From positions 16,529 to 80,528 of the forward strand of contig NZ_FOGL01000011.1 in assembly GCF_900111195.1 (NCBI RefSeq): 64,000 nt of DNA, written 5' to 3'. This DNA is from Gracilibacillus ureilyticus (lineage in GTDB: Bacteria; Bacillota; Bacilli; Bacillales; Amphibacillaceae). The notes below the pieces were generated by a model. It ran no database searches. It had not been told where the DNA came from and saw only the letters and a program-made list of their open reading frames with translations. Position numbers and translations under genes: made by a program. Each line of letters starts with the position of its first letter. Positions within the stretch are counted from its first letter, which is position 1. This document shows, piece after piece, positions 1-64,000 of this stretch.

Positions 1-86
1 GCTCTGAAAATTTCTGAAGCGAAGTCGTTCAACCCGGTTCCGAAAACCATCGCTCTATTTATTTTTGATGAGAAGGCATTCAGCAT
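1..86 (-). CDS. possible truncated ORF running off the left edge
   Basis: An open frame starts at an ATG at 86 and continues to the window edge (28 codons, beginning MLNAFSSKINRAMVFGTGLN). It follows czrA by 12 bp on the same strand. There is only a weak purine stretch upstream and I do not recognise the protein, so it may be a real third gene of the metal operon or a chance frame. Confidence 0.25.
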   Translation of the reverse strand, partial: MLNAFSSKINRAMVFGTGLNDFASEIFR

Positions 87-98
87 ATACTTACTTGG

Positions 99-407
99 TT
101 AATGATGACAAGCATGATCAATGGATTGCTGAAGGATCTTCATTACATGCTCATCATCTTGTGAATAGTATATCGTTTTTCCTTCACGACGATATTTTAC
201 GAGCCTGAGATTTTTTAAAAAACGTAATTGGTGGGAAACATTTGACTGGTTTAAGTCAAGTGTTTCCGCGATATTTGTTACACTCAACTCCCTGTCGAAC
301 AGTAAATGAAGGATCCGAATTCGCGTGGGATCTGATAGTGCTTTAAATGTTTGGGAGACTAAAAATAATGTTTCTTCGTCAAGTGCATCGTGTTTTATTT
401 CTGTCAC
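99..407 (-). CDS. czrA: ArsR/SmtB-family metal-sensing repressor, CzrA type
   Basis: This 102-residue winged-helix repressor should release DNA on binding zinc or a similar metal. The recognition region is near residues 46-66 ([20 protein letters not shown]). D85, H87, H98 and H101 reproduce the 2-11-3 spacing of the alpha5 zinc site of staphylococcal CzrA (D84, H86, H97, H100). The start is GTG at 407, preceded by AGGAGGG. It lies 11 bp downstream of the cation exporter czcD on the same strand, so the two are very likely cotranscribed and autoregulated through the operator at 1367-1386. Family assignment is firm; zinc as the effector is inferred from the ligand set. Confidence 0.9.
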
Positions 408-418
408 AGTATTCCCTC

Positions 419-1339
419 CTAATTACAACAATCTTCCTGTTTCTCAATGTCTGCATCAATCCCTTCCACCTGGATGGTTGTATGATGAATCGAAAACTCG
501 TCGTGCAGAACTTTAGCCGCCTTTTTGAGGATAAGATCACGATCTGTATTTTCTTCAACAACCATGTGACAACTGAATGAAGGGAAGTTCGACGTAATAG
601 TCCATGCATGCAAATCATGAATACTGATCACTCCATCTATTTGTACCAATCTGTTCTCCATCGCTTCGAAAGACAAATTAGCTGGAATTCCTTCCATTAA
701 TATGTGTATGGAGTCCCTAGAAATTCGATAACCGCTTATTAAAATGAGAAGTGCGACTAGAATGCTGGCAATCGGGTCTGCAATATTCCAGCCGAACAAT
801 AATATCAATACACCAGCGATAATGGCACCAACAGAGCCAAGCAAATCTCCGAGTACATGCAATAAGGCGCTTCGCATATTTAAGTTATCTTCCGTATCCC
901 CGCTGTACATCAAAATGAATGCAACAATGACATTTACAATAAATCCTATTACAGCGATCCATAACATGGTGCCATTCACATTCGGCGGCTCCAGAAAGCG
1001 ATGGTAGGCTTCCCAGAAAATATATAATGAAATCCCGACAAGAGTAATACCATTAATAAATGCAGCCAATATTTCAAACCGTTTATAGCCGAATGTTTTT
1101 TGCACATTTGCAGCTTTTTCACTAAGCTTAAATGCAAACAGACTTAATCCGAGGGCAAAAGCATCACTGAACATGTGACCGGCATCTGAGAGGAGAGCCA
1201 GACTATTAGTTAATAACCCGCCGATTATTTCAACAATCATAAATATAGAAATAAACAGGAAACTGATGAAAAGGGCTTTCTTGTTATTCGTATGATGATG
1301 ATGATGGTGTCCGTGATCATGATCATGAGAATGTCCCAT
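419..1339 (-). CDS. czcD: cation diffusion facilitator, CzcD-type metal/proton antiporter
   Basis: This is a 306-residue inner-membrane exporter of Zn/Cd/Co-type cations. The N-terminus is His/Asp-rich (residues 3-16, with six consecutive His at 11-16). Six membrane segments follow, with the HxxxD metal site at H55/D59 (SDAGHMFSD) and a second at HVLGD, then a cytoplasmic C-terminal domain ending in CC. The frame is open further upstream to 1417, but the ATG at 1339 has GGAGG at the right distance and begins the His-rich tail, so I chose it. It is the first gene of the czcD-czrA operon and sits behind a strong promoter overlapped by an ArsR-type operator. Confidence 0.93.
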
Positions 1340-1366
1340 ATGAATACCTCCATAATAAATAATTAT

Positions 1367-1386
1367 ATATGAACATATATTCATAT
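1367..1386 (-). promoter_or_regulatory. ArsR/CzrA-type operator dyad
   Basis: ATATGAACATATATTCATAT is a 20-bp inverted repeat with two central mismatches. It matches the TGAA-N(6)-TTCA pattern known for CzrA/SmtB-type operators. It overlaps the -10 box (1385-1390) and the expected start site of czcD, so repressor binding would block transcription. Confidence 0.8.
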
Positions 1387-1413
1387 TATAATAATTAGTT
1401 ATTACGTGTGCAA
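1385..1413 (-). promoter_or_regulatory. sigma-A promoter of czcD-czrA
   Basis: On the minus strand TTGCAC (1408-1413) and TATAAT (1385-1390) are separated by exactly 17 bp, about 46 bp upstream of the czcD start codon. Confidence 0.78.
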
Positions 1414-1476
1414 GCAATTCTCAAAATATCAAAAAAACAGTGATTAATCCATAGATCGCTTTTAAAAAGTAATCTG

Positions 1477-2478
1477 CTAAAAATTAATCACATAAATCAT
1501 TACAGCCAGAATAATGATAACAATTGATACAAAAATTAAGGCATATGTTTTGGAGGTATTAGCAACCTGTATTTCACTCCAGTTAACCGGTTGTATGCCA
1601 CTTGTCCAAAATACAATAATAGCAGAGAGCAATATCGCGCTAATATTTACAAGTAACAGTAGAAGTGGTGTGACTGCTTCCTTAAATTCCATTGCACCGA
1701 TCATCATTCCTAGAACAATTGCTGGAGGTAATAAGGCTACGGAAACCATTACACCAACTAATGCTTCCGAAACCCGTTTGGCAAAAGACATTGCTCCGGC
1801 AGTCCCCGCAGCGATTGCAACAACAATATCCATTAATTCAATATTCGTTCTAGCTAAAAATTCATGACTGTTAACTGGTAATGGGAAGAGAACACTGAAT
1901 ATAATTGCAATCGCAATTGGAATTATTAGACCATATATTGATGTTATTACAGATCTTTTCATTAACTTATAATCACCTAATATGGCAGAAAACGATAAGG
2001 CTGTAAATGGACCGATTAATGGTGCGATAACCATTGCTCCTATTACGAATGCAGCACTATCCTTTACAATTCCAGCTGTTGCAACAATTGCAGAAAGAAT
2101 TAACAGCCAAATGAAATTAGGGCTGGCTTGACTGGAAGACTGAACAACATTATATAATTCATGCCTGCTAGCTCTGGTAATTTCTTGTTGCTGCTCTGCT
2201 TCATCTCTCTCCTCATCTTTTTTGTCTATTTTTATTCGTGGTAAATATGTCGAGATATTATACAGAATTGCTCTTATTTCTTGTGTATGTTCATCATTCA
2301 CTTCAAGAAAATCCAGAATTTCCTCCGTGTTTTTTTTATCAATTAATAATTTTACAAGTCGTTCTTCTTCTGAGATCTCTGAGTGCCATTTAGCAAGAAT
2401 ATTATATGCCTCAATTTCCTGTTGAAATGTTGTAAATCTTTCCGCAGGGATATATACTTCGATTAGTTGAAGCTCCAT
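1477..2478 (-). CDS. DUF389 family integral membrane protein
   Basis: This 333-residue protein has a soluble N-terminal half (about 1-110) followed by six or seven hydrophobic segments (about 120-333). The DUF389 core includes conserved stretches such as FVIGAMVIAPLIGP and ALLPPAIVLGM. The biochemical role of the family is unknown to me. The start has AGAAGG upstream. It begins 36 bp after the SDR gene with no terminator visible between them, so it may be the last gene of the regulator-kinase-SDR transcription unit. Confidence 0.8.
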   Translation of the reverse strand: MELQLIEVYIPAERFTTFQQEIEAYNILAKWHSEISEEERLVKLLIDKKNTEEILDFLEVNDEHTQEIRAILYNISTYLPRIKIDKKDEERDEAEQQQEITRASRHELYNVVQSSSQASPNFIWLLILSAIVATAGIVKDSAAFVIGAMVIAPLIGPFTALSFSAILGDYKLMKRSVITSIYGLIIPIAIAIIFSVLFPLPVNSHEFLARTNIELMDIVVAIAAGTAGAMSFAKRVSEALVGVMVSVALLPPAIVLGMMIGAMEFKEAVTPLLLLLVNISAILLSAIIVFWTSGIQPVNWSEIQVANTSKTYALIFVSIVIIILAVMIYVINF

Positions 2479-2514
2479 ACCTTCTGTTCCCTTCTAAAGA
2501 TGTCTCATGAATGT

Positions 2515-3237
2515 TCAATGCTCATAAATCATTTTTCTCGTCATTCCGCCGTCAATAATAAAATTCTCCCCATTAATAAAATTATTCCTCGGATCTGTTA
2601 AAAATAAACAAGCTCGTGCAATATCTTCCGGTTTCCCAACTCTTTTCGATGGATGCTGCTGATGGTCAACAGATCGTAACTGCTCATAATCCTTAGTCTC
2701 TATCCAGCCTGGGCTTATCGAGTTACTGGTTATTCCATCATCCTGCAAGGTCATCGCAAGAGCATGTGATAATGCATAAATCCCACCTTTACTAGCTGCA
2801 TAACTTTCTGTGTTTGGTTCAGACATAAAGGCTCGTGTTGAGGAAATGTGGACAAGACTGCCTCCATCCGGGTTGTCCCGCATTCTTCGTGCAGCCGCCT
2901 GGGCACATAAAAATGCAGATCTTAAATTAGTATTCAATACATTGTCCCATTCCTCAATACTAAGATCATAGAATGATGAGAACTTCGAAATGCCTGCATT
3001 ATTAATTAATATATCTATTTGCTTGAAGTGTTGATCAGCTTCTGAAAAAAGTTGGCTGATATCATCAGGGACACTTACATCTGTCTTAATATAATGGAGA
3101 TGATCATGAATGAGATCGGGTTCTTCTTTGTCCGCAATAATAACAGAGGCACCTTCTTCAAGATACGCCTTTGATACGGCAAGTCCAATCCCATGGGAGC
3201 CGCCTGTAACGATCACTGTTTTGTCCTGAAATAACAT
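2515..3237 (-). CDS. short-chain dehydrogenase/reductase
   Basis: This is a 240-residue NAD(P)-dependent oxidoreductase of the classical SDR family. TGGSHGIG (11-18) is the nucleotide-binding glycine motif, NNAG lies at 79-82, Ser132/133 with Y146xxxK150 form the catalytic set, and PGW (177-179) follows. The substrate cannot be inferred. Its Shine-Dalgarno AAGGAGG lies inside the end of the histidine kinase gene, with only 6 bp between stop and start, so the genes are probably cotranscribed. That pairing with a two-component system is unusual. Confidence 0.9.
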   Translation of the reverse strand: MLFQDKTVIVTGGSHGIGLAVSKAYLEEGASVIIADKEEPDLIHDHLHYIKTDVSVPDDISQLFSEADQHFKQIDILINNAGISKFSSFYDLSIEEWDNVLNTNLRSAFLCAQAAARRMRDNPDGGSLVHISSTRAFMSEPNTESYAASKGGIYALSHALAMTLQDDGITSNSISPGWIETKDYEQLRSVDHQQHPSKRVGKPEDIARACLFLTDPRNNFINGENFIIDGGMTRKMIYEH

Positions 3238-3243
3238 AATTTA

Positions 3244-4644
3244 TTATTCCTCCTTACTTAATTTTGGAAAAGTAAGTTTAACAGTCGTTCCTTTGTTTAT
3301 TTCACTGTCAAATTCGATGCTGCCCTCATGCAATTCGACTAAATTTCTGACAATGGACAGTCCGAGTCCTGTACCGCCATTTGCCCTTGATCTAGACTTA
3401 TCTACACGGTAAAACCGTTCGAAAAGATAGGGAATATCTTCTTTTTTGATCCCTATTCCTGTATCCTGGACAAATACTTCCACATTTGTTTCATTTTCTA
3501 AAACTTTTACACTAATTTCCCCTTCTTCGGTATACCTAACCGCATTTTCCACTAAGTTTGTTAAAATTTGTTCCATTCTGCTTTTATCTGCAGTTATTCT
3601 AGTTGGCTGCTTTGGAGTAATGGCATATAATTCTAAATCTTTCTGGGCTGCGCGGAAATGGGATCTCCTAACCATCTCCTCAGCCAGACTGTTCATATCG
3701 AAGCTTTCTTTGTTCAAATCTATTTTACCTTCTTCTATTTTAGAAAGGTCCATTAAGTCATCCATTAAATTGCTGATATGGTCTGCTTCATTTTCAATAA
3801 TTTCAAGAAATTCGTTCTTCTCTTCATCAGACTGGTACATTTCATGTCGTACAGCATTAGCATATCCTTTTACATAGGTTAGTGGTGTTTTCAGTTCATG
3901 AGTGATATTAGAGAAAAATTCATTCCGGTTCGTTTGATATCTTTCTAAAGTCTGCGATAAGTCATTAATTGCTGTTGCTAAGGAACCGATCTCATCATTT
4001 GCTTTATAATTTACCCGTAAAGAGAAGTCCTTCTTCTCCGCTATTTGCTTTGCAACTTTCTCCATAGCAATTAGCGGTGCTCCCAGTTTTTTAGATATAA
4101 AAATCGTAAAGCCGATTGCCAGTGCAACTGCTCCGAGACTAGCCAGTATAACAAGAATGACAATATTATGAATCGAGTTACTAATTAAGCCAAATGAAGA
4201 AAATAAAACTACACTTGCTCTTTCCCCATCATCATCAGAAATAGGCTGGGCTACTTTCAGATAGGTAGAGCCATTATTCGTATATTCCTCAATTACCGTT
4301 TTCCCTTCAGCTAACTGCTGTTTCTGGTCATCGGTTAAAATTTGATCAGTAATACCTTCTTTCCAGTTCGTTTCTATTATCTTCTCACCGTTGTGATCAA
4401 TGATAACGGCACTCGTATTTGTCATATCTGTTAAATGGTCAAGTAATTGGAAATTCTCCGGGTCCTCCAGGTGATGGACTTGTGTTGCATACTTTTCAGA
4501 CAGCTGAGCTAGTTGTGTCTCTGTTTGATTGATAGAATAATTTAATAAAAGCTGCAAAATAATGTAGCCTAGCGGAATAAGAATGATTAATTGTAAGAAA
4601 AGAATGGTAGCTCCTAATTTAAAAATGACGCTATTTAATTTCAT
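3244..4644 (-). CDS. sensor histidine kinase with HAMP domain
   Basis: This is a 466-residue membrane sensor. TM1 lies at about 8-34, an extracytoplasmic sensing region at 35-158, TM2 at about 160-184 and HAMP at about 185-236. The HisKA box contains phospho-acceptor H249 (ITHELKTPL). The HATPase domain has an N box (NLVENAVRY), G1 (DTGIGI) and G2 (GGTGLGLSIV). I chose the ATG at 4644 because GGAGG is 6 bp upstream; an in-frame ATG at 4650 is too close to it. The start overlaps the response regulator by 14 bp, a typical coupled pair. The stimulus is unknown. Confidence 0.93.
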   Translation of the reverse strand: MKLNSVIFKLGATILFLQLIILIPLGYIILQLLLNYSINQTETQLAQLSEKYATQVHHLEDPENFQLLDHLTDMTNTSAVIIDHNGEKIIETNWKEGITDQILTDDQKQQLAEGKTVIEEYTNNGSTYLKVAQPISDDDGERASVVLFSSFGLISNSIHNIVILVILASLGAVALAIGFTIFISKKLGAPLIAMEKVAKQIAEKKDFSLRVNYKANDEIGSLATAINDLSQTLERYQTNRNEFFSNITHELKTPLTYVKGYANAVRHEMYQSDEEKNEFLEIIENEADHISNLMDDLMDLSKIEEGKIDLNKESFDMNSLAEEMVRRSHFRAAQKDLELYAITPKQPTRITADKSRMEQILTNLVENAVRYTEEGEISVKVLENETNVEVFVQDTGIGIKKEDIPYLFERFYRVDKSRSRANGGTGLGLSIVRNLVELHEGSIEFDSEINKGTTVKLTFPKLSKEE

Positions 4645-5338
4645 TGGCATCCTCCATTGTGAATTTATATCCAACACCCCAGATTGTTTCAATCGGCTGA
4701 TGCTTAACTCCTGCTTTTTTTAACTTGTCACGAACATATCGCACATGTGAATCGACTGTCCGGATATCCACTATTTCGTTAATTCCCCAGATTTGGTCTA
4801 ATAACTGGTCTCTTGTAAACACCCTGTTAGGATTAGAGGCAAATAAATAAAGTAAGTCGAACTCTTTTGGACTGTATTTCAGTTCCTTCCCATTAGCCAT
4901 CACTGTTCTTGAGTCTGAATCAATAAACCAGTCACCAAAGCTTAGCTTATGTGAAGGTTCTTTGCCCACACTTGAAAAATGACGGAATTGGACACGAATT
5001 CTCGCAATTAATTCTTCGGGTTCAAATGGTTTTACGATATAGTCGTCTGCACCAATTGACAATCCTTCCACTTTATCTGAGGTACTATTTAATGCTGTAA
5101 GCAGTATGATCGGGATATTCGGATTAATTTCTTTCATTTTCTTGCAAGTTTCAATTCCGTCTAATTCTGGCATCATAATGTCCAGTAATACCAGATCGAC
5201 TGGTTCCTTTGAAAATCGGTCAATTGCTTCTTTTCCGTTACCAGCTTCCGCTGTGTGAAAATCATTTCGTAAATATAACTTAAGCATTGTACGCATCTGT
5301 ATTTCATCATCAACAATTAAAACAGTTTTTTCTGGCAT
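4631..5338 (-). CDS. OmpR-family response regulator
   Basis: This is a 235-residue two-domain regulator. The receiver domain has acidic residues D10/D11, phospho-acceptor D53 (LLDIMMPELDG) and the conserved IVKPF lysine. A winged-helix DNA-binding domain occupies about 130-232 (YSPKEFDLL, VDSHVRYVRDKL, WGVGYKF). It is the partner of the overlapping kinase. An alternative ATG lies 21 bp upstream at 5359; 5338 gives the usual short N-terminus. The gene is divergent from qoxABCD across a 260-bp gap, so a role in respiration or envelope stress is possible but unproven. Confidence 0.93.
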   Translation of the reverse strand: MPEKTVLIVDDEIQMRTMLKLYLRNDFHTAEAGNGKEAIDRFSKEPVDLVLLDIMMPELDGIETCKKMKEINPNIPIILLTALNSTSDKVEGLSIGADDYIVKPFEPEELIARIRVQFRHFSSVGKEPSHKLSFGDWFIDSDSRTVMANGKELKYSPKEFDLLYLFASNPNRVFTRDQLLDQIWGINEIVDIRTVDSHVRYVRDKLKKAGVKHQPIETIWGVGYKFTMEDANEIK

Positions 5339-5514
5339 TGTATCACTCTCGTTTATCATTATTTGTCCCTAATCAAATAGTATAGAAAATCGCAAGAATA
5401 GTAAAGGATAGGCGTTTGTCAATCAATGAGTATCACAAAGAACACCATTTTTGAACTTTTTATGACGTTACCGGTTTCATCATAATTTCATCATATTTAC
5501 ATGCAAAAATGGTA

Positions 5515-5530
5515 AGTGATGTAGATCACA
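5515..5530. promoter_or_regulatory. Fnr/Crp-like dyad upstream of qoxABCD
   Basis: AGTGATGTAGATCACA differs by one base from TGTGA-N6-TCACA, the site bound by Bacillus Fnr and related Crp-family regulators. It lies 70 bp upstream of the qoxA start. A TATACT at 5567-5572 is a candidate -10, which would put the dyad near -56. The gap 5339-5599 otherwise holds only promoter-type AT-rich sequence. Confidence 0.5.
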
Positions 5531-5599
5531 TTGGTTTATTTTTCATAATTAAAAGGTATTTTTTATTATACTAACAAATTGTTGGAGAGGGGTACATGT

Positions 5600-6598
5600 A
5601 TGAAGGCGATAAAAAGAGGAGTGTTATTACTCACTTTATTAGCCATCCCACTAATTTTAGCAGGATGTGATTCAAAGCTGATTGTATTCGATCCAAAGGG
5701 TCCGATTGCAAGAAGCTTAACAGATTTGATCGTTTATTCGATTATTTTTATGTTAGTAATTGTTGTAGTTGTTTTTGTATTGTTCGGTTATATCGTCTGG
5801 AAGTATCGTGCAAAACCAGGTGATGGTAATTTTGAACCAAAAGAAGAAAAAGGAAATCATGTTCTTGAAATTATCTGGTTTGTTATACCGATTATCATCG
5901 TTATCGCATTGATGGTTCCGACAGTTAAGACAATATATGAAGTGGAAGATGTTCCCCAAGGTTACGAAGAAGAGGAGCCACTGGTTATTCATGTTACGTC
6001 GGCTGACTGGAAATGGATCTTCAGCTATCCTGATCAGGATATAGAAACAGTGAATTATGTTAATATCCCGGCAGATCACCCAGTGCAGTTTAAAATGACT
6101 TCTGCAGGAACAATGCAATCATTCTGGGTACCGGAATTAGCTGGTCAAAAGTATACGATGGCAAATATGCAGACGAAGCTCTACATGGTTGCTGATATGC
6201 CAGGATCCTATTATGGAAGAAACACAAACTTTAATGGCCAAGGATATGCTCATATGGAGTTTGAGGTTCAGGCAATGACAAACGAAGATTTCAATGAATG
6301 GGTTCAGGAAGTGAAAAATACAGCAAACGATTTAACAGAAGAAGAGTATGCCGAATTACTGGAACCAACAATCATTGGTCGGAAAACATATAATCAGACA
6401 CACTTACAATGGATTGATCATGCTCATGGAGGTTCTGAAAAGTATTTGAATCCGGAAATGTATCGAATTACTCATGGCGATGAAGAGCACAGTGAGGAAG
6501 AGAATACAGATAACGAATCAGAAGATGAGCAGGCAGATATTGAGACAGAAGAAGAAGCAACTGATTCTGTTTCACATGAAGAACACGCACATCACTAA
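5600..6598 (+). CDS. qoxA: cytochrome aa3 quinol oxidase subunit II
   Basis: This 332-residue lipoprotein subunit of the proton-pumping menaquinol oxidase has a type II signal with lipobox LAGC (C23), then two membrane segments and an outward cupredoxin domain. The CuA ligands CxxxC of cytochrome c oxidases are absent, which identifies a quinol rather than cytochrome c oxidase. The last 40 or so residues form an acidic, His-punctuated tail (Glu/Asp-rich, ending EEHAHH) that I do not know from the family. The ATG at 5600 follows GGAGAGGGG; a TTG at 5579 precedes that site and is rejected. First gene of qoxABCD. Confidence 0.93.
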   Translation: MKAIKRGVLLLTLLAIPLILAGCDSKLIVFDPKGPIARSLTDLIVYSIIFMLVIVVVVFVLFGYIVWKYRAKPGDGNFEPKEEKGNHVLEIIWFVIPIIIVIALMVPTVKTIYEVEDVPQGYEEEEPLVIHVTSADWKWIFSYPDQDIETVNYVNIPADHPVQFKMTSAGTMQSFWVPELAGQKYTMANMQTKLYMVADMPGSYYGRNTNFNGQGYAHMEFEVQAMTNEDFNEWVQEVKNTANDLTEEEYAELLEPTIIGRKTYNQTHLQWIDHAHGGSEKYLNPEMYRITHGDEEHSEEENTDNESEDEQADIETEEEATDSVSHEEHAHH

Positions 6599-6618
6599 TA
6601 TAAAAGGCGGTGAAGAAC

Positions 6619-8565
6619 ATGTCATTAGATGAATTTTTTGTTACAGGCGACCCAATGATTCTGGCATCACAGATTGCGATAGGACTCACTATGGTCGGCC
6701 TTATAGCATTGATCACATATTTAAAAAAGTGGAAATGGTTATGGACTGAATGGTTTACAACCGTTGATCATAAAAAAATCGGGATTATGTACATCCTTGC
6801 AGGTGTATTAATGTTCTTTAGAGGTGGCGTTGACGGACTTCTTATGAAGGCACAGACGTCAAGACCGGAATTGGGGTTCCTTGATGCCCAGCACTATGAT
6901 GAGATTTTCACAACACATGGTGTAATTATGATCTTGTTTATGGCAATGCCAATGCTCATAGGTATTATGAATGTTGTCGTGCCATTGCAAATTGGGGCAA
7001 GGGATGTTGCTTTCCCGAAATTAAATGCATTAAGTTTCTGGCTGTTTTTTGCCGGGGCTATGTTATTTAATGTATCTTTCGTCATTGGAGGCTCGCCAGA
7101 TGCAGGCTGGACATCTTATTTTCCGCTCGCTGGTAAGGAGTTCACTCCAGGTGTAGGAAATAACTATTACGCAATTGCATTACAAATTGCAGGGATTGGT
7201 ACATTAGCAACAGGGATTAACTTTGTTGTTACGATTATTAAGATGCGTGCACCAGGAATGTCCTGGATGAAGATGCCTATCTTTACATGGACGTCCCTTG
7301 TCACTTCCATTATTATCGTTGCAGCATTCCCTATTTTTACAGTTGCTTTAGCATATATGTCATTAGATCGTTTATTTGGAACACATTTCTTTACAGTTGC
7401 CGCTGGCGGGGACCCGATGTTATGGCTTAACTTATTCTGGCTGTGGGGACACCCTGAAGTATATATTGTTGTCCTGCCAGCTTTCGGTATGTTCTCTGAA
7501 GTTATTGCAACATTTGCGAGAAAAAATCTTTATGGTTACAAATCAATGGTATTTGCTGTTGCCGGTATTGCGTTCTTAAGTATGCTCGTATGGGTTCACC
7601 ATTTCTATACAATGGGGAACAGTGCAGCGGTTAACTCCATATTCTCTTTAACTACGATGATGATTGCCATACCTACTGGTGTGAAAATCTTTAACTGGTT
7701 ATTTACGTTAAGAAAAGGACGAATTGAGTTTTCAACTTCTATGTTATGGGCACTGGCTTTTATCCCGTGTTTTACTATCGGTGGGGTAACAGGTGTAATG
7801 CTTGCAATGGCAGCTGCAGATTATCAGTACCATAATACGATGTTCCTTGTGGCACACTTCCACTATGTATTAATTCCAGGTGTAGTATTTGCTGTATTTG
7901 CGGCACTGTACTACTGGTGGCCAAAAATGTTTGGTTTTAAATTAAATGAAAAAATTGGTAAATGGCATTTCTGGTTATTCGTTATCGGATTTAACTTTAC
8001 TTTTATGCCAATGTTCTTTGTTGGTTTAGATGGAATGTCCCGTCGTATGTACACTTATTCAGAAAGTACTGGATGGGGTGCATGGCTTGGATTCTCAGCA
8101 GTTGGTTCCTTAATTATGGCAGCAGGTTTTGCAGCACTTTGCTATAACATTTACTGGAGTTTCCGCTATGCATCAAGAGATGTAGGCAGTGACCCGTGGA
8201 ATGGTCGTACATTGGAGTGGGCAACAGCTTCACCTGCACCTCATTATAACTTCGCGGTTGTCCCTGAAGTCGAAAAACTGGATGACTTCTGGTATAAGAA
8301 AAAAGAGGGTAAATTAGGTTTAAAGAAATCTGATTTGAAGTCTGTTCATATGCCAAGTAACAGCTGGACACCTGTATTCCTTGGTGTAGCATTCGGTATT
8401 GTAGGTTTCTTCCTCGTATTTGAATGGTTCACATTAGCGATTATTTCTTCTGTTTTAATCGTTATAGGACTTGTTGCTAACAGTTTTGATTATGATGATG
8501 GCTACCACATTCCGGTAGATGAATTAGAGAAAGAAGAACGAGAGTGGAGAGGTGAGTTGAAATGA
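6619..8565 (+). CDS. qoxB: cytochrome aa3 quinol oxidase subunit I
   Basis: This 648-residue catalytic subunit carries the heme a / heme a3-CuB centre. It has many membrane helices, with THGVIMI (heme ligand helix), WGHPEVYI (His-Tyr pair at CuB), WVHHFYT (CuB His pair) and HFHYVL (heme a/a3 ligands). The N-terminal SLDEFFVTGDP is characteristic of QoxB. The ATG at 6619 has AGGCGG upstream; a GTG at 6610 overlaps that site. It lies 20 bp after qoxA and overlaps qoxC by 4 bp. Confidence 0.96.
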   Translation: MSLDEFFVTGDPMILASQIAIGLTMVGLIALITYLKKWKWLWTEWFTTVDHKKIGIMYILAGVLMFFRGGVDGLLMKAQTSRPELGFLDAQHYDEIFTTHGVIMILFMAMPMLIGIMNVVVPLQIGARDVAFPKLNALSFWLFFAGAMLFNVSFVIGGSPDAGWTSYFPLAGKEFTPGVGNNYYAIALQIAGIGTLATGINFVVTIIKMRAPGMSWMKMPIFTWTSLVTSIIIVAAFPIFTVALAYMSLDRLFGTHFFTVAAGGDPMLWLNLFWLWGHPEVYIVVLPAFGMFSEVIATFARKNLYGYKSMVFAVAGIAFLSMLVWVHHFYTMGNSAAVNSIFSLTTMMIAIPTGVKIFNWLFTLRKGRIEFSTSMLWALAFIPCFTIGGVTGVMLAMAAADYQYHNTMFLVAHFHYVLIPGVVFAVFAALYYWWPKMFGFKLNEKIGKWHFWLFVIGFNFTFMPMFFVGLDGMSRRMYTYSESTGWGAWLGFSAVGSLIMAAGFAALCYNIYWSFRYASRDVGSDPWNGRTLEWATASPAPHYNFAVVPEVEKLDDFWYKKKEGKLGLKKSDLKSVHMPSNSWTPVFLGVAFGIVGFFLVFEWFTLAIISSVLIVIGLVANSFDYDDGYHIPVDELEKEEREWRGELK

Positions 8566-9158
8566 CACAAGCGAATACGCCATTAGAATACCGCTCACAG
8601 CAGAGTCAAATGAATATACTCGGTTTCTGGATATTTTTAGGTGCTGAAATTGTGCTTTTCTCCACACTGTTTGCTTCTTACTTTGTGTTAGAGCACAATA
8701 CAGCTGGAGGTCCTGCAGGTCACGACATCTTTATTCTTAAGGATGTCCTGATCGAGACCTTCCTGTTATTAACAAGCAGTTTTACAGCAGGTTTGGCGAT
8801 TCACTTTATGAGAAACAATGCTAAAAATGACATGATAGTATGGACAATAGTTACTTTGTTATTGGGTGCAGGGTTCCTTTATATGGAGATTAATGAATTT
8901 ATTCATTATGTACATGAAGGTGCAACAATCCAGACAAGTGGATTTACAGCAGGTTTCTTCACATTACTGGGAACACACGGAGCACACGTTACTTTCGGTA
9001 TAATCTGGATCAGTTTATTGCTTGTTCAAATTTTCAGACGAGGGATTACAGAAAAGACTTCCAGTAAATTTTTCATTGCAAGTCTTTACTGGCACTTCTT
9101 GGATGTTGTATGGATTTTCATTTTTACATTTGTGTATTTGAAAGGAATGGTGGGATAA
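8562..9158 (+). CDS. qoxC: cytochrome aa3 quinol oxidase subunit III
   Basis: This 198-residue membrane protein of the CoxC/QoxC family has five predicted helices. Typical segments are GFWIFLGAEIVLFSTLFASY near the N-terminus and GTHGAHVTFGIIW and SLYWHFLDVVWIFIF towards the C-terminus. ATG overlaps the TGA of qoxB (ATGA), so translation is coupled. It supports stability and function of the oxidase. Confidence 0.95.
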   Translation: MTQANTPLEYRSQQSQMNILGFWIFLGAEIVLFSTLFASYFVLEHNTAGGPAGHDIFILKDVLIETFLLLTSSFTAGLAIHFMRNNAKNDMIVWTIVTLLLGAGFLYMEINEFIHYVHEGATIQTSGFTAGFFTLLGTHGAHVTFGIIWISLLLVQIFRRGITEKTSSKFFIASLYWHFLDVVWIFIFTFVYLKGMVG

Positions 9159-9159
9159 A

Positions 9160-9468
9160 ATGAGCAGTACACACAGCAGTCGTTTTCCTTGGAATCACTT
9201 AATCGGCTTTATCCTTTCTATTGCACTAACGTTATTAGCAGTGTTCGTTAAATTCCAGACCAATTTTTCTGATAGTATTATTATGTGGATTATTGGTACA
9301 TTAGCAATATTTCAGGCGATGATTCAGTTATTTATGTTTATGCACGTTACGGAAGGTAAAGAAGGTATGATCAATGTAATAAATATGATTTACAGTATTT
9401 TCTTAGCATTGGTTATTGTATTTGGTTCAATATGGGTATTAACATCAGGTCATGCTGCAATGCATTAA
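9160..9468 (+). CDS. qoxD: cytochrome aa3 quinol oxidase subunit IV
   Basis: This 102-residue small subunit has three hydrophobic helices and the COX4_pro-like pattern IIGTLAIFQAMIQLFMFMHVTEGKEG. It starts 1 bp after the qoxC stop codon and is followed directly by a strong terminator, so it closes the operon. Confidence 0.94.
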   Translation: MSSTHSSRFPWNHLIGFILSIALTLLAVFVKFQTNFSDSIIMWIIGTLAIFQAMIQLFMFMHVTEGKEGMINVINMIYSIFLALVIVFGSIWVLTSGHAAMH

Positions 9469-9480
9469 GAACTGATAAGA

Positions 9481-9508
9481 AAAAAAGCAGGGGAAACCCT
9501 GCTTTTTT
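9481..9508 (+). terminator. Rho-independent terminator of qoxABCD
   Basis: Stem GCAGGG (9487-9492) and CCCTGC (9497-9502) with loop GAAA, flanked by A6 and T6, so it can also act on the opposite strand. Confidence 0.9.
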
Positions 9509-10004
9509 CAGTTAGTTCCATTCTTAAGCAGTTTGTCCACTTCATTTATCCATTTCTCATCAGGTGTTGCAAGGATGGTTTTCCATCCAAGCTTTTCTGC
9601 CGGCAGTAAATTTTCTTCTTTATTATCAACAAACAGAACCATGCTGTCAGGTATCATCCTTTTCTTACATATATGGTAGATATTTTCATAAGGTTTCGAA
9701 TATCCAACTTCAGAGGAATTGGTACTACTTGTTAACAGATGTTTAATGGGTTGAAGAATTGGGAAAATCCATTCTGAACGATGATTGCTTAAAAGATGAA
9801 GTTCTGCATAGCCCGACCAGTCATTTAGATAGTTTATCCCTTCTATTGGAGTTAAACTAGCTGTTAAGCTCTCTTTTAAATAATCTGCTTTAATTTTGGG
9901 AAAAGTATTGGTGAGCCAATACCAGAAATCTTGTTCTGTAATATTCCCATGCTATTTGTAGTTAACACACCGCCTATATCAAGTACAAGTTGTATCTTTT
10001 TCAT
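9508..10004 (-). pseudogene. HAD-like hydrolase, frameshifted and internally deleted
   Basis: ATG at 10004 opens MKKIQLVLDIGGVLTTNSM, a HAD motif I, but this frame stops soon after. The continuing homology is in another frame: NITEQDFWYWL, motif II LLSNH, motif III SKPYENIY and motif IV LFVDNKEENLL, ending at 9508. About 20-35 residues of the cap between motif I and ITEQDFW appear to be missing, so a deletion with frameshift is likely, giving about 165 residues instead of about 200. It was probably a small-metabolite phosphatase. A sequencing error alone would not explain the missing cap. Confidence 0.72.
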
Positions 10005-10089
10005 TATTTACTGAATCCTTTCACTTCTTAAATAGTAAATATGATATAGTAACATCAGCTTGAAATTTTAACTTAAAAGGGGTTACGAA

Positions 10090-11094
10090 ATGAAACAAGT
10101 GAAAAAAAGCATCCTGTCTTTATTCATAGCTATATTAATTGCAGCACCGGTTACTACATATGCCCATGTAAAGTGGTTCGCTGAAGTGGAGGCAGAGAAA
10201 GTTCCTATCGAACAAATACTGAGTCCGTTTTTTATCACATTTTCCCTGGTTGTTGCAATCATATTAGCAATTTTACCACAATTGATGGGATATTTACTGA
10301 AAATTCCTTATGCAAATAAGTTAGATAATTTCTTAAATGGATTTCGGAAATATTCCCGTTATATCCTTAAATACGGTACTGCTCTGGCTTTTGTCATTCA
10401 ATTATTTTCGGGCACAATGTTCGCACCGGAATTTGAAATTACCGAAACATGGCAAACAGTCGTAATGGTCCTTATTATTGCAGGGCTGCTCATCCCGGTT
10501 CACTACAGTACAAAAGTAGCAGCAGCATTAATGTTCATATTGTTTATTACAGTCTGGGCTGATTTTGGCTGGTTCTACATGCTGGATTATGGTTTCTACC
10601 TTGCAATTATTTTTGTTCTGTTAATTGGGAAAACGAAAGTGGAGAATTGGGGGTTTCCATTTCTTTATTTGGGAACAGGACTCAGTTTGTGTTGGGTAGC
10701 TGTAGAAAAATGGGTTTATCCTGGAATGACCCTAGATATAGTGGCAAGTCATAATGTTCCTACTTTCGGGTTTGAGCCGGAGATTTTTATTGTTATGGCA
10801 GCGTTTGTGGAATTTGTTGTCGGTTATTTACTGGTTGTTGGTATATTGAACCGGATTTTAGGCTTAGTCGTAACAGTTATATTCATTCTGACAAGTATGC
10901 TGTTTGGAATGACAGAAATTGTTGGCCATGCAATGATTCACATTGTTTTATTAATTTTTATTATTGAAGGTGTATCATTCTATGAGCCCCCAATTAAAAT
11001 TCATAAAACAAAAATTGATCAGTTTATCTTTGTATTTCTAAACTTCATTTTTGTATTGGCAACATTTATTCTTATTTATTACCGCTTTGCATAA
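10090..11094 (+). CDS. polytopic membrane protein with cleavable-type signal, DoxX-like
   Basis: This 334-residue protein has an N-terminal signal-like segment ending ATTYAHVKWF-type (TTYAHVKWFAE around 23-33), then about eight hydrophobic helices. The HVKWF motif straight after the signal is conserved, as far as I recall, in a group of DoxX-related membrane proteins, but I cannot verify the family. The RBS is AAGGGG. It stands alone between the broken HAD gene and degV. The function is unknown; the nearby terminal oxidase is only a weak hint. Confidence 0.65.
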   Translation: MKQVKKSILSLFIAILIAAPVTTYAHVKWFAEVEAEKVPIEQILSPFFITFSLVVAIILAILPQLMGYLLKIPYANKLDNFLNGFRKYSRYILKYGTALAFVIQLFSGTMFAPEFEITETWQTVVMVLIIAGLLIPVHYSTKVAAALMFILFITVWADFGWFYMLDYGFYLAIIFVLLIGKTKVENWGFPFLYLGTGLSLCWVAVEKWVYPGMTLDIVASHNVPTFGFEPEIFIVMAAFVEFVVGYLLVVGILNRILGLVVTVIFILTSMLFGMTEIVGHAMIHIVLLIFIIEGVSFYEPPIKIHKTKIDQFIFVFLNFIFVLATFILIYYRFA

Positions 11095-11182
11095 TTTGTA
11101 GAAATGTAATACGCTTAATAAAACTTAAATAAAATCAGAAATAAAGAGAGGCACCAGTGTGCTGGAAATGAGGTGTTGGTCT

Positions 11183-12025
11183 TTGAAGAAAATAGCTTGG
11201 ATTACAGACAGCTCTTCGGGTCTGTCTAAAGAATTCGCAGCAAAAAATAATGTTTTCGTTCTTCCATTGAATGTAATTATTGATGGAAAAACATACCGGG
11301 AAGATGTGGATATAACTAAGGATGAGTTTTATCAATTGCTCCAATCACATGGAAATAATGCAAAAACAAGCCAGCCGGCGTTTGGTGATTTTGTCTCACT
11401 ATACGAAAAACTGAAAGAAGAATATGATGCAGGAATAGCAATACATGCTTCCAGTCAGTTAACAGGAACTTACAGCAGTTCTGTTTCTGCTTCTGAAATG
11501 GCTGACTTTCCTGTTGAAGTGATCGATTCAAAAATCGGAGATTATGCTTTAGGAAAAATGATTCAAAATGGAATCGATATGGTAAACGAAGGAAAGGAAT
11601 ATGATCAGGTTGTAAGTAAGCTGCGTACATTACCGGAACTTGCCCAGATGTATTTAATGCCGCAAAACTTTGAGCAATTGCGAAAAAGCGGCCGGGTAAG
11701 TACTGCCCAGTCCATCTTTGCATCACTGTTAAATATTCATTTAATATTGGGATTTGATGACGGCAAAGTAGTCGTTAAAGATAAAGTGAGAATAAAGAAA
11801 AGAGCCAAACAGAAAATGTTTCAAATACTGGATGATGCCATGGAAAAATACCATTTAAAAGAATTGTGTATTCAGCATGCTGGAGTAAAGGAGCACGCCA
11901 TGCAATGGAAGGAAGAAATTGAAAGAAAACACCAGTCATTAAAAGTTAAAATCCAGACATTAGTCCCCGTTGCAGGAGTTCATACAGGTCATGGTACATT
12001 GTGTATCTCCTGGCTTAGAGATTAA
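11183..12025 (+). CDS. DegV family fatty-acid-binding protein
   Basis: This is a 280-residue DegV-fold protein, likely to present fatty acids to a FakA-type kinase for phospholipid synthesis. Visible features are the N-terminal DSSSGLS loop, HASSQLTGTY and LRKSGRVS, each typical of DegV/FakB proteins. I prefer TTG at 11183, with GAGGTG 8 bp upstream, starting MKKIAWITDSSSGLS; the frame is open back to a GTG at 11159. It is monocistronic, with a terminator downstream. Confidence 0.9.
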   Translation: MKKIAWITDSSSGLSKEFAAKNNVFVLPLNVIIDGKTYREDVDITKDEFYQLLQSHGNNAKTSQPAFGDFVSLYEKLKEEYDAGIAIHASSQLTGTYSSSVSASEMADFPVEVIDSKIGDYALGKMIQNGIDMVNEGKEYDQVVSKLRTLPELAQMYLMPQNFEQLRKSGRVSTAQSIFASLLNIHLILGFDDGKVVVKDKVRIKKRAKQKMFQILDDAMEKYHLKELCIQHAGVKEHAMQWKEEIERKHQSLKVKIQTLVPVAGVHTGHGTLCISWLRD

Positions 12026-12035
12026 CATATGAAAA

Positions 12036-12080
12036 GGTCAGAAATTGCTGGTTCAGACAATTTTCTGGCTTTTTTTCTTT
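12036..12080 (+). terminator. terminator downstream of degV
   Basis: Arms around GTCAGAAATTG (12037-12047) and CAATTTTCTGGC (12058-12069) pair, followed by T7. Confidence 0.75.
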
Positions 12081-12136
12081 AAAATGCTCTTATATTGCGT
12101 TAAAGTATAATTAGAGTATGAGAAAGGGAGATTAAA

Positions 12137-13273
12137 ATGGGACATGGATTTGATACAAAATCTGTACATATAACAATGAAGCGTGATGGCGGTATTCCGA
12201 CAAAGGTAACACCAATCCATCAATCTTCTGCTTTTACGTTCAAGGACTTAGATGATATTGAAGGTTTTTATACAGGTGAGCGGGAGTATCTCTATACGAG
12301 AGTTGGTAACCCGAACACTGATGAATTAGGAAAAGCTGTTGCTGATCTAGAGGAGGCACCGGTGGGCATAGCTACATCCTCCGGCTTATCTGCGATTATG
12401 GTAGGTATCCTGTCGGTTGCCAAAGCTGGTGATCATGTACTGGCATCGCATGATTTATATGGCGGCACTTATGAGCTGCTGGCTAATGAATTAACGGCAT
12501 TTGGAATTAAAGTCAGCTTTGTGTCATTTGAAGAAGATATTGAGCAGCACATTCAATCAAATACCGTTCTTCTCTATACAGAATCTATTACTAACCCTTT
12601 GTTACGGGTAGAGGATTTACATAAAGTAGTTCAGATTGCCGAAAAATATAAGATTAAAACAATGGTTGATAATACTTTTGCTACTTCTTATTTAGTAAGA
12701 CCATACACGCTAGGTATTAATCTTGTTGTTCACAGTGCAACGAAATATATTGGCGGCCATAGCGATATAACGGCAGGGGTGTTAGCAGGCGATGAAGATT
12801 TAATTACAAAAGCACGTCAGAAGTGTGTAAACCTTGGGAGCAATTTAAGCCCATTTGAAGCATGGCTTACTGTAAGAGGATTAAAAACTTTAGCAGTCAG
12901 AATGGAACGACACATACATAATGCAGAAAAAGTGGCTTCCGCTTTAGCGAATCATCCTGCTGTTGATAAAGTGTATTACCCAGAGTATGTATCTGAAAAA
13001 GGGAGAGGCCCGATTGTTACCATTGATATTACCGAAAGGGCGGATATTAAAACATTTCTGAAGTCGCTCGACTGGATTAAAATTGTCGCAACACTAGCTG
13101 GTGTGGAAACAACCGTCTCTTATCCGTTAGGAACCTCTCATCGGAATTTACCGAAAAATGTTCAGCAAGACCTTGGCATTACAGAAGGCTTAATTCGTAT
13201 CTCAATTGGTATAGAAGATGCAGATGATATCATCTCTGCTTTAAATCATGCTTTAGACTCAGCAAAAAGATAG
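12137..13273 (+). CDS. PLP-dependent Cys/Met metabolism enzyme (cystathionine gamma-synthase/lyase family)
   Basis: This 378-residue fold-type I PLP enzyme has YTRVGNPN, the TSSGLSA phosphate-binding loop, MVDNTFAT and the PLP-lysine motif HSATKYIGGHSD, all diagnostic of the family. Members act as cystathionine gamma-synthase, cystathionine lyases or methionine gamma-lyase, and sequence reading cannot decide which. The RBS is AAAGGGAG. No S-box or T-box leader is visible in the 56 bp upstream. It lies 12 bp before the next SDR gene, so they are probably cotranscribed. Confidence 0.9.
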   Translation: MGHGFDTKSVHITMKRDGGIPTKVTPIHQSSAFTFKDLDDIEGFYTGEREYLYTRVGNPNTDELGKAVADLEEAPVGIATSSGLSAIMVGILSVAKAGDHVLASHDLYGGTYELLANELTAFGIKVSFVSFEEDIEQHIQSNTVLLYTESITNPLLRVEDLHKVVQIAEKYKIKTMVDNTFATSYLVRPYTLGINLVVHSATKYIGGHSDITAGVLAGDEDLITKARQKCVNLGSNLSPFEAWLTVRGLKTLAVRMERHIHNAEKVASALANHPAVDKVYYPEYVSEKGRGPIVTIDITERADIKTFLKSLDWIKIVATLAGVETTVSYPLGTSHRNLPKNVQQDLGITEGLIRISIGIEDADDIISALNHALDSAKR

Positions 13274-13285
13274 GGAGGATCAGGT

Positions 13286-14044
13286 ATGAAATATGCAGTA
13301 GTAACAGGTACTTCTAAAGGTTTAGGGGCATCCATTGCGAAGCTCCTGATGGAAGAATCCTTTCATGTTATCGGCTTAGCCAGGAACATTAATGAAGAAC
13401 TGGCCGCAATGAAACTACCAGGTGAATATACACATATACAAGTAAATCTGTCTGATCTTGATGCAACCCAGGACACTTTTACATCAATTGTCCAAGATTT
13501 AAAGGAAAAAGAGATGGAGTCACTACTGCTCGTACAGAATGCGGCATTAGTAACTCCAATTGAACAGGCGGGAAGGCAGGATACACAGAAGCTGATTGAC
13601 CATGTCCATGTTAATCTTCTTTCCCCAATGATCGTGACAAATTTGTGGCTGGATTTATTGCGTGATATGGACCTTCCGTTAGTTATCGCAAATGTTACCT
13701 CAGGAGCGGCTCAACGATCTGTCTATGGCTGGAATGCATACTGCAGTACAAAAGCAGGTCTTGACCGCTATACAGACACGGTTGCTTTGGAACAAGGCGA
13801 ATTAGGGACAGGTAATAAAGTATTTTTGTTCGATCCCAGTATTATGGATACAGAAATGCAGGGAGAAATTCGTTCCGCTGATGTGACACAATTTACCGAT
13901 GTAGAAAAATTTAAAGCATATAAAACAAATAACAGCTTACGTGAGACGGATGTCGTGGCAAAAGTTCTCGTTGATCGCCTCCTTGATCCGGACAATATTC
14001 AAAATGGTGAATATTATAGTGTGAAAGATGTCTTTAATAGGTGA
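13286..14044 (+). CDS. SDR oxidoreductase, YueD/benzil-reductase-like
   Basis: This 252-residue short-chain reductase has TGTSKGLG (8-15) for NADP(H) binding, VQNAA in place of NNAG, a catalytic Ser in NVTSGAA and YCSTK as the YxxxK pair. The overall pattern, with ALEQGE and the C-terminal NGEYYSV, resembles B. subtilis YueD (benzil reductase, sepiapterin-reductase-like). The physiological substrate is unknown. The RBS is GGGAGGA. Confidence 0.87.
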   Translation: MKYAVVTGTSKGLGASIAKLLMEESFHVIGLARNINEELAAMKLPGEYTHIQVNLSDLDATQDTFTSIVQDLKEKEMESLLLVQNAALVTPIEQAGRQDTQKLIDHVHVNLLSPMIVTNLWLDLLRDMDLPLVIANVTSGAAQRSVYGWNAYCSTKAGLDRYTDTVALEQGELGTGNKVFLFDPSIMDTEMQGEIRSADVTQFTDVEKFKAYKTNNSLRETDVVAKVLVDRLLDPDNIQNGEYYSVKDVFNR

Positions 14045-14069
14045 GCACCCATTTTTATAAAATTGAATG

Positions 14070-14097
14070 ACCATTTCTCCTCCTGTTACATACGTTA
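14070..14097 (+). promoter_or_regulatory. sigma-K-like promoter of the YjcZ-type gene
   Basis: ACC (14070-14072) and CATACGTTA (14089-14097) are 16 bp apart, fitting the mother-cell sigma-K pattern AC-N16-CATAnnnTA. It is 27 bp upstream of the tiny ORF at 14125. Confidence 0.55.
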
Positions 14098-14124
14098 TAA
14101 GTGTAAGAATTAAAGGAGGGATAA

Positions 14125-14232
14125 ATGATGGGTGCACAACAATATGGATACGGCTCTGGATTTGCATTAATCGTCGTGTTGTTTATTCTATTAATTATTA
14201 TTGGTGCTTCTTGGGGTTACGGCGGTTACTAA
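14125..14232 (+). CDS. YjcZ-family tiny transmembrane spore protein
   Basis: A 35-residue protein, [20 protein letters not shown] followed by a hydrophobic stretch and the ending ASWGYGGY. The Gly/Tyr-rich ends flanking one membrane helix are the hallmark of the YjcZ-type tiny TM family found in spore formers. AAAGGAGGG precedes the paired ATGs (14125 and 14128). The sigma-K-like promoter and the terminator at 14254 make it an independent sporulation unit. Confidence 0.85.
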
Positions 14233-14253
14233 GATCCAAAATAAGCTTCATTG

Positions 14254-14288
14254 AAACTGGCAAAGGTAATCACCTTTCGCCAGTTTTT
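14254..14288 (+). terminator. terminator after the YjcZ-type gene
   Basis: AAACTGGC (14254-14261) pairs with GCCAGTTT (14279-14286); AAGGT and ACCTT extend the stem inside; T5 follows. Confidence 0.85.
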
Positions 14289-14434
14289 CATATTAAGTCA
14301 GCTGTTACATAGGATGAATTACGGGAACAGTAAGTTGATAAGCAGTCAGTATCTGTTGCTTTTCTAATGAATAGAAAATGTGATAAAATTGTTAGAAGTG
14401 TGAATAGAACCAGTGGTATGAAAGGAAGTTAGGT

Positions 14435-15196
14435 ATGATTACAAGGAAAAGTAAACGTGAAATAGAAATGATGCATGCAGCAGGCAAATTACTCGCTAAC
14501 TGCCATAAGGAAATCGCAAAAATGATCCAACCGGGAATTACGACAAAAGAAATAGATCAGTTTGTGGAAAAATTTCTTGCCAAACATGGGGCGACACCTG
14601 AACAAAAAGGCTATAACGGGTATGAATATGCGACATGTGCATCAATTAATGATGAGATTTGCCACGGATTTCCTCGGGATGAAAAGCTGGTTGATGGTGA
14701 TATTGTAACAATTGATATGGTGGTCAACTTAAATGGCGGGCTGGCAGATTCCGCCTGGACTTATGTTGTCGGAGAATCTGATGAGAAGACAGACAAATTG
14801 CTCGAAGTAACCAAAACGGCATTATATAAAGGAATAGAACAAGCGGTAGCAGGAAATCGAATTGGTGATATTGGACACGCGATTCAACAGTTTGCTGAAG
14901 GGGAAGGTTTCTCTGTAGTAAGAGATTTTACCGGTCACGGAATTGGCCGTACGATTCATGAAGATCCTCATATTCCACACTACGGTTTACCTGGTAAAGG
15001 ACCACGCCTGAAAGAAGGCATGGTTGTGACAATTGAACCAATGATTAATGAAGGTGACTGGAAAAGTAAAATGGATAGCAATGGCTGGACTGCCAGAACA
15101 GTTGATGGCGGCAGATCGGCTCAGTTTGAACATACTATAGTTATTACGGAAGAAGGTCCAATGATTTTAACAGATCAGGATGAAGCAGTTAACTAG
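14435..15196 (+). CDS. mapB: type I methionine aminopeptidase, MapB-like
   Basis: This 253-residue cytosolic metallopeptidase removes initiator Met. The catalytic set is visible: His in EICHGFP, Asp ligands in VTIDMVVN and LADSAWTY, His in GHGIGRTIHEDP, Glu in VVTIEPMI and Glu in QFEHTIVI. It resembles the stand-alone B. subtilis MapB (YflG) rather than the ribosomal-operon MapA. The RBS is AAAGGAAG. It lies 11 bp before azlC. Confidence 0.92.
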   Translation: MITRKSKREIEMMHAAGKLLANCHKEIAKMIQPGITTKEIDQFVEKFLAKHGATPEQKGYNGYEYATCASINDEICHGFPRDEKLVDGDIVTIDMVVNLNGGLADSAWTYVVGESDEKTDKLLEVTKTALYKGIEQAVAGNRIGDIGHAIQQFAEGEGFSVVRDFTGHGIGRTIHEDPHIPHYGLPGKGPRLKEGMVVTIEPMINEGDWKSKMDSNGWTARTVDGGRSAQFEHTIVITEEGPMILTDQDEAVN

Positions 15197-15207
15197 CGGG
15201 GTAGAAA

Positions 15208-15921
15208 ATGGAATTAGATAGTAAACAATTAATAAAAAAACAACTTAGAGACGGGCTGATCGCTGCTTCACCAATCATTGTCGGTTATTTACCAATCGCC
15301 CTCGCTTATGGGGTGCTTGCAAAACAGGCAGGATTAACATTAACAGAGTTAACGGGTATGAGTTTATTCGTTTATGCGGGAGCAGCACAGTTTATGGGAG
15401 CCAATATGATCGGACTGGGTGTGAGTGCAGCCGAAATCATTGTGGCCACTTTTGTATTAAACTTCCGGCATTTCATTATGAGCTTGTCGTTTATTAATCA
15501 GATCAAAGATTATTCAATAAAATGGAAATTACCGCTTGCAGCCGCATTAACAGATGAAACATTCTCGGTTGCTTCCATTTATAATAAACAGGTGGACAGG
15601 CAATATGGTTATTATTTTTACGGAACTATTATGCTTACATCCTATATTTCATGGGTATTAGGCTCATTGGCTGGTGGAATATTAGGTGATGTGATCCCGC
15701 CAGTATTAAGTCAAAGTATGGGAGTAGCTTTATACGCCATGTTTATTGGTCTGTTAATACCCTCGATAAAAAAATACCGCAGGATAGCAGTAATCAGTAT
15801 TGCTGCAGCATTGATTAACTACATCGTCAGCCCATTAACCGGACAAGGGTGGGGGATTGTAATTGGAACAGTGTTTGGTGGATTAGCAGGTGTATTCGTT
15901 CTTGAGGAGGAAAAAGTATGA
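15208..15921 (+). CDS. azlC: AzlC-type branched-chain amino acid exporter, large subunit
   Basis: This 237-residue membrane protein has the AzlC signature near the N-terminus (PIVGYLPIALAYGVLAKQAG, then FVYAGAAQFMG) and FVLNFRHFIMSLS. With the overlapping AzlD it should form a branched-chain or other amino acid efflux system. No Lrp/AzlB-type regulator gene is adjacent. Overlaps azlD by 4 bp. Confidence 0.92.
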   Translation: MELDSKQLIKKQLRDGLIAASPIIVGYLPIALAYGVLAKQAGLTLTELTGMSLFVYAGAAQFMGANMIGLGVSAAEIIVATFVLNFRHFIMSLSFINQIKDYSIKWKLPLAAALTDETFSVASIYNKQVDRQYGYYFYGTIMLTSYISWVLGSLAGGILGDVIPPVLSQSMGVALYAMFIGLLIPSIKKYRRIAVISIAAALINYIVSPLTGQGWGIVIGTVFGGLAGVFVLEEEKV

Positions 15922-16211
15922 TCTGGGCAATTATTATCGGGATGGCACTTGTGACGCTTATTCCAAGGATAGTCCCGGCATTCATTGTTGATCTAGTCCG
16001 GTTTCCGAAATGGATGAATAAATGGCTCCAGGCAATACCGTATGCTGCGCTTGGTGCTTTGATCTTCCCTGGAATAATGACAGTTGTGCCTGATAAGCCG
16101 TATATTGGACTAATTGCTGGTGTGGCAGCTATCATACTTGCATGGTTTAAAGTGCACGTAATTCTTGTAGTATTAGTGGCAATCGGTACGGTTTTCTTTT
16201 TATCTTTTTGA
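15918..16211 (+). CDS. azlD: AzlD-type small subunit of amino acid exporter
   Basis: This 97-residue membrane protein has three or four helices; TLIPRIVPAFIVDLVRFPKWM and the AIPYAALGALIFPG segment are typical of AzlD. The ATGA overlap with azlC indicates coupled translation. AGGAGG lies inside the azlC end. Confidence 0.92.
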   Translation: MIWAIIIGMALVTLIPRIVPAFIVDLVRFPKWMNKWLQAIPYAALGALIFPGIMTVVPDKPYIGLIAGVAAIILAWFKVHVILVVLVAIGTVFFLSF

Positions 16212-16240
16212 GGAAGCTGGAACAGCAAATGAGGCAAAGC

Positions 16241-16277
16241 AAAAAACGAACGATCATAGAGATTCGTTCGTTTTTTT
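16241..16277. terminator. bidirectional terminator between azlD and the CDF gene
   Basis: ACGAACGA and TCGTTCGT arms with a 10-nt loop, flanked by A6 and T7; it serves azlCD (+) and the convergent CDF exporter (-). Confidence 0.88.
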
Positions 16278-16317
16278 GTAACATTTTGCTAATATCCCGT
16301 TTTTCCAGGCCATTCGA

Positions 16318-17190
16318 TCAATTCTCGTCATATGGTTCGATATGAATATGAGCTCGCGGAATATCATGCTCTTCTTTTAATTTTTCCTCGATATCATCTG
16401 TAATATGATGGCTCTCTTCTACAGTCAGCTGCGGATCAACAAATATGGTTGCCTCAATCAATGCCTGGTTTCCATGAATGCGTCCCTTTACATCCTTAAT
16501 TTCCAAAACATCTGGGTGGGAATGGATACTTTTCTTAATCTTTGTTAATTCTATCGGCTGGAATCCATCTGTTAATGTATGTGTTGCCTCACGGAAAATG
16601 TCCCAGGCAGTTTTACATATAATAAAACCGACAATAGCACCTGCAAGCGGATCTAACCAGTATAATTGAAATTGAGCACCAATAATACCGATAAATGCAC
16701 CGATACTAACAAGGGCATCAGATTTGTTATCCTGAGCAGCTGCATGAAGAGAAGAACTGTTTATCTTTTTACTTAAGTTATAATTGTAAAAATAAACACC
16801 AAACATAATGACAGCAGATCCAAGGGCTACCCATGCTGTTAAAAGGTCTGGTTGAGTAAACTCCCTTATAATGATTGATCTGATTGTATCAAACAAGACC
16901 TGAATACCGATTGTCATCATAATAAATGCAGCTAATAATGAAGCAATCATCTCAGCTCTCACGTGTCCATAGTGATGATCCTCGTCAGGAGGTTTCCTGG
17001 AGATTCTCAGTCCGATTAGAACAGCTACGGATGCAACAATATCTGTTGCGTTATTAAGACCATCTGCCCGTAAAGCGGTTGAGTTACCAATTGCAGCAGC
17101 AATTAACTTGACTGCAGCTAAAAGCAAATAGGTAATAATACTAATCCAGGCGCCTTTTTCCCCTTCTTTATACTTCTCATATTGATTCAT
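16318..17190 (-). CDS. cation diffusion facilitator, Mn-type signature
   Basis: This 290-residue CDF exporter has six membrane helices and a C-terminal cytoplasmic domain rich in His/Asp. The metal sites read N46xxxD50 (ADGLNNATD) and DxxxD (QDNKSD), the Asn/Asp pattern associated with manganese-exporting CDFs such as B. subtilis MneP/MneS, not the His-containing zinc type seen in czcD here. Length and motifs fit the YeaB (MneS) branch. The RBS is weak. Manganese specificity is inferred. Confidence 0.88.
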   Translation of the reverse strand: MNQYEKYKEGEKGAWISIITYLLLAAVKLIAAAIGNSTALRADGLNNATDIVASVAVLIGLRISRKPPDEDHHYGHVRAEMIASLLAAFIMMTIGIQVLFDTIRSIIIREFTQPDLLTAWVALGSAVIMFGVYFYNYNLSKKINSSSLHAAAQDNKSDALVSIGAFIGIIGAQFQLYWLDPLAGAIVGFIICKTAWDIFREATHTLTDGFQPIELTKIKKSIHSHPDVLEIKDVKGRIHGNQALIEATIFVDPQLTVEESHHITDDIEEKLKEEHDIPRAHIHIEPYDEN

Positions 17191-17419
17191 TTACTGATCC
17201 CGCACTTTCTAAAAATACACTAAACTGTTGTAAAGTTAGCTTATCAAACAATTGTTAGAAAAGTCTAGCCATAGTGTGTCCAAGTTATCAAAATACATCT
17301 ATTACAGCTAACCAAAAAAAACAGAAATCAATCGAGCCATTAACTTCCCAATTTTTGTTTAGACAGGCACCAAAATGGGAATCGCTTAATAAACATATAG
17401 TTAAAAGGAGGCGTGCTCC

Positions 17420-17665
17420 ATGAAAAAACAAAAGATTAGTTACCGTCTGATTCCGTTTAAAAGAAATCATAACAAAGAAATACTGGCAAGAAGGGAATTA
17501 CCTTATGAAATTAAGCTTGCTTCACAGTTAATGCTAGATGATCTTTGTTTTAACTGGAACAAAGCACGCTTAGAAGAGCAAATCAATCTAGCAATAGACC
17601 AAAGTGATAAGTCAACATTCGATAAGTTAAGCAAACAATATAAGAATTACATCTGGGAGTCATAG
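17420..17665 (+). CDS. IDEAL-domain small protein
   Basis: An 81-residue protein whose C-terminal part (LMLDDLCFNWNKARLEEQIN through DKLSKQY) matches the short IDEAL domain of Firmicutes. A basic N-terminal extension precedes it. IDEAL proteins are poorly understood; the B. subtilis relative that comes to mind is YozD. The RBS is AAAAGGAGG. It is monocistronic with its own terminator. The 229 bp upstream hold no feature I can name. Confidence 0.8.
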   Translation: MKKQKISYRLIPFKRNHNKEILARRELPYEIKLASQLMLDDLCFNWNKARLEEQINLAIDQSDKSTFDKLSKQYKNYIWES

Positions 17666-17669
17666 TAAT

Positions 17670-17710
17670 AAACCTCGTCTGAAAATAGGAGACGAGGTTT
17701 ATTAATTTTT
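17670..17710 (+). terminator. terminator after the IDEAL gene
   Basis: AAACCTCGTCT (17670-17680) and an almost perfect complement (17690-17700), followed by a T-rich tract. Confidence 0.8.
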
Positions 17711-17762
17711 CTTAAATTGTATGTTATAGTATAGTGAGCGATTTAAGGAGAGGATTTTATAC

Positions 17763-18695
17763 ATGAGAAAAATGATTTATTTCATATTAATGGGGATAAT
17801 TTTAGCTGGTTGTCAAAATGATACACAGACTAATGAACAACCGGCAAAAGATACGGGTGTAGAAGAACAAGTTACTGGAGATACCGAGGAAAATAATGAT
17901 AAAGATTTAAAAGATAAAGATAGTGAACAGACTGAAAATACAGAGGAAAATGAGGAAGAAAGCATTGATAACGAAGAAACCCCAGCAGAAGCTGAAAAGG
18001 AAGAAGCACCTAATGCAGATAAACCTGCAAACAACCAAACAGATCAGGAAACAGGTGAACCGGAGAAACAGACAGAACCGGAAAATAGTCCCGCTAATGA
18101 AAACAAACTTACCGTTGTCGAGGATCCGAATAGTATAGAACTTGTTGTAAATAAACAAAGAAAATTACCTGATGGATATAAACCGCCTGATCTAGTGGAA
18201 CCAAATGTTTCCTTCTATGCATCAGAAGGTGACCCGAAACGTCTTATGCGAAAGGAAGCAGCGGCTGCTCTAGAGGAATTATTTGCCGGTGCAAAACAAA
18301 GCGGATTGGATTTTGTAGCAGTTTCAGGTTACCGTTCTTATGATAGACAAAAAGTTATTTATGAAAATAATGTAGCAAATAATGGTCAGGCACATGCGGA
18401 TAAATATTCAGCAAGACCCGGCACAAGTGAACATCAAACCGGTCTTGCCATGGACGTAGCTTCAGCAGCATTAGTATCTGTCCTTGAACCGAGCTTTATT
18501 CAGACAGATGAAGGGAAATGGCTTGCAGAAAATGCCCATCAGTATGGATTTGTTATTAGATACTTGGAAGGGAAAGAGCATATAACAGGATATAGTTACG
18601 AACCATGGCATATTCGTTTTGTCGGTAAAGAGAATGCAGCGGAGATTTATGAACAGCAATTGACTCTCGAAGAATTCTTTGGTCTTTATCCTTAA
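17763..18695 (+). CDS. VanY-type D-Ala-D-Ala carboxypeptidase lipoprotein
   Basis: This 310-residue extracellular peptidase should trim peptidoglycan stem peptides. A type II signal ends in LAGC (C17). Residues 18-115 form a low-complexity Glu/Asn/Thr linker of the acidic kind common in salt-adapted exported proteins. The VanY domain has SGYRSYDRQ (188-196), zinc ligands H224 and D231 in SEHQTGLAMD, and H283 in EPWHIRF. It is similar to B. subtilis YodJ. It is not evidence of vancomycin resistance, as no vanH/A/X genes are present. Confidence 0.92.
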   Translation: MRKMIYFILMGIILAGCQNDTQTNEQPAKDTGVEEQVTGDTEENNDKDLKDKDSEQTENTEENEEESIDNEETPAEAEKEEAPNADKPANNQTDQETGEPEKQTEPENSPANENKLTVVEDPNSIELVVNKQRKLPDGYKPPDLVEPNVSFYASEGDPKRLMRKEAAAALEELFAGAKQSGLDFVAVSGYRSYDRQKVIYENNVANNGQAHADKYSARPGTSEHQTGLAMDVASAALVSVLEPSFIQTDEGKWLAENAHQYGFVIRYLEGKEHITGYSYEPWHIRFVGKENAAEIYEQQLTLEEFFGLYP

Positions 18696-18711
18696 AGTTT
18701 ACGAATCATTT

Positions 18712-18740
18712 CACCAATTCCTAATCTGGATCATAGCCTA
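18712..18740 (+). promoter_or_regulatory. sigma-K promoter of yabG
   Basis: CACC (18712-18715), 16 bp, then CATAGCCTA (18732-18740): a full match to mACm-N16-CATAnnnTA, located 15 bp before the start codon. B. subtilis yabG is known to be expressed late in the mother cell. Confidence 0.7.
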
Positions 18741-18754
18741 ATATGAGGATGTAA

Positions 18755-19636
18755 TTGAAGGTTGGTGATTTGGTGAATAAATTGAATGCAGGGATGCTAG
18801 TTACCCGATATTCGCATGAACATGACATAGTTTTCAGGATTAAAAAAGTGGTAGGGGAAACAGTAATTCTACATGGAGAGGATTTAAGATTAGAAGCAGA
18901 TGCACCGATAGAGGATGTAAGGGTTCTGCCTGATGATTTGCTTCAGGAGAGACAGGAAGACATGAAGGATAAGGAAGAATACTCTTATCGGTTATTTCGT
19001 CAAGACTATCAATTGATGAAAGATAAAAAGGAATATGAACATAAAAAAAATGAACCGAGAGATATTCAGCGATTTCAATTACCTGTGAAAGTGCTGCACA
19101 TTGATGGAGACCGTCTATATTTAAAAAAATGTATTGATTTATATCATCGGCTTGGTTTGCAGGTCCACGGGGTATATGTTCAGGAAAGTGAGCTGCCGTT
19201 GGAAATTGACCATATTATTCGTAAGATTCAGCCTGAAATTCTAGTGATAACAGGGCATGACGCATACTCTGAAGCTAAGGGATCAAAAAAAGAATTAGCA
19301 TCATATCGAAATTCAAAATATTTTGTTGAAACAGTCAGAAAGGCAAGAAATTGGGAACCAAACCTGGACCAGTTAATTATTTTTGCCGGGGCATGTCAAT
19401 CCCATTTTGAATCACTAATTCGTGCAGGTGCTAACTTCGCAAGCTCCCCTGATCGTGTGAACATCCATGCACTGGATCCTGTCTATGTCGTCGCTAAAGT
19501 TGCCTATACGCCATTTATGGAGAAAGTGAATGTATATGAAGTACTGAAAAACACTTTAACTGGAGAAAAAGGCTTAGGCGGAATGGAAACTAAAGGACTT
19601 TTTCGCACGGGTTTACCATATGTAGAAACGAAATAG
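18755..19636 (+). CDS. yabG: sporulation-specific spore-coat protease YabG
   Basis: This 293-residue protein is recognised by the N-terminal GDLVNKLN region and the conserved core VLHIDGDRLYLKKCI, ILVITGHDAYS, IIFAGACQSHFES and GANFASSPDRVNIHALDP. YabG is a mother-cell Cys-type protease that modifies coat proteins such as SafA and SpoIVA-associated targets. The Cys in FAGACQSH and His in TGHDA are candidate catalytic residues. The start is TTG at 18755 behind GAGGATG. A sigma-K promoter lies immediately upstream and the stop codon is inside the terminator stem. Confidence 0.94.
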   Translation: MKVGDLVNKLNAGMLVTRYSHEHDIVFRIKKVVGETVILHGEDLRLEADAPIEDVRVLPDDLLQERQEDMKDKEEYSYRLFRQDYQLMKDKKEYEHKKNEPRDIQRFQLPVKVLHIDGDRLYLKKCIDLYHRLGLQVHGVYVQESELPLEIDHIIRKIQPEILVITGHDAYSEAKGSKKELASYRNSKYFVETVRKARNWEPNLDQLIIFAGACQSHFESLIRAGANFASSPDRVNIHALDPVYVVAKVAYTPFMEKVNVYEVLKNTLTGEKGLGGMETKGLFRTGLPYVETK

Positions 19637-19658
19637 CGGCAATCAGCCGCTATTTTTT
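19634..19658 (+). terminator. terminator of yabG
   Basis: TAGCGGC (19634-19640) and GCCGCTA (19646-19652) followed by T6. Confidence 0.88.
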
Positions 19659-19750
19659 ATGGAGCTTTATAAATGGGTCAGTTTTTATAATACATTTACC
19701 GCTTTTTTTGATACAATATAGAGGAATTCAGAATATAGGGGGAGATTGTG

Positions 19751-21136
19751 ATGGGTTATCGCATAGAACGGGACACAATAGGAGAAATAAAAGTAGCAAA
19801 CGACAAGTATTGGGGCGCACAAACACAGCGTAGCAAGGAAAACTTTCCAATTGGAAATGAATTAATGCCAAATGAGATTGTCGAAGGATTTGCGATTCTT
19901 AAAAGAAGTGCCGCAATTGTAAATAGTGAGCTTGGATTAATGGAAAAAGAAAAGGCTGAAGCAATTACATACGCAGCTGACAAGGTTTTAGCTGGAGAAT
20001 TATTTGAACATTTTCCGTTAGTAGTTTGGCAAACGGGTAGTGGTACACAGTCTAATATGAACGTCAATGAAGTCATTGCCTTTGTAGGTAATCAGTGGTT
20101 AGAAGAAAAAGGAAGTGAATTACGATTACACCCTAATGATGATGTAAATAAATCTCAAAGCTCCAATGATACTTATCCGACAGCTTTACATATAGCTGCA
20201 GTTAGAAAGCTGGAAGATGTCGTTATACCTGCACTTCAGACACTTAAGGCAACTTTGAAAGAAAAGATGAAAGCGTTTAATGATATAGTGAAAATTGGCC
20301 GTACACATCTTCAGGATGCAACGCCTCTTACATTAGGTCAGGAAATTAGCGGTTGGCATCGCATGCTTGAAAAAACAGAACTAATGATTGAAAACAGCTT
20401 ACCTCATGTTAAGGAATTAGCAATTGGAGGTACTGCAGTTGGAACTGGTTTAAATGCACATCCGGAATTTTCAGAGCGTGTGACGGAAAAAATCAGCCAA
20501 TATACGGAAAAGAATTTTGTATCTGCAGCTAACAAATTTCATGCACTTACAAGCCATGATGAGTTAGTATTTGCTCACGGAGCATTAAAAGGACTAGCTG
20601 CAGATTTAATGAAAATAGCTAATGATGTAAGATGGTTAGCAAGTGGCCCGCGATGCGGTATTGGAGAGATTACAATACCGGCTAACGAACCGGGCAGTTC
20701 GATCATGCCTGGTAAAGTAAATCCAACTCAGAGTGAAGCAATTACAATGGTGGCGACACAAGTAATGGGAAATGATGCTGCAATTGGTTTTGCTGCAAGC
20801 CAAGGGAATTTTGAGTTAAATGTTTTTAAACCAGTAATTGCCTATAATTTCCTGCAGTCTGCCCAACTGTTAGCTGACAGCATGATTTCATTTAATGATC
20901 GCTGTGTTGTTGGTTTGGAGCCAAATTATGAACAAATTGAAAAGAATTTAAATGACTCGCTAATGCTTGTTACAGCACTTAATCCACATATTGGATATGA
21001 AAATGCTGCGAAAATAGCAAAGAAAGCATTTGCAGATAATTCAACATTGAAAGAAGCTGCAGTCGAATTGGATTTACTTACAGAAGAACAATTTGATGAG
21101 TGGATCAAACCAGAAGAAATGACATATCCGAAGTAA
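19751..21136 (+). CDS. fumC: class II fumarase
   Basis: This 461-residue TCA-cycle enzyme interconverts fumarate and malate. The N-terminal [26 protein letters not shown], the active-site [11 protein letters not shown] region and the superfamily signature [13 protein letters not shown] are all present and align through to [10 protein letters not shown] at the end. It is very close to B. subtilis CitG. I chose ATG 19751 over the adjoining GTG 19748 on spacing from GGGGGAGA. Confidence 0.97.
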
Positions 21137-21177
21137 GTTGATTGGTTTGATTGTTATAAATTACTAGAGAGACTCAA

Positions 21178-21206
21178 GTATACAAATCATCTTTTTGTCC
21201 ACAATA
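21178..21206 (+). promoter_or_regulatory. sigma-G-like promoter of the SASP gene
   Basis: GTATA (21178-21182), 17 bp, then CACAATA (21200-21206) fits the forespore sigma-G pattern GHATR-N17/18-CATnnTA with one mismatch. The SASP start codon is 22 bp further on. Confidence 0.55.
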
Positions 21207-21228
21207 TGTGTACAGGAGGTGATCAAAG

Positions 21229-21432
21229 ATGGCATCAAACAACTCAAACCAATTATTAGTGCCAGGAATTGAGCAAGCACTTGACCAAATGAAATATGAG
21301 ATTGCACAAGAATTTGGTGTAAACTTAGGTGCTGATTCAACATCTCGTTCCAACGGATCTGTTGGTGGTGAAATTACTAAACGTTTAGTACAAATGGCTG
21401 AACAACAATTCAATAATGGACCACAATCATAA
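21229..21432 (+). CDS. alpha/beta-type small acid-soluble spore protein
   Basis: This 67-residue DNA-binding protein saturates the spore chromosome. The GPR protease site is seen at residues 24-31 (EIAQEFGV), followed by [22 protein letters not shown], the standard SASP core. AGGAGGTG gives a strong start. A likely forespore promoter and a dedicated terminator flank it. Confidence 0.97.
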
Positions 21433-21449
21433 TAATTTTAAGTGAAATA

Positions 21450-21484
21450 AAGGAGAGACGCTCAATTGTCAGCGTCTCTCTTTC
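21450..21484 (+). terminator. terminator of the SASP gene
   Basis: GGAGAGACGCT (21452-21462) and AGCGTCTCTCT (21471-21481) with a short T tract. Confidence 0.85.
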
Positions 21485-21508
21485 AACTTAGACTAAGAGG
21501 GGTATTTA

Positions 21509-21766
21509 ATGTATATTTGCTATCTATGTAACGGTTTAGAGAAATTAGAAGCAAAATGTCCGCAATGCCACCATAATATGCATGATGCAGGCAAGGTTGC
21601 AGATTATTATGATGATTATGCAGCATATATAGATATACAGGATGCTCAATTAATCGATGGTGTTCCCAAATCTGAAGAAAAGCATCAATGTGTCCATCTC
21701 GGTGTTTGCTCTGCCTGTAACTATATGGAGGAGATCATCATTAACGAGAAATTAGCAAAACACTAA
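21509..21766 (+). CDS. small Cys-rich protein, probable zinc ribbon
   Basis: An 85-residue protein with C4xxC7, C17xxC20 plus H21/H22 near the N-terminus and a second cluster C61, C67, C70. The first four Cys could bind one zinc. The middle is acidic and Tyr-rich (DYYDDYAAY). I do not recognise the family. The RBS is AGAGGGG. It sits alone between the SASP and msmX, which may hint at a spore role but does not establish one. Confidence 0.7.
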   Translation: MYICYLCNGLEKLEAKCPQCHHNMHDAGKVADYYDDYAAYIDIQDAQLIDGVPKSEEKHQCVHLGVCSACNYMEEIIINEKLAKH

Positions 21767-21800
21767 AAAAGCGCAAACCCAACATGGCCTGCGCTTTTTT
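21765..21800. terminator. bidirectional terminator between the Cys-rich gene and msmX
   Basis: AAAAAAGCGCA (21765-21775) and TGCGCTTTTTT (21790-21800) are perfect complements. Confidence 0.88.
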
Positions 21801-21807
21801 TATATAA

Positions 21808-22908
21808 TTATTTAATTCTTTCTTCCGTATCTTTGTCAAAGAAATGGCACTTATGCATATCAAATGCTAGATCAATTTTCTCACCGCCGTGAATATCTGT
21901 ACGGGAATCAACACGTGCAACGAATTCCTGTCCATTTACTTCTGAATAAAGGTAAGATTCAGAACCCATTAACTCAGCAACTTCAATTGATGCAGTAATT
22001 TTAGCACCTGGGTTAGCATCTAAGAATACCGGCTCATCGTGAATGTCTTCCGGACGTACACCTAATACAACTTCTTTTCCAATATATCCTTGTTCACGAA
22101 GAACTTTCATTTTTCCTTCAGGTATAGATACTTTTGTATTTCCTAAAACAATATTTCCTTCTTCTAATGTGCCATTAAAGAAGTTCATTGCAGGGGAGCC
22201 GATGAAACCACCAACAAAGATATTATTTGGTTTATCATAAACTTCTTTAGGAGCACCAACCTGTTGGATAAGACCATCTTTTAATACAACAAGTCGAGTA
22301 GCCATTGTCATCGCTTCTGTTTGATCGTGTGTTACGTAAATAGTAGTTGTTTGAAGACGATGGTGTAATTTTTGAATTTCTGCACGCATCTGTACACGTA
22401 GTTTTGCATCCAAGTTTGATAAAGGCTCATCCATCAAGAATACTTTTGCATCACGTACGATCGCACGGCCTAATGCCACACGCTGACGCTGACCACCGGA
22501 AAGTGCTTTTGGTTTACGGTCTAAGTATGCTTCAAGTCCTAAGATACGAGCAGCTTCTTTTACACGACGCTCGATTTCATCTTTTTTAAATTTACGTAAT
22601 TTTAAACCGAATGCCATATTGTCATATACATTCATGTGTGGGTATAATGCATAGTTCTGGAATACCATCGCGATATCACGGTCTTTAGGTGCAACTTCAT
22701 TCATCAGTTTACCGTCAATGTAAAATTCCCCACCAGAGATTTCCTCAAGTCCTGCGATCATACGAAGAGTTGTTGATTTACCACAACCTGATGGACCAAC
22801 GAATACGATAAATTCTTTGTCTGCGATCTCTAAGTTGAAGTTATCTACCGCTTTAGATCCGCCTTTGTCATATATTTTATCAATATTTCTTAATGAAAGT
22901 TCTGCCAT
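21808..22908 (-). CDS. msmX: multi-sugar ABC importer ATPase
   Basis: This 366-residue ATPase energises carbohydrate ABC importers. Walker A is GPSGCGKST, the Q loop lies in AMVFQNYALYP, the signature is LSGGQRQRVALGRA, Walker B is VFLMDEP and the H loop is in YVTHDQ; a C-terminal OB-type regulatory domain follows. Close to B. subtilis MsmX, which serves several sugar systems in trans, consistent with the absence of permease genes here. The ATG at 22908 has GGAGGG; an ATG at 22941 lacks one. The PucR-type regulator gene lies upstream on the same strand. Confidence 0.93.
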   Translation of the reverse strand: MAELSLRNIDKIYDKGGSKAVDNFNLEIADKEFIVFVGPSGCGKSTTLRMIAGLEEISGGEFYIDGKLMNEVAPKDRDIAMVFQNYALYPHMNVYDNMAFGLKLRKFKKDEIERRVKEAARILGLEAYLDRKPKALSGGQRQRVALGRAIVRDAKVFLMDEPLSNLDAKLRVQMRAEIQKLHHRLQTTTIYVTHDQTEAMTMATRLVVLKDGLIQQVGAPKEVYDKPNNIFVGGFIGSPAMNFFNGTLEEGNIVLGNTKVSIPEGKMKVLREQGYIGKEVVLGVRPEDIHDEPVFLDANPGAKITASIEVAELMGSESYLYSEVNGQEFVARVDSRTDIHGGEKIDLAFDMHKCHFFDKDTEERIK

Positions 22909-22986
22909 TGTATTCCCTCCTGTTATTTGAAAGCGTTTCATCTATGTCTATTAGTTTACAAATAAACTGCCCAAACGTAAATAGCT

Positions 22987-23023
22987 ATCGTGCACAAAAA
23001 ATGTCGAGTCCTTTGTGCACGAT
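22987..23023. promoter_or_regulatory. long perfect dyad, candidate operator upstream of msmX
   Basis: ATCGTGCACAAA (22987-22998) and TTTGTGCACGAT (23012-23023) are 12-bp perfect inverted arms with a 13-bp spacer. No T-run follows on the minus strand, so it is not a typical terminator. A related TTGCACAAAAA lies at about 23053-23063. It lies in the 165-bp gap between the regulator gene and msmX. Confidence 0.5.
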
Positions 23024-23073
23024 TACAGAAAACGCATTCATGCTCATCGTAATTGTGAGAATTGCACAAAAAG

Positions 23074-23979
23074 TTAGCTTTCCTTCCATTTAGATCGCAT
23101 AATTAAGCAAAGGTAAACAGTTAATGCCTCATCGAATTGTTTTACATCTATACCTGTTTTCTCGATAAACTTGTCTACTCGGTATTGCAAACTGTTACGG
23201 TGCATAAACATCTTTTTTGCGGCCAATGTAGTGTTTGAGTTTGACTCTAAAAATACTTGAACGGTTTTTAATAATTCCTTGTCTTCCTTCACCTTTACCA
23301 GGATAGAATCATAAATCATCTGCTGTTCCTTTTCGGTTAAGTCATGAAGAATTAAATAAGGTATAGCATTAGTATAGTGAATAACAGAATGGTTTAAGTT
23401 CTTCGCTATTTGATAGCATTTCTTTATCCATTGATAAAAGTCAGCAGCTTTTTTTATCTCATATATAGCAGGGCCTACGAAAAACTGTATATTCATATAA
23501 AAATCAGTTGTTAAAACTTCAATTATTTCTGAATAGGAAATCTGGTCATCTCCCATGTCATCTCCTTCGATTATCAATACACCTTCGTGATTATTCTCCC
23601 ACAGAATTGGTGTTTTCCGTGGGAATAATCCGTAAATTGCTTCCCGAAAGCCGTCAGGATCGACAGTTTCATCAGAAAAAGAAAAATATACGAATTGAAA
23701 TTTTTCCAGTGGCCCATCCATTAATTCCTTCGAGATCTCCTGGTGAAACAAAACATCCATCCAAAGTTTTTCCCTGTGATTAGTAGGGGGTTCATTGGCG
23801 TGATATGGTGTAAGCAGAATATTCAGCAATGCTTCTTCCCGCTGAGAAAGCTCAGACTGGGAAATTCCTATAATATCATTCTCATTGGTTAAAAACCATT
23901 TATAATCATTGGACTCTTTCAACATCCCTTCAGTGGCTTTAATAAGGTGTGGAAACATTTCCTGTAATTGTTTTAACAT
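23074..23979 (-). CDS. PucR/CdaR-type transcriptional regulator, YxkF-like
   Basis: This 301-residue protein has a C-terminal PucR helix-turn-helix (VFLESNSNTTLAAKKMFMHRNSLQYRVDKF) and a GGDEF-like/CdaR-type middle region. The ligand domain is undefined. B. subtilis has a comparable regulator (yxkF) beside msmX, so control of msmX is the natural hypothesis; the dyad at 22987-23023 is a candidate site. The ATG at 23979 has AGAGG 10 bp upstream; an ATG at 24003 has none. Confidence 0.8.
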   Translation of the reverse strand: MLKQLQEMFPHLIKATEGMLKESNDYKWFLTNENDIIGISQSELSQREEALLNILLTPYHANEPPTNHREKLWMDVLFHQEISKELMDGPLEKFQFVYFSFSDETVDPDGFREAIYGLFPRKTPILWENNHEGVLIIEGDDMGDDQISYSEIIEVLTTDFYMNIQFFVGPAIYEIKKAADFYQWIKKCYQIAKNLNHSVIHYTNAIPYLILHDLTEKEQQMIYDSILVKVKEDKELLKTVQVFLESNSNTTLAAKKMFMHRNSLQYRVDKFIEKTGIDVKQFDEALTVYLCLIMRSKWKES

Positions 23980-24059
23980 AACATCTAATCCTCTTTCATT
24001 CATACTATTACATATAAGTATAACAAATATCAGGGAAAAAGCTGTTACGAAATGATATG

Positions 24060-24809
24060 AGGGCGAACATAATGATCGCGTTCCGCATAAAGCACGATTA
24101 TTCGAAAAAAATTAATGCGCATAATATTGATACTGTGCATGAAAGGTGTATTATATGATGTGTGCAAAACCGCCGCTACACCCGATTGCTTCGCTTTCCA
24201 TGGGGGACGGCTTCAGCTAACTTGCTGAAGAAACCCGCTTCATCAAGTGGATCTTCAGCTCGTCCTGTTCCCATAGGAGTCTCCGCAATCGGCCTACGCT
24301 TGAATGTTGCTCTACATTTTTTATGGGATGTTGCAATAAAAGAAACTAAATAAATTCTCATGAACATTTTATAATTGAATGAATGGTTCTTGAGGATTTT
24401 TATTTTAACGTATGTTCACCCAATACAGGATATCAAACATCTTCACCAGGTGATTCAAACAGGTTTTTGTCATAAACATTCTGGAATAACACCAAAGCGG
24501 AGGCCGGCCATGAAGACCTGTGGGAAAGCGAGATCTGAAGATCCACTTCGAAAAGTGTTCTTCTTTGCAAAGTTAGCTGAAGACGAGCCCACGGTAAAGA
24601 AGACACTACGAAAGCGTATTTTGTTTGAGTAGATGTCGCACTTATGAAAGCGAAGTGGTCGGATGGAGCGGCAGTATAGCACATAATAATACCACTTCAC
24701 TGCACATTATCCATATAATGTACAGTGAAATGAACAATTCATATTATTTACAGAATTCACGTCATCGTTCGGATTTTATTATTACTAATATGTTTTTGTC
24801 CCAGACTCT
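24060..24809. repeat. long palindromic repeat element, copy 1
   Basis: This non-coding element fills the gap 23980-24815. Its left flank (GAACATAATGATC, then ATGCGCATAAT) is followed by a left arm (about 24179-24300), a central spacer with terminator-like hairpin (about 24350-24490), a right arm about 24494-24675 that is an imperfect inverted copy of the left arm (both carry GCTGAAGATCCACTT and AAGTTAGCTGAAG on one strand), and a right flank ending TTTTGTCCCAGACTC (24795-24809). The same parts occur at 49917-50740. Short ORFs inside are on both strands of the palindrome and are not supported. No transposase is present. Confidence 0.85.
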
Positions 24810-24815
24810 AAACAA

Positions 24816-25001
24816 TCAATCTTCACTTTCAGCAGGAAACGGTTCATTCTCTTTTGGCAATTTTCTTGTTTGCTCAATTTGCATTCTGCCATGAATCGAG
24901 CTGGTTGTCCCGCCTGCCATCCCTTCATTAATCATACGGTCAACGTCAAGTTCATATTCTGCACGGGCATCTTTTTCTTTGCCTGAAGACGGTTTAGCCA
25001 T
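24816..25001 (-). CDS. small hydrophilic conserved-looking protein
   Basis: This 61-residue charged protein (starting MAKPSSGKEKDARAEYELD) has no membrane segment or cysteine. AAGGAGGG gives a very good start. It is 45 bp downstream of the YheC/D-type gene on the same strand, so it probably belongs to that sporulation-linked unit. I do not recognise it. Repeat copy 1 begins 6 bp beyond its stop codon. Confidence 0.7.
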   Translation of the reverse strand: MAKPSSGKEKDARAEYELDVDRMINEGMAGGTTSSIHGRMQIEQTRKLPKENEPFPAESED

Positions 25002-25046
25002 TAATATCCCTCCTTACCGGAATAGTTTGCGCGCAGCAGGCTGCAT

Positions 25047-26351
25047 TCATACTTTTTTACCTTCAAGATAAAAAGCATATTTGTATAGTAATTGAAATAC
25101 TTTATTCTTCGTGTGCTGGTAAGCGGGATGATTAAAAACATTCCAGCCGGGTTTTGCATTCACTTCAAGCAGCCAGATTTTCTTTTCATGGTCAATTCCA
25201 AAGTCGAATCCAAGCTCACCAAGCTTATAGTGATAATCCTCATCAATAATTTCACTTAAAGAGATGGCTATTTTCTCCACTTTGTTGAGTAGCATTGTTG
25301 CATCTTTCTCCGAAAAAAAATCAAATAAACTAGTGATAACAGCACCTCTTGATACATGTGTGGTAATAAGATGTTCTTCCACCTGTCTTGCATAATGGAG
25401 AGACATATCCCACTTATTTTCATCATTCTTATTCGTATGAACGCGCAAGTCTATTTTTTTATTTCCTGATGTAAATAAAGGGATCGCCTCCTGGATAACA
25501 TAGTTTTTAAAACCATTGGGAAAATAATTATCAATTATTGAGTCAACTGTTGAATGAATCGTCTCGTCGGCTTTCTTTTCCGTATAGTATCGGACAATAT
25601 ATTTGTCATTCTTTTTAAACATATGAAAAATGCCGTTTCCTTTACTGCCATAAACCGGTTTTAAATAGATATCCTTTATGTCGATCCACTCAGCAAATGT
25701 CTGGAAGGATGGTTGAAAAACAGTATGTGGCAATAAATAATGGACAGAATGGTTTTGCATGAAAATTTTATAAACTTGCCATTTGTTAAAAAAATCAGGA
25801 TTAAATATAATAGAAGTTGTCTGAAGTATTTGTTTGGTCTGTTTTACGGCAGGGTGAGCTTCTAACTTCCGGTTCGGCAGCCGATTATAAATTACCTTCG
25901 GGAACGGGAGGATAGTACTTGTCCACTGGTCTTCATCAAAATAATGGCATTTTATTTTGTTTACGTTAAAGTCGATGTCTTTATAACCAAATAACAAAGT
26001 ATCAAATCCATAGGATCTGCCGATTTGTGTCATTTCCTCAAATAAATCAGAATGTCTTTCGATTTGCTGCCACCCGGCTGTTAATATCCCTAACTGGTAA
26101 TAAACCATACAAGAATGATTGATAATACGAAACGGATAAATTTTGTTGCTTTTAAATTGTAATTGTTTCATTAGTTCTGATGATATAAAGATGGTATGGT
26201 TATCTTTATTATGACTCAGCCAGTCACAATAAACATAATTAGGACCATTAACCATTCTGCGGACTTTTTTATAGAGAGTATATATAGAGCCAGGGACGAT
26301 AATTCTGTTTCTGGTATTCGGATACTCTCTTACCTGGAGCTCGTATATCAT
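25047..26351 (-). CDS. YheC/YheD family endospore coat-associated ATP-grasp protein
   Basis: This 434-residue protein has a YheCD-type N-terminal domain and a C-terminal ATP-grasp fold (LKPVYGSKGNGI as nucleotide-binding loop; IDLRVHT; LGELGFDFGID; LLEVNAKPGWNVF as metal/ATP site). Members are coat-associated in B. subtilis, and their ligase substrate is unknown. Only one gene occurs here against two adjacent paralogues (yheC, yheD) in B. subtilis. It is divergent from yheB across a 96-bp gap. Confidence 0.9.
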   Translation of the reverse strand: MIYELQVREYPNTRNRIIVPGSIYTLYKKVRRMVNGPNYVYCDWLSHNKDNHTIFISSELMKQLQFKSNKIYPFRIINHSCMVYYQLGILTAGWQQIERHSDLFEEMTQIGRSYGFDTLLFGYKDIDFNVNKIKCHYFDEDQWTSTILPFPKVIYNRLPNRKLEAHPAVKQTKQILQTTSIIFNPDFFNKWQVYKIFMQNHSVHYLLPHTVFQPSFQTFAEWIDIKDIYLKPVYGSKGNGIFHMFKKNDKYIVRYYTEKKADETIHSTVDSIIDNYFPNGFKNYVIQEAIPLFTSGNKKIDLRVHTNKNDENKWDMSLHYARQVEEHLITTHVSRGAVITSLFDFFSEKDATMLLNKVEKIAISLSEIIDEDYHYKLGELGFDFGIDHEKKIWLLEVNAKPGWNVFNHPAYQHTKNKVFQLLYKYAFYLEGKKV

Positions 26352-26447
26352 AAAACATCCATCCTTTAGAATTTATCTCACAATTTAATCCATTCTATGC
26401 TTGAAAAAATGTTCCTATACATTGAACAAAGAAAGGGAGGTATTTAC

Positions 26448-27584
26448 TTGAATATCTTTATTACATTATTATCAATGATTTTAATTGGCGGGTTAATTGG
26501 CGGGTTAACGAATTCCCTTGCAATCAAAATGCTTTTTCGTCCATATGAGGCGAAATTTATTGGAAAATGGAGAGTTCCATTTACGCCTGGTGTTATTCCG
26601 AAAAGAAGAGATCAACTGGCTATCCAATTGGGGCAATTGGTAGTTAATCACCTCGTTACAGCAGAGAGTCTTCAAAACAAATTGAAGGAGAAGGGAGTAA
26701 AACAACAGGTAATTCAATTATTAAACAGAGAATTCTATCATTTTCTTGAAAAACAATTCACGATAGAGCAACTTGCTCAGCAATTGGGCTTACCAATAAA
26801 TAAAGAAGTGATGGAACAGAAAATTGGTGACTTTGTAATAAGTAAATACGATGAATTTATCAGGAATCATAGTAATATATCTATTGGGGAGTTATTAACG
26901 GCAGATGCAGAAGACGAGATAAATATTCAATTAGAAAAGTTGTCTTCTTATATTCATGAGCAAATAATTGATCTTATCGGACAGCCTGAGACAAAACGAA
27001 AGATTGAACGGATTATTAGTGAGTATGCCCAGACGAAAGGTTTCTTCGGCAATATGTTAATGTCGATGTTCAGTGGAGATGAATTATCAGGGAAGATACA
27101 GGAGTTAGTTATTAATTATTTGCGTACGGACGACGGCTATATGCTGTTGAAAAATGTTATTTATAACGAATGGCATCATATTAAGTCAAAAAAATTGGTT
27201 GATTTCCAGCATGTTTTGGAAAAGAGATCAGTTAAAAATATGGTTCGGAATTTCATCGTTAAAAACATTCAAGTTTCCGACTGGTTAGGCATGCCTGTCC
27301 AGACATTTATCGCTCCAGTAAAAAGTAATATGGAGACACACATCATACCCAAATTAGTTGATCTTCTACTGGATAGATTGACAGAAAAAGTTCCTCTGAT
27401 GTTAGCGAAACTGGAGGTAGAAAAGATGGTTGAAAAGCAAGTGGCTTCCTTTCCGACAGCGAGAATTGAAGACATTATCTTATCTATTTCACGTAAAGAG
27501 TTTAAGCTGATTACATACCTGGGAGCATTGCTTGGTGGTATGATTGGACTAATTCAGGGAATTCTCTTTGTATTGGTTGGATAA
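26448..27584 (+). CDS. yheB: DUF445 membrane protein YheB
   Basis: This 378-residue protein has N-terminal and C-terminal hydrophobic helices. The conserved GGLTNSLAIKMLFRPY and KWRVPFTPGVIPKRRDQLA motifs define the YheB/DUF445 family. The TTG at 26448 has GGGAGGT 6 bp upstream, so it is preferred to an ATG at 26397 with no RBS. Function unknown. It is followed by yheA, as in B. subtilis. Confidence 0.9.
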   Translation: MNIFITLLSMILIGGLIGGLTNSLAIKMLFRPYEAKFIGKWRVPFTPGVIPKRRDQLAIQLGQLVVNHLVTAESLQNKLKEKGVKQQVIQLLNREFYHFLEKQFTIEQLAQQLGLPINKEVMEQKIGDFVISKYDEFIRNHSNISIGELLTADAEDEINIQLEKLSSYIHEQIIDLIGQPETKRKIERIISEYAQTKGFFGNMLMSMFSGDELSGKIQELVINYLRTDDGYMLLKNVIYNEWHHIKSKKLVDFQHVLEKRSVKNMVRNFIVKNIQVSDWLGMPVQTFIAPVKSNMETHIIPKLVDLLLDRLTEKVPLMLAKLEVEKMVEKQVASFPTARIEDIILSISRKEFKLITYLGALLGGMIGLIQGILFVLVG

Positions 27585-27699
27585 GTGAAGAATCTCTGTT
27601 ATAGTGGGAAAGTAGAGTATATAATAAGCGTCTGACTGATTATGAATGTAGGTTTTACAGTCAGCATGTAACGCGAACATTTTAGGAGGATTTATTTTT

Positions 27700-28050
27700 A
27701 TGGCAAATATTCATGACAGTGCCCATGAATTGGAAAAGGCAATCCAGGAAAGTGATGAGTTCAAAGAGTTGAAATCAGCATATGAGAAAGTAATGAACGA
27801 TCCATCATCAAAGCAGATGTTTGATAACTTTAGAAATACACAATTGGAATTACAACAGAAACAGATGCAAGGATTAGAAATTACAGAAGAAGAAGTTGAA
27901 AAAGCGAAAAGTGTTGTAGAGCTTGTTCAACAACATGAAGATATTTCGAATTTAATGGAACAGGAACAACGTGTGAATGTATTAATTAATGACATTAGCC
28001 GGATTATTACAAAGCCGCTTGAAGAACTATATGGTGCTCAGGAAGCATAA
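27700..28050 (+). CDS. yheA: YheA, YlbF/YmcA-family protein
   Basis: This is a 116-residue helical protein of the YlbF/YmcA group. The pattern AHELEKAIQESDEFKELKSAY, NDPSSKQMFDNFR and a helical C-terminus are typical. YmcA/YlbF paralogues act with YaaT in RNA processing and biofilm/sporulation decisions; YheA itself is uncharacterised. The RBS is TAGGAGG. It ends in a 16-bp terminator stem. Confidence 0.9.
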   Translation: MANIHDSAHELEKAIQESDEFKELKSAYEKVMNDPSSKQMFDNFRNTQLELQQKQMQGLEITEEEVEKAKSVVELVQQHEDISNLMEQEQRVNVLINDISRIITKPLEELYGAQEA

Positions 28051-28057
28051 TCAAATG

Positions 28058-28100
28058 ACAGGATCAATAGCAAATAATTGCTATTGATCCTGTTCTTTTT
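28058..28100 (+). terminator. terminator of yheA
   Basis: Perfect 16-bp stem (28058-28073 with 28078-28093), ATAA loop, then TCTTTTT. Confidence 0.93.
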
Positions 28101-28339
28101 GATGAGATCTGTTTATCACAGCTCTAAATATTTGAAGGTATGGCAGCTCGTTTACTTGTTAAAACAAGCTATTAAGCGTAAAAATTGGCAAAATCTCGTT
28201 AAAATTATCTATTTGCGATGAATTCCGTCACAATCGGCTATATACTGGCACAAGGATTGTTATCAGAGTTGTTTAATGAGTGCTAAGGGCTTATACTGAT
28301 CTCGTAAAATCTAATATCTATATAAGGAGTGATCGAATA

Positions 28340-29266
28340 ATGAAAGATTTGTATCCTTCTAGAATCAAAGGGATGCCATCCATTTTAGAAAGAAAAGATC
28401 CGATAATTCATAGCTCCACGAAGGAAGATGGTCCTTTAAAAGAAAAAGAGTTAGATTTTTATGAGGAAAATGGCTATTTATTTATGCCGAATTTCTTCTC
28501 CGAAGAAGAAGTAAATGTGCTTCAAAAAGAGTTACGCCGTAACATGGAGGAAAATAAGCAATCCAGTGAACCATTTGTGGTAAGAGAAACAGGCGGGGAA
28601 GAAATTCGCTCCGTATTCGATGTGCATAATAATGACGAGTTCTTTCATCAGTTATCTTCTAATGAACGAATTGTTCATATTGCACAACAATTACTTGGCA
28701 GTCAGGTTTACATAAACCAATCGAGAATTAATTTTAAGCCTGGCTTTAAAGGAAAGGATTTTTACTGGCATTCTGACTTTGAAACATGGCATATGGAAGA
28801 TGGGATGCCAAACATGCGTGCAGTGAGCTGCAGTATCATTCTCACTGATAACTATTCATATAATGGCCCGCTATTGTTAATACCCGGTTCTCATCGTTAT
28901 TTTGTCCAATGTGTTGGTGAGACACCGGAAAACCATTTTGAACAGTCTTTGAAAATGCAAAATATCGGTGTTCCTGATCATGACAGTATTAACTGGCTAT
29001 TGGAGAAGGGCGGAAGAATTGATAGTGCAACTGGACCAGCCGGTTCTGTTCTCTTCTTTGAATCGAACACAATGCATGGATCTAACAGTAATATATCTCC
29101 ATTGCCTCGCAGCAATGTATTCTTTGTTTTTAACAGTATCGAAAATAAACTTGTAGATCCGTTCGCCAAAACATCGCCTAGACCGGAATTTATTGCAAAT
29201 CGCTCTAATATCCGGCCGATTCAGCCAAAGAAAGCAGACTTTGCTAATAAAAAGATAATGATTTAA
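28340..29266 (+). CDS. ectD: ectoine hydroxylase
   Basis: This 308-residue Fe(II)/2-oxoglutarate dioxygenase converts ectoine to 5-hydroxyectoine, an osmotic and thermal protectant. The EctD signature FYWHSDFETWHMEDGMPNMR spans 141-160 with iron ligands H144 and D146; the third ligand is H246 in ESNTMHGS, and a 2-oxoglutarate-binding Arg is in LPRSN. The ATG at 28340 follows AAGGAGTG; the frame is open back to 28280. It stands alone: ectA, ectB and ectC are not in the window. The 239 bp upstream show no promoter I would defend. Confidence 0.95.
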   Translation: MKDLYPSRIKGMPSILERKDPIIHSSTKEDGPLKEKELDFYEENGYLFMPNFFSEEEVNVLQKELRRNMEENKQSSEPFVVRETGGEEIRSVFDVHNNDEFFHQLSSNERIVHIAQQLLGSQVYINQSRINFKPGFKGKDFYWHSDFETWHMEDGMPNMRAVSCSIILTDNYSYNGPLLLIPGSHRYFVQCVGETPENHFEQSLKMQNIGVPDHDSINWLLEKGGRIDSATGPAGSVLFFESNTMHGSNSNISPLPRSNVFFVFNSIENKLVDPFAKTSPRPEFIANRSNIRPIQPKKADFANKKIMI

Positions 29267-29271
29267 CAGAG

Positions 29272-29316
29272 AGAACCCTGATACCTCTTTTTATCAAAGG
29301 TATTAGGGTTCTTATT
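29272..29316 (+). terminator. terminator of ectD
   Basis: AGAACCCT (29272-29279) and AGGGTTCT (29305-29312) with an inner ATACCT/AGGTAT pairing and a T-rich tail. Confidence 0.8.
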
Positions 29317-29437
29317 GTATATTACAGTACAAAACACTTGGAAGAACCACAACTCAGAATTCCCAGTTATGAGCATAATAGAAAAAGTGAAACTTTCAGA
29401 AAGATAAATCGTATATATAAGTAAGGAGTGATCTGAA

Positions 29438-30337
29438 TTGACATTAATATTAGAGAATGTAAGCAAAAAATTTGGTTCGTTTACTGCTGTTGATCAATTG
29501 TCACTGGAGATTCAGGAAAACAGCATCTTTGGCTTTCTTGGGGCAAACGGTGCAGGAAAAACTACAACCTTTCGAATGATACTTCATTTAATTGATCCAA
29601 CGAATGGCTCTATCACTTGGGATAAAGATAAAATTGATTATAGAAAAAGTGATTTGATCGGATATTTACCAGAGGAAAGAGGCTTATATCCAAAACTAAA
29701 AGTTCGTGACCAGCTCGTGTATCTAGGCAAGTTAAGAGGGATGACAAAAAAAGACGCACAAAAAGAGTTGAATACATGGTTGGACAGATTAAAAGTTCCT
29801 CACTATTTAGATAAAAAGGTAGAAGATTTATCTAAGGGAAATCAGCAGAAAATCCAATTTATTTCTGCAGTAATACATAAGCCGAAGCTGCTCATACTAG
29901 ATGAACCCTTTTCCGGTCTTGACCCGGTAAATGTAGAAATGTTAAAAAGTGCTGTAGAGGATTTGAAAAATGAAGGTACAACCATTGTCTTTTCTTCACA
30001 CAGGATGGAACATGTGGAGCAATTGTGTGAGAACTTATGCATGCTTCAGACAGGCAAACGTATTTTACATGGAAATTTACGGGAAATAAAACGGTCATAT
30101 GGTAAGAAGAACCTTCGTATTGAGACAGATTTTGATATAAATTTTGTGAAACAAATTCCAGGTGTATTGAAAGTGCAGACTTATTCCTGGGGGATTGACT
30201 GTCAGATTGAGAATGAAGCAGTGTCCCAAAAAATTCTGGAGCAATTGACAGGTAAAGGCTTTATTCGGAAATTTGAGTTAGAAGAGCCCAGTTTAAATGA
30301 CATCTTCATTGAGAAGGCTGGTGAATCTTATGAATAA
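29438..30337 (+). CDS. yhaQ: ABC transporter ATPase YhaQ (NatA-like)
   Basis: This 299-residue ATPase has Walker A GANGAGKTT, signature LSKGNQQKIQF, Walker B LLILDEPFSGLDP and H-loop SSHRMEH. The DUF4162-type C-terminal tail is typical of NatA-like exporters. Its start is TTG behind AAGGAGTG. It overlaps yhaP by 8 bp. The pair resembles Na+-efflux NatAB, but the substrate is not established. Confidence 0.92.
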   Translation: MTLILENVSKKFGSFTAVDQLSLEIQENSIFGFLGANGAGKTTTFRMILHLIDPTNGSITWDKDKIDYRKSDLIGYLPEERGLYPKLKVRDQLVYLGKLRGMTKKDAQKELNTWLDRLKVPHYLDKKVEDLSKGNQQKIQFISAVIHKPKLLILDEPFSGLDPVNVEMLKSAVEDLKNEGTTIVFSSHRMEHVEQLCENLCMLQTGKRILHGNLREIKRSYGKKNLRIETDFDINFVKQIPGVLKVQTYSWGIDCQIENEAVSQKILEQLTGKGFIRKFELEEPSLNDIFIEKAGESYE

Positions 30338-31607
30338 ATTTATGACAGTTTTTTTGCATACATTCCTGTCCAAACTTAAGGCAAAGTCCTTTTTGATTAC
30401 GACAGTTCTATTTCTGCTATTTATTTTCATTGCTGCTAATATATCCTCGATTACAAGTTTATTCGATTCAGAGGGTGAACCAGAGGAACAGACCGTTGCA
30501 GTTATTTCGGAAGACCAGACAATATTTGAACAGCTTAGTGAAAGACTGGAGATAGGAGAATCCAACTTCCAGGTGGATGCTGTGGATACCTCCCTTGACA
30601 TGGCGAAAGAGTCAGTAACAGAGGGGGCATATTTAGGGGTACTTCATATCACCATGAGTAATGAAGGTTTGCCTGAAGCAACTTATTATACTGATGATAT
30701 GATGTCAATGACAGCAGAAGCGAAACTTTCACAAGAACTGGAACAAATAAAAATAGCTATGGCAACAAATCAGGCGGGTCTTGATCAGGAGATTATTTCC
30801 TCTATCTATGAACCGATGGAGTTCAACACAGAGCAGATTGCAGCTGGAGGAACAGACGGAGGCTCTATTAAAACAGAAGAAGAATTAAGTGGTGCCCGAG
30901 GGTTAGTTTACGTCATATTATTTTTACTCTATTTTGCTGTCATTAGTTATGGGAATATGATTGCAACAGATATTGCTAATGAGAAGACTTCAAGGGTAAT
31001 GGAAATTTTAATCTCCAGCTCATCTCCTGTTAATCAGATGTTTGCGAAAATATTAGGAGTAGGATTACTGGGATTAACCCAAATGGCATTATTTTTAGGA
31101 GTGGGATATTTAATTCTGGTGCAAAAGCAGGAAGAATTAGTTGGAGGTTTCTTTGAAGTATTCGGTCTATCCGAAATCAGTATATCAACATTTATTTATG
31201 CAATCATTTTCTTCCTTTTAGGTTATTTCCTATATGCGACAATGGCTGCCGTGTTAGGCTCCCTTGTTAGTCGCACAGAAGACGTACAGCAGATGATGAT
31301 GCCAGTTATTTTGTTAATTGTAGCTGCATTTATGATTTCCATGATCGGTTTATCGAATCCTGGGTCCCAATTTGTAACGATTTCATCTTACATACCGTTT
31401 TTCTCACCGATGACGATGTTCCTACGTGCAGGTATGTTAGATATTCCAATCTGGGAAATTGGCTTAAGTATTCTAATCTTAATTGTGACGATCATCGGTA
31501 TGGCCCTTATTGGTGCAAGAATATACCGTGGTGGTGTTCTAATGTACGGATCCTCAACTTCATTAAAGGATATAAAGAAAGCACTTCAGTTATCTAAAAA
31601 AGAGTAA
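30330..31607 (+). CDS. yhaP: ABC transporter permease YhaP (NatB-like)
   Basis: This is a 425-residue ABC-2 type permease with an N-terminal helix, a large extracytoplasmic loop (about 50-190, acidic) and five helices after residue 195. The conserved NEKTSRVMEILISSSSPVNQMFAKI motif is present. The ATG at 30330 overlaps the end of yhaQ (ATGAATAA); the frame is open further upstream, inside yhaQ, but lacks a fitting site. Confidence 0.92.
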   Translation: MNKFMTVFLHTFLSKLKAKSFLITTVLFLLFIFIAANISSITSLFDSEGEPEEQTVAVISEDQTIFEQLSERLEIGESNFQVDAVDTSLDMAKESVTEGAYLGVLHITMSNEGLPEATYYTDDMMSMTAEAKLSQELEQIKIAMATNQAGLDQEIISSIYEPMEFNTEQIAAGGTDGGSIKTEEELSGARGLVYVILFLLYFAVISYGNMIATDIANEKTSRVMEILISSSSPVNQMFAKILGVGLLGLTQMALFLGVGYLILVQKQEELVGGFFEVFGLSEISISTFIYAIIFFLLGYFLYATMAAVLGSLVSRTEDVQQMMMPVILLIVAAFMISMIGLSNPGSQFVTISSYIPFFSPMTMFLRAGMLDIPIWEIGLSILILIVTIIGMALIGARIYRGGVLMYGSSTSLKDIKKALQLSKKE

Positions 31608-31638
31608 CGGGAAAACCGGATTTGATTAAAGTAAAGGC

Positions 31639-31690
31639 AAGCATAGGTCATCAGCATTGATGATGATCCTATGCTTATTTATATTTTTTC
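31639..31690 (+). terminator. terminator of yhaQP
   Basis: AAGCATAGG (31639-31647) and CCTATGCTT (31668-31676), inner CATCA/TGATG, then a T-rich tract. Confidence 0.85.
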
Positions 31691-31783
31691 ACTATACATA
31701 ATTGAAAAATTATTGATCTTTATATAATCGAACGTGCATTCTTATTTTGCTTTTGATAGAATGGAAGAAAGGCGGTGAAACGG

Positions 31784-33025
31784 TTGGAACAAAAGATTTC
31801 ATTTATTCATTGTGCGGATATTCATTTAGACAGTCCTTTTAAAGGAATGAGCCATCTAACAGATCAAATCATAGATCAGGTTAGAAATAGTACGTTTGAA
31901 GCATTTGAACAACTGATCGAGCTGGCGATTGAAAAGAAAGTAGACTTCATATTAATCGTAGGAGATTTATTTGACAGGGAAGATCAGTCAATGAAAGCCC
32001 ATATGACTGTGGTACGGGGCTTTCGACGGTTAAAAGATCATGGGATTCAGGTTTTTCTGTCATTCGGTAATCATGATCATATCAAAAGTCAAACATTTCC
32101 ACGTAATTATCCAGATAATGTATTCATCTATGAAAAAGAACAGGTAGAAGTTATGGATTATTTAAAGAATGATCAAAGATTAGCTAAAATTTACGGGTTT
32201 AGTTATAACAACAGGGCAGTAGAGACAAATATGGTCCCGCAATTTAAACGAGAGGATGACGGTCTGTTTCATATTGCCTGTCTCCATGGGACAGCAGGTA
32301 ATATGAATTCTGATCATGCCAATTATGCTCCGTTCCAATTAAATGAATTAAAACAGTTAGACTTTCATTATTGGGCACTTGGTCATATCCATAAACGTGA
32401 AGTATTGTCATCTAATCCTTTGATTGTGTATCCGGGAAACACACAAGCCAGATCTATAAAAGAAACTGGTGATAAAGGCTGCTATCATGTAGTCTTATCT
32501 GAATCTGAGGATCCTGTGATCCAGTTTTGCCGATTAGACCAAATTCAGTTTCACAAATTATCTGTTGATGCTTCCAAATGGACAGACATCACAGATGCAG
32601 TGAATGAAATCGAACGATATTTTCACAAGGTGTTACAGAAGCTTGATAAAGTTCTGATAGAGCTTAATTTTTATGGGGCAACAGATAAAGTGATAAAGTG
32701 GCAAAAAGAAGGACATCTGAATGACATGATAACATTATGGAATGAACAATACGCTGATCAGACTAATTGGATCCAAGTAATTGGAATCAAAGTAATAGAA
32801 ACAAAAAAGAAAGGTGAATGGCAAGGTGGAGAACAGTTTTTGCGGCAGCTCCAGACAACCTTCCATCAAACAGCAGATATAGAAGAAATTCTGTCACCGC
32901 TCTGGCACCATGTTGATGGTAGAAAGTGGTTAGATCCTCTCGATTTAGAGGAACAGGAAGAATTGCTCTCCTTAGCGAAAGACGAGGCTTTTTACTTATT
33001 GCATAGCATGGGGGATAACGAATGA
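31784..33025 (+). CDS. yhaO: metallophosphoesterase YhaO (SbcD/Mre11-like nuclease)
   Basis: This 413-residue calcineurin-like phosphoesterase is probably the nuclease partner of YhaN in DNA repair. The motifs are D12xH14 (CADIHLDSPF), GDLFDRE, GNHDH, ACLHGT and ALGHIHKRE, the full di-metal set of the SbcD/Mre11 family. I prefer TTG at 31784; AGGCGG lies just upstream and a GTG at 31775 overlaps it. ATGA overlap with yhaN. Confidence 0.92.
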   Translation: MEQKISFIHCADIHLDSPFKGMSHLTDQIIDQVRNSTFEAFEQLIELAIEKKVDFILIVGDLFDREDQSMKAHMTVVRGFRRLKDHGIQVFLSFGNHDHIKSQTFPRNYPDNVFIYEKEQVEVMDYLKNDQRLAKIYGFSYNNRAVETNMVPQFKREDDGLFHIACLHGTAGNMNSDHANYAPFQLNELKQLDFHYWALGHIHKREVLSSNPLIVYPGNTQARSIKETGDKGCYHVVLSESEDPVIQFCRLDQIQFHKLSVDASKWTDITDAVNEIERYFHKVLQKLDKVLIELNFYGATDKVIKWQKEGHLNDMITLWNEQYADQTNWIQVIGIKVIETKKKGEWQGGEQFLRQLQTTFHQTADIEEILSPLWHHVDGRKWLDPLDLEEQEELLSLAKDEAFYLLHSMGDNE

Positions 33026-35877
33026 AAATAGAACATGTTCATATTTATGGTTTTGGAAAATGGCTAAACCGGAAATTTTCTTTCACCTCCTCATCTTTTC
33101 AGTATATTGTTGGAGTAAATGAAGCAGGTAAGTCCACGTTAAGACAATTTATTTTGTTTGTTTTGTTTGGGCATACATCCAGAAAACTCGAAGCTTATAT
33201 CCCTAAGCATGGTGTACAGATCGGCGGGAGAATTACTATTTCCGGGATTGTAGAGGAAAATATAACAGTGGAACGGATTCATGGTAAAAGCAAAGGGAAT
33301 GCAAAGATTTTTCTCGCAAATGGAGAGATAAAAGAAGAAGAATGGCTGAAGGAAAAATGGAGAGGTATTGACCGAACTCACTATGAGGCAATTTATACAT
33401 TCGATGCAATGGAATTGCAAAAGATTCAGCAGTTAAATAATGAAGCTCTAAATGAAGTATTACTGGCAATTGGAATGACAGGATCTGATCGCATATATTA
33501 TACCGAAAAGCAACTTGATAAACAAAGGGCTGAATTATTTAAGCCTTATGGGAAAAAACCTGTAATCAATCATTTATTTGATCAGCTTAAAGACTTGAAA
33601 GAGAAGCTAGCGGAAGCAAAGCGGGAAGAAGCAACCTATCTGAATAAATTAGAAGATATGGAAGAGTTGGAGAATTACATAAAGGAAGCAGAAACAAAAC
33701 TAACCGTACTGCAAGATGAATATCAACACTATGAAAAAAAACGAACACAATATCAAATGATAGAGTCTTATTTTCTTATCAATCAGCAGTTAAAGAGACT
33801 GCAAGCACCAGAGGTCTTCCCTGTAAACGGGTTATCAAGATATAGTAAATTGAAAGAGGAACTGTTACCAATTCAAAGTGAAGAAAAAGTGCTTCAGCGG
33901 ACAAAACAGGAATTAATAGAGCAAGCGGAACAAGTCAGGGAAGAATTGTTAGCAGAGGAGAAACTAAACGATCTGAAGGAATGTGCGAAACTATCAAGGG
34001 AAGCTGCTAAGCATGTGCCAATTGTTGAACAATTGGAAAAAGAAGTGAAAAAGGCTGAAGAGGAGCTGAAATCAAACCTGCAGCAATTGGGAGTTTCTTT
34101 GTCAAGTAATCAATTAGCTGACCTTCCTTTGCCGTTTCATTTAGAAGAATTATGGTCAGGATTAGCGAAACAGCAGGAACAGTTACAAATGGAAAAGCAG
34201 TATATAGAACAGGATATTCAAACAAATGAACGTATCTTAATGGAGTTAGAAGAAAGTATTGAACAAGAAAGTAAAAGACGACTTGACGACACGACTTTGA
34301 CTGAATACAAACAGGATATAGAGTTATCAAATAGATATGTAGAAAAGCAAAACCAAATGCGAGATTATCAAAAACTGTCTGGGCAATTAAAGAAATGGAG
34401 CAAACTCTCTTTTTTGTTATTAATGGCAGGGACAGGTCTCACTATTTATTTATATTGGCAAGTCCGGTCACCATGGGCTGGTGTGATTGTTTTTCTGGCG
34501 GCTTTGCCATTTGCCGGTTTAAAACTTATTAGCAGTATAACGGAAAAGTGGTTTAAGCCGAAGCGGGCGCCTCATTTTAATCTAACCGAAAAAGAGCTGG
34601 AGGACAGGAAAAGGATAATCGAAGATCAGCAGGTGATTAAGGAAAGACTTAGCCAATTAGAGTCTAACAGGAAAAAGCAGACAATGGAACAGTTAAAGAT
34701 AGAGGAAAGATATCATTTTGCAGAGGTAAGACTCCAGCAATTGAAACAAAAGATAAGAGACCAAATAAGAGAATATCCTTTTTTACAAACCATTCAAATT
34801 ACTTACTGGCCAAAGCTGTTCCAACAGTTAGTTACATTAAAAGAGCAATGGGTCCATTTGAATCAAAAGAGGGAACGTCTCCTTTCTGAAAGACAAACCC
34901 TGGAAGAGATTGAAAATGAACTAAATGAAAAAGAAACAGGTGAACATGATTATTATACATTAATAGATGAAAATCAAAAAAGAGAGGACACCATCCAGCA
35001 ATTAGAACAGCAGATAGAAAAAATCAACCTCGATATCCAGTCTAATATGGAGAAGCAAAAACCTTATTTGCTTGAGATGGATCATCTTTTCAAACAGGCA
35101 AATGTCGCAGATGAAGAGGCATTTTTTGCGAATGGGAAAAACGTGGAAGAGAAGCAGCAGTTAGAGAAAAGAAGAAATGAGATAAAAGACAGCTTATCTG
35201 TCTTATTTGATGAAAGGGAACTAGCGTTGTTTGCAGAAGGAAAATATGAAGATGATATTACCTTGAAACAAGAACTTCAGCAATTAGACAAACAAATTGT
35301 GATGCAAAAAGAAACATTGGCTGCAAACAGACAGAAATTAAGTGATATAAGAGCATCCCTGCAAGTGCTTGAATCAAAAGAAGATGCTTCCCTTCTGAAG
35401 CACCGTTATGACCAGTTGAAAGAACAAGTCAGTCAACTTGCAAAAGAATGGGCGGTAAATCAGATAGCTGCAGAGAAAATAGCGAAAGCAAAAGCTAAAT
35501 ATTATGCGGATTATATTCCTAAAATATTTCAATATGCTAGTGAGTATTTCGCCAAATTAACGAAAAGAAAGTATAAAGAGATTTTTGTACCAGGTCCTGA
35601 TGAGTGGATTAAGGTAAGGGACACTGATGGAATGATTTATACCGTTGAAGAGCTTTCACAAGGGACGAAAGACCAATTATATATATCATTGCGCTTCGCA
35701 TTAAGCAAAGTCGTTTCAACAAAAGTTAAATTGCCCTTTCTAATTGACGATGGTTTTGTACATTTTGACACGGAAAGGAAAGAATTAATGGTGCAGCTGC
35801 TTGAGGAAATATGTAAAGAACATCAAGTAGTTTATTTTACGACAAATGCGCCTTCAGAAACGGCATTGGTACTATAA
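33022..35877 (+). CDS. yhaN: SbcC/Rad50-like ATPase YhaN
   Basis: This 951-residue SMC-type protein has Walker A G31VNEAGKST, long coiled coils on both sides of a central hydrophobic pair (about 458-500), the signature LSQGTKDQL near 877 and Walker B FLIDDGFVHFD near 905-915. The membrane-like hairpin within the coiled coil is a known oddity of YhaN-type proteins and distinguishes it from SbcC. It should work with YhaO; the genes overlap by 4 bp. Confidence 0.93.
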   Translation: MKIEHVHIYGFGKWLNRKFSFTSSSFQYIVGVNEAGKSTLRQFILFVLFGHTSRKLEAYIPKHGVQIGGRITISGIVEENITVERIHGKSKGNAKIFLANGEIKEEEWLKEKWRGIDRTHYEAIYTFDAMELQKIQQLNNEALNEVLLAIGMTGSDRIYYTEKQLDKQRAELFKPYGKKPVINHLFDQLKDLKEKLAEAKREEATYLNKLEDMEELENYIKEAETKLTVLQDEYQHYEKKRTQYQMIESYFLINQQLKRLQAPEVFPVNGLSRYSKLKEELLPIQSEEKVLQRTKQELIEQAEQVREELLAEEKLNDLKECAKLSREAAKHVPIVEQLEKEVKKAEEELKSNLQQLGVSLSSNQLADLPLPFHLEELWSGLAKQQEQLQMEKQYIEQDIQTNERILMELEESIEQESKRRLDDTTLTEYKQDIELSNRYVEKQNQMRDYQKLSGQLKKWSKLSFLLLMAGTGLTIYLYWQVRSPWAGVIVFLAALPFAGLKLISSITEKWFKPKRAPHFNLTEKELEDRKRIIEDQQVIKERLSQLESNRKKQTMEQLKIEERYHFAEVRLQQLKQKIRDQIREYPFLQTIQITYWPKLFQQLVTLKEQWVHLNQKRERLLSERQTLEEIENELNEKETGEHDYYTLIDENQKREDTIQQLEQQIEKINLDIQSNMEKQKPYLLEMDHLFKQANVADEEAFFANGKNVEEKQQLEKRRNEIKDSLSVLFDERELALFAEGKYEDDITLKQELQQLDKQIVMQKETLAANRQKLSDIRASLQVLESKEDASLLKHRYDQLKEQVSQLAKEWAVNQIAAEKIAKAKAKYYADYIPKIFQYASEYFAKLTKRKYKEIFVPGPDEWIKVRDTDGMIYTVEELSQGTKDQLYISLRFALSKVVSTKVKLPFLIDDGFVHFDTERKELMVQLLEEICKEHQVVYFTTNAPSETALVL

Positions 35878-35879
35878 AG

Positions 35880-35917
35880 AAAGAGACTGGGACAAAAGAA
35901 TTGCCCAGTCTCTTTAT
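35880..35917. terminator. bidirectional terminator yhaN / MscS gene
   Basis: AAAGAGACTGGG (35880-35891) and CCCAGTCTCTTT (35904-35915) form a perfect 12-bp stem. The sequence GACTGGGACAAAAG resembles the outer end of the long repeat elements. Confidence 0.9.
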
Positions 35918-35941
35918 GATTATCGCATCATAAGTCTTACA

Positions 35942-37042
35942 CTATTCCTCATTCAGGGATGTGTTACTTGATGCTTGCTTATTCGCATCATCCATATAAA
36001 CGGTACGGGATGGAAAGGCAACAGATACACCTTCCTCTGCAAGGATATCTAAAATTTTAAAATTGATCTCTTCCTTAATGCGTAAGTATTCTGCCCACAC
36101 CGTAGTGGAGGTAAAGAAATAGAGCATAATATCTAAACTGCTGCTGTTATAGTCCGTAAAATGTACGAAGATGGTGTCTGGATGAACCTCGGGATGATTT
36201 TGCAGATAATCCCTGATCTTGTTGGTCACAGACTCCAGTTTATCTTTAGGTGTACTGTATTCTACCCTTAAATTGAAACTAATCTGCCGTTTTCCCATTT
36301 CACTCCAATTTGTTATTGGCTCATTCGATAAAGTGGAGTTGGGAATGGTAATAAGGGCATCTGAGAATGTTCGGATGATCGTACTGCGAAAGTTTATATC
36401 TTCCACAATCCCCTCAATACTGGGTGTTTGAATCCAATTCCCGATTGAAAATGGCTTCTCTGTAATAATCACCACACCACCAAAAAGGTTTTTAATTACT
36501 TCCTGTGCTGCAAGGGCAAATGCTAAACCGCCAATACCAAGACCTGCAACAAATGTTCCTACATCATAATCAAATTCCTGTGCAATGATACTTATACTAA
36601 TCGCAATAATAATTACCCGGATCGCTTTTGACAGAAAGGGGATCAGTATCCGGTCAATTTCGATATTGGTGTGGGAATTCAGCTTCATAAATAAAATAGA
36701 GCTGTTTGAAGATAAGTTAAATAATCCCCAAGTTACGACAATAATATATCCTACCCTAATCAGGCTCAGCAGTAATGGATTATTCTGCTCGATATATGGA
36801 AAAAAATCAATCGCTACATACAAACCGATTAATATGAAAATCCATCTTAAAGGACGTTCAAAGGCTTCTACAATCTGATTTAAAAATTCGGACTTTGCCA
36901 TTTTTGTTAGTTTCACGATTAAATAGAAAACATACTTCGTAAATAATTTTCTTAAGATTAAGAATAAGAGGACGATTCCTAATGAAATTGCTATGTTTAT
37001 CCAGTCCTCTGTACTTATTCTGTTCCAGAATTGCCAGTTCAA
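35942..37042 (-). CDS. MscS-family mechanosensitive channel, YhdY-like
   Basis: This 366-residue channel has several N-terminal helices, the pore-lining TM3 (FVAGLGIGGLAFALAAQEVIKN) and the beta domain with GIVEDINFRSTIIRTFSDALITIPN, diagnostic of MscS. It would release solutes on hypo-osmotic shock. Length fits B. subtilis YhdY. Its start is TTG preceded by AAAGGAG. It lies 15 bp after the YhaM-family gene on the same strand, so they may be cotranscribed. Confidence 0.9.
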   Translation of the reverse strand: MNWQFWNRISTEDWINIAISLGIVLLFLILRKLFTKYVFYLIVKLTKMAKSEFLNQIVEAFERPLRWIFILIGLYVAIDFFPYIEQNNPLLLSLIRVGYIIVVTWGLFNLSSNSSILFMKLNSHTNIEIDRILIPFLSKAIRVIIIAISISIIAQEFDYDVGTFVAGLGIGGLAFALAAQEVIKNLFGGVVIITEKPFSIGNWIQTPSIEGIVEDINFRSTIIRTFSDALITIPNSTLSNEPITNWSEMGKRQISFNLRVEYSTPKDKLESVTNKIRDYLQNHPEVHPDTIFVHFTDYNSSSLDIMLYFFTSTTVWAEYLRIKEEINFKILDILAEEGVSVAFPSRTVYMDDANKQASSNTSLNEE

Positions 37043-37057
37043 TTTCTCCAGACTCCT

Positions 37058-38287
37058 TTACTTTTCCTCATCTTTTTCTGTATTTTCATAACGACTATCT
37101 AAATAGTCAACAATATGGATAATATATCCTTCTAAATTCAGCGGTTTTCTTACAGCACTTCCCCATTCCGGTAAACCGTGATGACAGAGAATACAGTGTG
37201 ACATAAGATGAATTGCCTCCATGCTGATTGAAATCTGATGATCCTCAATCACTTTATTTAAGAGTAAAACACCATAAGGGATATGTCCAACCATTAGACC
37301 AATCGGATCCATTGCAATCCCGGATTGTTTCCTGTCAGGCTCCTCAAATTGGGCAGTAGGATACAGGTAGTGGAATACCTCCATACTCCGGCCTGCATAA
37401 TCATATTCAAGTAATTTGCCGATGTCATGGAAGAGTATGCTTGTCATTAGGGCATCATAATTTATTGATTCATATTTGTATTCAGACATACCATGTAACA
37501 TACTATACAAATGATCAATGGTGCCTTTCCACACAAATCCATTTGCAGATTGATCCTGTTTAAGAGATTCCCAGATTTCCTGTTTATATTGAGTTTCTAC
37601 TTTGTGAATCAGTTTGATTACTGCCTGAAAAGGATTTTCTTCTATTACAGTAATAAACCTGCAGAATCGCATAAGACCGATTGTATGTTTTAACAGGCCC
37701 CCAAGATAGTTATGATGATACCCTTTTGCAGCAGGACTTAATTTAAAGCTGTCCCACAGTCTCTCCATCGCATTAAGCGCAATAGATTGATAGGGCTGTT
37801 TCAGATCATAAATATACGCAAATAATTCACATGTGAGCTCATCAAGGTCCTGCCTCGTATATGCAAGTAGTTGAAAGGGGTCTATCTCTTCACTGCATGG
37901 TGAAATACTGGACACTGTTAAGCTCTTAAATCCATTGTATTCATCCACCTGCCCCTGTATATCAAATACACCTGACTTCTCGAGCAAAGGTACAGTCATT
38001 TCCACTGAGTTATTATTGTCCCACATTTTAGCAGGGATATTTCCTGCCTGATTACTAAAGGTGATTTTTAAAAATGATTTATTGGTTTTTGTTTGCTTTA
38101 TCTCAAAGTCATTTAGCAGGACCCGAATTTTAACAGACATCCCTCTTGTTGCTGATTGTAAGTTAAATGCAGGTTCAGATGTTGGCAGTGATGGTGGAGA
38201 GTATGTAGTGAGAATATCTTTTTTTTGCTGATCTGTTAAAGAATATTCAACAGGGATCATTTCATAAAAATAAGTATGGTTTGCCAT
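37058..38287 (-). CDS. YhaM-family 3'-5' exoribonuclease-like protein with OB and HD domains, divergent
   Basis: This 409-residue protein has an OB-fold nucleic-acid-binding domain (about 45-130) and an HD domain (H201; H287-D288 in ILFHDIGKLLEY; CHHGLPEWGS; HIVDYLDSR). The order and position next to prsA match yhaM, but B. subtilis YhaM is about 314 residues. Here there is a 40-residue N-terminal extension, roughly 55-60 extra residues inside the HD domain (about 213-275) and a shortened C-terminus. Catalytic residues look intact; RNase activity is inferred. The RBS is AAAGGAGTG. Confidence 0.82.
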   Translation of the reverse strand: MANHTYFYEMIPVEYSLTDQQKKDILTTYSPPSLPTSEPAFNLQSATRGMSVKIRVLLNDFEIKQTKTNKSFLKITFSNQAGNIPAKMWDNNNSVEMTVPLLEKSGVFDIQGQVDEYNGFKSLTVSSISPCSEEIDPFQLLAYTRQDLDELTCELFAYIYDLKQPYQSIALNAMERLWDSFKLSPAAKGYHHNYLGGLLKHTIGLMRFCRFITVIEENPFQAVIKLIHKVETQYKQEIWESLKQDQSANGFVWKGTIDHLYSMLHGMSEYKYESINYDALMTSILFHDIGKLLEYDYAGRSMEVFHYLYPTAQFEEPDRKQSGIAMDPIGLMVGHIPYGVLLLNKVIEDHQISISMEAIHLMSHCILCHHGLPEWGSAVRKPLNLEGYIIHIVDYLDSRYENTEKDEEK

Positions 38288-38305
38288 TTTTTCACTCCTT
38301 TAATG

Positions 38306-38338
38306 AAAAACCCTATCTCCTGTAAACAAGAGATAGGG
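38306..38338 (-). terminator. terminator of prsA
   Basis: On the minus strand CCCTATCTC pairs with GAGATAGGG (38311-38319 with 38330-38338), followed by T5. Confidence 0.85.
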
Positions 38339-38344
38339 AATGGT

Positions 38345-39358
38345 TTATTCTTCTGTAGACTCGTCTGCTCCTGCATTCTCTTCTGTATCAGCAGGTTCTT
38401 CTGTTTGAGCATTTTCTTCTGTATCTGCAGATTCTTCTGTGCCACTCTCTTCCGTTGGCTCTTCTGCTGTATCTTCACCAGCTTCCTGTTCTGTTGCACT
38501 TTCAGCTGGTGCAAATAAGTCACTATATTGTTCGATCTTCACATCAATTTCTGCATTGTCAATTAAATCCTGCATTTTCGTTTGAATTGTAGTGTTATCT
38601 ACTTTAGTCATAGCAATCTGTCTTCTGATTTGATCTTTTATATCTTCCAATGGTTTTACATCTTCCACTTCCACACGATCTGTTACCTTAATAATGTGAT
38701 AACCGTGTTGTGTCTGAACAGGTTCACTAATTTCATCGATTTCCAGCGCATATGCTGCATCTTCAAACTCAGCTACCATTTTACCAGGTCCAAATTGTCC
38801 AAGATCACCGCCGTTTGCTGCACTGCCTGTATCTGTGGAATATTCCTGAGCCAATGTTGCAAAATCTTCGCCAGCATTCAATTTATCAAGTACTTCATTT
38901 GCTGTTTCTTCATCTGCTACAAGGATATGGCTTGCAACTAATTCTGTTTGCATTCTTTCATAATGTTTATTGATTTCTTCTTCCGTAACTTCAATGTCTT
39001 CAGTTATCGCCTTTTCCTGAAGAATGTTTCTTTTTAAATCTTCTTTAAAGTCATCTTCATCTGCATAACCGCTGCTTTGAAGAATCATTTCCCACTGTTC
39101 ACCGTACTGAGACTTATATGTTTCAATTTCTGCTTCAACTTCTGCGTCTGACACTTCATATTTATCTTCTAGGATGGTATTAATAACCATATCCTGAATT
39201 ACCGGTCCACCATTTGCTTCCAACAATTCTTCATAAAGAGCTTCTTTCGTAATGTTACCAGAACCTGTTTCCACTACAGTTTCAGACTCATCTGAAGAAC
39301 ATGCGGAAAGTGCTGCAATACTTGCTGCAACTGTTACTGTCATTAATAATTTTTTCAT
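38345..39358 (-). CDS. prsA: foldase lipoprotein PrsA
   Basis: This 337-residue membrane-anchored peptidyl-prolyl isomerase folds exported proteins outside the membrane. The type II signal ends LSAC (C20). N-terminal chaperone helices flank a PpiC/parvulin domain (about 137-230: [39 protein letters not shown]). The last 45 or so residues are an acidic Glu/Thr repeat tail ([14 protein letters not shown]), making it longer than B. subtilis PrsA (292). The RBS is AGGAGTG. Confidence 0.95.
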
Positions 39359-39474
39359 CTACATACACTCCTACTATTTGCTAATGCTATTTTTTTACTC
39401 TTGCAATAATATAACATACTTTTAGAGAAAAAAAACAGCTAAATAAGATATTCCTCTTTTTTTACATATTTTCA

Positions 39475-39654
39475 TTACGTATAAATTACTTCAACATAAG
39501 AAGATATTAATAATATTGTTATAAGGACATTGATGGTTCTGAATACATTCGGCTGCTTTTCTTCGCCCATCTCTGTCTGCATACACAATCTATAAGTTAA
39601 AGAGTTAAAAATAAATAAAACAAAAATTGAAAAAACTACAAACACCAAAAGCAT
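39475..39654 (-). CDS. small two-helix membrane protein
   Basis: A 59-residue ORF with a strong RBS (TAAGGAGG) and ATG at 39654. It has an N-terminal helix (MLLVFVVFSIFVLFIFN), a short polar loop (MQTEMGEEKQPN) and a second helix (INVLITILLISSYVEVIY). It lies in the gap between prsA and the DUF3267-like gene, same strand. Not recognised. The start and hydrophobic pattern make a chance ORF unlikely. Confidence 0.6.
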   Translation of the reverse strand: MLLVFVVFSIFVLFIFNSLTYRLCMQTEMGEEKQPNVFRTINVLITILLISSYVEVIYT

Positions 39655-39742
39655 GAATCTACCTCCTTATATTCATGTATTACTTTAACAAAAAAAAGAA
39701 GTTTTGAACAGTATGTCTCATTGGTTTTTGTTTTAACAACAA

Positions 39743-39770
39743 GAAAAGACAAGGAAATGAGTCCCTTGTC
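39743..39770 (-). terminator. terminator of the DUF3267-like gene
   Basis: GACAAGG/CCTTGTC stem (39748-39754 with 39764-39770) followed on the minus strand by TTTTCTTG; the T-run is weak. Confidence 0.55.
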
Positions 39771-39771
39771 T

Positions 39772-40311
39772 TTAGCGCTGGATTAAAATGTCGTAGCCTT
39801 GGTCATCGTTTGATATAATGCATTTTTTTGGTGCTTTCCATACATGTCTGACATAAATAAAATCCACATATGAAAGGCTTAAATTAACCGCACCAAATAA
39901 TAGAAAATAAGGATAATAGCCTGAATACATATATCCCGCAATAATACACGGAATAGTAATAAATAGAGTCGGTGATAATAATGCAAAAAGCAAAATTGGT
40001 TTCGAGGTTTTCGTATTTGAACAAACTTTAAAGTTTGGAATTAAGTTGAGCACAAAAGACCAAGATAATTTCAACCCCGTATCAGCACATTTTAACGGAA
40101 TTACATGGAGCGTTTTGTGCAGCAACGGCAACAATGCTAAACCAGCTATTATTGGTAGAAATCCATTATCCTGAATTGCTGCTTCCGGATGAATAAAGGT
40201 AAATGGTAAATATAAAGTTATAAATGACAATAATCCAAAAATAAATGATAGTATAATTAATCGGGTAATACCGAGCTTTTTTTTCACGTTTATAGAATCC
40301 CAACAATTCAT
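39772..40311 (-). CDS. membrane protein, possible DUF3267 (zincin-like) family
   Basis: This 179-residue protein has four hydrophobic segments and an HxxxH motif (LLHKTLHVIPL) between the second and third. DUF3267 proteins normally carry HExxH, so this copy has Lys in place of the catalytic Glu, and peptidase activity is doubtful. The RBS is AGAGGTG. Family assignment is from pattern only. Confidence 0.5.
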   Translation of the reverse strand: MNCWDSINVKKKLGITRLIILSFIFGLLSFITLYLPFTFIHPEAAIQDNGFLPIIAGLALLPLLHKTLHVIPLKCADTGLKLSWSFVLNLIPNFKVCSNTKTSKPILLFALLSPTLFITIPCIIAGYMYSGYYPYFLLFGAVNLSLSYVDFIYVRHVWKAPKKCIISNDDQGYDILIQR

Positions 40312-40461
40312 GGAATCACCTCTGTTATCACAATGTTAGTTATTATTTTCAGTGTAGAATATGCTTCATTTAGAAGCCCTTCATGACTATAGTATGATTT
40401 ATAATAAAAATCAATAGGTTTTTCAGAAAAAATAAAATGAAAGCGATCTCTTTTCAAAATC

Positions 40462-40490
40462 TTGACTAATACTATAAATAAAGAGTATAA
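40462..40490 (+). promoter_or_regulatory. sigma-A promoter of yhaI
   Basis: TTGACT (40462-40467), 17-18 bp, then GTATAA/TATAAA (40485-40491); 54 bp upstream of the yhaI start. Confidence 0.6.
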
Positions 40491-40543
40491 ATAAAGAAGA
40501 GTAGCATATATTTTAAAATAATAGAAAGGTTGTCTTTCATTAT

Positions 40544-40891
40544 ATGGAGATGGAGAGGGAGTTAAAGAAACAGCAATTTCATATTCATTTGTTACTTTCT
40601 ATTAGTGATATTGATACACATCCATTAGTGCGCTTATTAGTGGAGTCAGGAGTATCAGAAACAGAATATCAGATGCTGCTCAAATTATTAGATGAACTGG
40701 AACGTACTTTCTTTGAATGGAAAGAAGAAGGGTACCTGAATTTTGAAGCGTTACTAGTGCGCTTTGCCGGTGGGCTATGTGAAAAACTGGATCCCGAGCG
40801 AACGATGCTTGCATTAAGGGAAGAAGGAATGTACATAGAGTTAGTGGAAGAATTCATAAAAATTCATTTTAAATACAAAAAGAACGACTAG
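40544..40891 (+). CDS. yhaI: DUF1878 protein YhaI
   Basis: This is a 115-residue, mostly helical acidic protein. The length, the segment HPLVRLLVESGVSETEYQML and the position beside yhaH and hit fit YhaI (DUF1878); function unknown. An AAAGG lies about 15 bp upstream of the ATG, so the RBS is not ideal; an ATG at 40550 is the alternative. In B. subtilis scoC (hpr) lies between yhaI and yhaH; here the two are convergent with 25 bp between them. Confidence 0.8.
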   Translation: MEMERELKKQQFHIHLLLSISDIDTHPLVRLLVESGVSETEYQMLLKLLDELERTFFEWKEEGYLNFEALLVRFAGGLCEKLDPERTMLALREEGMYIELVEEFIKIHFKYKKND

Positions 40892-40910
40892 CTTCAGTCG
40901 TTCTTTGAAT
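40879..40910. terminator. bidirectional terminator yhaI / yhaH
   Basis: AAAGAACGACT (40879-40889) and AGTCGTTCTTT (40896-40906), an 11-bp perfect stem overlapping the yhaI stop codon. Confidence 0.85.
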
Positions 40911-40916
40911 AGCTGA

Positions 40917-41288
40917 TCAGGCTTCTTCAGTTTGCTTCTTTGTTTTTTCCTCTAATTCTTTCAAGCTTTTTTCAATTTGATTTAAATACTTTTGAATATT
41001 TTTCTGGTGTGGTTCCACAGTTTGCTTCCATGATTCGATTGATTGTTTCACATCTGCTGACAGGTCCTTGATTAAAGCTGCACCTTCTTTAGAAGTTTTT
41101 GCAATTTGGTCTTTTAATTCAACACCATCTTCTTTAAAGTGTTTAAACGCCTGAATCGCCTCATCGCCTTTATGTTTTACATCATAGCGAAATTCTCTGC
41201 CAGGCTTAGGCGCGTTTAATAACGTCGCAGTTGCACTTATTGCTCCACCAACAACAATTCCAAATAATAGTGATTTTGCATTAATCAT
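40917..41288 (-). CDS. yhaH: YtxH-like protein YhaH
   Basis: A 123-residue protein with an N-terminal Gly/Ala-rich helix (LLFGIVVGGAISATATLLNAPKPG), the YtxH/gas-vesicle-like signature, and a long charged helical tail. YtxH-type proteins are stress-associated; the function is unproven. The ATG at 41288 has AAAGGGAGTG upstream. It is downstream of hit on the same strand. Confidence 0.83.
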   Translation of the reverse strand: MINAKSLLFGIVVGGAISATATLLNAPKPGREFRYDVKHKGDEAIQAFKHFKEDGVELKDQIAKTSKEGAALIKDLSADVKQSIESWKQTVEPHQKNIQKYLNQIEKSLKELEEKTKKQTEEA

Positions 41289-41355
41289 ATGAAACACTCC
41301 CTTTTATAACATATTATTCACTTTTTTCCATGGAATAAAACTACTTTTATTAGGC

Positions 41356-41787
41356 CTAGCGAATTTGTTTATTTATTGATCCGGCAATTTCTGCTAAGTC
41401 GTTTGAAGAATATTCCTTTTCGTGTGTAATCCATTTTGTGCCAAATCCATCTTCTTTACCGTAACGCGGTATAATGTGGAGATGCAGATGAAAAACAGAT
41501 TGACCTGCCGGCGCTTCATTATTATTCAGTATATTTATGCCGTTGGGCTGAAATGACTCTTTTAGAGCTCTCGCTATCTTTGGAACTCTGCTAAATAGTT
41601 TGGCTGCAGTTTCATCGTCTGTTTCATAAATATCTTTTGAATGTGTTTTGGAAATGATTAATGTATGTCCTTTAGTAATCTGGCTTATGTCAAGAAATGC
41701 ATAAACGTGATCATCTTCATACACTTTCGCTGAAGGAATATCTCCTGCGATAATTTTACAAAAAATGCAATCATTATGTACTGTCAT
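41356..41787 (-). CDS. hit: HIT-family nucleotide hydrolase
   Basis: This is a 143-residue histidine-triad protein. Two Cys in DCIFCKI and the triad SVFHLHLHIIPRY (HxHxH) are clear. It hydrolyses nucleoside phosphoramidates or dinucleotides. The ATG at 41787 with GGAG upstream is chosen over the long open extension to 41871. It is divergent from ecsA, as in B. subtilis. Confidence 0.95.
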   Translation of the reverse strand: MTVHNDCIFCKIIAGDIPSAKVYEDDHVYAFLDISQITKGHTLIISKTHSKDIYETDDETAAKLFSRVPKIARALKESFQPNGINILNNNEAPAGQSVFHLHLHIIPRYGKEDGFGTKWITHEKEYSSNDLAEIAGSINKQIR

Positions 41788-41981
41788 TGGACATGCTCCT
41801 TTACAATGTTTTTTTTCGTTCTTTACAGTGTATAAATCTATTGTATAAATATTTGAATCGAAGCGCAACAATGTGTTACTAAGCGTAGGAATTCAGATTA
41901 TTTTTTGGCAACTCCAACTTAAAATGTTAAGATTTAAAAAATGACACTAATTAGTGGAAAGAGACAGGAAGGAAGAGTGGG

Positions 41982-42728
41982 ATGGAACCATTATTACATA
42001 TTGATAACTTAGAAGGGGGATATACCCATCGTAATGTACTTCACGGAATCTCTTTTGAGGTATTCCCTGGTGAAATAGTTGGTTTAATTGGATTAAATGG
42101 CGCAGGGAAAAGTACAACAATTAAACATGTAATAGGTCTGATGCAGCCAAAGAAAGGAACTGTATCTATCAATGGGAAAACTTTTGATCAGGCAGAGGAA
42201 AGCTATCGCGCCCAATTTAGCTACATTCCTGAAATGCCTGTTCTATATGATGAATTAACATTGGAAGAACATCTGCGTCTAACTGCTATGGCTTATGGGT
42301 TAACGGAAGAAACCTTTCAGTCACGTGTCGCCCCACTATTAAAAGAATTCCGTCTGGAAAAGAAATTAAAAGCATTTCCCATTCATTTTTCCAAAGGGAT
42401 GAGACAAAAAGTAATGATTATGGCAGCATTTCTTGTAGAGCCGTCATTGTATATTGTAGATGAGCCTTTTGTCGGTTTGGACCCGCTCGGGATTCAGTCA
42501 TACTTACAGTGGATGAATCAAATGAAAGAAAATGGAGCAGGTGTTCTAATGTCTACACATATTCTGGCAACTGCTGAACGTTACTGTGACAGGTTTGTTA
42601 TTCTGCATGAAGGTAGTATCAGAGCAAAAGGGACACTAACTGAACTGAGACAGGAATTCGGACAACCTGAGGCAACCCTGGATGATCTGTATATCCAATT
42701 GACAAAGGAAGCAGATAGTTATGCTTAA
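41982..42728 (+). CDS. ecsA: ABC transporter ATPase EcsA
   Basis: A 248-residue ATPase with Walker A GLNGAGKST, signature FSKGMRQKVM and Walker B LYIVDEPFVGLDP. In B. subtilis the Ecs transporter affects protein secretion, intramembrane proteolysis by RasP, competence and sporulation. Strong RBS (GGAAGGAAGAG). Overlaps ecsB by 8 bp. Confidence 0.94.
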   Translation: MEPLLHIDNLEGGYTHRNVLHGISFEVFPGEIVGLIGLNGAGKSTTIKHVIGLMQPKKGTVSINGKTFDQAEESYRAQFSYIPEMPVLYDELTLEEHLRLTAMAYGLTEETFQSRVAPLLKEFRLEKKLKAFPIHFSKGMRQKVMIMAAFLVEPSLYIVDEPFVGLDPLGIQSYLQWMNQMKENGAGVLMSTHILATAERYCDRFVILHEGSIRAKGTLTELRQEFGQPEATLDDLYIQLTKEADSYA

Positions 42729-43938
42729 TCCACATACGCTGTTTACAGAACGTTTAAAATCCCATATGAAAGAATTGAATCGTTATCTAAAATATATCCT
42801 GACAGGACACCTAGCCATCGCTATGTTCTTTATTTTTTCGGCTTTAGCTGTATATTATCAGAAATGGCTGGAACAATTACCTGCTACGTTTCCTGTAGCA
42901 CTCATTATTTCCCTTCTTTTAGGATTAGTAGCAACACATAGTCCTATTCAGACAATGCTCAAGAAAGCTGATATTGTTTTCCTTATTCCGGCAGAGTACC
43001 GATTGAAAGGGTACTTCAGACGTACACTTATATACAGCTATATTACACAGATTTACTTATTCCTGTTTGTTTATGCAGCATTAGCACCCCTTTATTTAAC
43101 CGTATATGAAGGGAAAACTTATGGCTTACTTTTCCTGGTGCTTCTTATTATAAAGGGATGGAGCCTTGTTGCTAACTGGTGGATGTTGAAAGTCCGTGAT
43201 TCTTCTATGAGGGCAGTTGACGTGATTGTACGTTACTTTCTGATAAGCGCAATTATCTACTTTTTCATCAAACAGGAACTGATACTACTGCTAATGGTGA
43301 CCGTTATGTTGATTGGATTACTTATTTATAATTTCAGTCTGTCAAAAAGACAAAAGGCGATAAATTGGGAAGTACTGATTGAGCGGGATTATGTAAGAAT
43401 GCGTTCCTTTTACAGGTTAGCAAACATGTTTACCGATGTTCCCCATTTAGAAACGTCTGTAAAGAAACGGGCAGTGATTGCCAGAGTATTAACTGGTGCC
43501 ATACCATTTCAACAAAACAGCAGCTACACTTATTTATATCGATTGACAACTGCAAGAAGTGGTGAGTATTTCGGGATATATTTACGTTTGCTGGTAATAG
43601 GAGCATTGCTTATTCTATTTGTCCCTAATGTATGGCTGAAGCTTATTTTTGCTATTTTGTTTAGTTACATGACATTTATTCAGTTAATGCCATTATGGAA
43701 ACACCATACGACAATCATATGGCTGGATCTATACCCTGTTGCAAACAACGTGCGGCAAGAGTCCTTTATAAAATGGCTGCAACAGTTAATGTTTGTTCAG
43801 ATGCTGCTGTTTGCAGTCTTTCTGTTAATAATAGAAAGCTATATAACTGGAGGATTAATGGTAATTGCAGCGGTTACCTTCACATTTTTGTTTGTACCTA
43901 GATATGTGAGTGCAAAAATTAGTGGGAAAAAAACGTAA
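42721..43938 (+). CDS. ecsB: ABC transporter membrane subunit EcsB
   Basis: A 405-residue membrane subunit with about ten hydrophobic segments and the EcsB N-terminal pattern LFTERLKSHMKELNRYLKYI. It is coupled to ecsA. The third gene, ecsC, found downstream in B. subtilis, is absent; the strand switches to yhaA after a repeat relic and a terminator. Confidence 0.93.
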   Translation: MLNPHTLFTERLKSHMKELNRYLKYILTGHLAIAMFFIFSALAVYYQKWLEQLPATFPVALIISLLLGLVATHSPIQTMLKKADIVFLIPAEYRLKGYFRRTLIYSYITQIYLFLFVYAALAPLYLTVYEGKTYGLLFLVLLIIKGWSLVANWWMLKVRDSSMRAVDVIVRYFLISAIIYFFIKQELILLLMVTVMLIGLLIYNFSLSKRQKAINWEVLIERDYVRMRSFYRLANMFTDVPHLETSVKKRAVIARVLTGAIPFQQNSSYTYLYRLTTARSGEYFGIYLRLLVIGALLILFVPNVWLKLIFAILFSYMTFIQLMPLWKHHTTIIWLDLYPVANNVRQESFIKWLQQLMFVQMLLFAVFLLIIESYITGGLMVIAAVTFTFLFVPRYVSAKISGKKT

Positions 43939-43996
43939 CAGGAGAGATATAGAAAAAGTAGACAGAGGGGACATACCCTTTAAATTCTACCCAATG

Positions 43997-44025
43997 ACCG
44001 CTTCGGCCGATTGTTCCGCTTTATT
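43997..44025. repeat. short relic of the palindromic repeat family
   Basis: CGCTTCGGCCGATTGTTCCG followed by CTTT matches the outer arm of copy 2 (CGCTTCGGCCGATTGCTTCG at about 50089-50108). No other part of the element is present. Confidence 0.5.
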
Positions 44026-44041
44026 TCTAAGTGAAATTATC

Positions 44042-44078
44042 AAGGCCATTCAATGCGTATATTGAATGGCCTTTCGCA
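44042..44078. terminator. bidirectional terminator ecsB / yhaA
   Basis: AAGGCCATTCAA (44042-44053) and TTGAATGGCCTT (44062-44073), a 12-bp perfect stem. Confidence 0.88.
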
Positions 44079-44109
44079 ATTTATTTTGAGTCAATAATTT
44101 TGTCTATTA

Positions 44110-45285
44110 TTACAGGCTGAGTTGATTAGCATTGATGACCGTACTGATTAATGTCTTGGCAGCAATTTTCATTGCTCTTTCATCGAAATCGAACAATGGA
44201 TGGTGGTGTGGGACAAACTGATTTTCCTTCTGTGCACCTGTAAAGAAGAATGCGCCAGGTCTTTCTTCTAAATAGTAAGCAAAATCTTCACCTGTCATAC
44301 TCGGGGAAATCATTTCTGCTTTTTCTACTTCCTTCACCTTTTCTGCTGATTTAATAATTAACTCTGCGTGTGTGGAGTGATTGACAACAGGACGATAGCC
44401 TTTCTGATAATCAAATGAATAATCAGCACCATAGCCGTGACACGTCCCTTTAATAATCTTTTCCATTTCCGCTATTATACATTGCTGTAATTCAGGATTG
44501 AACGTTCTCACTGTTCCTTCTATGACTGCAGAATCGGGAATAACATTATAGGCATTGCCAGCATGGAACTTGCCAATTGACAAAACAGCGGTTGCCAGTG
44601 GATCTATTTTTCTGCTCGATATATGTTGCAGGCTAGAAATCAATTGAGAACCAATTAAGATTGGATCCTTTGTCTGATGGGGGATCCCTCCGTGACCGCC
44701 TTTTCCTTTTATATGTATCGTGAATTTATCTGCGGCTGCCATAAAGTTCCCAGGGGCAGTCTGGATGACACCATACGGAGTGTTTGTCCAAAGGTGCGTT
44801 CCGTAAACATAATCCACCCCTTCAAGAATACCATCCGCTATCATTGGTTGAGCGCCCCCTGGTGCAACTTCTTCTGCATGTTGGTGAATAAATAAAATGT
44901 TTCCGGAAAGTTGTTCTCTGTATGTATGGAACACTTTTGCAACAATTAATAATGTCGCCGTATGGCCATCATGGGCACATGCATGCATCACCCCACGATT
45001 TCTTGACCGGTAAGGAACATCTTTTTCGTCTTCTATTGGTAGAGCATCAAAATCAGCTCGTAGTGCGATCGTTTTACCAGGCTTGTCACCTTGAAGTTTG
45101 GCCACAACACCATTTCCGCCAACATTCGACTGATATGGAATGCCTAATTTTTTATAATACTCCTGAATAAACTGAGCTGTTTTTTGCTCCTGGAAGGAAA
45201 GCTCTGGATTTTGATGTAAATGTCTCCTAATCTCAATCATTTCATTGTAATGATTCTCGACTTCTTCAAACAAATTGTGAAGCAT
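44110..45285 (-). CDS. yhaA: M20-family N-acyl amino acid amidohydrolase YhaA
   Basis: This is a 391-residue metal-dependent amidohydrolase/deacetylase. Metal ligands appear in HACAHDGH (C/H), HQHAEE (Glu pair), GTHLW and HHHPLFDFDE near the end; the lid domain contains GKGGHGGIPHQ. It is the family of N-acyl-L-amino acid and hippurate hydrolases; the in vivo substrate is not known. The RBS is GAGGAGGG. Confidence 0.93.
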   Translation of the reverse strand: MLHNLFEEVENHYNEMIEIRRHLHQNPELSFQEQKTAQFIQEYYKKLGIPYQSNVGGNGVVAKLQGDKPGKTIALRADFDALPIEDEKDVPYRSRNRGVMHACAHDGHTATLLIVAKVFHTYREQLSGNILFIHQHAEEVAPGGAQPMIADGILEGVDYVYGTHLWTNTPYGVIQTAPGNFMAAADKFTIHIKGKGGHGGIPHQTKDPILIGSQLISSLQHISSRKIDPLATAVLSIGKFHAGNAYNVIPDSAVIEGTVRTFNPELQQCIIAEMEKIIKGTCHGYGADYSFDYQKGYRPVVNHSTHAELIIKSAEKVKEVEKAEMISPSMTGEDFAYYLEERPGAFFFTGAQKENQFVPHHHPLFDFDERAMKIAAKTLISTVINANQLSL

Positions 45286-45324
45286 TGTTTTCCCTCCTCT
45301 TTATCTGTAATTATAACATAATCA

Positions 45325-45360
45325 CGAAACAAAACAGACTCCCGAAAACGGGAGCCTGTC
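45325..45360 (-). terminator. terminator of the ferritin-like gene
   Basis: On the minus strand ACAGGCTCCCG pairs with CGGGAGTCTGT across a TTTT loop, followed by TTTG. Confidence 0.8.
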
Positions 45361-45397
45361 TCTATCTTATATATTTTAAAGAGAGGGGGTTAATGAA

Positions 45398-45844
45398 TTA
45401 ATTGGAAAATGATTTATCTGCAAGCAGCCGTGCTGTTTCTTCTTTATGGTGAGTTTCATCTGCGATCATATCTTCCAGTTTTACAACAAGCTCAGTGAAA
45501 CCTAATTCCTCAGCTTGCTTTTTGCGTTTTTCATATCTTTCAATTGTTTCTGTTTCCGCTTTTAAAGTAGCCTCTAACATGTCTTTTACATCAGTTAGCT
45601 GTTCTACTTTTGCAGGAGTAGTTGTAGGGGTACCACCTAATGTTTTAATCTTGTCAGACAAATATAAGGCATGTCCGATTTCGTCATTAATTTCATCTTC
45701 GAAAAACGGCTTTAACAGCGAGCGGTACAGTCCTGAAACCACCGATGCATGGTAAGTATACATTATAGCCGCAGCATATTCGTTTGCTAAATCTTCATTT
45801 AATCCATCTAATAATTCTTGTAATTTTTCCTGGTCTTTTGCCAT
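45398..45844 (-). CDS. ferritin-like/Dps-like diiron-fold protein
   Basis: This 148-residue four-helix protein has acidic/His ligands at the expected positions: Glu in LANEYAAAIMY, EINDEIGHALYLSDKI (ExxH) in helix 2, EAETETIERYEK in helix 3 and ADETHHKEE (ExxxH-type) in helix 4. This fits the bacterioferritin/ferritin-like superfamily, so iron storage or oxidative-stress protection is likely. ATG 45844 is chosen; an ATG at 45856 directly abuts the AAAGG. Confidence 0.85.
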   Translation of the reverse strand: MAKDQEKLQELLDGLNEDLANEYAAAIMYTYHASVVSGLYRSLLKPFFEDEINDEIGHALYLSDKIKTLGGTPTTTPAKVEQLTDVKDMLEATLKAETETIERYEKRKKQAEELGFTELVVKLEDMIADETHHKEETARLLADKSFSN

Positions 45845-45928
45845 AAGTGATAACATCCTTTCCTAATGATCTTCCACTATATGTCTACCCTTATTCTCAA
45901 AAAAATAAACATTTCCTTTAATTAAATA

Positions 45929-45957
45929 TTGGCGTAATTTCAAATTTATGTTATTCT
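45929..45957 (+). promoter_or_regulatory. sigma-A promoter of the thi operon
   Basis: TTGGCG (45929-45934), 17 bp, TATTCT (45952-45957), about 45 bp before the riboswitch. Confidence 0.6.
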
Positions 45958-46000
45958 TTACATGTGTAAGCGATAATATCAAATTAAATACTTGATTGAA

Positions 46001-46086
46001 CACTAGGGGAGCCTTTACCGGCTGAGACGAATGTTTTCGGACCCTTTGAACCTGATCTGGTTAACACCAGCGGAGGGAAGTGGTGG
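46001..46086 (+). ncRNA. TPP riboswitch (THI element) aptamer
   Basis: It contains the hallmark blocks GGGGAGCC, GGCTGAGA, GACCCTTTGAACCTGATCTG and GGTTAACACCAGCGGAGGGA in the right order with a closing P1 helix. It binds thiamine pyrophosphate. A terminator hairpin follows before tenI, so the expression platform acts on transcription. Confidence 0.97.
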
Positions 46087-46115
46087 AATAAGTGTATGTT
46101 TACTTAATTCATTCT

Positions 46116-46150
46116 AAAGCCACTCTTCTTTGCTGGAAGGGTGGCTTTTT
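46116..46150 (+). terminator. riboswitch-controlled terminator
   Basis: A 13-bp stem (46116-46128 with 46136-46148, one G-U pair) and a T run: the off-state hairpin of the TPP switch. Confidence 0.9.
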
Positions 46151-46189
46151 GTGTTTTCATTACATATGAATGGAAAGCGGGTTGCTAGA

Positions 46190-46816
46190 ATGAGAGGAAT
46201 TCACCTAATTACTAATGGTATATCGACAAATGAGGATCTAAAGAAACTGGCAAATATCCATAACTACTTTCATTTTATTCACTTGAGAGAAAAGACAAAA
46301 ACAGCTGCTGAGCTGTTAGAGATGGTTGAATTCATCCAAATGCTCGGTGTCCCGTTATCGAAAGTAATTATTAATGACAGGGTGGATATAGCGGTATTGA
46401 AAAAATGTGGTGGAGTTCAACTTGCCTATCACAGCCTACCTGTAACACTTGTAAGAAGCCAGTTTCCTGATTTGAAGATCGGCAAATCCGTTCATACAGT
46501 GAAAGAAGCGATGACAGCAGAAAGTGATGGATCAGATTTTGTTTTATTTGGACATATATACAGAAGCCAATCAAAGCAGGGGTTGCCCCCAAGAGGTATT
46601 TCTGCTTTACATAAATTAGCAAAATCGATTTCTATACCAGTTATTGCTGTTGGCGGCATTAAACCAGATCATGTGGAGGAGGTTCTTGAATCAGGTGCGA
46701 AAGGAATTGCAATGATCTCTGCCATTTGGGAAGCTTCCGTTCCTGAATACATAGCAAAGGAATATTATGACAGGTTCAATCAATGGGAGGAGGAACATCA
46801 TGAACGGTCACTATGA
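46190..46816 (+). CDS. tenI: thiazole tautomerase TenI
   Basis: This 208-residue TIM-barrel protein of the ThiE/TenI family aromatises the thiazole product of ThiG. GIHLITNG at the N-terminus, HLREKTKTA, VIINDRVDIA, LFGHIYRSQSK and PVIAVGGIKPD are typical. Heading the thiO-S-G-F genes points to TenI rather than ThiE. The start at 46190 (M-R-G-I-H) gives family length; an ATG at 46166 is possible and the RBS is weak for both. Overlaps thiO by 17 bp. Confidence 0.88.
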   Translation: MRGIHLITNGISTNEDLKKLANIHNYFHFIHLREKTKTAAELLEMVEFIQMLGVPLSKVIINDRVDIAVLKKCGGVQLAYHSLPVTLVRSQFPDLKIGKSVHTVKEAMTAESDGSDFVLFGHIYRSQSKQGLPPRGISALHKLAKSISIPVIAVGGIKPDHVEEVLESGAKGIAMISAIWEASVPEYIAKEYYDRFNQWEEEHHERSL

Positions 46817-47912
46817 TCAGATTGTGGTTGGAGGTGGAGTGATTGGATGTTCGGTCGCATATCAATTAAGCAAGAGAGGGTACAGAGTACTTCTTATTGA
46901 AGGTGATGCAATAGGCAGCGGAGCATCCAGTGCAGCAGCAGGCATGCTGGGGGCACAGCTTGAGTTTTCTTCAGATAGTATTCTTTTTCAGTTTGCAAGA
47001 GAAAGTCGAGCCCTTTTTCCTGAGTTATCGAAAGAGCTGAAGGAAGTAAGCGGAATAGATACAGGGTTCATTCAAAAAGGAGTTATGAAATTAGCCTCAA
47101 CAGAACAGCAATTGATTAAATTAAGGGAAATCGCAAATTTTCAAAGATCTGCTGGTGAATCAGCTATTATTCTGTCTCAAAAGGCTGTTTCGCTAAAAGA
47201 AAGAGAATTAGCAGGTGATTTTCTGGGTGGTCTTTTTTTACCGGATGATGGCCAGGTATCTGCACCGTTGCTCACCAAAGCCTTTGCCAAAGGAGCTCAG
47301 GAAAATGGAGCAGTATTGTTGGAAAATACTCCAGTTACTGAATTACTAGAACAGAAAAATGGTTTGAATGGTGTGAAAACAACCGATTCTCTTTTTTATT
47401 GTGATCAGCTTGTGATTGCAACAGGAAGTGATTCAAAATGGCTGCCTGTCGATGTGTCAATTACTCCTGTTAAAGGAGAATGTGTCTCTGTCAGACCGGA
47501 TCAGCCATTGATCGAGAGTACCATTTACGCTGATGGTTGTTACCTTGTGCCAAAATTTGATGGTCGAATTATCATAGGAGCTACATCGCTGCCAGGTATG
47601 ACTGATAAAAGAGTGCGGGTGAAAGGTGTACATCATTTGTTGACAAGAGCTCAGCAAATTCTCCCTGCTCTAGAATATGCACAACTGGAGCATTTCTGGG
47701 CAGGAATTCGTCCCCAAACGGCTGATGGGTTTCCTTATATAGGAAAAGTTCCGGGCAAGCAGGGGATATATGCTGCAACAGGCCATTACCGTAATGGCAT
47801 CCTGTTATCACCACTAACCGGTATTATGATGGCGGATTTGCTGGAAGGGAAAGCTGACAAAAAATATGTAACAGGTTTTGCTCTCGATAGAAAAAAACAT
47901 GCATTGGTATGA
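46800..47912 (+). CDS. thiO: glycine oxidase ThiO
   Basis: This 370-residue FAD-dependent enzyme oxidises glycine to iminoglycine for thiazole formation. The FAD site VVGGGVIGCSVAYQLSKRG lies near the N-terminus; GAGSSAAAGML-type (GSGASSAAAGMLG), GECVSVRP and the C-terminal ATGHYRNGILLSP motif complete the DAO fold. The ATG at 46800 has GGGAGGAGG. The start sits inside tenI, so translation is coupled. Confidence 0.94.
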   Translation: MNGHYDQIVVGGGVIGCSVAYQLSKRGYRVLLIEGDAIGSGASSAAAGMLGAQLEFSSDSILFQFARESRALFPELSKELKEVSGIDTGFIQKGVMKLASTEQQLIKLREIANFQRSAGESAIILSQKAVSLKERELAGDFLGGLFLPDDGQVSAPLLTKAFAKGAQENGAVLLENTPVTELLEQKNGLNGVKTTDSLFYCDQLVIATGSDSKWLPVDVSITPVKGECVSVRPDQPLIESTIYADGCYLVPKFDGRIIIGATSLPGMTDKRVRVKGVHHLLTRAQQILPALEYAQLEHFWAGIRPQTADGFPYIGKVPGKQGIYAATGHYRNGILLSPLTGIMMADLLEGKADKKYVTGFALDRKKHALV

Positions 47913-47925
47913 AGGATGTGTATAG

Positions 47926-48129
47926 ATGAAACTGATTATTAATGGAGAAGACCTGGAATTAAACGAGGATGTAAAGAATATTGAAGAGCTGATCACTGTA
48001 CTTGGCTTGACTGATAAATCACTGATAGTAGAACACAATCAATCGATTTTAAAGAAGCAGGAGCATTCAGTGACAGCAGTGACAGATGGAGATCAATTAG
48101 AAATTGTACATTTTGTTGGAGGAGGATAA
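47926..48129 (+). CDS. thiS: sulfur carrier protein ThiS
   Basis: A 67-residue ubiquitin-like protein ending in Gly-Gly(-Gly), the site thiocarboxylated by sulfur transfer after adenylation by ThiF. It begins with [12 protein letters not shown]. It is tightly packed between thiO and thiG. Confidence 0.95.
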
Positions 48130-48131
48130 TG

Positions 48132-48902
48132 ATGTTAAAAATTGGTGATTTTCAATTTCATTCAAGGTTATTGTTAGGTACAGGAAAATACCCGGACTTT
48201 GATGTACAGAAGCAGGCAGTAGAGGTGTCAGAGACGGAGGTATTAACATTTGCTGTTAGAAGAATGAATATATTTGATCCGGTGCAGCCAAATTTTCTGG
48301 AAAAAATTGATCTGCAGAAATACCGCTTTCTTCCAAATACTGCAGGTGCGAAAAATGCGGAAGAAGCTGTCCGTATTGCTAAGTTAGCAGATGCATCAGG
48401 CTTGTGTGACATGATCAAGGTGGAGGTAATTGGCTGTGATAAAACGCTATTACCAGACCCTGTCGAAACATTAAGAGCTACGGAAATGTTACTGGAAGAA
48501 GGATTCACCGTATTGCCATATACCTCTGATGACGTCGTATTGGCAAGGAAGCTGGAGGAGCTGGGGGCCCATGCAATTATGCCAGGTGCCTCCCCGATTG
48601 GTTCCGGACAGGGAATTATTAATCCATTAAACTTAAAATTTATTATTGAACAGGCAGATGTGCCAGTTATAGTTGATGCAGGAATCGGTTCTCCTTGTGA
48701 TGCTGCCTATGCTATGGAATTAGGGGCAGATGGCGTGCTATTGAATACAGCAGTTTCCGGTGCAAAGGATCCGGTGAAAATGGCAGAAGCGATGAAGCTG
48801 GCAATTGAAGCAGGAAGACTGGGGTATGAAGCTGGACGAATTGGAAGGAAGCAGTATGCTGCAGCAAGCAGTCCTAAGGAAGGGATTAGTGTTGTTGAAT
48901 AA
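48132..48902 (+). CDS. thiG: thiazole synthase ThiG
   Basis: This 256-residue TIM-barrel enzyme combines DXP, iminoglycine and ThiS thiocarboxylate. [55 protein letters not shown] and [20 protein letters not shown] are near-identical to the B. subtilis protein. Two ATGs (48129, 48132) are possible; the second has the better distance to GGAGGAGG. Confidence 0.97.
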
Positions 48903-49914
48903 TCGTTACCATAGACAAATATTATTTGAACCAATCGGAAATAAAGGGCAGGCTAGGGTAGAGAATAGTCATGTGTTGATTATCGGAGTCGGGGCTCTTG
49001 GATCAAGCAGTGCGGAAATGCTTGCAAGGGCAGGGGTAGGGAAATTAACATTAATTGACCGTGATTATGTGGAAGCAAGTAATCTGCAGCGACAGCAACT
49101 GTTTACAGAAAATGATGTGAAACAGAAAACTCCAAAAGCTATTGCAGCGAAACAAAGGCTTAGAGAGGTGAATTCGAGTATTATCATCGAGCCATTAATA
49201 AAAGATGCAGGAGCAGAGGAACTGGAAGAGATTGTTCCGCAAGTTGATCTGATTATTGATGCGACAGATAACTTTGATACACGATTAATCATAAATGATA
49301 TCGCTCAAAAGCATAAAAAACCGTGGATCTATGGAGGATGTGTAGCAAGCTATGGTGTTACTTTTACTGTTATCCCCGGTGTAACGCCATGTTTTCACTG
49401 CTTGCTTGATCATATACCGAACGACGGTGCCACATGTGACACTGTAGGAATCATCAGCCCGACTGTACAAATGGTTGTTGCACACCAAATGACAGAAGCA
49501 CTTAAAATTTTAACTAACCATCCTGAAGCATTATCCGGGAAGTTAATCGGGTTTGATTTATGGAAAAATGAACGGATGGAGATAGAAGTCAGTCGATTGA
49601 AAGATGATCAGTGTCCTTCCTGTGTGAAGGAAGAGTATCCATATTTGGCATTTGACGCACAAATGAAAACAGCCGTTTTGTGTGGAAGAAATACTGTCCA
49701 GATTAGAGCGAAACATCGAGGAGAAATGGATCTGGAGCAATTGGCAGGCCATATTAAACGGAATCCGCAGATCACTTTATTGAAAAACCCTTTCCTTCTT
49801 TCATTCGAACTAGAAAACTACCGGATCGTTATCTTTAAAGATGGCCGTACTTTTATCCATGGTACGAAAGATATCGTGGAGGCGAAAAAGATTTATCATC
49901 AGTATGTAGGATAA
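48892..49914 (+). CDS. thiF: ThiS adenylyltransferase ThiF (ThiF/MoeB/HesA family)
   Basis: A 340-residue E1-like enzyme with nucleotide loop [43 protein letters not shown], and CxxC pairs (CFHCL, CPSC) for zinc. The ThiS partner lies next door. The start is TTG at 48892 or 48895 behind GGAAGGGA; there is no suitable ATG. It overlaps thiG by 11 bp and ends the operon; tenA and thiD are not present. Confidence 0.9.
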
Positions 49915-49916
49915 GA

Positions 49917-50740
49917 GGAGTCTGGGACAAAAGCATATTAGTTATAATAAAATCCGAACGATAAGATGAATTATGTGTATAGAATTCATTCCACAGAACT
50001 CTATTTTCCATTTTTAATACACATAATATGGATAATGTGCAATAATCAGAAGAGAGTAACTTTGAAATATTTAGAGTGAAATACCAGCGCTTCGGCCGAT
50101 TGCTTCGCTTTCACCCAAGGGCATAAGTGCGACATCTACTCAAGCAAAATGCGCTTTCGCAGTGTCTTCTTTACCATGGGGACGGCTTCAGCTAACTTGG
50201 TGAAGAAACCCACTTCACCAAGTGGATCTTCAGCTCGTCCTGTTCCCATAGGAGTCTCCGCAATCGGACTACGCTACCCATGAACATTCTATGCTTGAAT
50301 TGTTCATGGGAATTTTTATTTTAACGTATGTTCACTCAATACAGGATACCCAACATCTTCACTGGGTGATTCAAACAGTTTTTTTGTCACAAATATTGTG
50401 GAATAACACCAAAGCGGAGGTCGGCCACGCAGACTCCTGTGGGACAGCGAGATCTGAAGATCCACTTTGCAAAGTGTTTTTCTTTGCAAAGTTAGCTGAA
50501 GACGAGCCCACGGTAAAGAAGACACTTCGAAAGCGTATTTTGCTTGAGTAGATGTCGCACTTATGCCCTTGGGTGAAAGCGAAGCGATCGGCCGAAGCGC
50601 TGGTATTTCACTCTAAATATTTCAAAGTTACTCACTTCTGGTTATTGCACAGTATCCCTATTATGTGCATCAATTTTTTTCTAATATCCGAGTTTTTTGT
50701 GGAACATGATCGTTATGTCTCATCCTCTATTTTTGTCTGA
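49917..50740. repeat. long palindromic repeat element, copy 2
   Basis: This fills the gap 49915-50837. The left flank starts GTCTGGGACAAAAGCATATT (reverse complement of the right end of copy 1). Left arm about 50005-50280; centre about 50281-50395 with a CCCATGAACA/TGTTCATGGG hairpin and T-rich tail; right arm about 50395-50690, an inverted copy of the left (the 90-bp stretch after 50089 matches with about four mismatches); right flank to about 50740. Copy 2 carries about 60 bp more in its left arm than copy 1. It directly follows thiF, for which no separate terminator is seen. ORFs within it are not credible. Confidence 0.87.
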
Positions 50741-50837
50741 AGTTATCTCCGTAAATATGAATGCCTGCTAATTTGAAATCTCCCTTTATTTAAATTTTAC
50801 GAAAATGTGAAACATATAAGTTTAATGTCTCATATGT

Positions 50838-50865
50838 TTGTTTTTACAATCGATCTATGTATAAT
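50838..50865 (+). promoter_or_regulatory. sigma-A promoter of bdbC
   Basis: TTGTTT (50838-50843), 16 bp, TATAAT (50860-50865), 25 bp before the start codon. Confidence 0.6.
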
Positions 50866-50890
50866 AAAATGGTGGAGGAGAGGTGTATAA

Positions 50891-51313
50891 ATGGACAAGA
50901 AAAAAGAGACATTACTGTTTATCGCATGGGCCCAGAGCCTTGTGGCGATGTTAGGCAGCTTGTTCTACTCAGAAGTTCAAGGCTATGTACCATGTGAACT
51001 ATGCTGGTATCAAAGAATATTAATGTATCCACTTGTATTAATTTACGGTTATGCAATTTATAAAAAGGATATTCGTTATGCATTTCCCGGCCTTATCATG
51101 AGTGGTATCGGCATCGGTGTATCCACCTATCATTATCTCATACAGCAAGTGCCGAGCATGGCATCAGCCGGTAATGCTTGTGGACTGGTTCCATGTAATG
51201 GAATTTACGTGGAGTTCCTTGGTTTTATAACAATACCGTTTCAGGCACTTATCGCATTTATCGTGATTTTTGTTATACACCTTGTCATAATCGTACAACA
51301 AAGGAGAGTTTAA
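50891..51313 (+). CDS. bdbC: disulfide bond formation protein BdbC (DsbB family)
   Basis: A 140-residue membrane oxidoreductase with four helices. The redox pairs are C35xxC38 (PCELCWYQR) and C97/C102 (ACGLVPC). It reoxidises an extracytoplasmic thioredoxin-like partner and passes electrons to menaquinone. GGAGGAG precedes the ATG. The partner gene follows after 1 bp. Confidence 0.94.
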   Translation: MDKKKETLLFIAWAQSLVAMLGSLFYSEVQGYVPCELCWYQRILMYPLVLIYGYAIYKKDIRYAFPGLIMSGIGIGVSTYHYLIQQVPSMASAGNACGLVPCNGIYVEFLGFITIPFQALIAFIVIFVIHLVIIVQQRRV

Positions 51314-51314
51314 T

Positions 51315-51785
51315 TTGAAAAAGATGATCGTCTTTGTACTGGTGCTTGTAGCAATTTTCGGAGCACTATGGTTTGTCGTAAACTATCAGAACCAGAAAGC
51401 ATCAGAAGGAAATCCATATAATAAATCTTCACTGGAACAGGCAACAATTGATCAATTGGATGATCCATTGTATCAAAATCAAATTTTGCCTGAAGAACTT
51501 GAAGAAAAGTTAGAAAACGGAGAAGATGTAACGGTTTATTTCTATAGTCCGACTTGTATCCATTGTCAACGAACATCACCTGTTGTTGTACCTATGGCTG
51601 AAGAGTACGGGATAGATTTAGTGAAAATGAATCTTTTGGAGTTTGAAAATCAATGGCAAAAGTACGGTATTCAATCAACTCCAACAATCGTTCACTACGA
51701 AGCGGGTGAAGAGTCTGCACGAATAAATGGTGAACGACCACAACAAGATTTTGAAGACTTTTTTGAAACAGAAGTACTAGAATAG
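51315..51785 (+). CDS. membrane-anchored thioredoxin-like protein, BdbC partner
   Basis: A 156-residue protein with an N-terminal helix (4-22), a linker and a thioredoxin fold with C81xxC84 (SPTCIHCQ) and a cis-Pro motif (STPTIV). Canonical BdbD is about 220 residues with a DsbA helical insert, and this protein lacks it, so it looks more like a simple thioredoxin-fold oxidant or reductant. The start is TTG behind AAGGAGAG. Pairing with bdbC suggests a role in disulfide formation outside the membrane. Confidence 0.85.
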   Translation: MKKMIVFVLVLVAIFGALWFVVNYQNQKASEGNPYNKSSLEQATIDQLDDPLYQNQILPEELEEKLENGEDVTVYFYSPTCIHCQRTSPVVVPMAEEYGIDLVKMNLLEFENQWQKYGIQSTPTIVHYEAGEESARINGERPQQDFEDFFETEVLE

Positions 51786-51823
51786 AAGAAACCGGCTGAA
51801 CAGAAGAATTTTTGCTAATGAAG

Positions 51824-51871
51824 AAACCGAACTGGTCGAATTTCTATTATTCGAAGCAGTTCGGTTTTTCT
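51824..51871. terminator. bidirectional terminator between the thioredoxin-like gene and hmoB
   Basis: AAACCGAACTG (51824-51834) and CAGTTCGGTTT (51857-51867) with inner TCGAA/TTCGA, T run after. Confidence 0.87.
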
Positions 51872-51940
51872 TATCCCAGATGGTATAATAGAAGATGCGC
51901 TGCCTAAAGCTACAGAAACATACTTCCATTTCAACCTCAA

Positions 51941-52417
51941 CTAATCTTCTTCCAATTCACCGACATTATATGTCATTGTATAGCTGTCACCTGCCATATA
52001 TGGACTTTTCTTTTGTATGACTACTGATTCTTTGTTCGCCTGATAAGCTTCATTGTCCGTCCACTCTGTAAAAATAATGTACTCTCTTCCTTTGAACGGA
52101 CGCAGCACCCTCACTGCAGTCACTCCTCTTAATTGAGCAATATCTGTTACTTTCTCTTTCCATTCGTGTTCAAATAATGGACGTCCTTCAGACGTGATAG
52201 GCAAATGCAAAATGGACGAATAACCTTCTTCAGATAAATTTCCTGCTTCTGCAATAACCTCGTAGTTACGGCTTGTTTGAAAAATAGATGGTCCATTGCT
52301 TTCATAGTAGGCAATTGCTTTTTCTCCGTTATGCATGATAAGAAACGGAGTGATTTTATGCTCATCTTTCAATTTTTCTAAAAATGCGTAAGTTCCATTG
52401 GTCATAAAAGCTTTCAT
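51941..52417 (-). CDS. hmoB: heme-degrading monooxygenase HmoB-like
   Basis: A 158-residue protein with a short N-terminal domain and a C-terminal ABM domain (PLFEHEWKEKVTDIAQLRGV, VRVLRPFKGREYIIFTEW). It matches B. subtilis HmoB (YhgC) in start (MKAFMTNGTYAFL), length and position next to pbpF and hemEHY. The ATG at 52417 is chosen because the ATG at 52426 abuts GGAGG. Heme turnover is inferred from the homologue. Confidence 0.88.
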   Translation of the reverse strand: MKAFMTNGTYAFLEKLKDEHKITPFLIMHNGEKAIAYYESNGPSIFQTSRNYEVIAEAGNLSEEGYSSILHLPITSEGRPLFEHEWKEKVTDIAQLRGVTAVRVLRPFKGREYIIFTEWTDNEAYQANKESVVIQKKSPYMAGDSYTMTYNVGELEED

Positions 52418-52514
52418 TATCTTCATTCCTCCATCCTGTTTCTAAAGTATTTGCAAACTAATTATGGTAAAATAGAATTAGTGTGCTTTTTTTCATAGAA
52501 AGGTGTGTAATAGT

Positions 52515-54692
52515 TTGGAACAATATAAACAATGGCTGAATAAAGGCATCCAGTGGATTAAACGTTTTAAATGGATTGTCATTATTATCTGTTCCATGTT
52601 TTTTTTAGCAATCGCAGGTTACTTATTCATCATTTTTGGCGGCCGTTTTGTCTTTGACGAGAAATCAGTCATCCTGCCGACAGCCTCCACCGTAGTAGCA
52701 GAAGACGGGACTGTGCTTGGTAAGTTATATACAGAAAATCGGGATTATGTGACGATTGAGCAAATTCCGGACCATGTGGAGGATGCATTCCTCGCACTGG
52801 AAGATCAGCGTTTTTACGACCATGCTGGTATATCCTTCCCTTCTGTAGCAAGGGCTGTTTACCGTGATATCCTGGCAATGGCCAAAGTAGAGGGTGGCAG
52901 TACCATCACCCAGCAACTCGCGAAAAACCTTTTCTTAGTTAATGATAAAACATGGATGCGAAAAACGAAAGAAATAATGGCATCTGTTTATTTAGAGAGA
53001 AATTACAGCAAGAAGGATATTTTAGAACTTTACTTAAATGAAGTGTATTTTGCTCATGGAATATACGGCGTAGGAACAGCAGCAACTTATTTCTTTGACA
53101 AAAATATAGAAGATTTAACAGTTGAAGAAGGTGCATTGCTCGCTGCAATGGTGAAAGCACCAAATACTTACTCCCCATATATAGATACTGAAAAAGCAAA
53201 ACAGAGGCGGGATTTAGCATTACAGCAAATGGTTGAATTCGGATCAATCTCTACAGAAGAAATGTTAAGCCTGCAGGCAAAAACTATCAATGTGCAGTCA
53301 CAGGAAGAAAGAAGTGATCCATGGCTTGACGATTACTTTGCCCACGTATTAGAGGAAATAGAAACCGTTTATGGATTATCAAGGGATGCTTTAAAACGCG
53401 GTGGATATACTGTAGAAGTATATATGGATCCGATGATGCAGAAATTAGCATATGAAAGCATGCAGCAGGATCAGTACTTTCCATCTGCTAGCGGGGAAGC
53501 AGAGGGTTCATTTGTTTTAATGGAGCAGGATACCGGATACTTAAGAGCATTAATTGCAGGCAGACAGTTTGAACTGAACAATGTCAATCACCTTCATGTC
53601 CCTAAGCAGCCGGGATCTCTTATGAAGCCAATAGCTGTCTATGGACCTGCTATGGAATTACAAGCATTCCAGCCATATGACTTTTTGTCTGATCAGGATA
53701 TTGACTATAATGGCTACAGGGTGAACAATGCAGATGGAGTCTTCTCAGGAGAGACTACGATGTATGAAGCTATTGTGAAGTCCAAAAATGCACCAGCTGT
53801 ATGGACTTTAAATGAAGTAGGAATACCTTACAGTAAGTCAATGTTAGAGAAAATGAATATTATATTAGAGGATAATGGTCTGGCAATCGCATTAGGAGGA
53901 CTGGAATATGGGCTTACTCCAATACAAGTAACGGAAGCTTACCGAACTTTTATTCATAATGGGGAATGGGTGGAATCACGAAGTATTCAATCTATTACGG
54001 ATAGACATGGAGAAAAAGTGCCCAGTGTGAAATCCAAAACAAATCAAGTGTTTCGTCCACAGGTGGCATGGGATATGCTAAGAATGCTTGAAGCAACTGT
54101 TGACAATGGTACAGCACAGGCAGGGGAATATCCCGGTGCACTGGCGGGAAAAACAGGGTCAACTGAGCACCCGTTAGTTGCCGGTGGGATAAAAGATGCC
54201 TGGTTTGCCGGATTTACACCGGAATATGTGACAGCAGCTTGGATCGGCTTTTCAGAAGTATCTGAGCAGAATTACTTATCAACGGGCAGTGAGGCACCAA
54301 CTAAATTAACGAAAGCCATTTTATCTGAGATTGATAAACAAAAGCAGTTAGAAGAGAATTTTCAGATACCGGAGGATATAACTGATCTAGAAAATCCAAT
54401 TGAGCTGCCAACCATTACGGATGTTAGCGGCACATTTAAACTTGGCGGATTTTCTATTTTCCGGGGGAAACTGTCATGGACAGCAGCTGAGGATAAACGG
54501 GTGATTTACCGTATTTACCGGCAGCTGGAGGGTGAAGATTTATTGATAGGTGAGGTAGAAGGTAAAGGACAATTCACCATAGATCAAACTAATGTGTTCA
54601 ACAGCGGCAAATACTATGTGGTGCCATATAACAGGCTGACAGATAAAGAAGGAGAACGTTCGAATATCACCTCTTTATCGTTTGACTTTTAA
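52515..54692 (+). CDS. pbpF: class A penicillin-binding protein, PbpF-like
   Basis: This 725-residue bifunctional peptidoglycan synthase has a cytoplasmic tail and one TM (about 17-44). The transglycosylase domain contains the Glu motif EDQRFYDHAG (about 96) and GGSTITQQLAKNLF (about 127). The transpeptidase domain has S368LMK371, S423KN and K546TG. B. subtilis PbpF acts in the vegetative cell and forespore. The TTG at 52515, 9 bp after AAAGGTG, is preferred to GTG 52503. It is divergent from hmoB and upstream of hemE. Confidence 0.93.
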   Translation: MEQYKQWLNKGIQWIKRFKWIVIIICSMFFLAIAGYLFIIFGGRFVFDEKSVILPTASTVVAEDGTVLGKLYTENRDYVTIEQIPDHVEDAFLALEDQRFYDHAGISFPSVARAVYRDILAMAKVEGGSTITQQLAKNLFLVNDKTWMRKTKEIMASVYLERNYSKKDILELYLNEVYFAHGIYGVGTAATYFFDKNIEDLTVEEGALLAAMVKAPNTYSPYIDTEKAKQRRDLALQQMVEFGSISTEEMLSLQAKTINVQSQEERSDPWLDDYFAHVLEEIETVYGLSRDALKRGGYTVEVYMDPMMQKLAYESMQQDQYFPSASGEAEGSFVLMEQDTGYLRALIAGRQFELNNVNHLHVPKQPGSLMKPIAVYGPAMELQAFQPYDFLSDQDIDYNGYRVNNADGVFSGETTMYEAIVKSKNAPAVWTLNEVGIPYSKSMLEKMNIILEDNGLAIALGGLEYGLTPIQVTEAYRTFIHNGEWVESRSIQSITDRHGEKVPSVKSKTNQVFRPQVAWDMLRMLEATVDNGTAQAGEYPGALAGKTGSTEHPLVAGGIKDAWFAGFTPEYVTAAWIGFSEVSEQNYLSTGSEAPTKLTKAILSEIDKQKQLEENFQIPEDITDLENPIELPTITDVSGTFKLGGFSIFRGKLSWTAAEDKRVIYRIYRQLEGEDLLIGEVEGKGQFTIDQTNVFNSGKYYVVPYNRLTDKEGERSNITSLSFDF

Positions 54693-54819
54693 AAAGAATT
54701 TAATTAAAATTGTTTTTTAGTTATAATAATTACAATTTAGTGAACATTGTTTTAAAAAACTATACAGAAACCGCTAAACATTCTATAGTAGAGTGGAATG
54801 GACAAAAAGGGTGAAAATA

Positions 54820-55851
54820 ATGAAAAAATTAAATGATACGATTTTAAAAGCATTTAGAGGAGAAGAAACGGATTATACACCAGTATGGTACATGCGCCAG
54901 GCTGGACGGTCACAAAAAGAGTATCGGGAATTAAAAAAGAAATACTCTTTATTTGAAATTACTCATCAGCCGGAACTTTGTGCATATGTAACGAGATTAC
55001 CTGTTGAAATGTATAATGTCGATGCAGCGGTTCTGTATAAAGACATTATGTCACCTCTTCCGGCAATAGGTGTGGATGTAGAGATTAAATCAGGAATCGG
55101 ACCTGTAATTGATAATCCGATTACTTCACTAAAAGATGTCGAGAAATTAGGATCAATTGACCCGGAGAGCGATGTACCTTATGTACTGGAAACAATCCGC
55201 ATACTTACTCAGGAACAGTTAAGTGTGCCGCTGATCGGTTTCAGTGGGGCACCTTTCACACTGGCTAGCTATATGATTGAGGGCGGTCCATCAAAGAACT
55301 ATCATAAAACAAAAGCATTGATGTACAGTGATTCAAAAGCATGGTTTGCCTTAATGGAGAAATTAGCTGATATGACGATTACGTATGTTGAGGCACAAGT
55401 AAAAGCAGGAGCACAGGCAATTCAGATCTTTGACTCATGGGTTGGTGCATTAAATGTTGCTGATTATCGTTATTATATAAAGCCAGTTATGGAGCGGATT
55501 TTCTTTGAATTAAGGAAAAATAATGTACCGCTAATCATTTTCGGGGTGGGAGCGAGTCATTTAATCAGAGAATGGAATGATCTTCCTGTTGATGTAATCG
55601 GGTTGGACTGGCGTATGTCAATTAGCGAGGCTAGACAGTTAGATGTAACAAAGGCACTCCAGGGGAACCTTGATCCAGCATTTTTATTATCGGATTGGAG
55701 CATCGTAGAAGAGAAAACAAAACAAATCATTGATGAAGGAAAGCAGCATCCAAGTCATATTTTTAACCTTGGACATGGTGTTACACCGGAAATCAGTCCA
55801 GACAGGCTGAAGAAATTAACAGAATTTGTTCACAGTTATTCGGGACGATAA
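54820..55851 (+). CDS. hemE: uroporphyrinogen decarboxylase
   Basis: A 343-residue cytosolic enzyme making coproporphyrinogen [19 protein letters not shown] and [17 protein letters not shown] are the two family signatures, and the C-terminal NLGHGVTPE is intact. ATG 54820 follows AAAGGGTG; the frame is open to 54793. First of hemE-hemH-hemY. Confidence 0.97.
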
Positions 55852-55872
55852 GAGAGAAAGGATGTCTAACAA

Positions 55873-56814
55873 ATGGCAAAGAAAAAAGTAGGATTGCTAG
55901 TTATGGCTTACGGGACGCCATATGAAGAAGCAGATATTGAACGTTATTACACACACATCCGACATGGCCGCAAGCCATCTCAGGAAATGCTGGATGATCT
56001 GACAGAGAGGTACCGTGCGATTGGCGGAATCTCTCCACTTGCCAGAATTACGAAAGAACAAGCACATGCGCTGGAAAATCGTTTAAATGAAAGACAGGAC
56101 GAAGTGGAATTTGTTCATTATTTAGGATTAAAACACATTGAACCATTTGTAGAGGATGCAGTGAAGCAAATGGCAGATGACGGGATTAAAGAAGCGATCT
56201 CGATCGTACTCGCTCCGCATTACTCTACATTTAGTGTGAAATCATATAATGGACGTGCCAAAGAAGAGGCAGAAAAGTATGGTTTAACCATTCAATCTGT
56301 GGAAAGCTGGTATGATGCTGAGGGTTTTATCGACTACTGGAAAGAAGCTGTCTTGGGCGAGTTTAACAAAATGAACGAAGCAGAAAAAGAAAAAGCAGTT
56401 CTGATTGTTTCTGCCCACAGCTTGCCAGAGAAAATTTTACAGAATGGAGATCCTTATCCGGAACAGTTGAAAAAAACAGCAGACCTGATTCAGGAAAGAG
56501 CAGGTATCCGTAATGTGGAAATAGGCTGGCAAAGTGAAGGGAACACGCCTGATCCATGGTTAGGACCAGATGTGCAGGATTTAACACGTGACCTTTTTGA
56601 ACATAAAGGGTATCGTTCCTTTGTATACGCACCTGTAGGTTTTGTTGCAGATCATTTAGAAGTGCTTTACGATAATGATTATGAGTGTAAAGTAGTCTGT
56701 GATGATATTGGAGCAGATTATTATCGACCTGAGATGCCAAATGTTCATCCAAAGTTTATTGACACATTAGCAACGGTTGTTCTGGAAAAACTCCAAAGTA
56801 CTGATCAATCATGA
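55873..56814 (+). CDS. hemH: coproporphyrin ferrochelatase (HemH/CpfC)
   Basis: A 313-residue soluble ferrochelatase. [11 protein letters not shown] at the N-terminus, [23 protein letters not shown] (metal-site His) and [15 protein letters not shown] (Glu) match the Firmicute enzymes that insert iron into coproporphyrin III. 21 bp after hemE; overlaps hemY by 4 bp. Confidence 0.96.
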
Positions 56815-58208
56815 AAAGAATAACAATTATAGGTGGCGGTATTTCTGGGCTTACTGCTGCCTATTATTTAAATAAACAGATAAAAGAACAGAACTTACCC
56901 TATCAGATCACTTTACTGGAAGCTGGTGAGCGCTTAGGCGGCAAAATTAAAACCGAACGCAGAGAAGGATTTACGATCGAGAGAGGACCTGATTCATTTC
57001 TGATAAGGAAGCAATCAGCGGAAAGGCTGGCTCGTGAAGTAGGTCTGGGTGATCAATTAGTAATGAATGGAACAGGGAAATCTTATATCCTCGTTGACGG
57101 AAAGTTACATAGCATGCCACAAGGCTCATTTATGGGAATACCGACACAGGTAAAGCCATTTCTGTTTTCAGATCTATTTAGTTTGTCAGGTAAAATCAGA
57201 GCAGGATTTGATCTGCTTTTACCTAAAGGCGAACCGAAGAAGGATCAATCATTAGGGAAGTTTTTCAGGAGAAGGTTCGGTGACGAACTTGTAGAAAATT
57301 TAATCGAACCACTGCTTTCGGGGATTTATGCGGGTAATATTGATGATTTGAGTTTGATGGCGACATTCCCCAATTTCTATCAACTAGAGCAACATCATCG
57401 CAGCCTAGTCAAAGGCTTACAGAAAACAATGCCAAAACCTAAGACTGGTCCAGGTAAAAAAAGAAGTATGTTTTACAGCTTAAAGGATGGTTTACAGTCA
57501 CTCGTGGAAGCGATAGAAGCGAATCTGGATGCTGAAATCGTCCGGAAAGATACGGCGGTTAATCATATTAAGAAAGGGCCTAAACAATATACATTAACAT
57601 TATCAGATGGTTCAGTCATCCAGTCTGATGCTGTAATGATAGCAACACCATTCAATACTATGAAAAAAATGCTGGCAGATTATGATTTTGTTACAAGCAT
57701 AAAGGATATGAAAGCAACGTCTGTAGCGAATGTTGCCTTAGCTTTTGACCAATCTGCTATTAAAGAAGATATTGATGGTACCGGCTTTGTAGTTTCTCGT
57801 AACAGTGATTACCGGATTACCGCATGTACATGGACACACAAAAAATGGCCTGAAACTGCAGCACCTGAAGGAATGGCTTTGCTCCGCTGTTATGTCGGCA
57901 GGCCTGGAGATGAAGATGTTGTGGAATTATCTGATGAGGCTTTAGAGAAAATTGTATTAGCTGATTTAAATAAAATTATGAAAATTGAAGGTAAACCACA
58001 TTTCTCAATTGTATCCAGGTGGAAGAATGCGATGCCACAATACAGTGTTGGCCATAAAGAAAAGATTGACCAATTAGAGAAAGACATAGCGGAAAACCTG
58101 CCCGGTTTATTTGTAGCAGGCAGCTCGTTCAGAGGAATAGGGATACCTGACTGTATTGATCAGGGAGAAGCAGCAGTTGAACGAATACTAGCTTATTTAG
58201 AAAATTGA
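56811..58208 (+). CDS. hemY: coproporphyrinogen III oxidase (HemY/CgoX)
   Basis: A 465-residue FAD enzyme of the protoporphyrinogen oxidase fold, acting on coproporphyrinogen in Gram-positives. FAD motif [22 protein letters not shown], and the C-terminal [20 protein letters not shown] are clear. ATGA overlap with hemH. Confidence 0.96.
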
Positions 58209-58299
58209 ACAAGAATAGAGTAACCTGGAGTTATTAAATCCGTAAAGCTGACGCTGCGTGTGACTGCATGTTGCTCTCCAATTTTTATAAAGAATTGTA

Positions 58300-58530
58300 A
58301 ACATATTAAAATTCTCATGAAAAATTATTATTCATGAGAATTTTTCATTCATAAGACCTAAAGGTAATATTGGCAGCTTTTTTCAATTATCAGGGGCACT
58401 AAAGCGGAGGCTGGTCATGAAGACTCCTGGGGGGACAGCGAGATTTGAAGATCCTCATTGCAAAGTGGGCGGTCGGAGCAGCGGTATAGCCCCCACCACA
58501 TAATACCCATTATATGTTTGGTTCAGTTCA
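58300..58530 (+). repeat. decayed third copy of the palindromic repeat
   Basis: In the gap 58209-58560, a hairpin (58308-58346) analogous to the central spacer hairpin is followed by AAAGCGGAGGCTGGTCATGA, ACAGCGAGATTTGAAGATCC and GGTCGGAGCAGCGGTATAGC. These match the right arm of copies 1 and 2, with the AAGTTAGCTGAAG part deleted. No left arm is visible. Confidence 0.7.
58308..58346 (+). terminator. probable terminator of hemEHY
   Basis: A 14-bp perfect stem (58308-58321 with 58331-58344) followed by T; 100 bp after hemY and shared with the repeat remnant. Confidence 0.7.
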
Positions 58531-58546
58531 CATGTTTAAGGACCAT

Positions 58547-58572
58547 AAAAAAAGCAGCTACTAATTAGCTGC
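58547..58572 (-). terminator. minus-strand terminator of the small ORF at 58561
   Basis: On the minus strand GCAGCTA pairs with TAGCTGC (58566-58572 with 58554-58560), followed by T7. Confidence 0.8.
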
Positions 58573-58761
58573 AGGTGTCTTGTCTTTTCCATATATCCGA
58601 TTAATTGGATGGGAATGTTCATCATCCTTATTCAGCAGGATAAGTAGGATGAAAGGAACGAAAGATATAGGGTAAAAGACTTCAAATAGGTTAAATGGCG
58701 GGATAATTGTAATCAACACGTTAGGGAATCGTGTTCTTCTATTACAATATCTTATCCGCAC
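58561..58761 (-). CDS. possible small membrane protein
   Basis: Up to 66 residues from GTG 58761 (or GTG 58719), with a hydrophobic stretch (VFYPISFVPFILLILLN) and a charged end (KDDEHSHP). No clear RBS is seen. Support comes from a strong terminator overlapping the stop codon on this strand and a plausible promoter (TTGATT-N17-TACAAT) near 58786-58814. Confidence 0.4.
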   Translation of the reverse strand: MRIRYCNRRTRFPNVLITIIPPFNLFEVFYPISFVPFILLILLNKDDEHSHPINRIYGKDKTPAAN

Positions 58762-58826
58762 TAATCACACTTATAAAAGCGTGTCTTATTTATATTGTAT
58801 TATAACAAAATAAAAAAATCAACACT

Positions 58827-58840
58827 TTGTATTAGTACAA
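58827..58840. promoter_or_regulatory. palindrome TTGTA-N4-TACAA
   Basis: TTGTATTAGTACAA has perfect 5-bp arms, in the divergent gap between the small minus ORF and lplJ. Confidence 0.35.
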
Positions 58841-58850
58841 TTTCAAAAAA

Positions 58851-58879
58851 TTGTTTTATTCGATTAATTCTTTTATACT
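58851..58879 (+). promoter_or_regulatory. sigma-A promoter of lplJ
   Basis: TTGTTT (58851-58856), 17 bp, TATACT (58874-58879), 39 bp before the GTG start. Confidence 0.65.
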
Positions 58880-58880
58880 A

Positions 58881-58899
58881 ATTGATAATAGTAATCAAT
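58881..58899. promoter_or_regulatory. candidate operator over the lplJ start site
   Basis: ATTGATAATAGTAATCAAT is a 19-bp inverted repeat beginning one base after the -10 box, so it covers the predicted transcription start. The regulator is unknown. Confidence 0.5.
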
Positions 58900-58918
58900 A
58901 TAAAAGGGGTGCGTCATA

Positions 58919-59914
58919 GTGAAATTTATTGACAATAAAGGGATAACAGATCCTCATATTAATCTTGCAATCGAGGAGTATGTGTTAAAACAGTTTGGAG
59001 AAACAGATTCCTATCTGTTATTTTACATAAACGAACCATCGATAATTATTGGGAAGAACCAAAATACGATTGAAGAAATTAACACAGACTATGTTGAATC
59101 GAATGGTATTCATGTCGTTCGCAGACTTTCAGGTGGAGGAGCAGTATATCATGATCAGGGCAACCTGAACTTCAGTTTTATTACCAAAGACGATGGGGAC
59201 AGCTTCCACAATTTCGCAAAATTTACTGAACCTGTTGTGGAAGCATTGCGGACGTTAGGTGTACCTGCTGAATTAAAAGGCCGAAATGACCTTGTCGCAG
59301 ACGGACGGAAAATATCCGGGAATGCTCAGTTTACGACAAGAGGGCGAATGTTCAGTCACGGGACATTAATGTATGATTCCGAAATTGAGCATGTAGTAAA
59401 ATCTTTAAATGTAAAAACAGAAAAAATTCAGTCTAAAGGTATTAAATCGATACGCAGCCGTGTAACCAATATTGCAGAATTTATGGAAAATAAATTATCA
59501 ATGGAGGATTTCAAAGCACATATTCTGCGTCATATATTTGATGTGGAGAAGGTAGAGGATGTTCCACAGTATGTACTGACAGAAGAAGACTGGGATAATA
59601 TCCGTCAACTATCTGAAGAACGTTACCAGAGATGGGATTGGAATTATGGGAAATCACCGAAATTTAATATTCAGCACTCACACAAGTTTGAAGGTGGATT
59701 GGTTGATGTGCGATTAGACGTCAACAAAGGAATGATTGATCAATGTAAGATTTACGGAGATTTCTTCGGAATTGGGGATGTGGCAGAGTTGGAAGAAAAG
59801 TTGACTGGAATTCGTTATGAGCGTCAGGCGATAGACCAGGCGCTTCAAGACATCGATGTCTCGCATTACCTTGGGAAAATTACCAAAGAAGATCTTGTAG
59901 GGCTTATATATTAA
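58919..59914 (+). CDS. lplJ: lipoate-protein ligase LplJ
   Basis: A 331-residue enzyme attaching free lipoate to E2 and GcvH-type proteins. RRLSGGGAVYHDQGNLNFS, the lysine in RKISGNAQF and the C-terminal accessory domain are those of LplA/LplJ. Its start is GTG behind AAAGGGG. A monocistronic unit with a promoter-overlapping palindrome. Confidence 0.94.
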   Translation: MKFIDNKGITDPHINLAIEEYVLKQFGETDSYLLFYINEPSIIIGKNQNTIEEINTDYVESNGIHVVRRLSGGGAVYHDQGNLNFSFITKDDGDSFHNFAKFTEPVVEALRTLGVPAELKGRNDLVADGRKISGNAQFTTRGRMFSHGTLMYDSEIEHVVKSLNVKTEKIQSKGIKSIRSRVTNIAEFMENKLSMEDFKAHILRHIFDVEKVEDVPQYVLTEEDWDNIRQLSEERYQRWDWNYGKSPKFNIQHSHKFEGGLVDVRLDVNKGMIDQCKIYGDFFGIGDVAELEEKLTGIRYERQAIDQALQDIDVSHYLGKITKEDLVGLIY

Positions 59915-59923
59915 TAACAGAGA

Positions 59924-59960
59924 AAAGACTGTCCCCGCTATGGCGACAGTCTTTGTTTTT
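59924..59960 (+). terminator. terminator of lplJ
   Basis: AAAGACTGTC (59924-59933) and GACAGTCTTT (59945-59954), then GTTTTT. Confidence 0.87.
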
Positions 59961-60065
59961 ATCCGAAAGTAAGTGGTTATCCATGATTCATTTGGCAAAA
60001 CTAGTAATAACTAATATGTATGTAGATATAATCATAATAGAAACGCTGTGAAAAAGGAGCCGGGA

Positions 60066-61223
60066 ATGAAAAAACTGTTAACTATCTATTTCGTCTATAC
60101 GGTAGGGCTGTTTCTCTATTTTTATTATTTCTATCCACTGGAATCATTAAGTGGTTCCCGCTATGGTGCATTATCGCATGCGGCTTTTTTCGCGATGTTG
60201 CCGATTCAGGTCATAATTATATACATACTGCTGATAAAGAGAAATGCCAGTATCCATGTAGGTAAGAATAATTCCAGGCTGCTCTCCAGTTTAGTATTTA
60301 CTGGAATGCTTATAGGACTGGAGTTTATTGCACGTCTTCCATTCCAGGCATTTTGGCATGCTCTTTCAATAAGTGAAGGAACACGCACACAAGGATTTCT
60401 ATCATGGTTTCTGGAACTGATATTATCAACTGGATTATATTTTTTAATCATCTTTTTTCTGCTTTATTTCAGCTTGCTCTTTATGGAAAAATGGCCGCGA
60501 AGATGGGGAATCATATTATGGCTGGCTATTTTACCTTTTGCTATTTTTATTGTTTTCATTCAGCCGGTTTGGATTGATCCGCTTTTTGATGATTTTCATC
60601 AGTTGAAGTCTGGCAAACTGCGGACAGAGATGGAACAGTTGACTGAAAGTGCAGGGTTATCTGATGTTGACATTCTTGTCGTCAATAAAAGTGAGAAGGT
60701 AACTACATATAATGCCTATGTAACAGGTATTTTTGGGCATGCAAGGATCGTCCTGTGGGACACTATGCTAAATGGAATGGAAGAGGCCGAAATCCTGTTT
60801 ATTACCGCTCATGAAGTAGCCCATTATTTATATAAGCATGTGTACATTGGGATGGGACTGTATCTGCTGCTTTCGTTAATTTTATTACTCTTATTACAAT
60901 GGCTGTCGATTAAATGGAAAGATGACCAAATCTATACAAGACTATTAAAACTGTTACTTACTGCTTCTATTATCTTAACAATTACTCAACCTGTAAGTTT
61001 ATTCGTATCCCGACAGATGGAGCGAACTGCCGATATCTTCGCAATGGACCAAACGGAAGATTTAACTCCGGCGTTGCATACCTATTATCTGCTTGCAGAA
61101 CAATCAAAAACAGACATTTCACCTGCACCATTGATTCGTTTGTTTCGTTCGTCTCATCCCTCTATCCGGGAAAGAATAGAAAAATTGAGAGAAATTATTG
61201 AAAATCGTGAAACAAATTCCTGA
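60066..61223 (+). CDS. M48-family membrane metalloprotease, YhfN-like
   Basis: A 385-residue CAAX-prenyl-protease/HtpX-type enzyme with multiple helices, zinc motif H249EVAH253 and a downstream Glu in ERTADIFAMD (about 321). Length, position near lplJ and comK, and architecture fit B. subtilis YhfN. ATG 60066 follows AAAGGAG; a GTG at 60048 precedes that site. Substrates unknown. Confidence 0.88.
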   Translation: MKKLLTIYFVYTVGLFLYFYYFYPLESLSGSRYGALSHAAFFAMLPIQVIIIYILLIKRNASIHVGKNNSRLLSSLVFTGMLIGLEFIARLPFQAFWHALSISEGTRTQGFLSWFLELILSTGLYFLIIFFLLYFSLLFMEKWPRRWGIILWLAILPFAIFIVFIQPVWIDPLFDDFHQLKSGKLRTEMEQLTESAGLSDVDILVVNKSEKVTTYNAYVTGIFGHARIVLWDTMLNGMEEAEILFITAHEVAHYLYKHVYIGMGLYLLLSLILLLLLQWLSIKWKDDQIYTRLLKLLLTASIILTITQPVSLFVSRQMERTADIFAMDQTEDLTPALHTYYLLAEQSKTDISPAPLIRLFRSSHPSIRERIEKLREIIENRETNS

Positions 61224-61258
61224 CCTTGTTCGTACTATCTAATAGAGGTGATTAGGAA

Positions 61259-62194
61259 ATGGACGAATTTTACCAGCAATTAATTGATGAACAGGAAAAG
61301 AAGCGGAAATTGAAACGCTATTTGGACGAGCGGACACAACTGGTTACACAGTTAGGGCAAGTGCGTTCAAGGGAACGTGAATTATTTCAAAAACTAGAGG
61401 CAGAGAAGGTTGATGTAGAAAAACTGGAAAGCTTTAGTATTGCTAATATCTTCTATACATTAACAGGAAGAAAAGACGAAAAGTTAGATCAGGAGAAGCA
61501 GGAATTGGTCAGTGCCCAGCTCCATTATGAGGAAGCGAAGTCTTCTGTAGAAGATCTGGAATCAGATGTGAAAGAACTGGACCGCCGTATCGCCGATTTA
61601 GGTGATCCTGAAGCTAAATATCATGAAATACTGGAGCAAAAATATGTACATCTTTTAGATTCGAATAATGAAAAAGGTGAGGAAGCACATCGTCTGTTAG
61701 AGAAAATTGGCATCATTAAAGATGAACAGACAGAAATCGAAGAAGCTTTAGATGCCGGGCATAAAGTGAATAGAGCCCTCTCTTCTGCAGGTGAATCACT
61801 CAAAAAAGCCCAAAATTGGGGAACAGTTGATATGTTTGGCGGTGGGCTTGTTTCTACCTCCTTAAAACATAGCCATATTGATGATGCAAAGCGGGCGACA
61901 CATGAGGCACAAAGATTACTGCGGAAATTTTCTCATGAACTATCCGATATTGGTAAATCCTTTAATGCGAATATTGAAATTTCCGGCGGATTAACATTTG
62001 CTGACTATTTCCTTGACGGTTTAGTGATGGATTGGTTTGTGCAGGATAAAATTAATCAATCTGCACGCGAAGTAGAATCCATGCTTCAGAAAGTTTCCCA
62101 GACTATACAGCAGTTGAAAAAGCTGAAGCAGGAAGTTGCCAGTACTGAAAAACAGGCAGAAAGACAATGGGAATCTATCATATTACAAGCTTGA
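61259..62194 (+). CDS. coiled-coil protein of unknown function
   Basis: A 311-residue, highly charged protein with long heptad-rich helices at both ends (about 1-130 and 265-305), interrupted by a Gly/Ser-rich segment (WGTVDMFGGGLVSTSLKHSH) and a short hydrophobic region (YFLDGLVMDWFV). No signal peptide. The RBS is GAGGTGATT. I cannot name a family. It follows the M48 protease by 35 bp and may be cotranscribed with it. Confidence 0.75.
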   Translation: MDEFYQQLIDEQEKKRKLKRYLDERTQLVTQLGQVRSRERELFQKLEAEKVDVEKLESFSIANIFYTLTGRKDEKLDQEKQELVSAQLHYEEAKSSVEDLESDVKELDRRIADLGDPEAKYHEILEQKYVHLLDSNNEKGEEAHRLLEKIGIIKDEQTEIEEALDAGHKVNRALSSAGESLKKAQNWGTVDMFGGGLVSTSLKHSHIDDAKRATHEAQRLLRKFSHELSDIGKSFNANIEISGGLTFADYFLDGLVMDWFVQDKINQSAREVESMLQKVSQTIQQLKKLKQEVASTEKQAERQWESIILQA

Positions 62195-62240
62195 AATAAT
62201 CATTAGGAGCTGTCTCTGTTTCAGGGAGCTTAGCGTAGTG

Positions 62241-62266
62241 AAAAACCACATTATTGTGGTTTTTTT
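62241..62266. terminator. bidirectional terminator, coiled-coil gene / 62251 gene
   Basis: AAAAACCACA and TGTGGTTTTT (62241-62250 and 62255-62264) with TTAT-type loop; the stop codon of the convergent gene lies inside. Confidence 0.8.
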
Positions 62267-62703
62267 CTTGTAATTAAATACTCTTCTCCTGTAATATAAA
62301 AATCTATTTCAGGTCGATCTGTAATGAGGTTTAGCTGCTCTAATTTAAAATAACTGACTTTCCGGTATGGATCATAGTCTATGATGGGAAGGTCCTTTTT
62401 AAGATCTACATACTGATCAACAGCCTTCTGAACTTTATCTACAGCAAGAGCGAGATGCTTATCTTCCTCTTCAAATATTTCATAGGTTTCTTTGGACATA
62501 TAGTAGTTCCTGTCAGGGAACGCCTTCAAAAAAGGTGTCAACAGCTCAAAATTAATGGTGGAGTCTTCGTTGATCAAAACCTTCAGCGGAACATTACTGG
62601 GCAGCGTTTTGCTGTATGCTCTGACAGCGTTTTTTACTTCTTCACTGGAAACAGCCCGGATTGGATAGCTGATATCTTTCTTCCGAAAAAATTTCTTCCA
62701 CAT
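62251..62703 (-). CDS. hypothetical protein, possibly DUF3939
   Basis: A 150-residue soluble protein with a basic N-terminus (MWKKFFRKKD) and an alpha/beta pattern. It reminds me of the YhfM/DUF3939 group found near yhfN and comK, but this is from context as much as sequence. ATG 62703 has AGTAGGTG; the frame is open to 62724. It is monocistronic. Confidence 0.6.
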   Translation of the reverse strand: MWKKFFRKKDISYPIRAVSSEEVKNAVRAYSKTLPSNVPLKVLINEDSTINFELLTPFLKAFPDRNYYMSKETYEIFEEEDKHLALAVDKVQKAVDQYVDLKKDLPIIDYDPYRKVSYFKLEQLNLITDRPEIDFYITGEEYLITRKKPQ

Positions 62704-62903
62704 TTTATCACCTACTTGATTCAAATTTTACGTTTTTACCCTTATGAAAGCACTTTTTTTTATAGATTTTATCACAACTTTGTAAAATTAAACAAACGGT
62801 TAGGTAATAAGAACTATTTATTGGTTAAAATTATATCCTTTTCCTCTATAAATTGGTAATATTTTAAGTGTGAATAAAATACTAGTTTTAAGGAGGAAGG
62901 TTG

Positions 62904-63431
62904 ATGATTATGTCGAAAGGCTGTGAAATTAGCCCAGCAACTTTGGCAGTAATTGGTCTGAGAAAAGGAAAAAATTTTGGTACAAGAATTATGGAATATG
63001 AAGAGGAAGATGATTATGAAGTTGATATTCATTCCTATAAAGTAATGGATATGACCTGCCGCGAGTTTGGTATCAGCTTACGTGGTTTATTAGAAGGTTC
63101 CCGCAGATTAACAGATACTAGCCATAAACCTCCCATAGTTATTGATCGAATGAGTAATATGTATTTCTTCCCTGTTGAATCCCCAACTAAAAAGTCTTGC
63201 ATCTGGATCTCCCACACACATGTCAATCGAATTGAAAGATTTTCTAATTATCAAACGAAAATTATTTTTAAGAATGGGCGCAGTCTTATTGTAGATGTTT
63301 CCTATGCTGTTATTCTCAACCAGATTAATAAAACAGCACAGTACCGCTGTATAATTTCCGATAAGCTTAGTGATGTGCTGCCATTATCACAGTATATAGC
63401 AGAGACTAATAAACAAAGACGTTTACATTAA
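62904..63431 (+). CDS. comK: competence transcription factor ComK
   Basis: A 175-residue activator of DNA-uptake genes. The conserved core SHKPPIVIDRMSNMYFFPVE, CIWISHTHV and FKNGRSLIVDVSY aligns with B. subtilis ComK (SHKPPIMVD..., CGWISHVHV). The AT-minor-groove binding region is preserved. ATG 62904 follows AAGGAGG; TTG 62901 and ATG 62910 are alternatives. No canonical K-box (AAAAN5TTTT) pair was found in the 180-bp upstream gap, so autoactivation is unsupported. Confidence 0.9.
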   Translation: MIMSKGCEISPATLAVIGLRKGKNFGTRIMEYEEEDDYEVDIHSYKVMDMTCREFGISLRGLLEGSRRLTDTSHKPPIVIDRMSNMYFFPVESPTKKSCIWISHTHVNRIERFSNYQTKIIFKNGRSLIVDVSYAVILNQINKTAQYRCIISDKLSDVLPLSQYIAETNKQRRLH

Positions 63432-63513
63432 ATGCACGCTAATAAGAGATGAAGTCCTTTGGTGCAGCTCCGGGATAATGGCACAGACTCTGTTATTATA
63501 TAAATAATTTATG

Positions 63514-63553
63514 GAAAGGAACGGTTATCATAAAGATAGCGGTTCTTTTTTTT
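63514..63553 (+). terminator. terminator of comK
   Basis: GGAACGGTTATC (63518-63529) pairs with GATAGCGGTTCT (63535-63546), then T7; it overlaps the 3' end of the convergent gene. Confidence 0.85.
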
Positions 63554-63926
63554 CGGATTGAGGGCTTTCTGTTTCATTTAATATCCATTCATTCAGAATA
63601 GTTTCGACTTTTTTTCTGATAGCAGGGTTAAAGTAATTTCTTTTTTCTTCCCTGCCTTTACATGTGAACAGATAAGTTGTGAACGAGTCTTTTTTCTCCA
63701 CTGTCATCACCTGGATTTTTTCTTTGTACATTTGTTGTTGTAAATCTCTTCGTTCAGCTGTCGCCTTCTTCTCTATTTGTTTCAGAAGAGTAATATACGG
63801 TTCATTAATCTTAAAGGGCGCATTTTGCTGAAGTTGTGCAAGATCATGTTTTATTACGCGTAACGCCATTGACATAAATAAAAAACGTGAAGCTAAATTC
63901 CATTCATGCTCTTCTAAATATCGCAT
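63528..63926 (-). CDS. hypothetical protein, YhjD-like
   Basis: A 132-residue helical, charged protein (MRYLEEHEWNLASRFLFMSM start). AAGGAGAG gives a strong RBS. Size and location next to comK fit B. subtilis YhjD, a protein without assigned function; I hold this only as a contextual guess. The last 74 bp of the window upstream of it hold no further gene. Confidence 0.6.
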   Translation of the reverse strand: MRYLEEHEWNLASRFLFMSMALRVIKHDLAQLQQNAPFKINEPYITLLKQIEKKATAERRDLQQQMYKEKIQVMTVEKKDSFTTYLFTCKGREEKRNYFNPAIRKKVETILNEWILNETESPQSEKKEPLSL

Positions 63927-64000
63927 AGCTTTCTCTCCTTTATAGGAACGTGTGTTCTATTATATGCAGTTATGAACAAAAATGCAACAAACATTTTTTT

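What the first reader, a model, noticed from the sequence alone, without database searches (positions are those of the whole stretch)
24060..24809. Giant palindromic repeat whose core is flipped relative to its flanks between two copies
Copies at 24060-24809 and 49917-50740 share flanks, arms and spacer. The flanks are in opposite orientation (right end of copy 1, ATCGTTCGGATTTTATTAT to TTTTGTCCCAGACTC, is the reverse complement of the left end of copy 2; the left flank of copy 1 matches the right flank of copy 2 inverted). The spacers (GATTTTTATTTTAACGTATG or AATTTTTATTTTAACGTATG, then CAATACAGGATA) read in the same direction. One core must have inverted between its long arms. The element could be an invertible, terminator-bearing cassette, or a mobile non-autonomous element prone to inversion. 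It carries no ORF that is conserved.
Basis: seen in the sequence. Interest (0 to 1): 0.78.

Follow-up and report, generated by a model that had tools for sequence, protein, structure and literature searches.

The report
Modular palindromic repeats at gene ends
Two copies of a large non-coding hairpin repeat, part of a family scattered at the ends of genes in salt-loving bacilli, carry the same middle piece in opposite directions, probably because middle pieces are swapped between copies of what may be a transcription stop signal.

Summary
Copy 1 (24059-24808) and copy 2 (49918-50727) have ends in opposite orientation but cores in the same orientation. They belong to a dispersed modular palindromic repeat family in a Gracilibacillus genome (67 match pieces), with matches in 16 of 16 other genomes of the genus searched. 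In this genome, of 8 copies that can be assigned, the interior lies one way in 4 and the other way in 4.

Elements sit at gene ends: 11 convergent, 7 codirectional, 0 divergent sites of 18. At 6 of 14 sister-species sites without a matching element, a short terminator hairpin is there instead (by eye). Apical hairpins covary.

Between two sister species, 15 sites filled in both gave 9 same, 4 inverted, 2 unclear. Only 3 of 15 interiors are reciprocal best matches; none of these is inverted. This favours exchange of interiors between copies, in either direction, over a flip switch; inversion in place is not excluded. No conserved ORF was found in the core.

Verdict: new variant of a known kind (large modular intergenic palindromes). 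Termination and the recombination route are inferred.

The parts
24059..24165 (+). copy 1, L end (GAG-start)
24116..24139 (.). copy 1, left border palindrome with 6-base centre
24194..24300 (+). copy 1, inner hairpin alpha (direct repeat of 50169-50275, 93%)
24366..24485 (+). copy 1, core, including the end of a central hairpin followed by a T run
24486..24670 (+). copy 1, beta arm (24517-24646 is a direct repeat of 50436-50565, 95%)
24701..24724 (.). copy 1, right border palindrome (inverted to the left one)
24691..24808 (+). copy 1, R end (ends GTCCCAGACTC), 7 bases from the stop codon of a small ORF on the - strand (24816-25001, read by eye)
49918..50041 (-). copy 2, R end (inverted relative to copy 1), starts 4 bases after the stop codon of the ThiF-like gene 48805-49914
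50018..50041 (.). copy 2, left border palindrome
50014..50246 (+). copy 2, left long arm (outer alpha arm, gamma segment about 50113-50175, part of inner alpha)
   Evidence: gamma limits read by eye
50169..50275 (+). copy 2, inner hairpin alpha
50296..50402 (+). copy 2, core, same orientation as in copy 1
50441..50673 (-). copy 2, right long arm (part of the beta arm 50403-50599, gamma about 50512-50574, outer alpha arm)
50646..50669 (.). copy 2, right border palindrome
50646..50727 (-). copy 2, L end (inverted relative to copy 1)
58397..58467 (+). third, fragmentary piece of the family in the window (71 bp, 82% to copy 1)
   Evidence: G000:C24:74925-74995

Best explanation
These are two members of a dispersed, non-coding, modular palindromic repeat family of halophilic Bacillaceae, here in a Gracilibacillus. 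Each full element is a set of nested hairpins: two outer ends that can pair with each other (GAGnSTGGGACA / TGTCCCAGACTC), border palindromes, outer arms, two unlike inner hairpins (alpha and beta) and an asymmetric core. Elements sit at the 3' ends of genes, where relatives often have an ordinary intrinsic terminator, and most likely act as two-way transcription terminators. The interior (arm-core-arm) is exchanged between dispersed copies by recombination through the palindromic arms or their border repeats. Because the arms are nearly palindromic, an exchanged interior can land in either direction, which uncouples core and ends. Shown: family, modularity, both orientations, gene-end location, differing interiors at orthologous sites, hairpin covariation. 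Inferred: termination, the recombination route, and that copies 1 and 2 differ by exchange rather than by inversion in place.
For: Both orientations in the own genome, 4 and 4 of 8 assignable copies. Gene ends: 11 convergent, 7 codirectional, 0 divergent of 18; G011+G012 blocks 17/26/1 of 44 placed elements against 73/326/90 element-free gaps, Fisher p 0.0003 for convergent and 0.003 for divergent, orthologous sites counted twice. Short terminator hairpin in G012 at 6 of 14 printed sites where G011 has an element (by eye). Sites filled in both sister species: 9 same, 4 inverted, 2 unclear of 15; interiors reciprocal best in only 3 of 15, none inverted; the other 12 are 6 same, 4 inverted, 2 unclear. 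End frame retained while the interior changed: R frame of site 0 and L frame of site 3 rank 1 of 88. Covariation: 8 of 8 apical pairs outside the picking pattern show two-sided changes in 111 distinct 43-mers. Extreme folding.
Against: End frames are not the best match in many sites (of 15 frames that could be scored, 8 ranked first), so some pairs may be separate insertions rather than exchanges. Ranks use 120 elements, a part of those in the two genomes, and concerted evolution could hide true in-place inversions. The terminator scan found 1 and 0 sites, no more than shuffles. At the four inverted sites the core itself is partly unalignable (site 8) or missing in G012 (site 19). No transcript or read data.
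Confidence: 0.5

Rival explanations
1. Inversion in place: recombination between the long inverted arms or the inverted border repeats of one element flips its own interior now and then, without a dedicated enzyme.
For: The required inverted repeats exist (233-nt arms at 89% in copy 2). Both orientations occur. At L315/L328 and site 3 nearly the whole interior is inverted between colinear flanks. In the own genome the outer half of the border palindrome tends to go with the end and the inner half with the arm (by eye).
Against: All 3 reciprocal-best pairs, and the one-way best site 6, are uninverted; the inverted pairs have better relatives elsewhere. No close strain was held to see one interior in two directions.
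Confidence: 0.27
2. Repeated insertion: the interior is a MITE-like unit bounded by GTGGTAATTTTGAAATG repeats that inserts, in either direction, into terminator hairpins or older elements at gene ends.
For: The 17-base repeat lies inverted at the interior edges of many G011/G012 elements and next to more than one kind of outer sequence. Sites empty in one species and filled in the other exist.
Against: No target duplication is evident by eye. No autonomous element was found; only one transposase family (Y1_Tnp) was searched, with 2 genes and no module beside them.
Confidence: 0.18
3. A programmed invertible switch that turns neighbouring genes on and off.
For: Asymmetric interior between inverted repeats in both directions.
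Against: Location at gene 3' ends, 0 of 18 between divergent genes. Promoter-like sites no more than in shuffles (4 against 3.5, 2 against 2.8). The 3 reciprocal-best orthologous copies are unflipped.
Confidence: 0.03

Closest known systems
EFAR repeats of enterococci (De Gregorio and colleagues; content recalled; the paper is not held; seen only as a citation in PMC3733652)
   Same: Large modular palindromes of variable length, at gene ends near stop codons, thought to act as two-way terminators (recalled).
   Different: No sequence comparison with EFAR was made. Interiors that differ in identity and direction at orthologous sites are the new aspect here; whether EFAR does this I do not recall.
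MITE-like and terminator-like repeats of streptococci and bacilli (BOX, RUP, SPRITE, bcr1; passages in PMC10969869, and PMC3733652)
   Same: Short non-coding repeats in intergenic regions with stem-loops; clusters with elements inside one another are reported for BOX, RUP and SPRITE.
   Different: These elements reach about 800 bp, have nested arms and an asymmetric core; no cognate transposase or target duplication was found.
REP/BIME elements with RAYT transposases (PMC3733652 abstract start and passages)
   Same: Two unlike hairpins facing each other across a linker, outside coding sequence (BIME anatomy recalled).
   Different: REPs are 20-40 bp (abstract); hairpins here are about 100 bp or more, and the two Y1 transposase genes of this genome have no such module beside them.
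Stem-loop families of Bacillus and other Firmicutes such as Bhal-1 and Efa-1 (PMC2267715 passages)
   Same: Repeated intergenic stem-loop sequences in low-GC Gram-positive bacteria.
   Different: Listed sizes of these two are 74 and 163 bp; their sequences were not compared.

Membership tests
EFAR-like large modular palindromes (defining features recalled) | modular palindromes of varying length made of interchangeable hairpins | tested here: met
   module map, long and short forms
EFAR-like large modular palindromes (defining features recalled) | location next to stop codons | tested here: met
   23 of 29 stop-side gaps are 25 bases or less (counted; element edges partly set by eye)
EFAR-like large modular palindromes (defining features recalled) | termination of transcription from both sides | not testable with these tools
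   no transcript data; scan inconclusive
EFAR-like large modular palindromes (defining features recalled) | sequence homology to EFAR | not tested
   no EFAR sequence was fetched
MITE | no coding capacity | tested here: met
   longest shared frame interrupted in 3 of 6 copies
MITE | terminal inverted repeats | tested here: inconclusive
   imperfect ends in the own genome; 17-base inverted repeat at interior edges in G011/G012
MITE | target site duplication | tested here: inconclusive
   none evident by eye at the printed empty/filled sites
MITE | cognate transposase with the same ends | tested here: inconclusive
   only PF01797 searched: 2 genes, no module nearby
REP/BIME mobilised by RAYT | Y1 (RAYT-type) transposase flanked by the repeats | tested here: not met
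   2 Y1_Tnp loci of the own genome carry no significant match to the element (best E 0.09)
Programmed DNA inversion switch | promoter inside the invertible segment | tested here: inconclusive
   promoter-like sites at shuffle level
Programmed DNA inversion switch | both orientations in one population | not testable with these tools
   no reads
Programmed DNA inversion switch | cognate recombinase gene beside the element | not tested
   only 9 neighbouring proteins were given to one library; none of those was named a recombinase in the rows shown
Xer/dif-type recombination site | two 11-base arms around a 6-base centre, alike to the host dif | tested here: inconclusive
   arm-centre-arm anatomy at both borders; an idealised form agrees with the dif-like site of this genome (3 mismatches to the typed pattern) at 16 of 22 arm positions counted by eye, other forms and G011 sites less
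Known Rfam RNA family | match at the curated threshold | tested here: not met
   only a TPP riboswitch elsewhere in the window

The most novel reading that the evidence does not exclude
The interior is a site-specific recombination cassette: the two inverted border palindromes (arms around a 6-base centre of the type TAnGGA that points inward at both ends) are dif-like sites, and a Xer-type recombinase flips non-coding terminator cassettes and trades them between gene ends, a chromosomal counterpart of plasmid pdif modules (recalled).
Probability: 0.06. Interest if true: 0.8.

Novelty: new variant of a known kind. Interest (0 to 1): 0.4.

Why it matters
If right, gene ends in these bacteria are refitted with interchangeable hairpin cassettes: the same site carries different, and differently directed, interiors in sister species. 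That is a natural test case for how long palindromes persist, recombine and take over the terminator role, and a caution against reading a flipped repeat core as a phase switch.

Tried and rejected
A conserved small protein in the core was rejected: the 85/86-aa frame is open in 3 and interrupted in 3 of 6 copies. A known RNA family was rejected. A phage or plasmid origin is not supported: no match in the phage collection, one partial match (12% of the query) in the plasmid collection, in Radiobacillus kanasensis. A link to Y1/RAYT transposases is not supported. The dif idea is kept only as the novel case. A second species pair, G009/G014, gave too few filled sites to count; at one site the left frame is shared, the left part of the interior aligns forward and the right part matches better in reverse. 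Literature: searches listed no paper on this family in Gracilibacillus or its relatives; only open-licence papers are held and long lists were seen in part, so absence from print is not shown. Corrections to my notes: the '17 of 20 family' is a miscount (15 of 20); note 1 counted L036 as orientation B in brackets, and it is left out here because its two ends look alike.

Full report
What was checked. The two copies were read and compared. The end regions 24736-24808 and 49918-49990 are inverted relative to each other (73 nt, 84% complementary), while inner arms and core are direct repeats (107 nt 93%, 130 nt 95%, 89 nt 89%). A module search confirmed this and showed the other end inverted too.

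Family. Copy 1 as query gave 67 match pieces in its own genome (40 of 57 candidates scored). I took 27 stretches and mapped modules on them. Eight have an assignable end and interior: L031 (copy 1), L033, L041 and L044 lie one way; L032 (copy 2), L042, L043 and L045 the other way. L044 and L045 are assigned by the alpha arm, not the core. Four short forms without core (L034, L035, L039, L040) and 15 loci without an assignable end or interior are left out of this 4:4 count. With L033 as query, matches occur in 16 of 16 other genomes of the genus, 15 of 20 of other genera in the family and 1 of 24 of other families in the order (at most 8 candidates scored per genome). The genus is Gracilibacillus: contigs G007:C12, G004:C16, G011:C8 and G011:C12 have the lengths of named Gracilibacillus contigs.

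Anatomy, read by eye. From outside in: an L or R end; a 24-base border palindrome with a 6-base centre, inverted at the two sides; outer arms; an optional gamma segment; inner hairpins alpha (CCGATTGC...) and beta (CCGGCCAC...); and a core with a central hairpin and a T run. L and R ends can pair at GAGnSTGGGACA / TGTCCCAGACTC. The long arms of copy 2 are 233 nt at 89%, those of copy 1 about 68% alike. Copy 2 folds at -452 kcal/mol (z -33), copy 1 at -251.5 (z -10). Of 241 distinct apical hairpins in the loci held, the 111 of length 43 were counted: each of 11 pairs is kept in 99 to 111 sequences, and all 8 pairs outside the stretch used for picking show two-sided changes. The other 130 were not counted, and related copies are not independent.

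Place. Of 18 copies in the own genome, 11 lie between convergent genes, 7 between codirectional genes and none between divergent genes; 23 of 29 stop-side gaps are 25 bases or less (counted; simple ORF calling, element edges partly by eye, 9 fragment loci left out). In the G011 and G012 blocks, 44 of 46 elements could be placed: 17 convergent, 26 codirectional, 1 divergent, against 73, 326 and 90 for gaps without an element. Upstream of the regulator next to copy 1, 8 of the 10 relatives' loci printed on the right strand show a hairpin with a T run (by eye), and G005 also has an end remnant. After thiF, next to copy 2, 4 of 5 do, and G010 also has an arm remnant (by eye); the remaining loci in these two calls were printed on the other strand and not used. 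Of 14 printed sites where G011 has an element and G012 has none or something else, 6 (sites 1, 5, 16, 21, 22, 24) show a short terminator hairpin in G012 at the same spot (by eye). The consensus scan gave 1 and 0 terminator-like sites in the two copies, at shuffle level, so termination remains an inference.

Orientation at orthologous sites. From 80 fetched stretches (compared) and two 400-kb syntenic stretches (26 and 20 elements), 15 sites filled in both were compared; one more candidate, site 14, gave no alignment and was dropped. Whole-interior alignment gave 9 same, 4 inverted (3, 8, 19, L315/L328) and 2 unclear (2, 23). Two of the 'same' calls, 9 and 11, rest on short or poorly matching G012 pieces. 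Window profiles show inversion over nearly the whole interior at sites 3, 8 and L315/L328, with colinear flanks; part of the core does not align at site 8, and at site 19 G012 lacks the core, so only arms are inverted.

Inversion in place or exchange. Among 120 elements (61 and 59), only L277/L317, L285/L339 and L298/L341 are reciprocal best matches, and all three are uninverted. The other 12 pairs are 6 same (0, 6, 9, 11, 13, 25), 4 inverted and 2 unclear; site 6 is best in one direction only. All four inverted sites hold interiors with better relatives elsewhere. A near-even split is what random direction on exchange would give, though 6 against 4 is a small sample. End frames were compared separately: of 15 that could be scored, 8 ranked first among 88, including the R frame of site 0 and the L frame of site 3, whose interiors changed; 7 did not rank first. 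I therefore prefer exchange, or re-insertion, in either direction, with inversion in place as the main rival. For the own genome no close relative was held, so the history of copies 1 and 2 is inferred by analogy.

Known kinds. The element resembles the large modular palindromes called EFAR in enterococci (recalled; seen only as a citation), and terminator-like or MITE-like repeats (passages) and stem-loop families (passages). The literature searches are named in Tried and rejected. I file it as a new variant of a known kind and claim no homology to EFAR. The boldest reading left open is a Xer-type cassette at the border palindromes: the best match of a typed dif pattern in this genome is one site with 3 mismatches, and an idealised border palindrome agrees with it at 16 of 22 arm positions by eye, but other own-genome forms and the G011 borders agree less.

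Noticed in passing
45995-46095: TPP riboswitch (74.7 bits, gathering 54.3) before genes that include a ThiO-like (46767-47912) and a ThiF-like (48805-49914) gene; copy 2 follows the latter.
   Followed up: no
58397-58467: A further small fragment of the repeat family in the window (82% to copy 1).
   Followed up: no
L397, about 2070-2350: Beside a Y1_Tnp (IS200-type) gene of the own genome, near-identical units of about 50 bases (GATCAGGACGAAA...) stand in tandem.
   Followed up: no
L315, about 2380-2540: A small insertion bounded by GGCCACTGAAAAAC and its reverse complement sits inside one arm of an element: another MITE-like sequence.
   Followed up: no
L081, about 1450-1730: In a genome of another family the same kind of inner hairpin lies between inverted ends of the type GGCTMTGTTAAA, so the hairpin module may travel in other elements too.
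   Followed up: no
G012:C4 stretch, joined-block positions 11269, 47167, 67858, 85969: The 17-base interior-edge repeat is also found next to a second kind of outer sequence (like CCGGGAAAGCCCACC), so interiors occur in more than one frame.
   Followed up: partly
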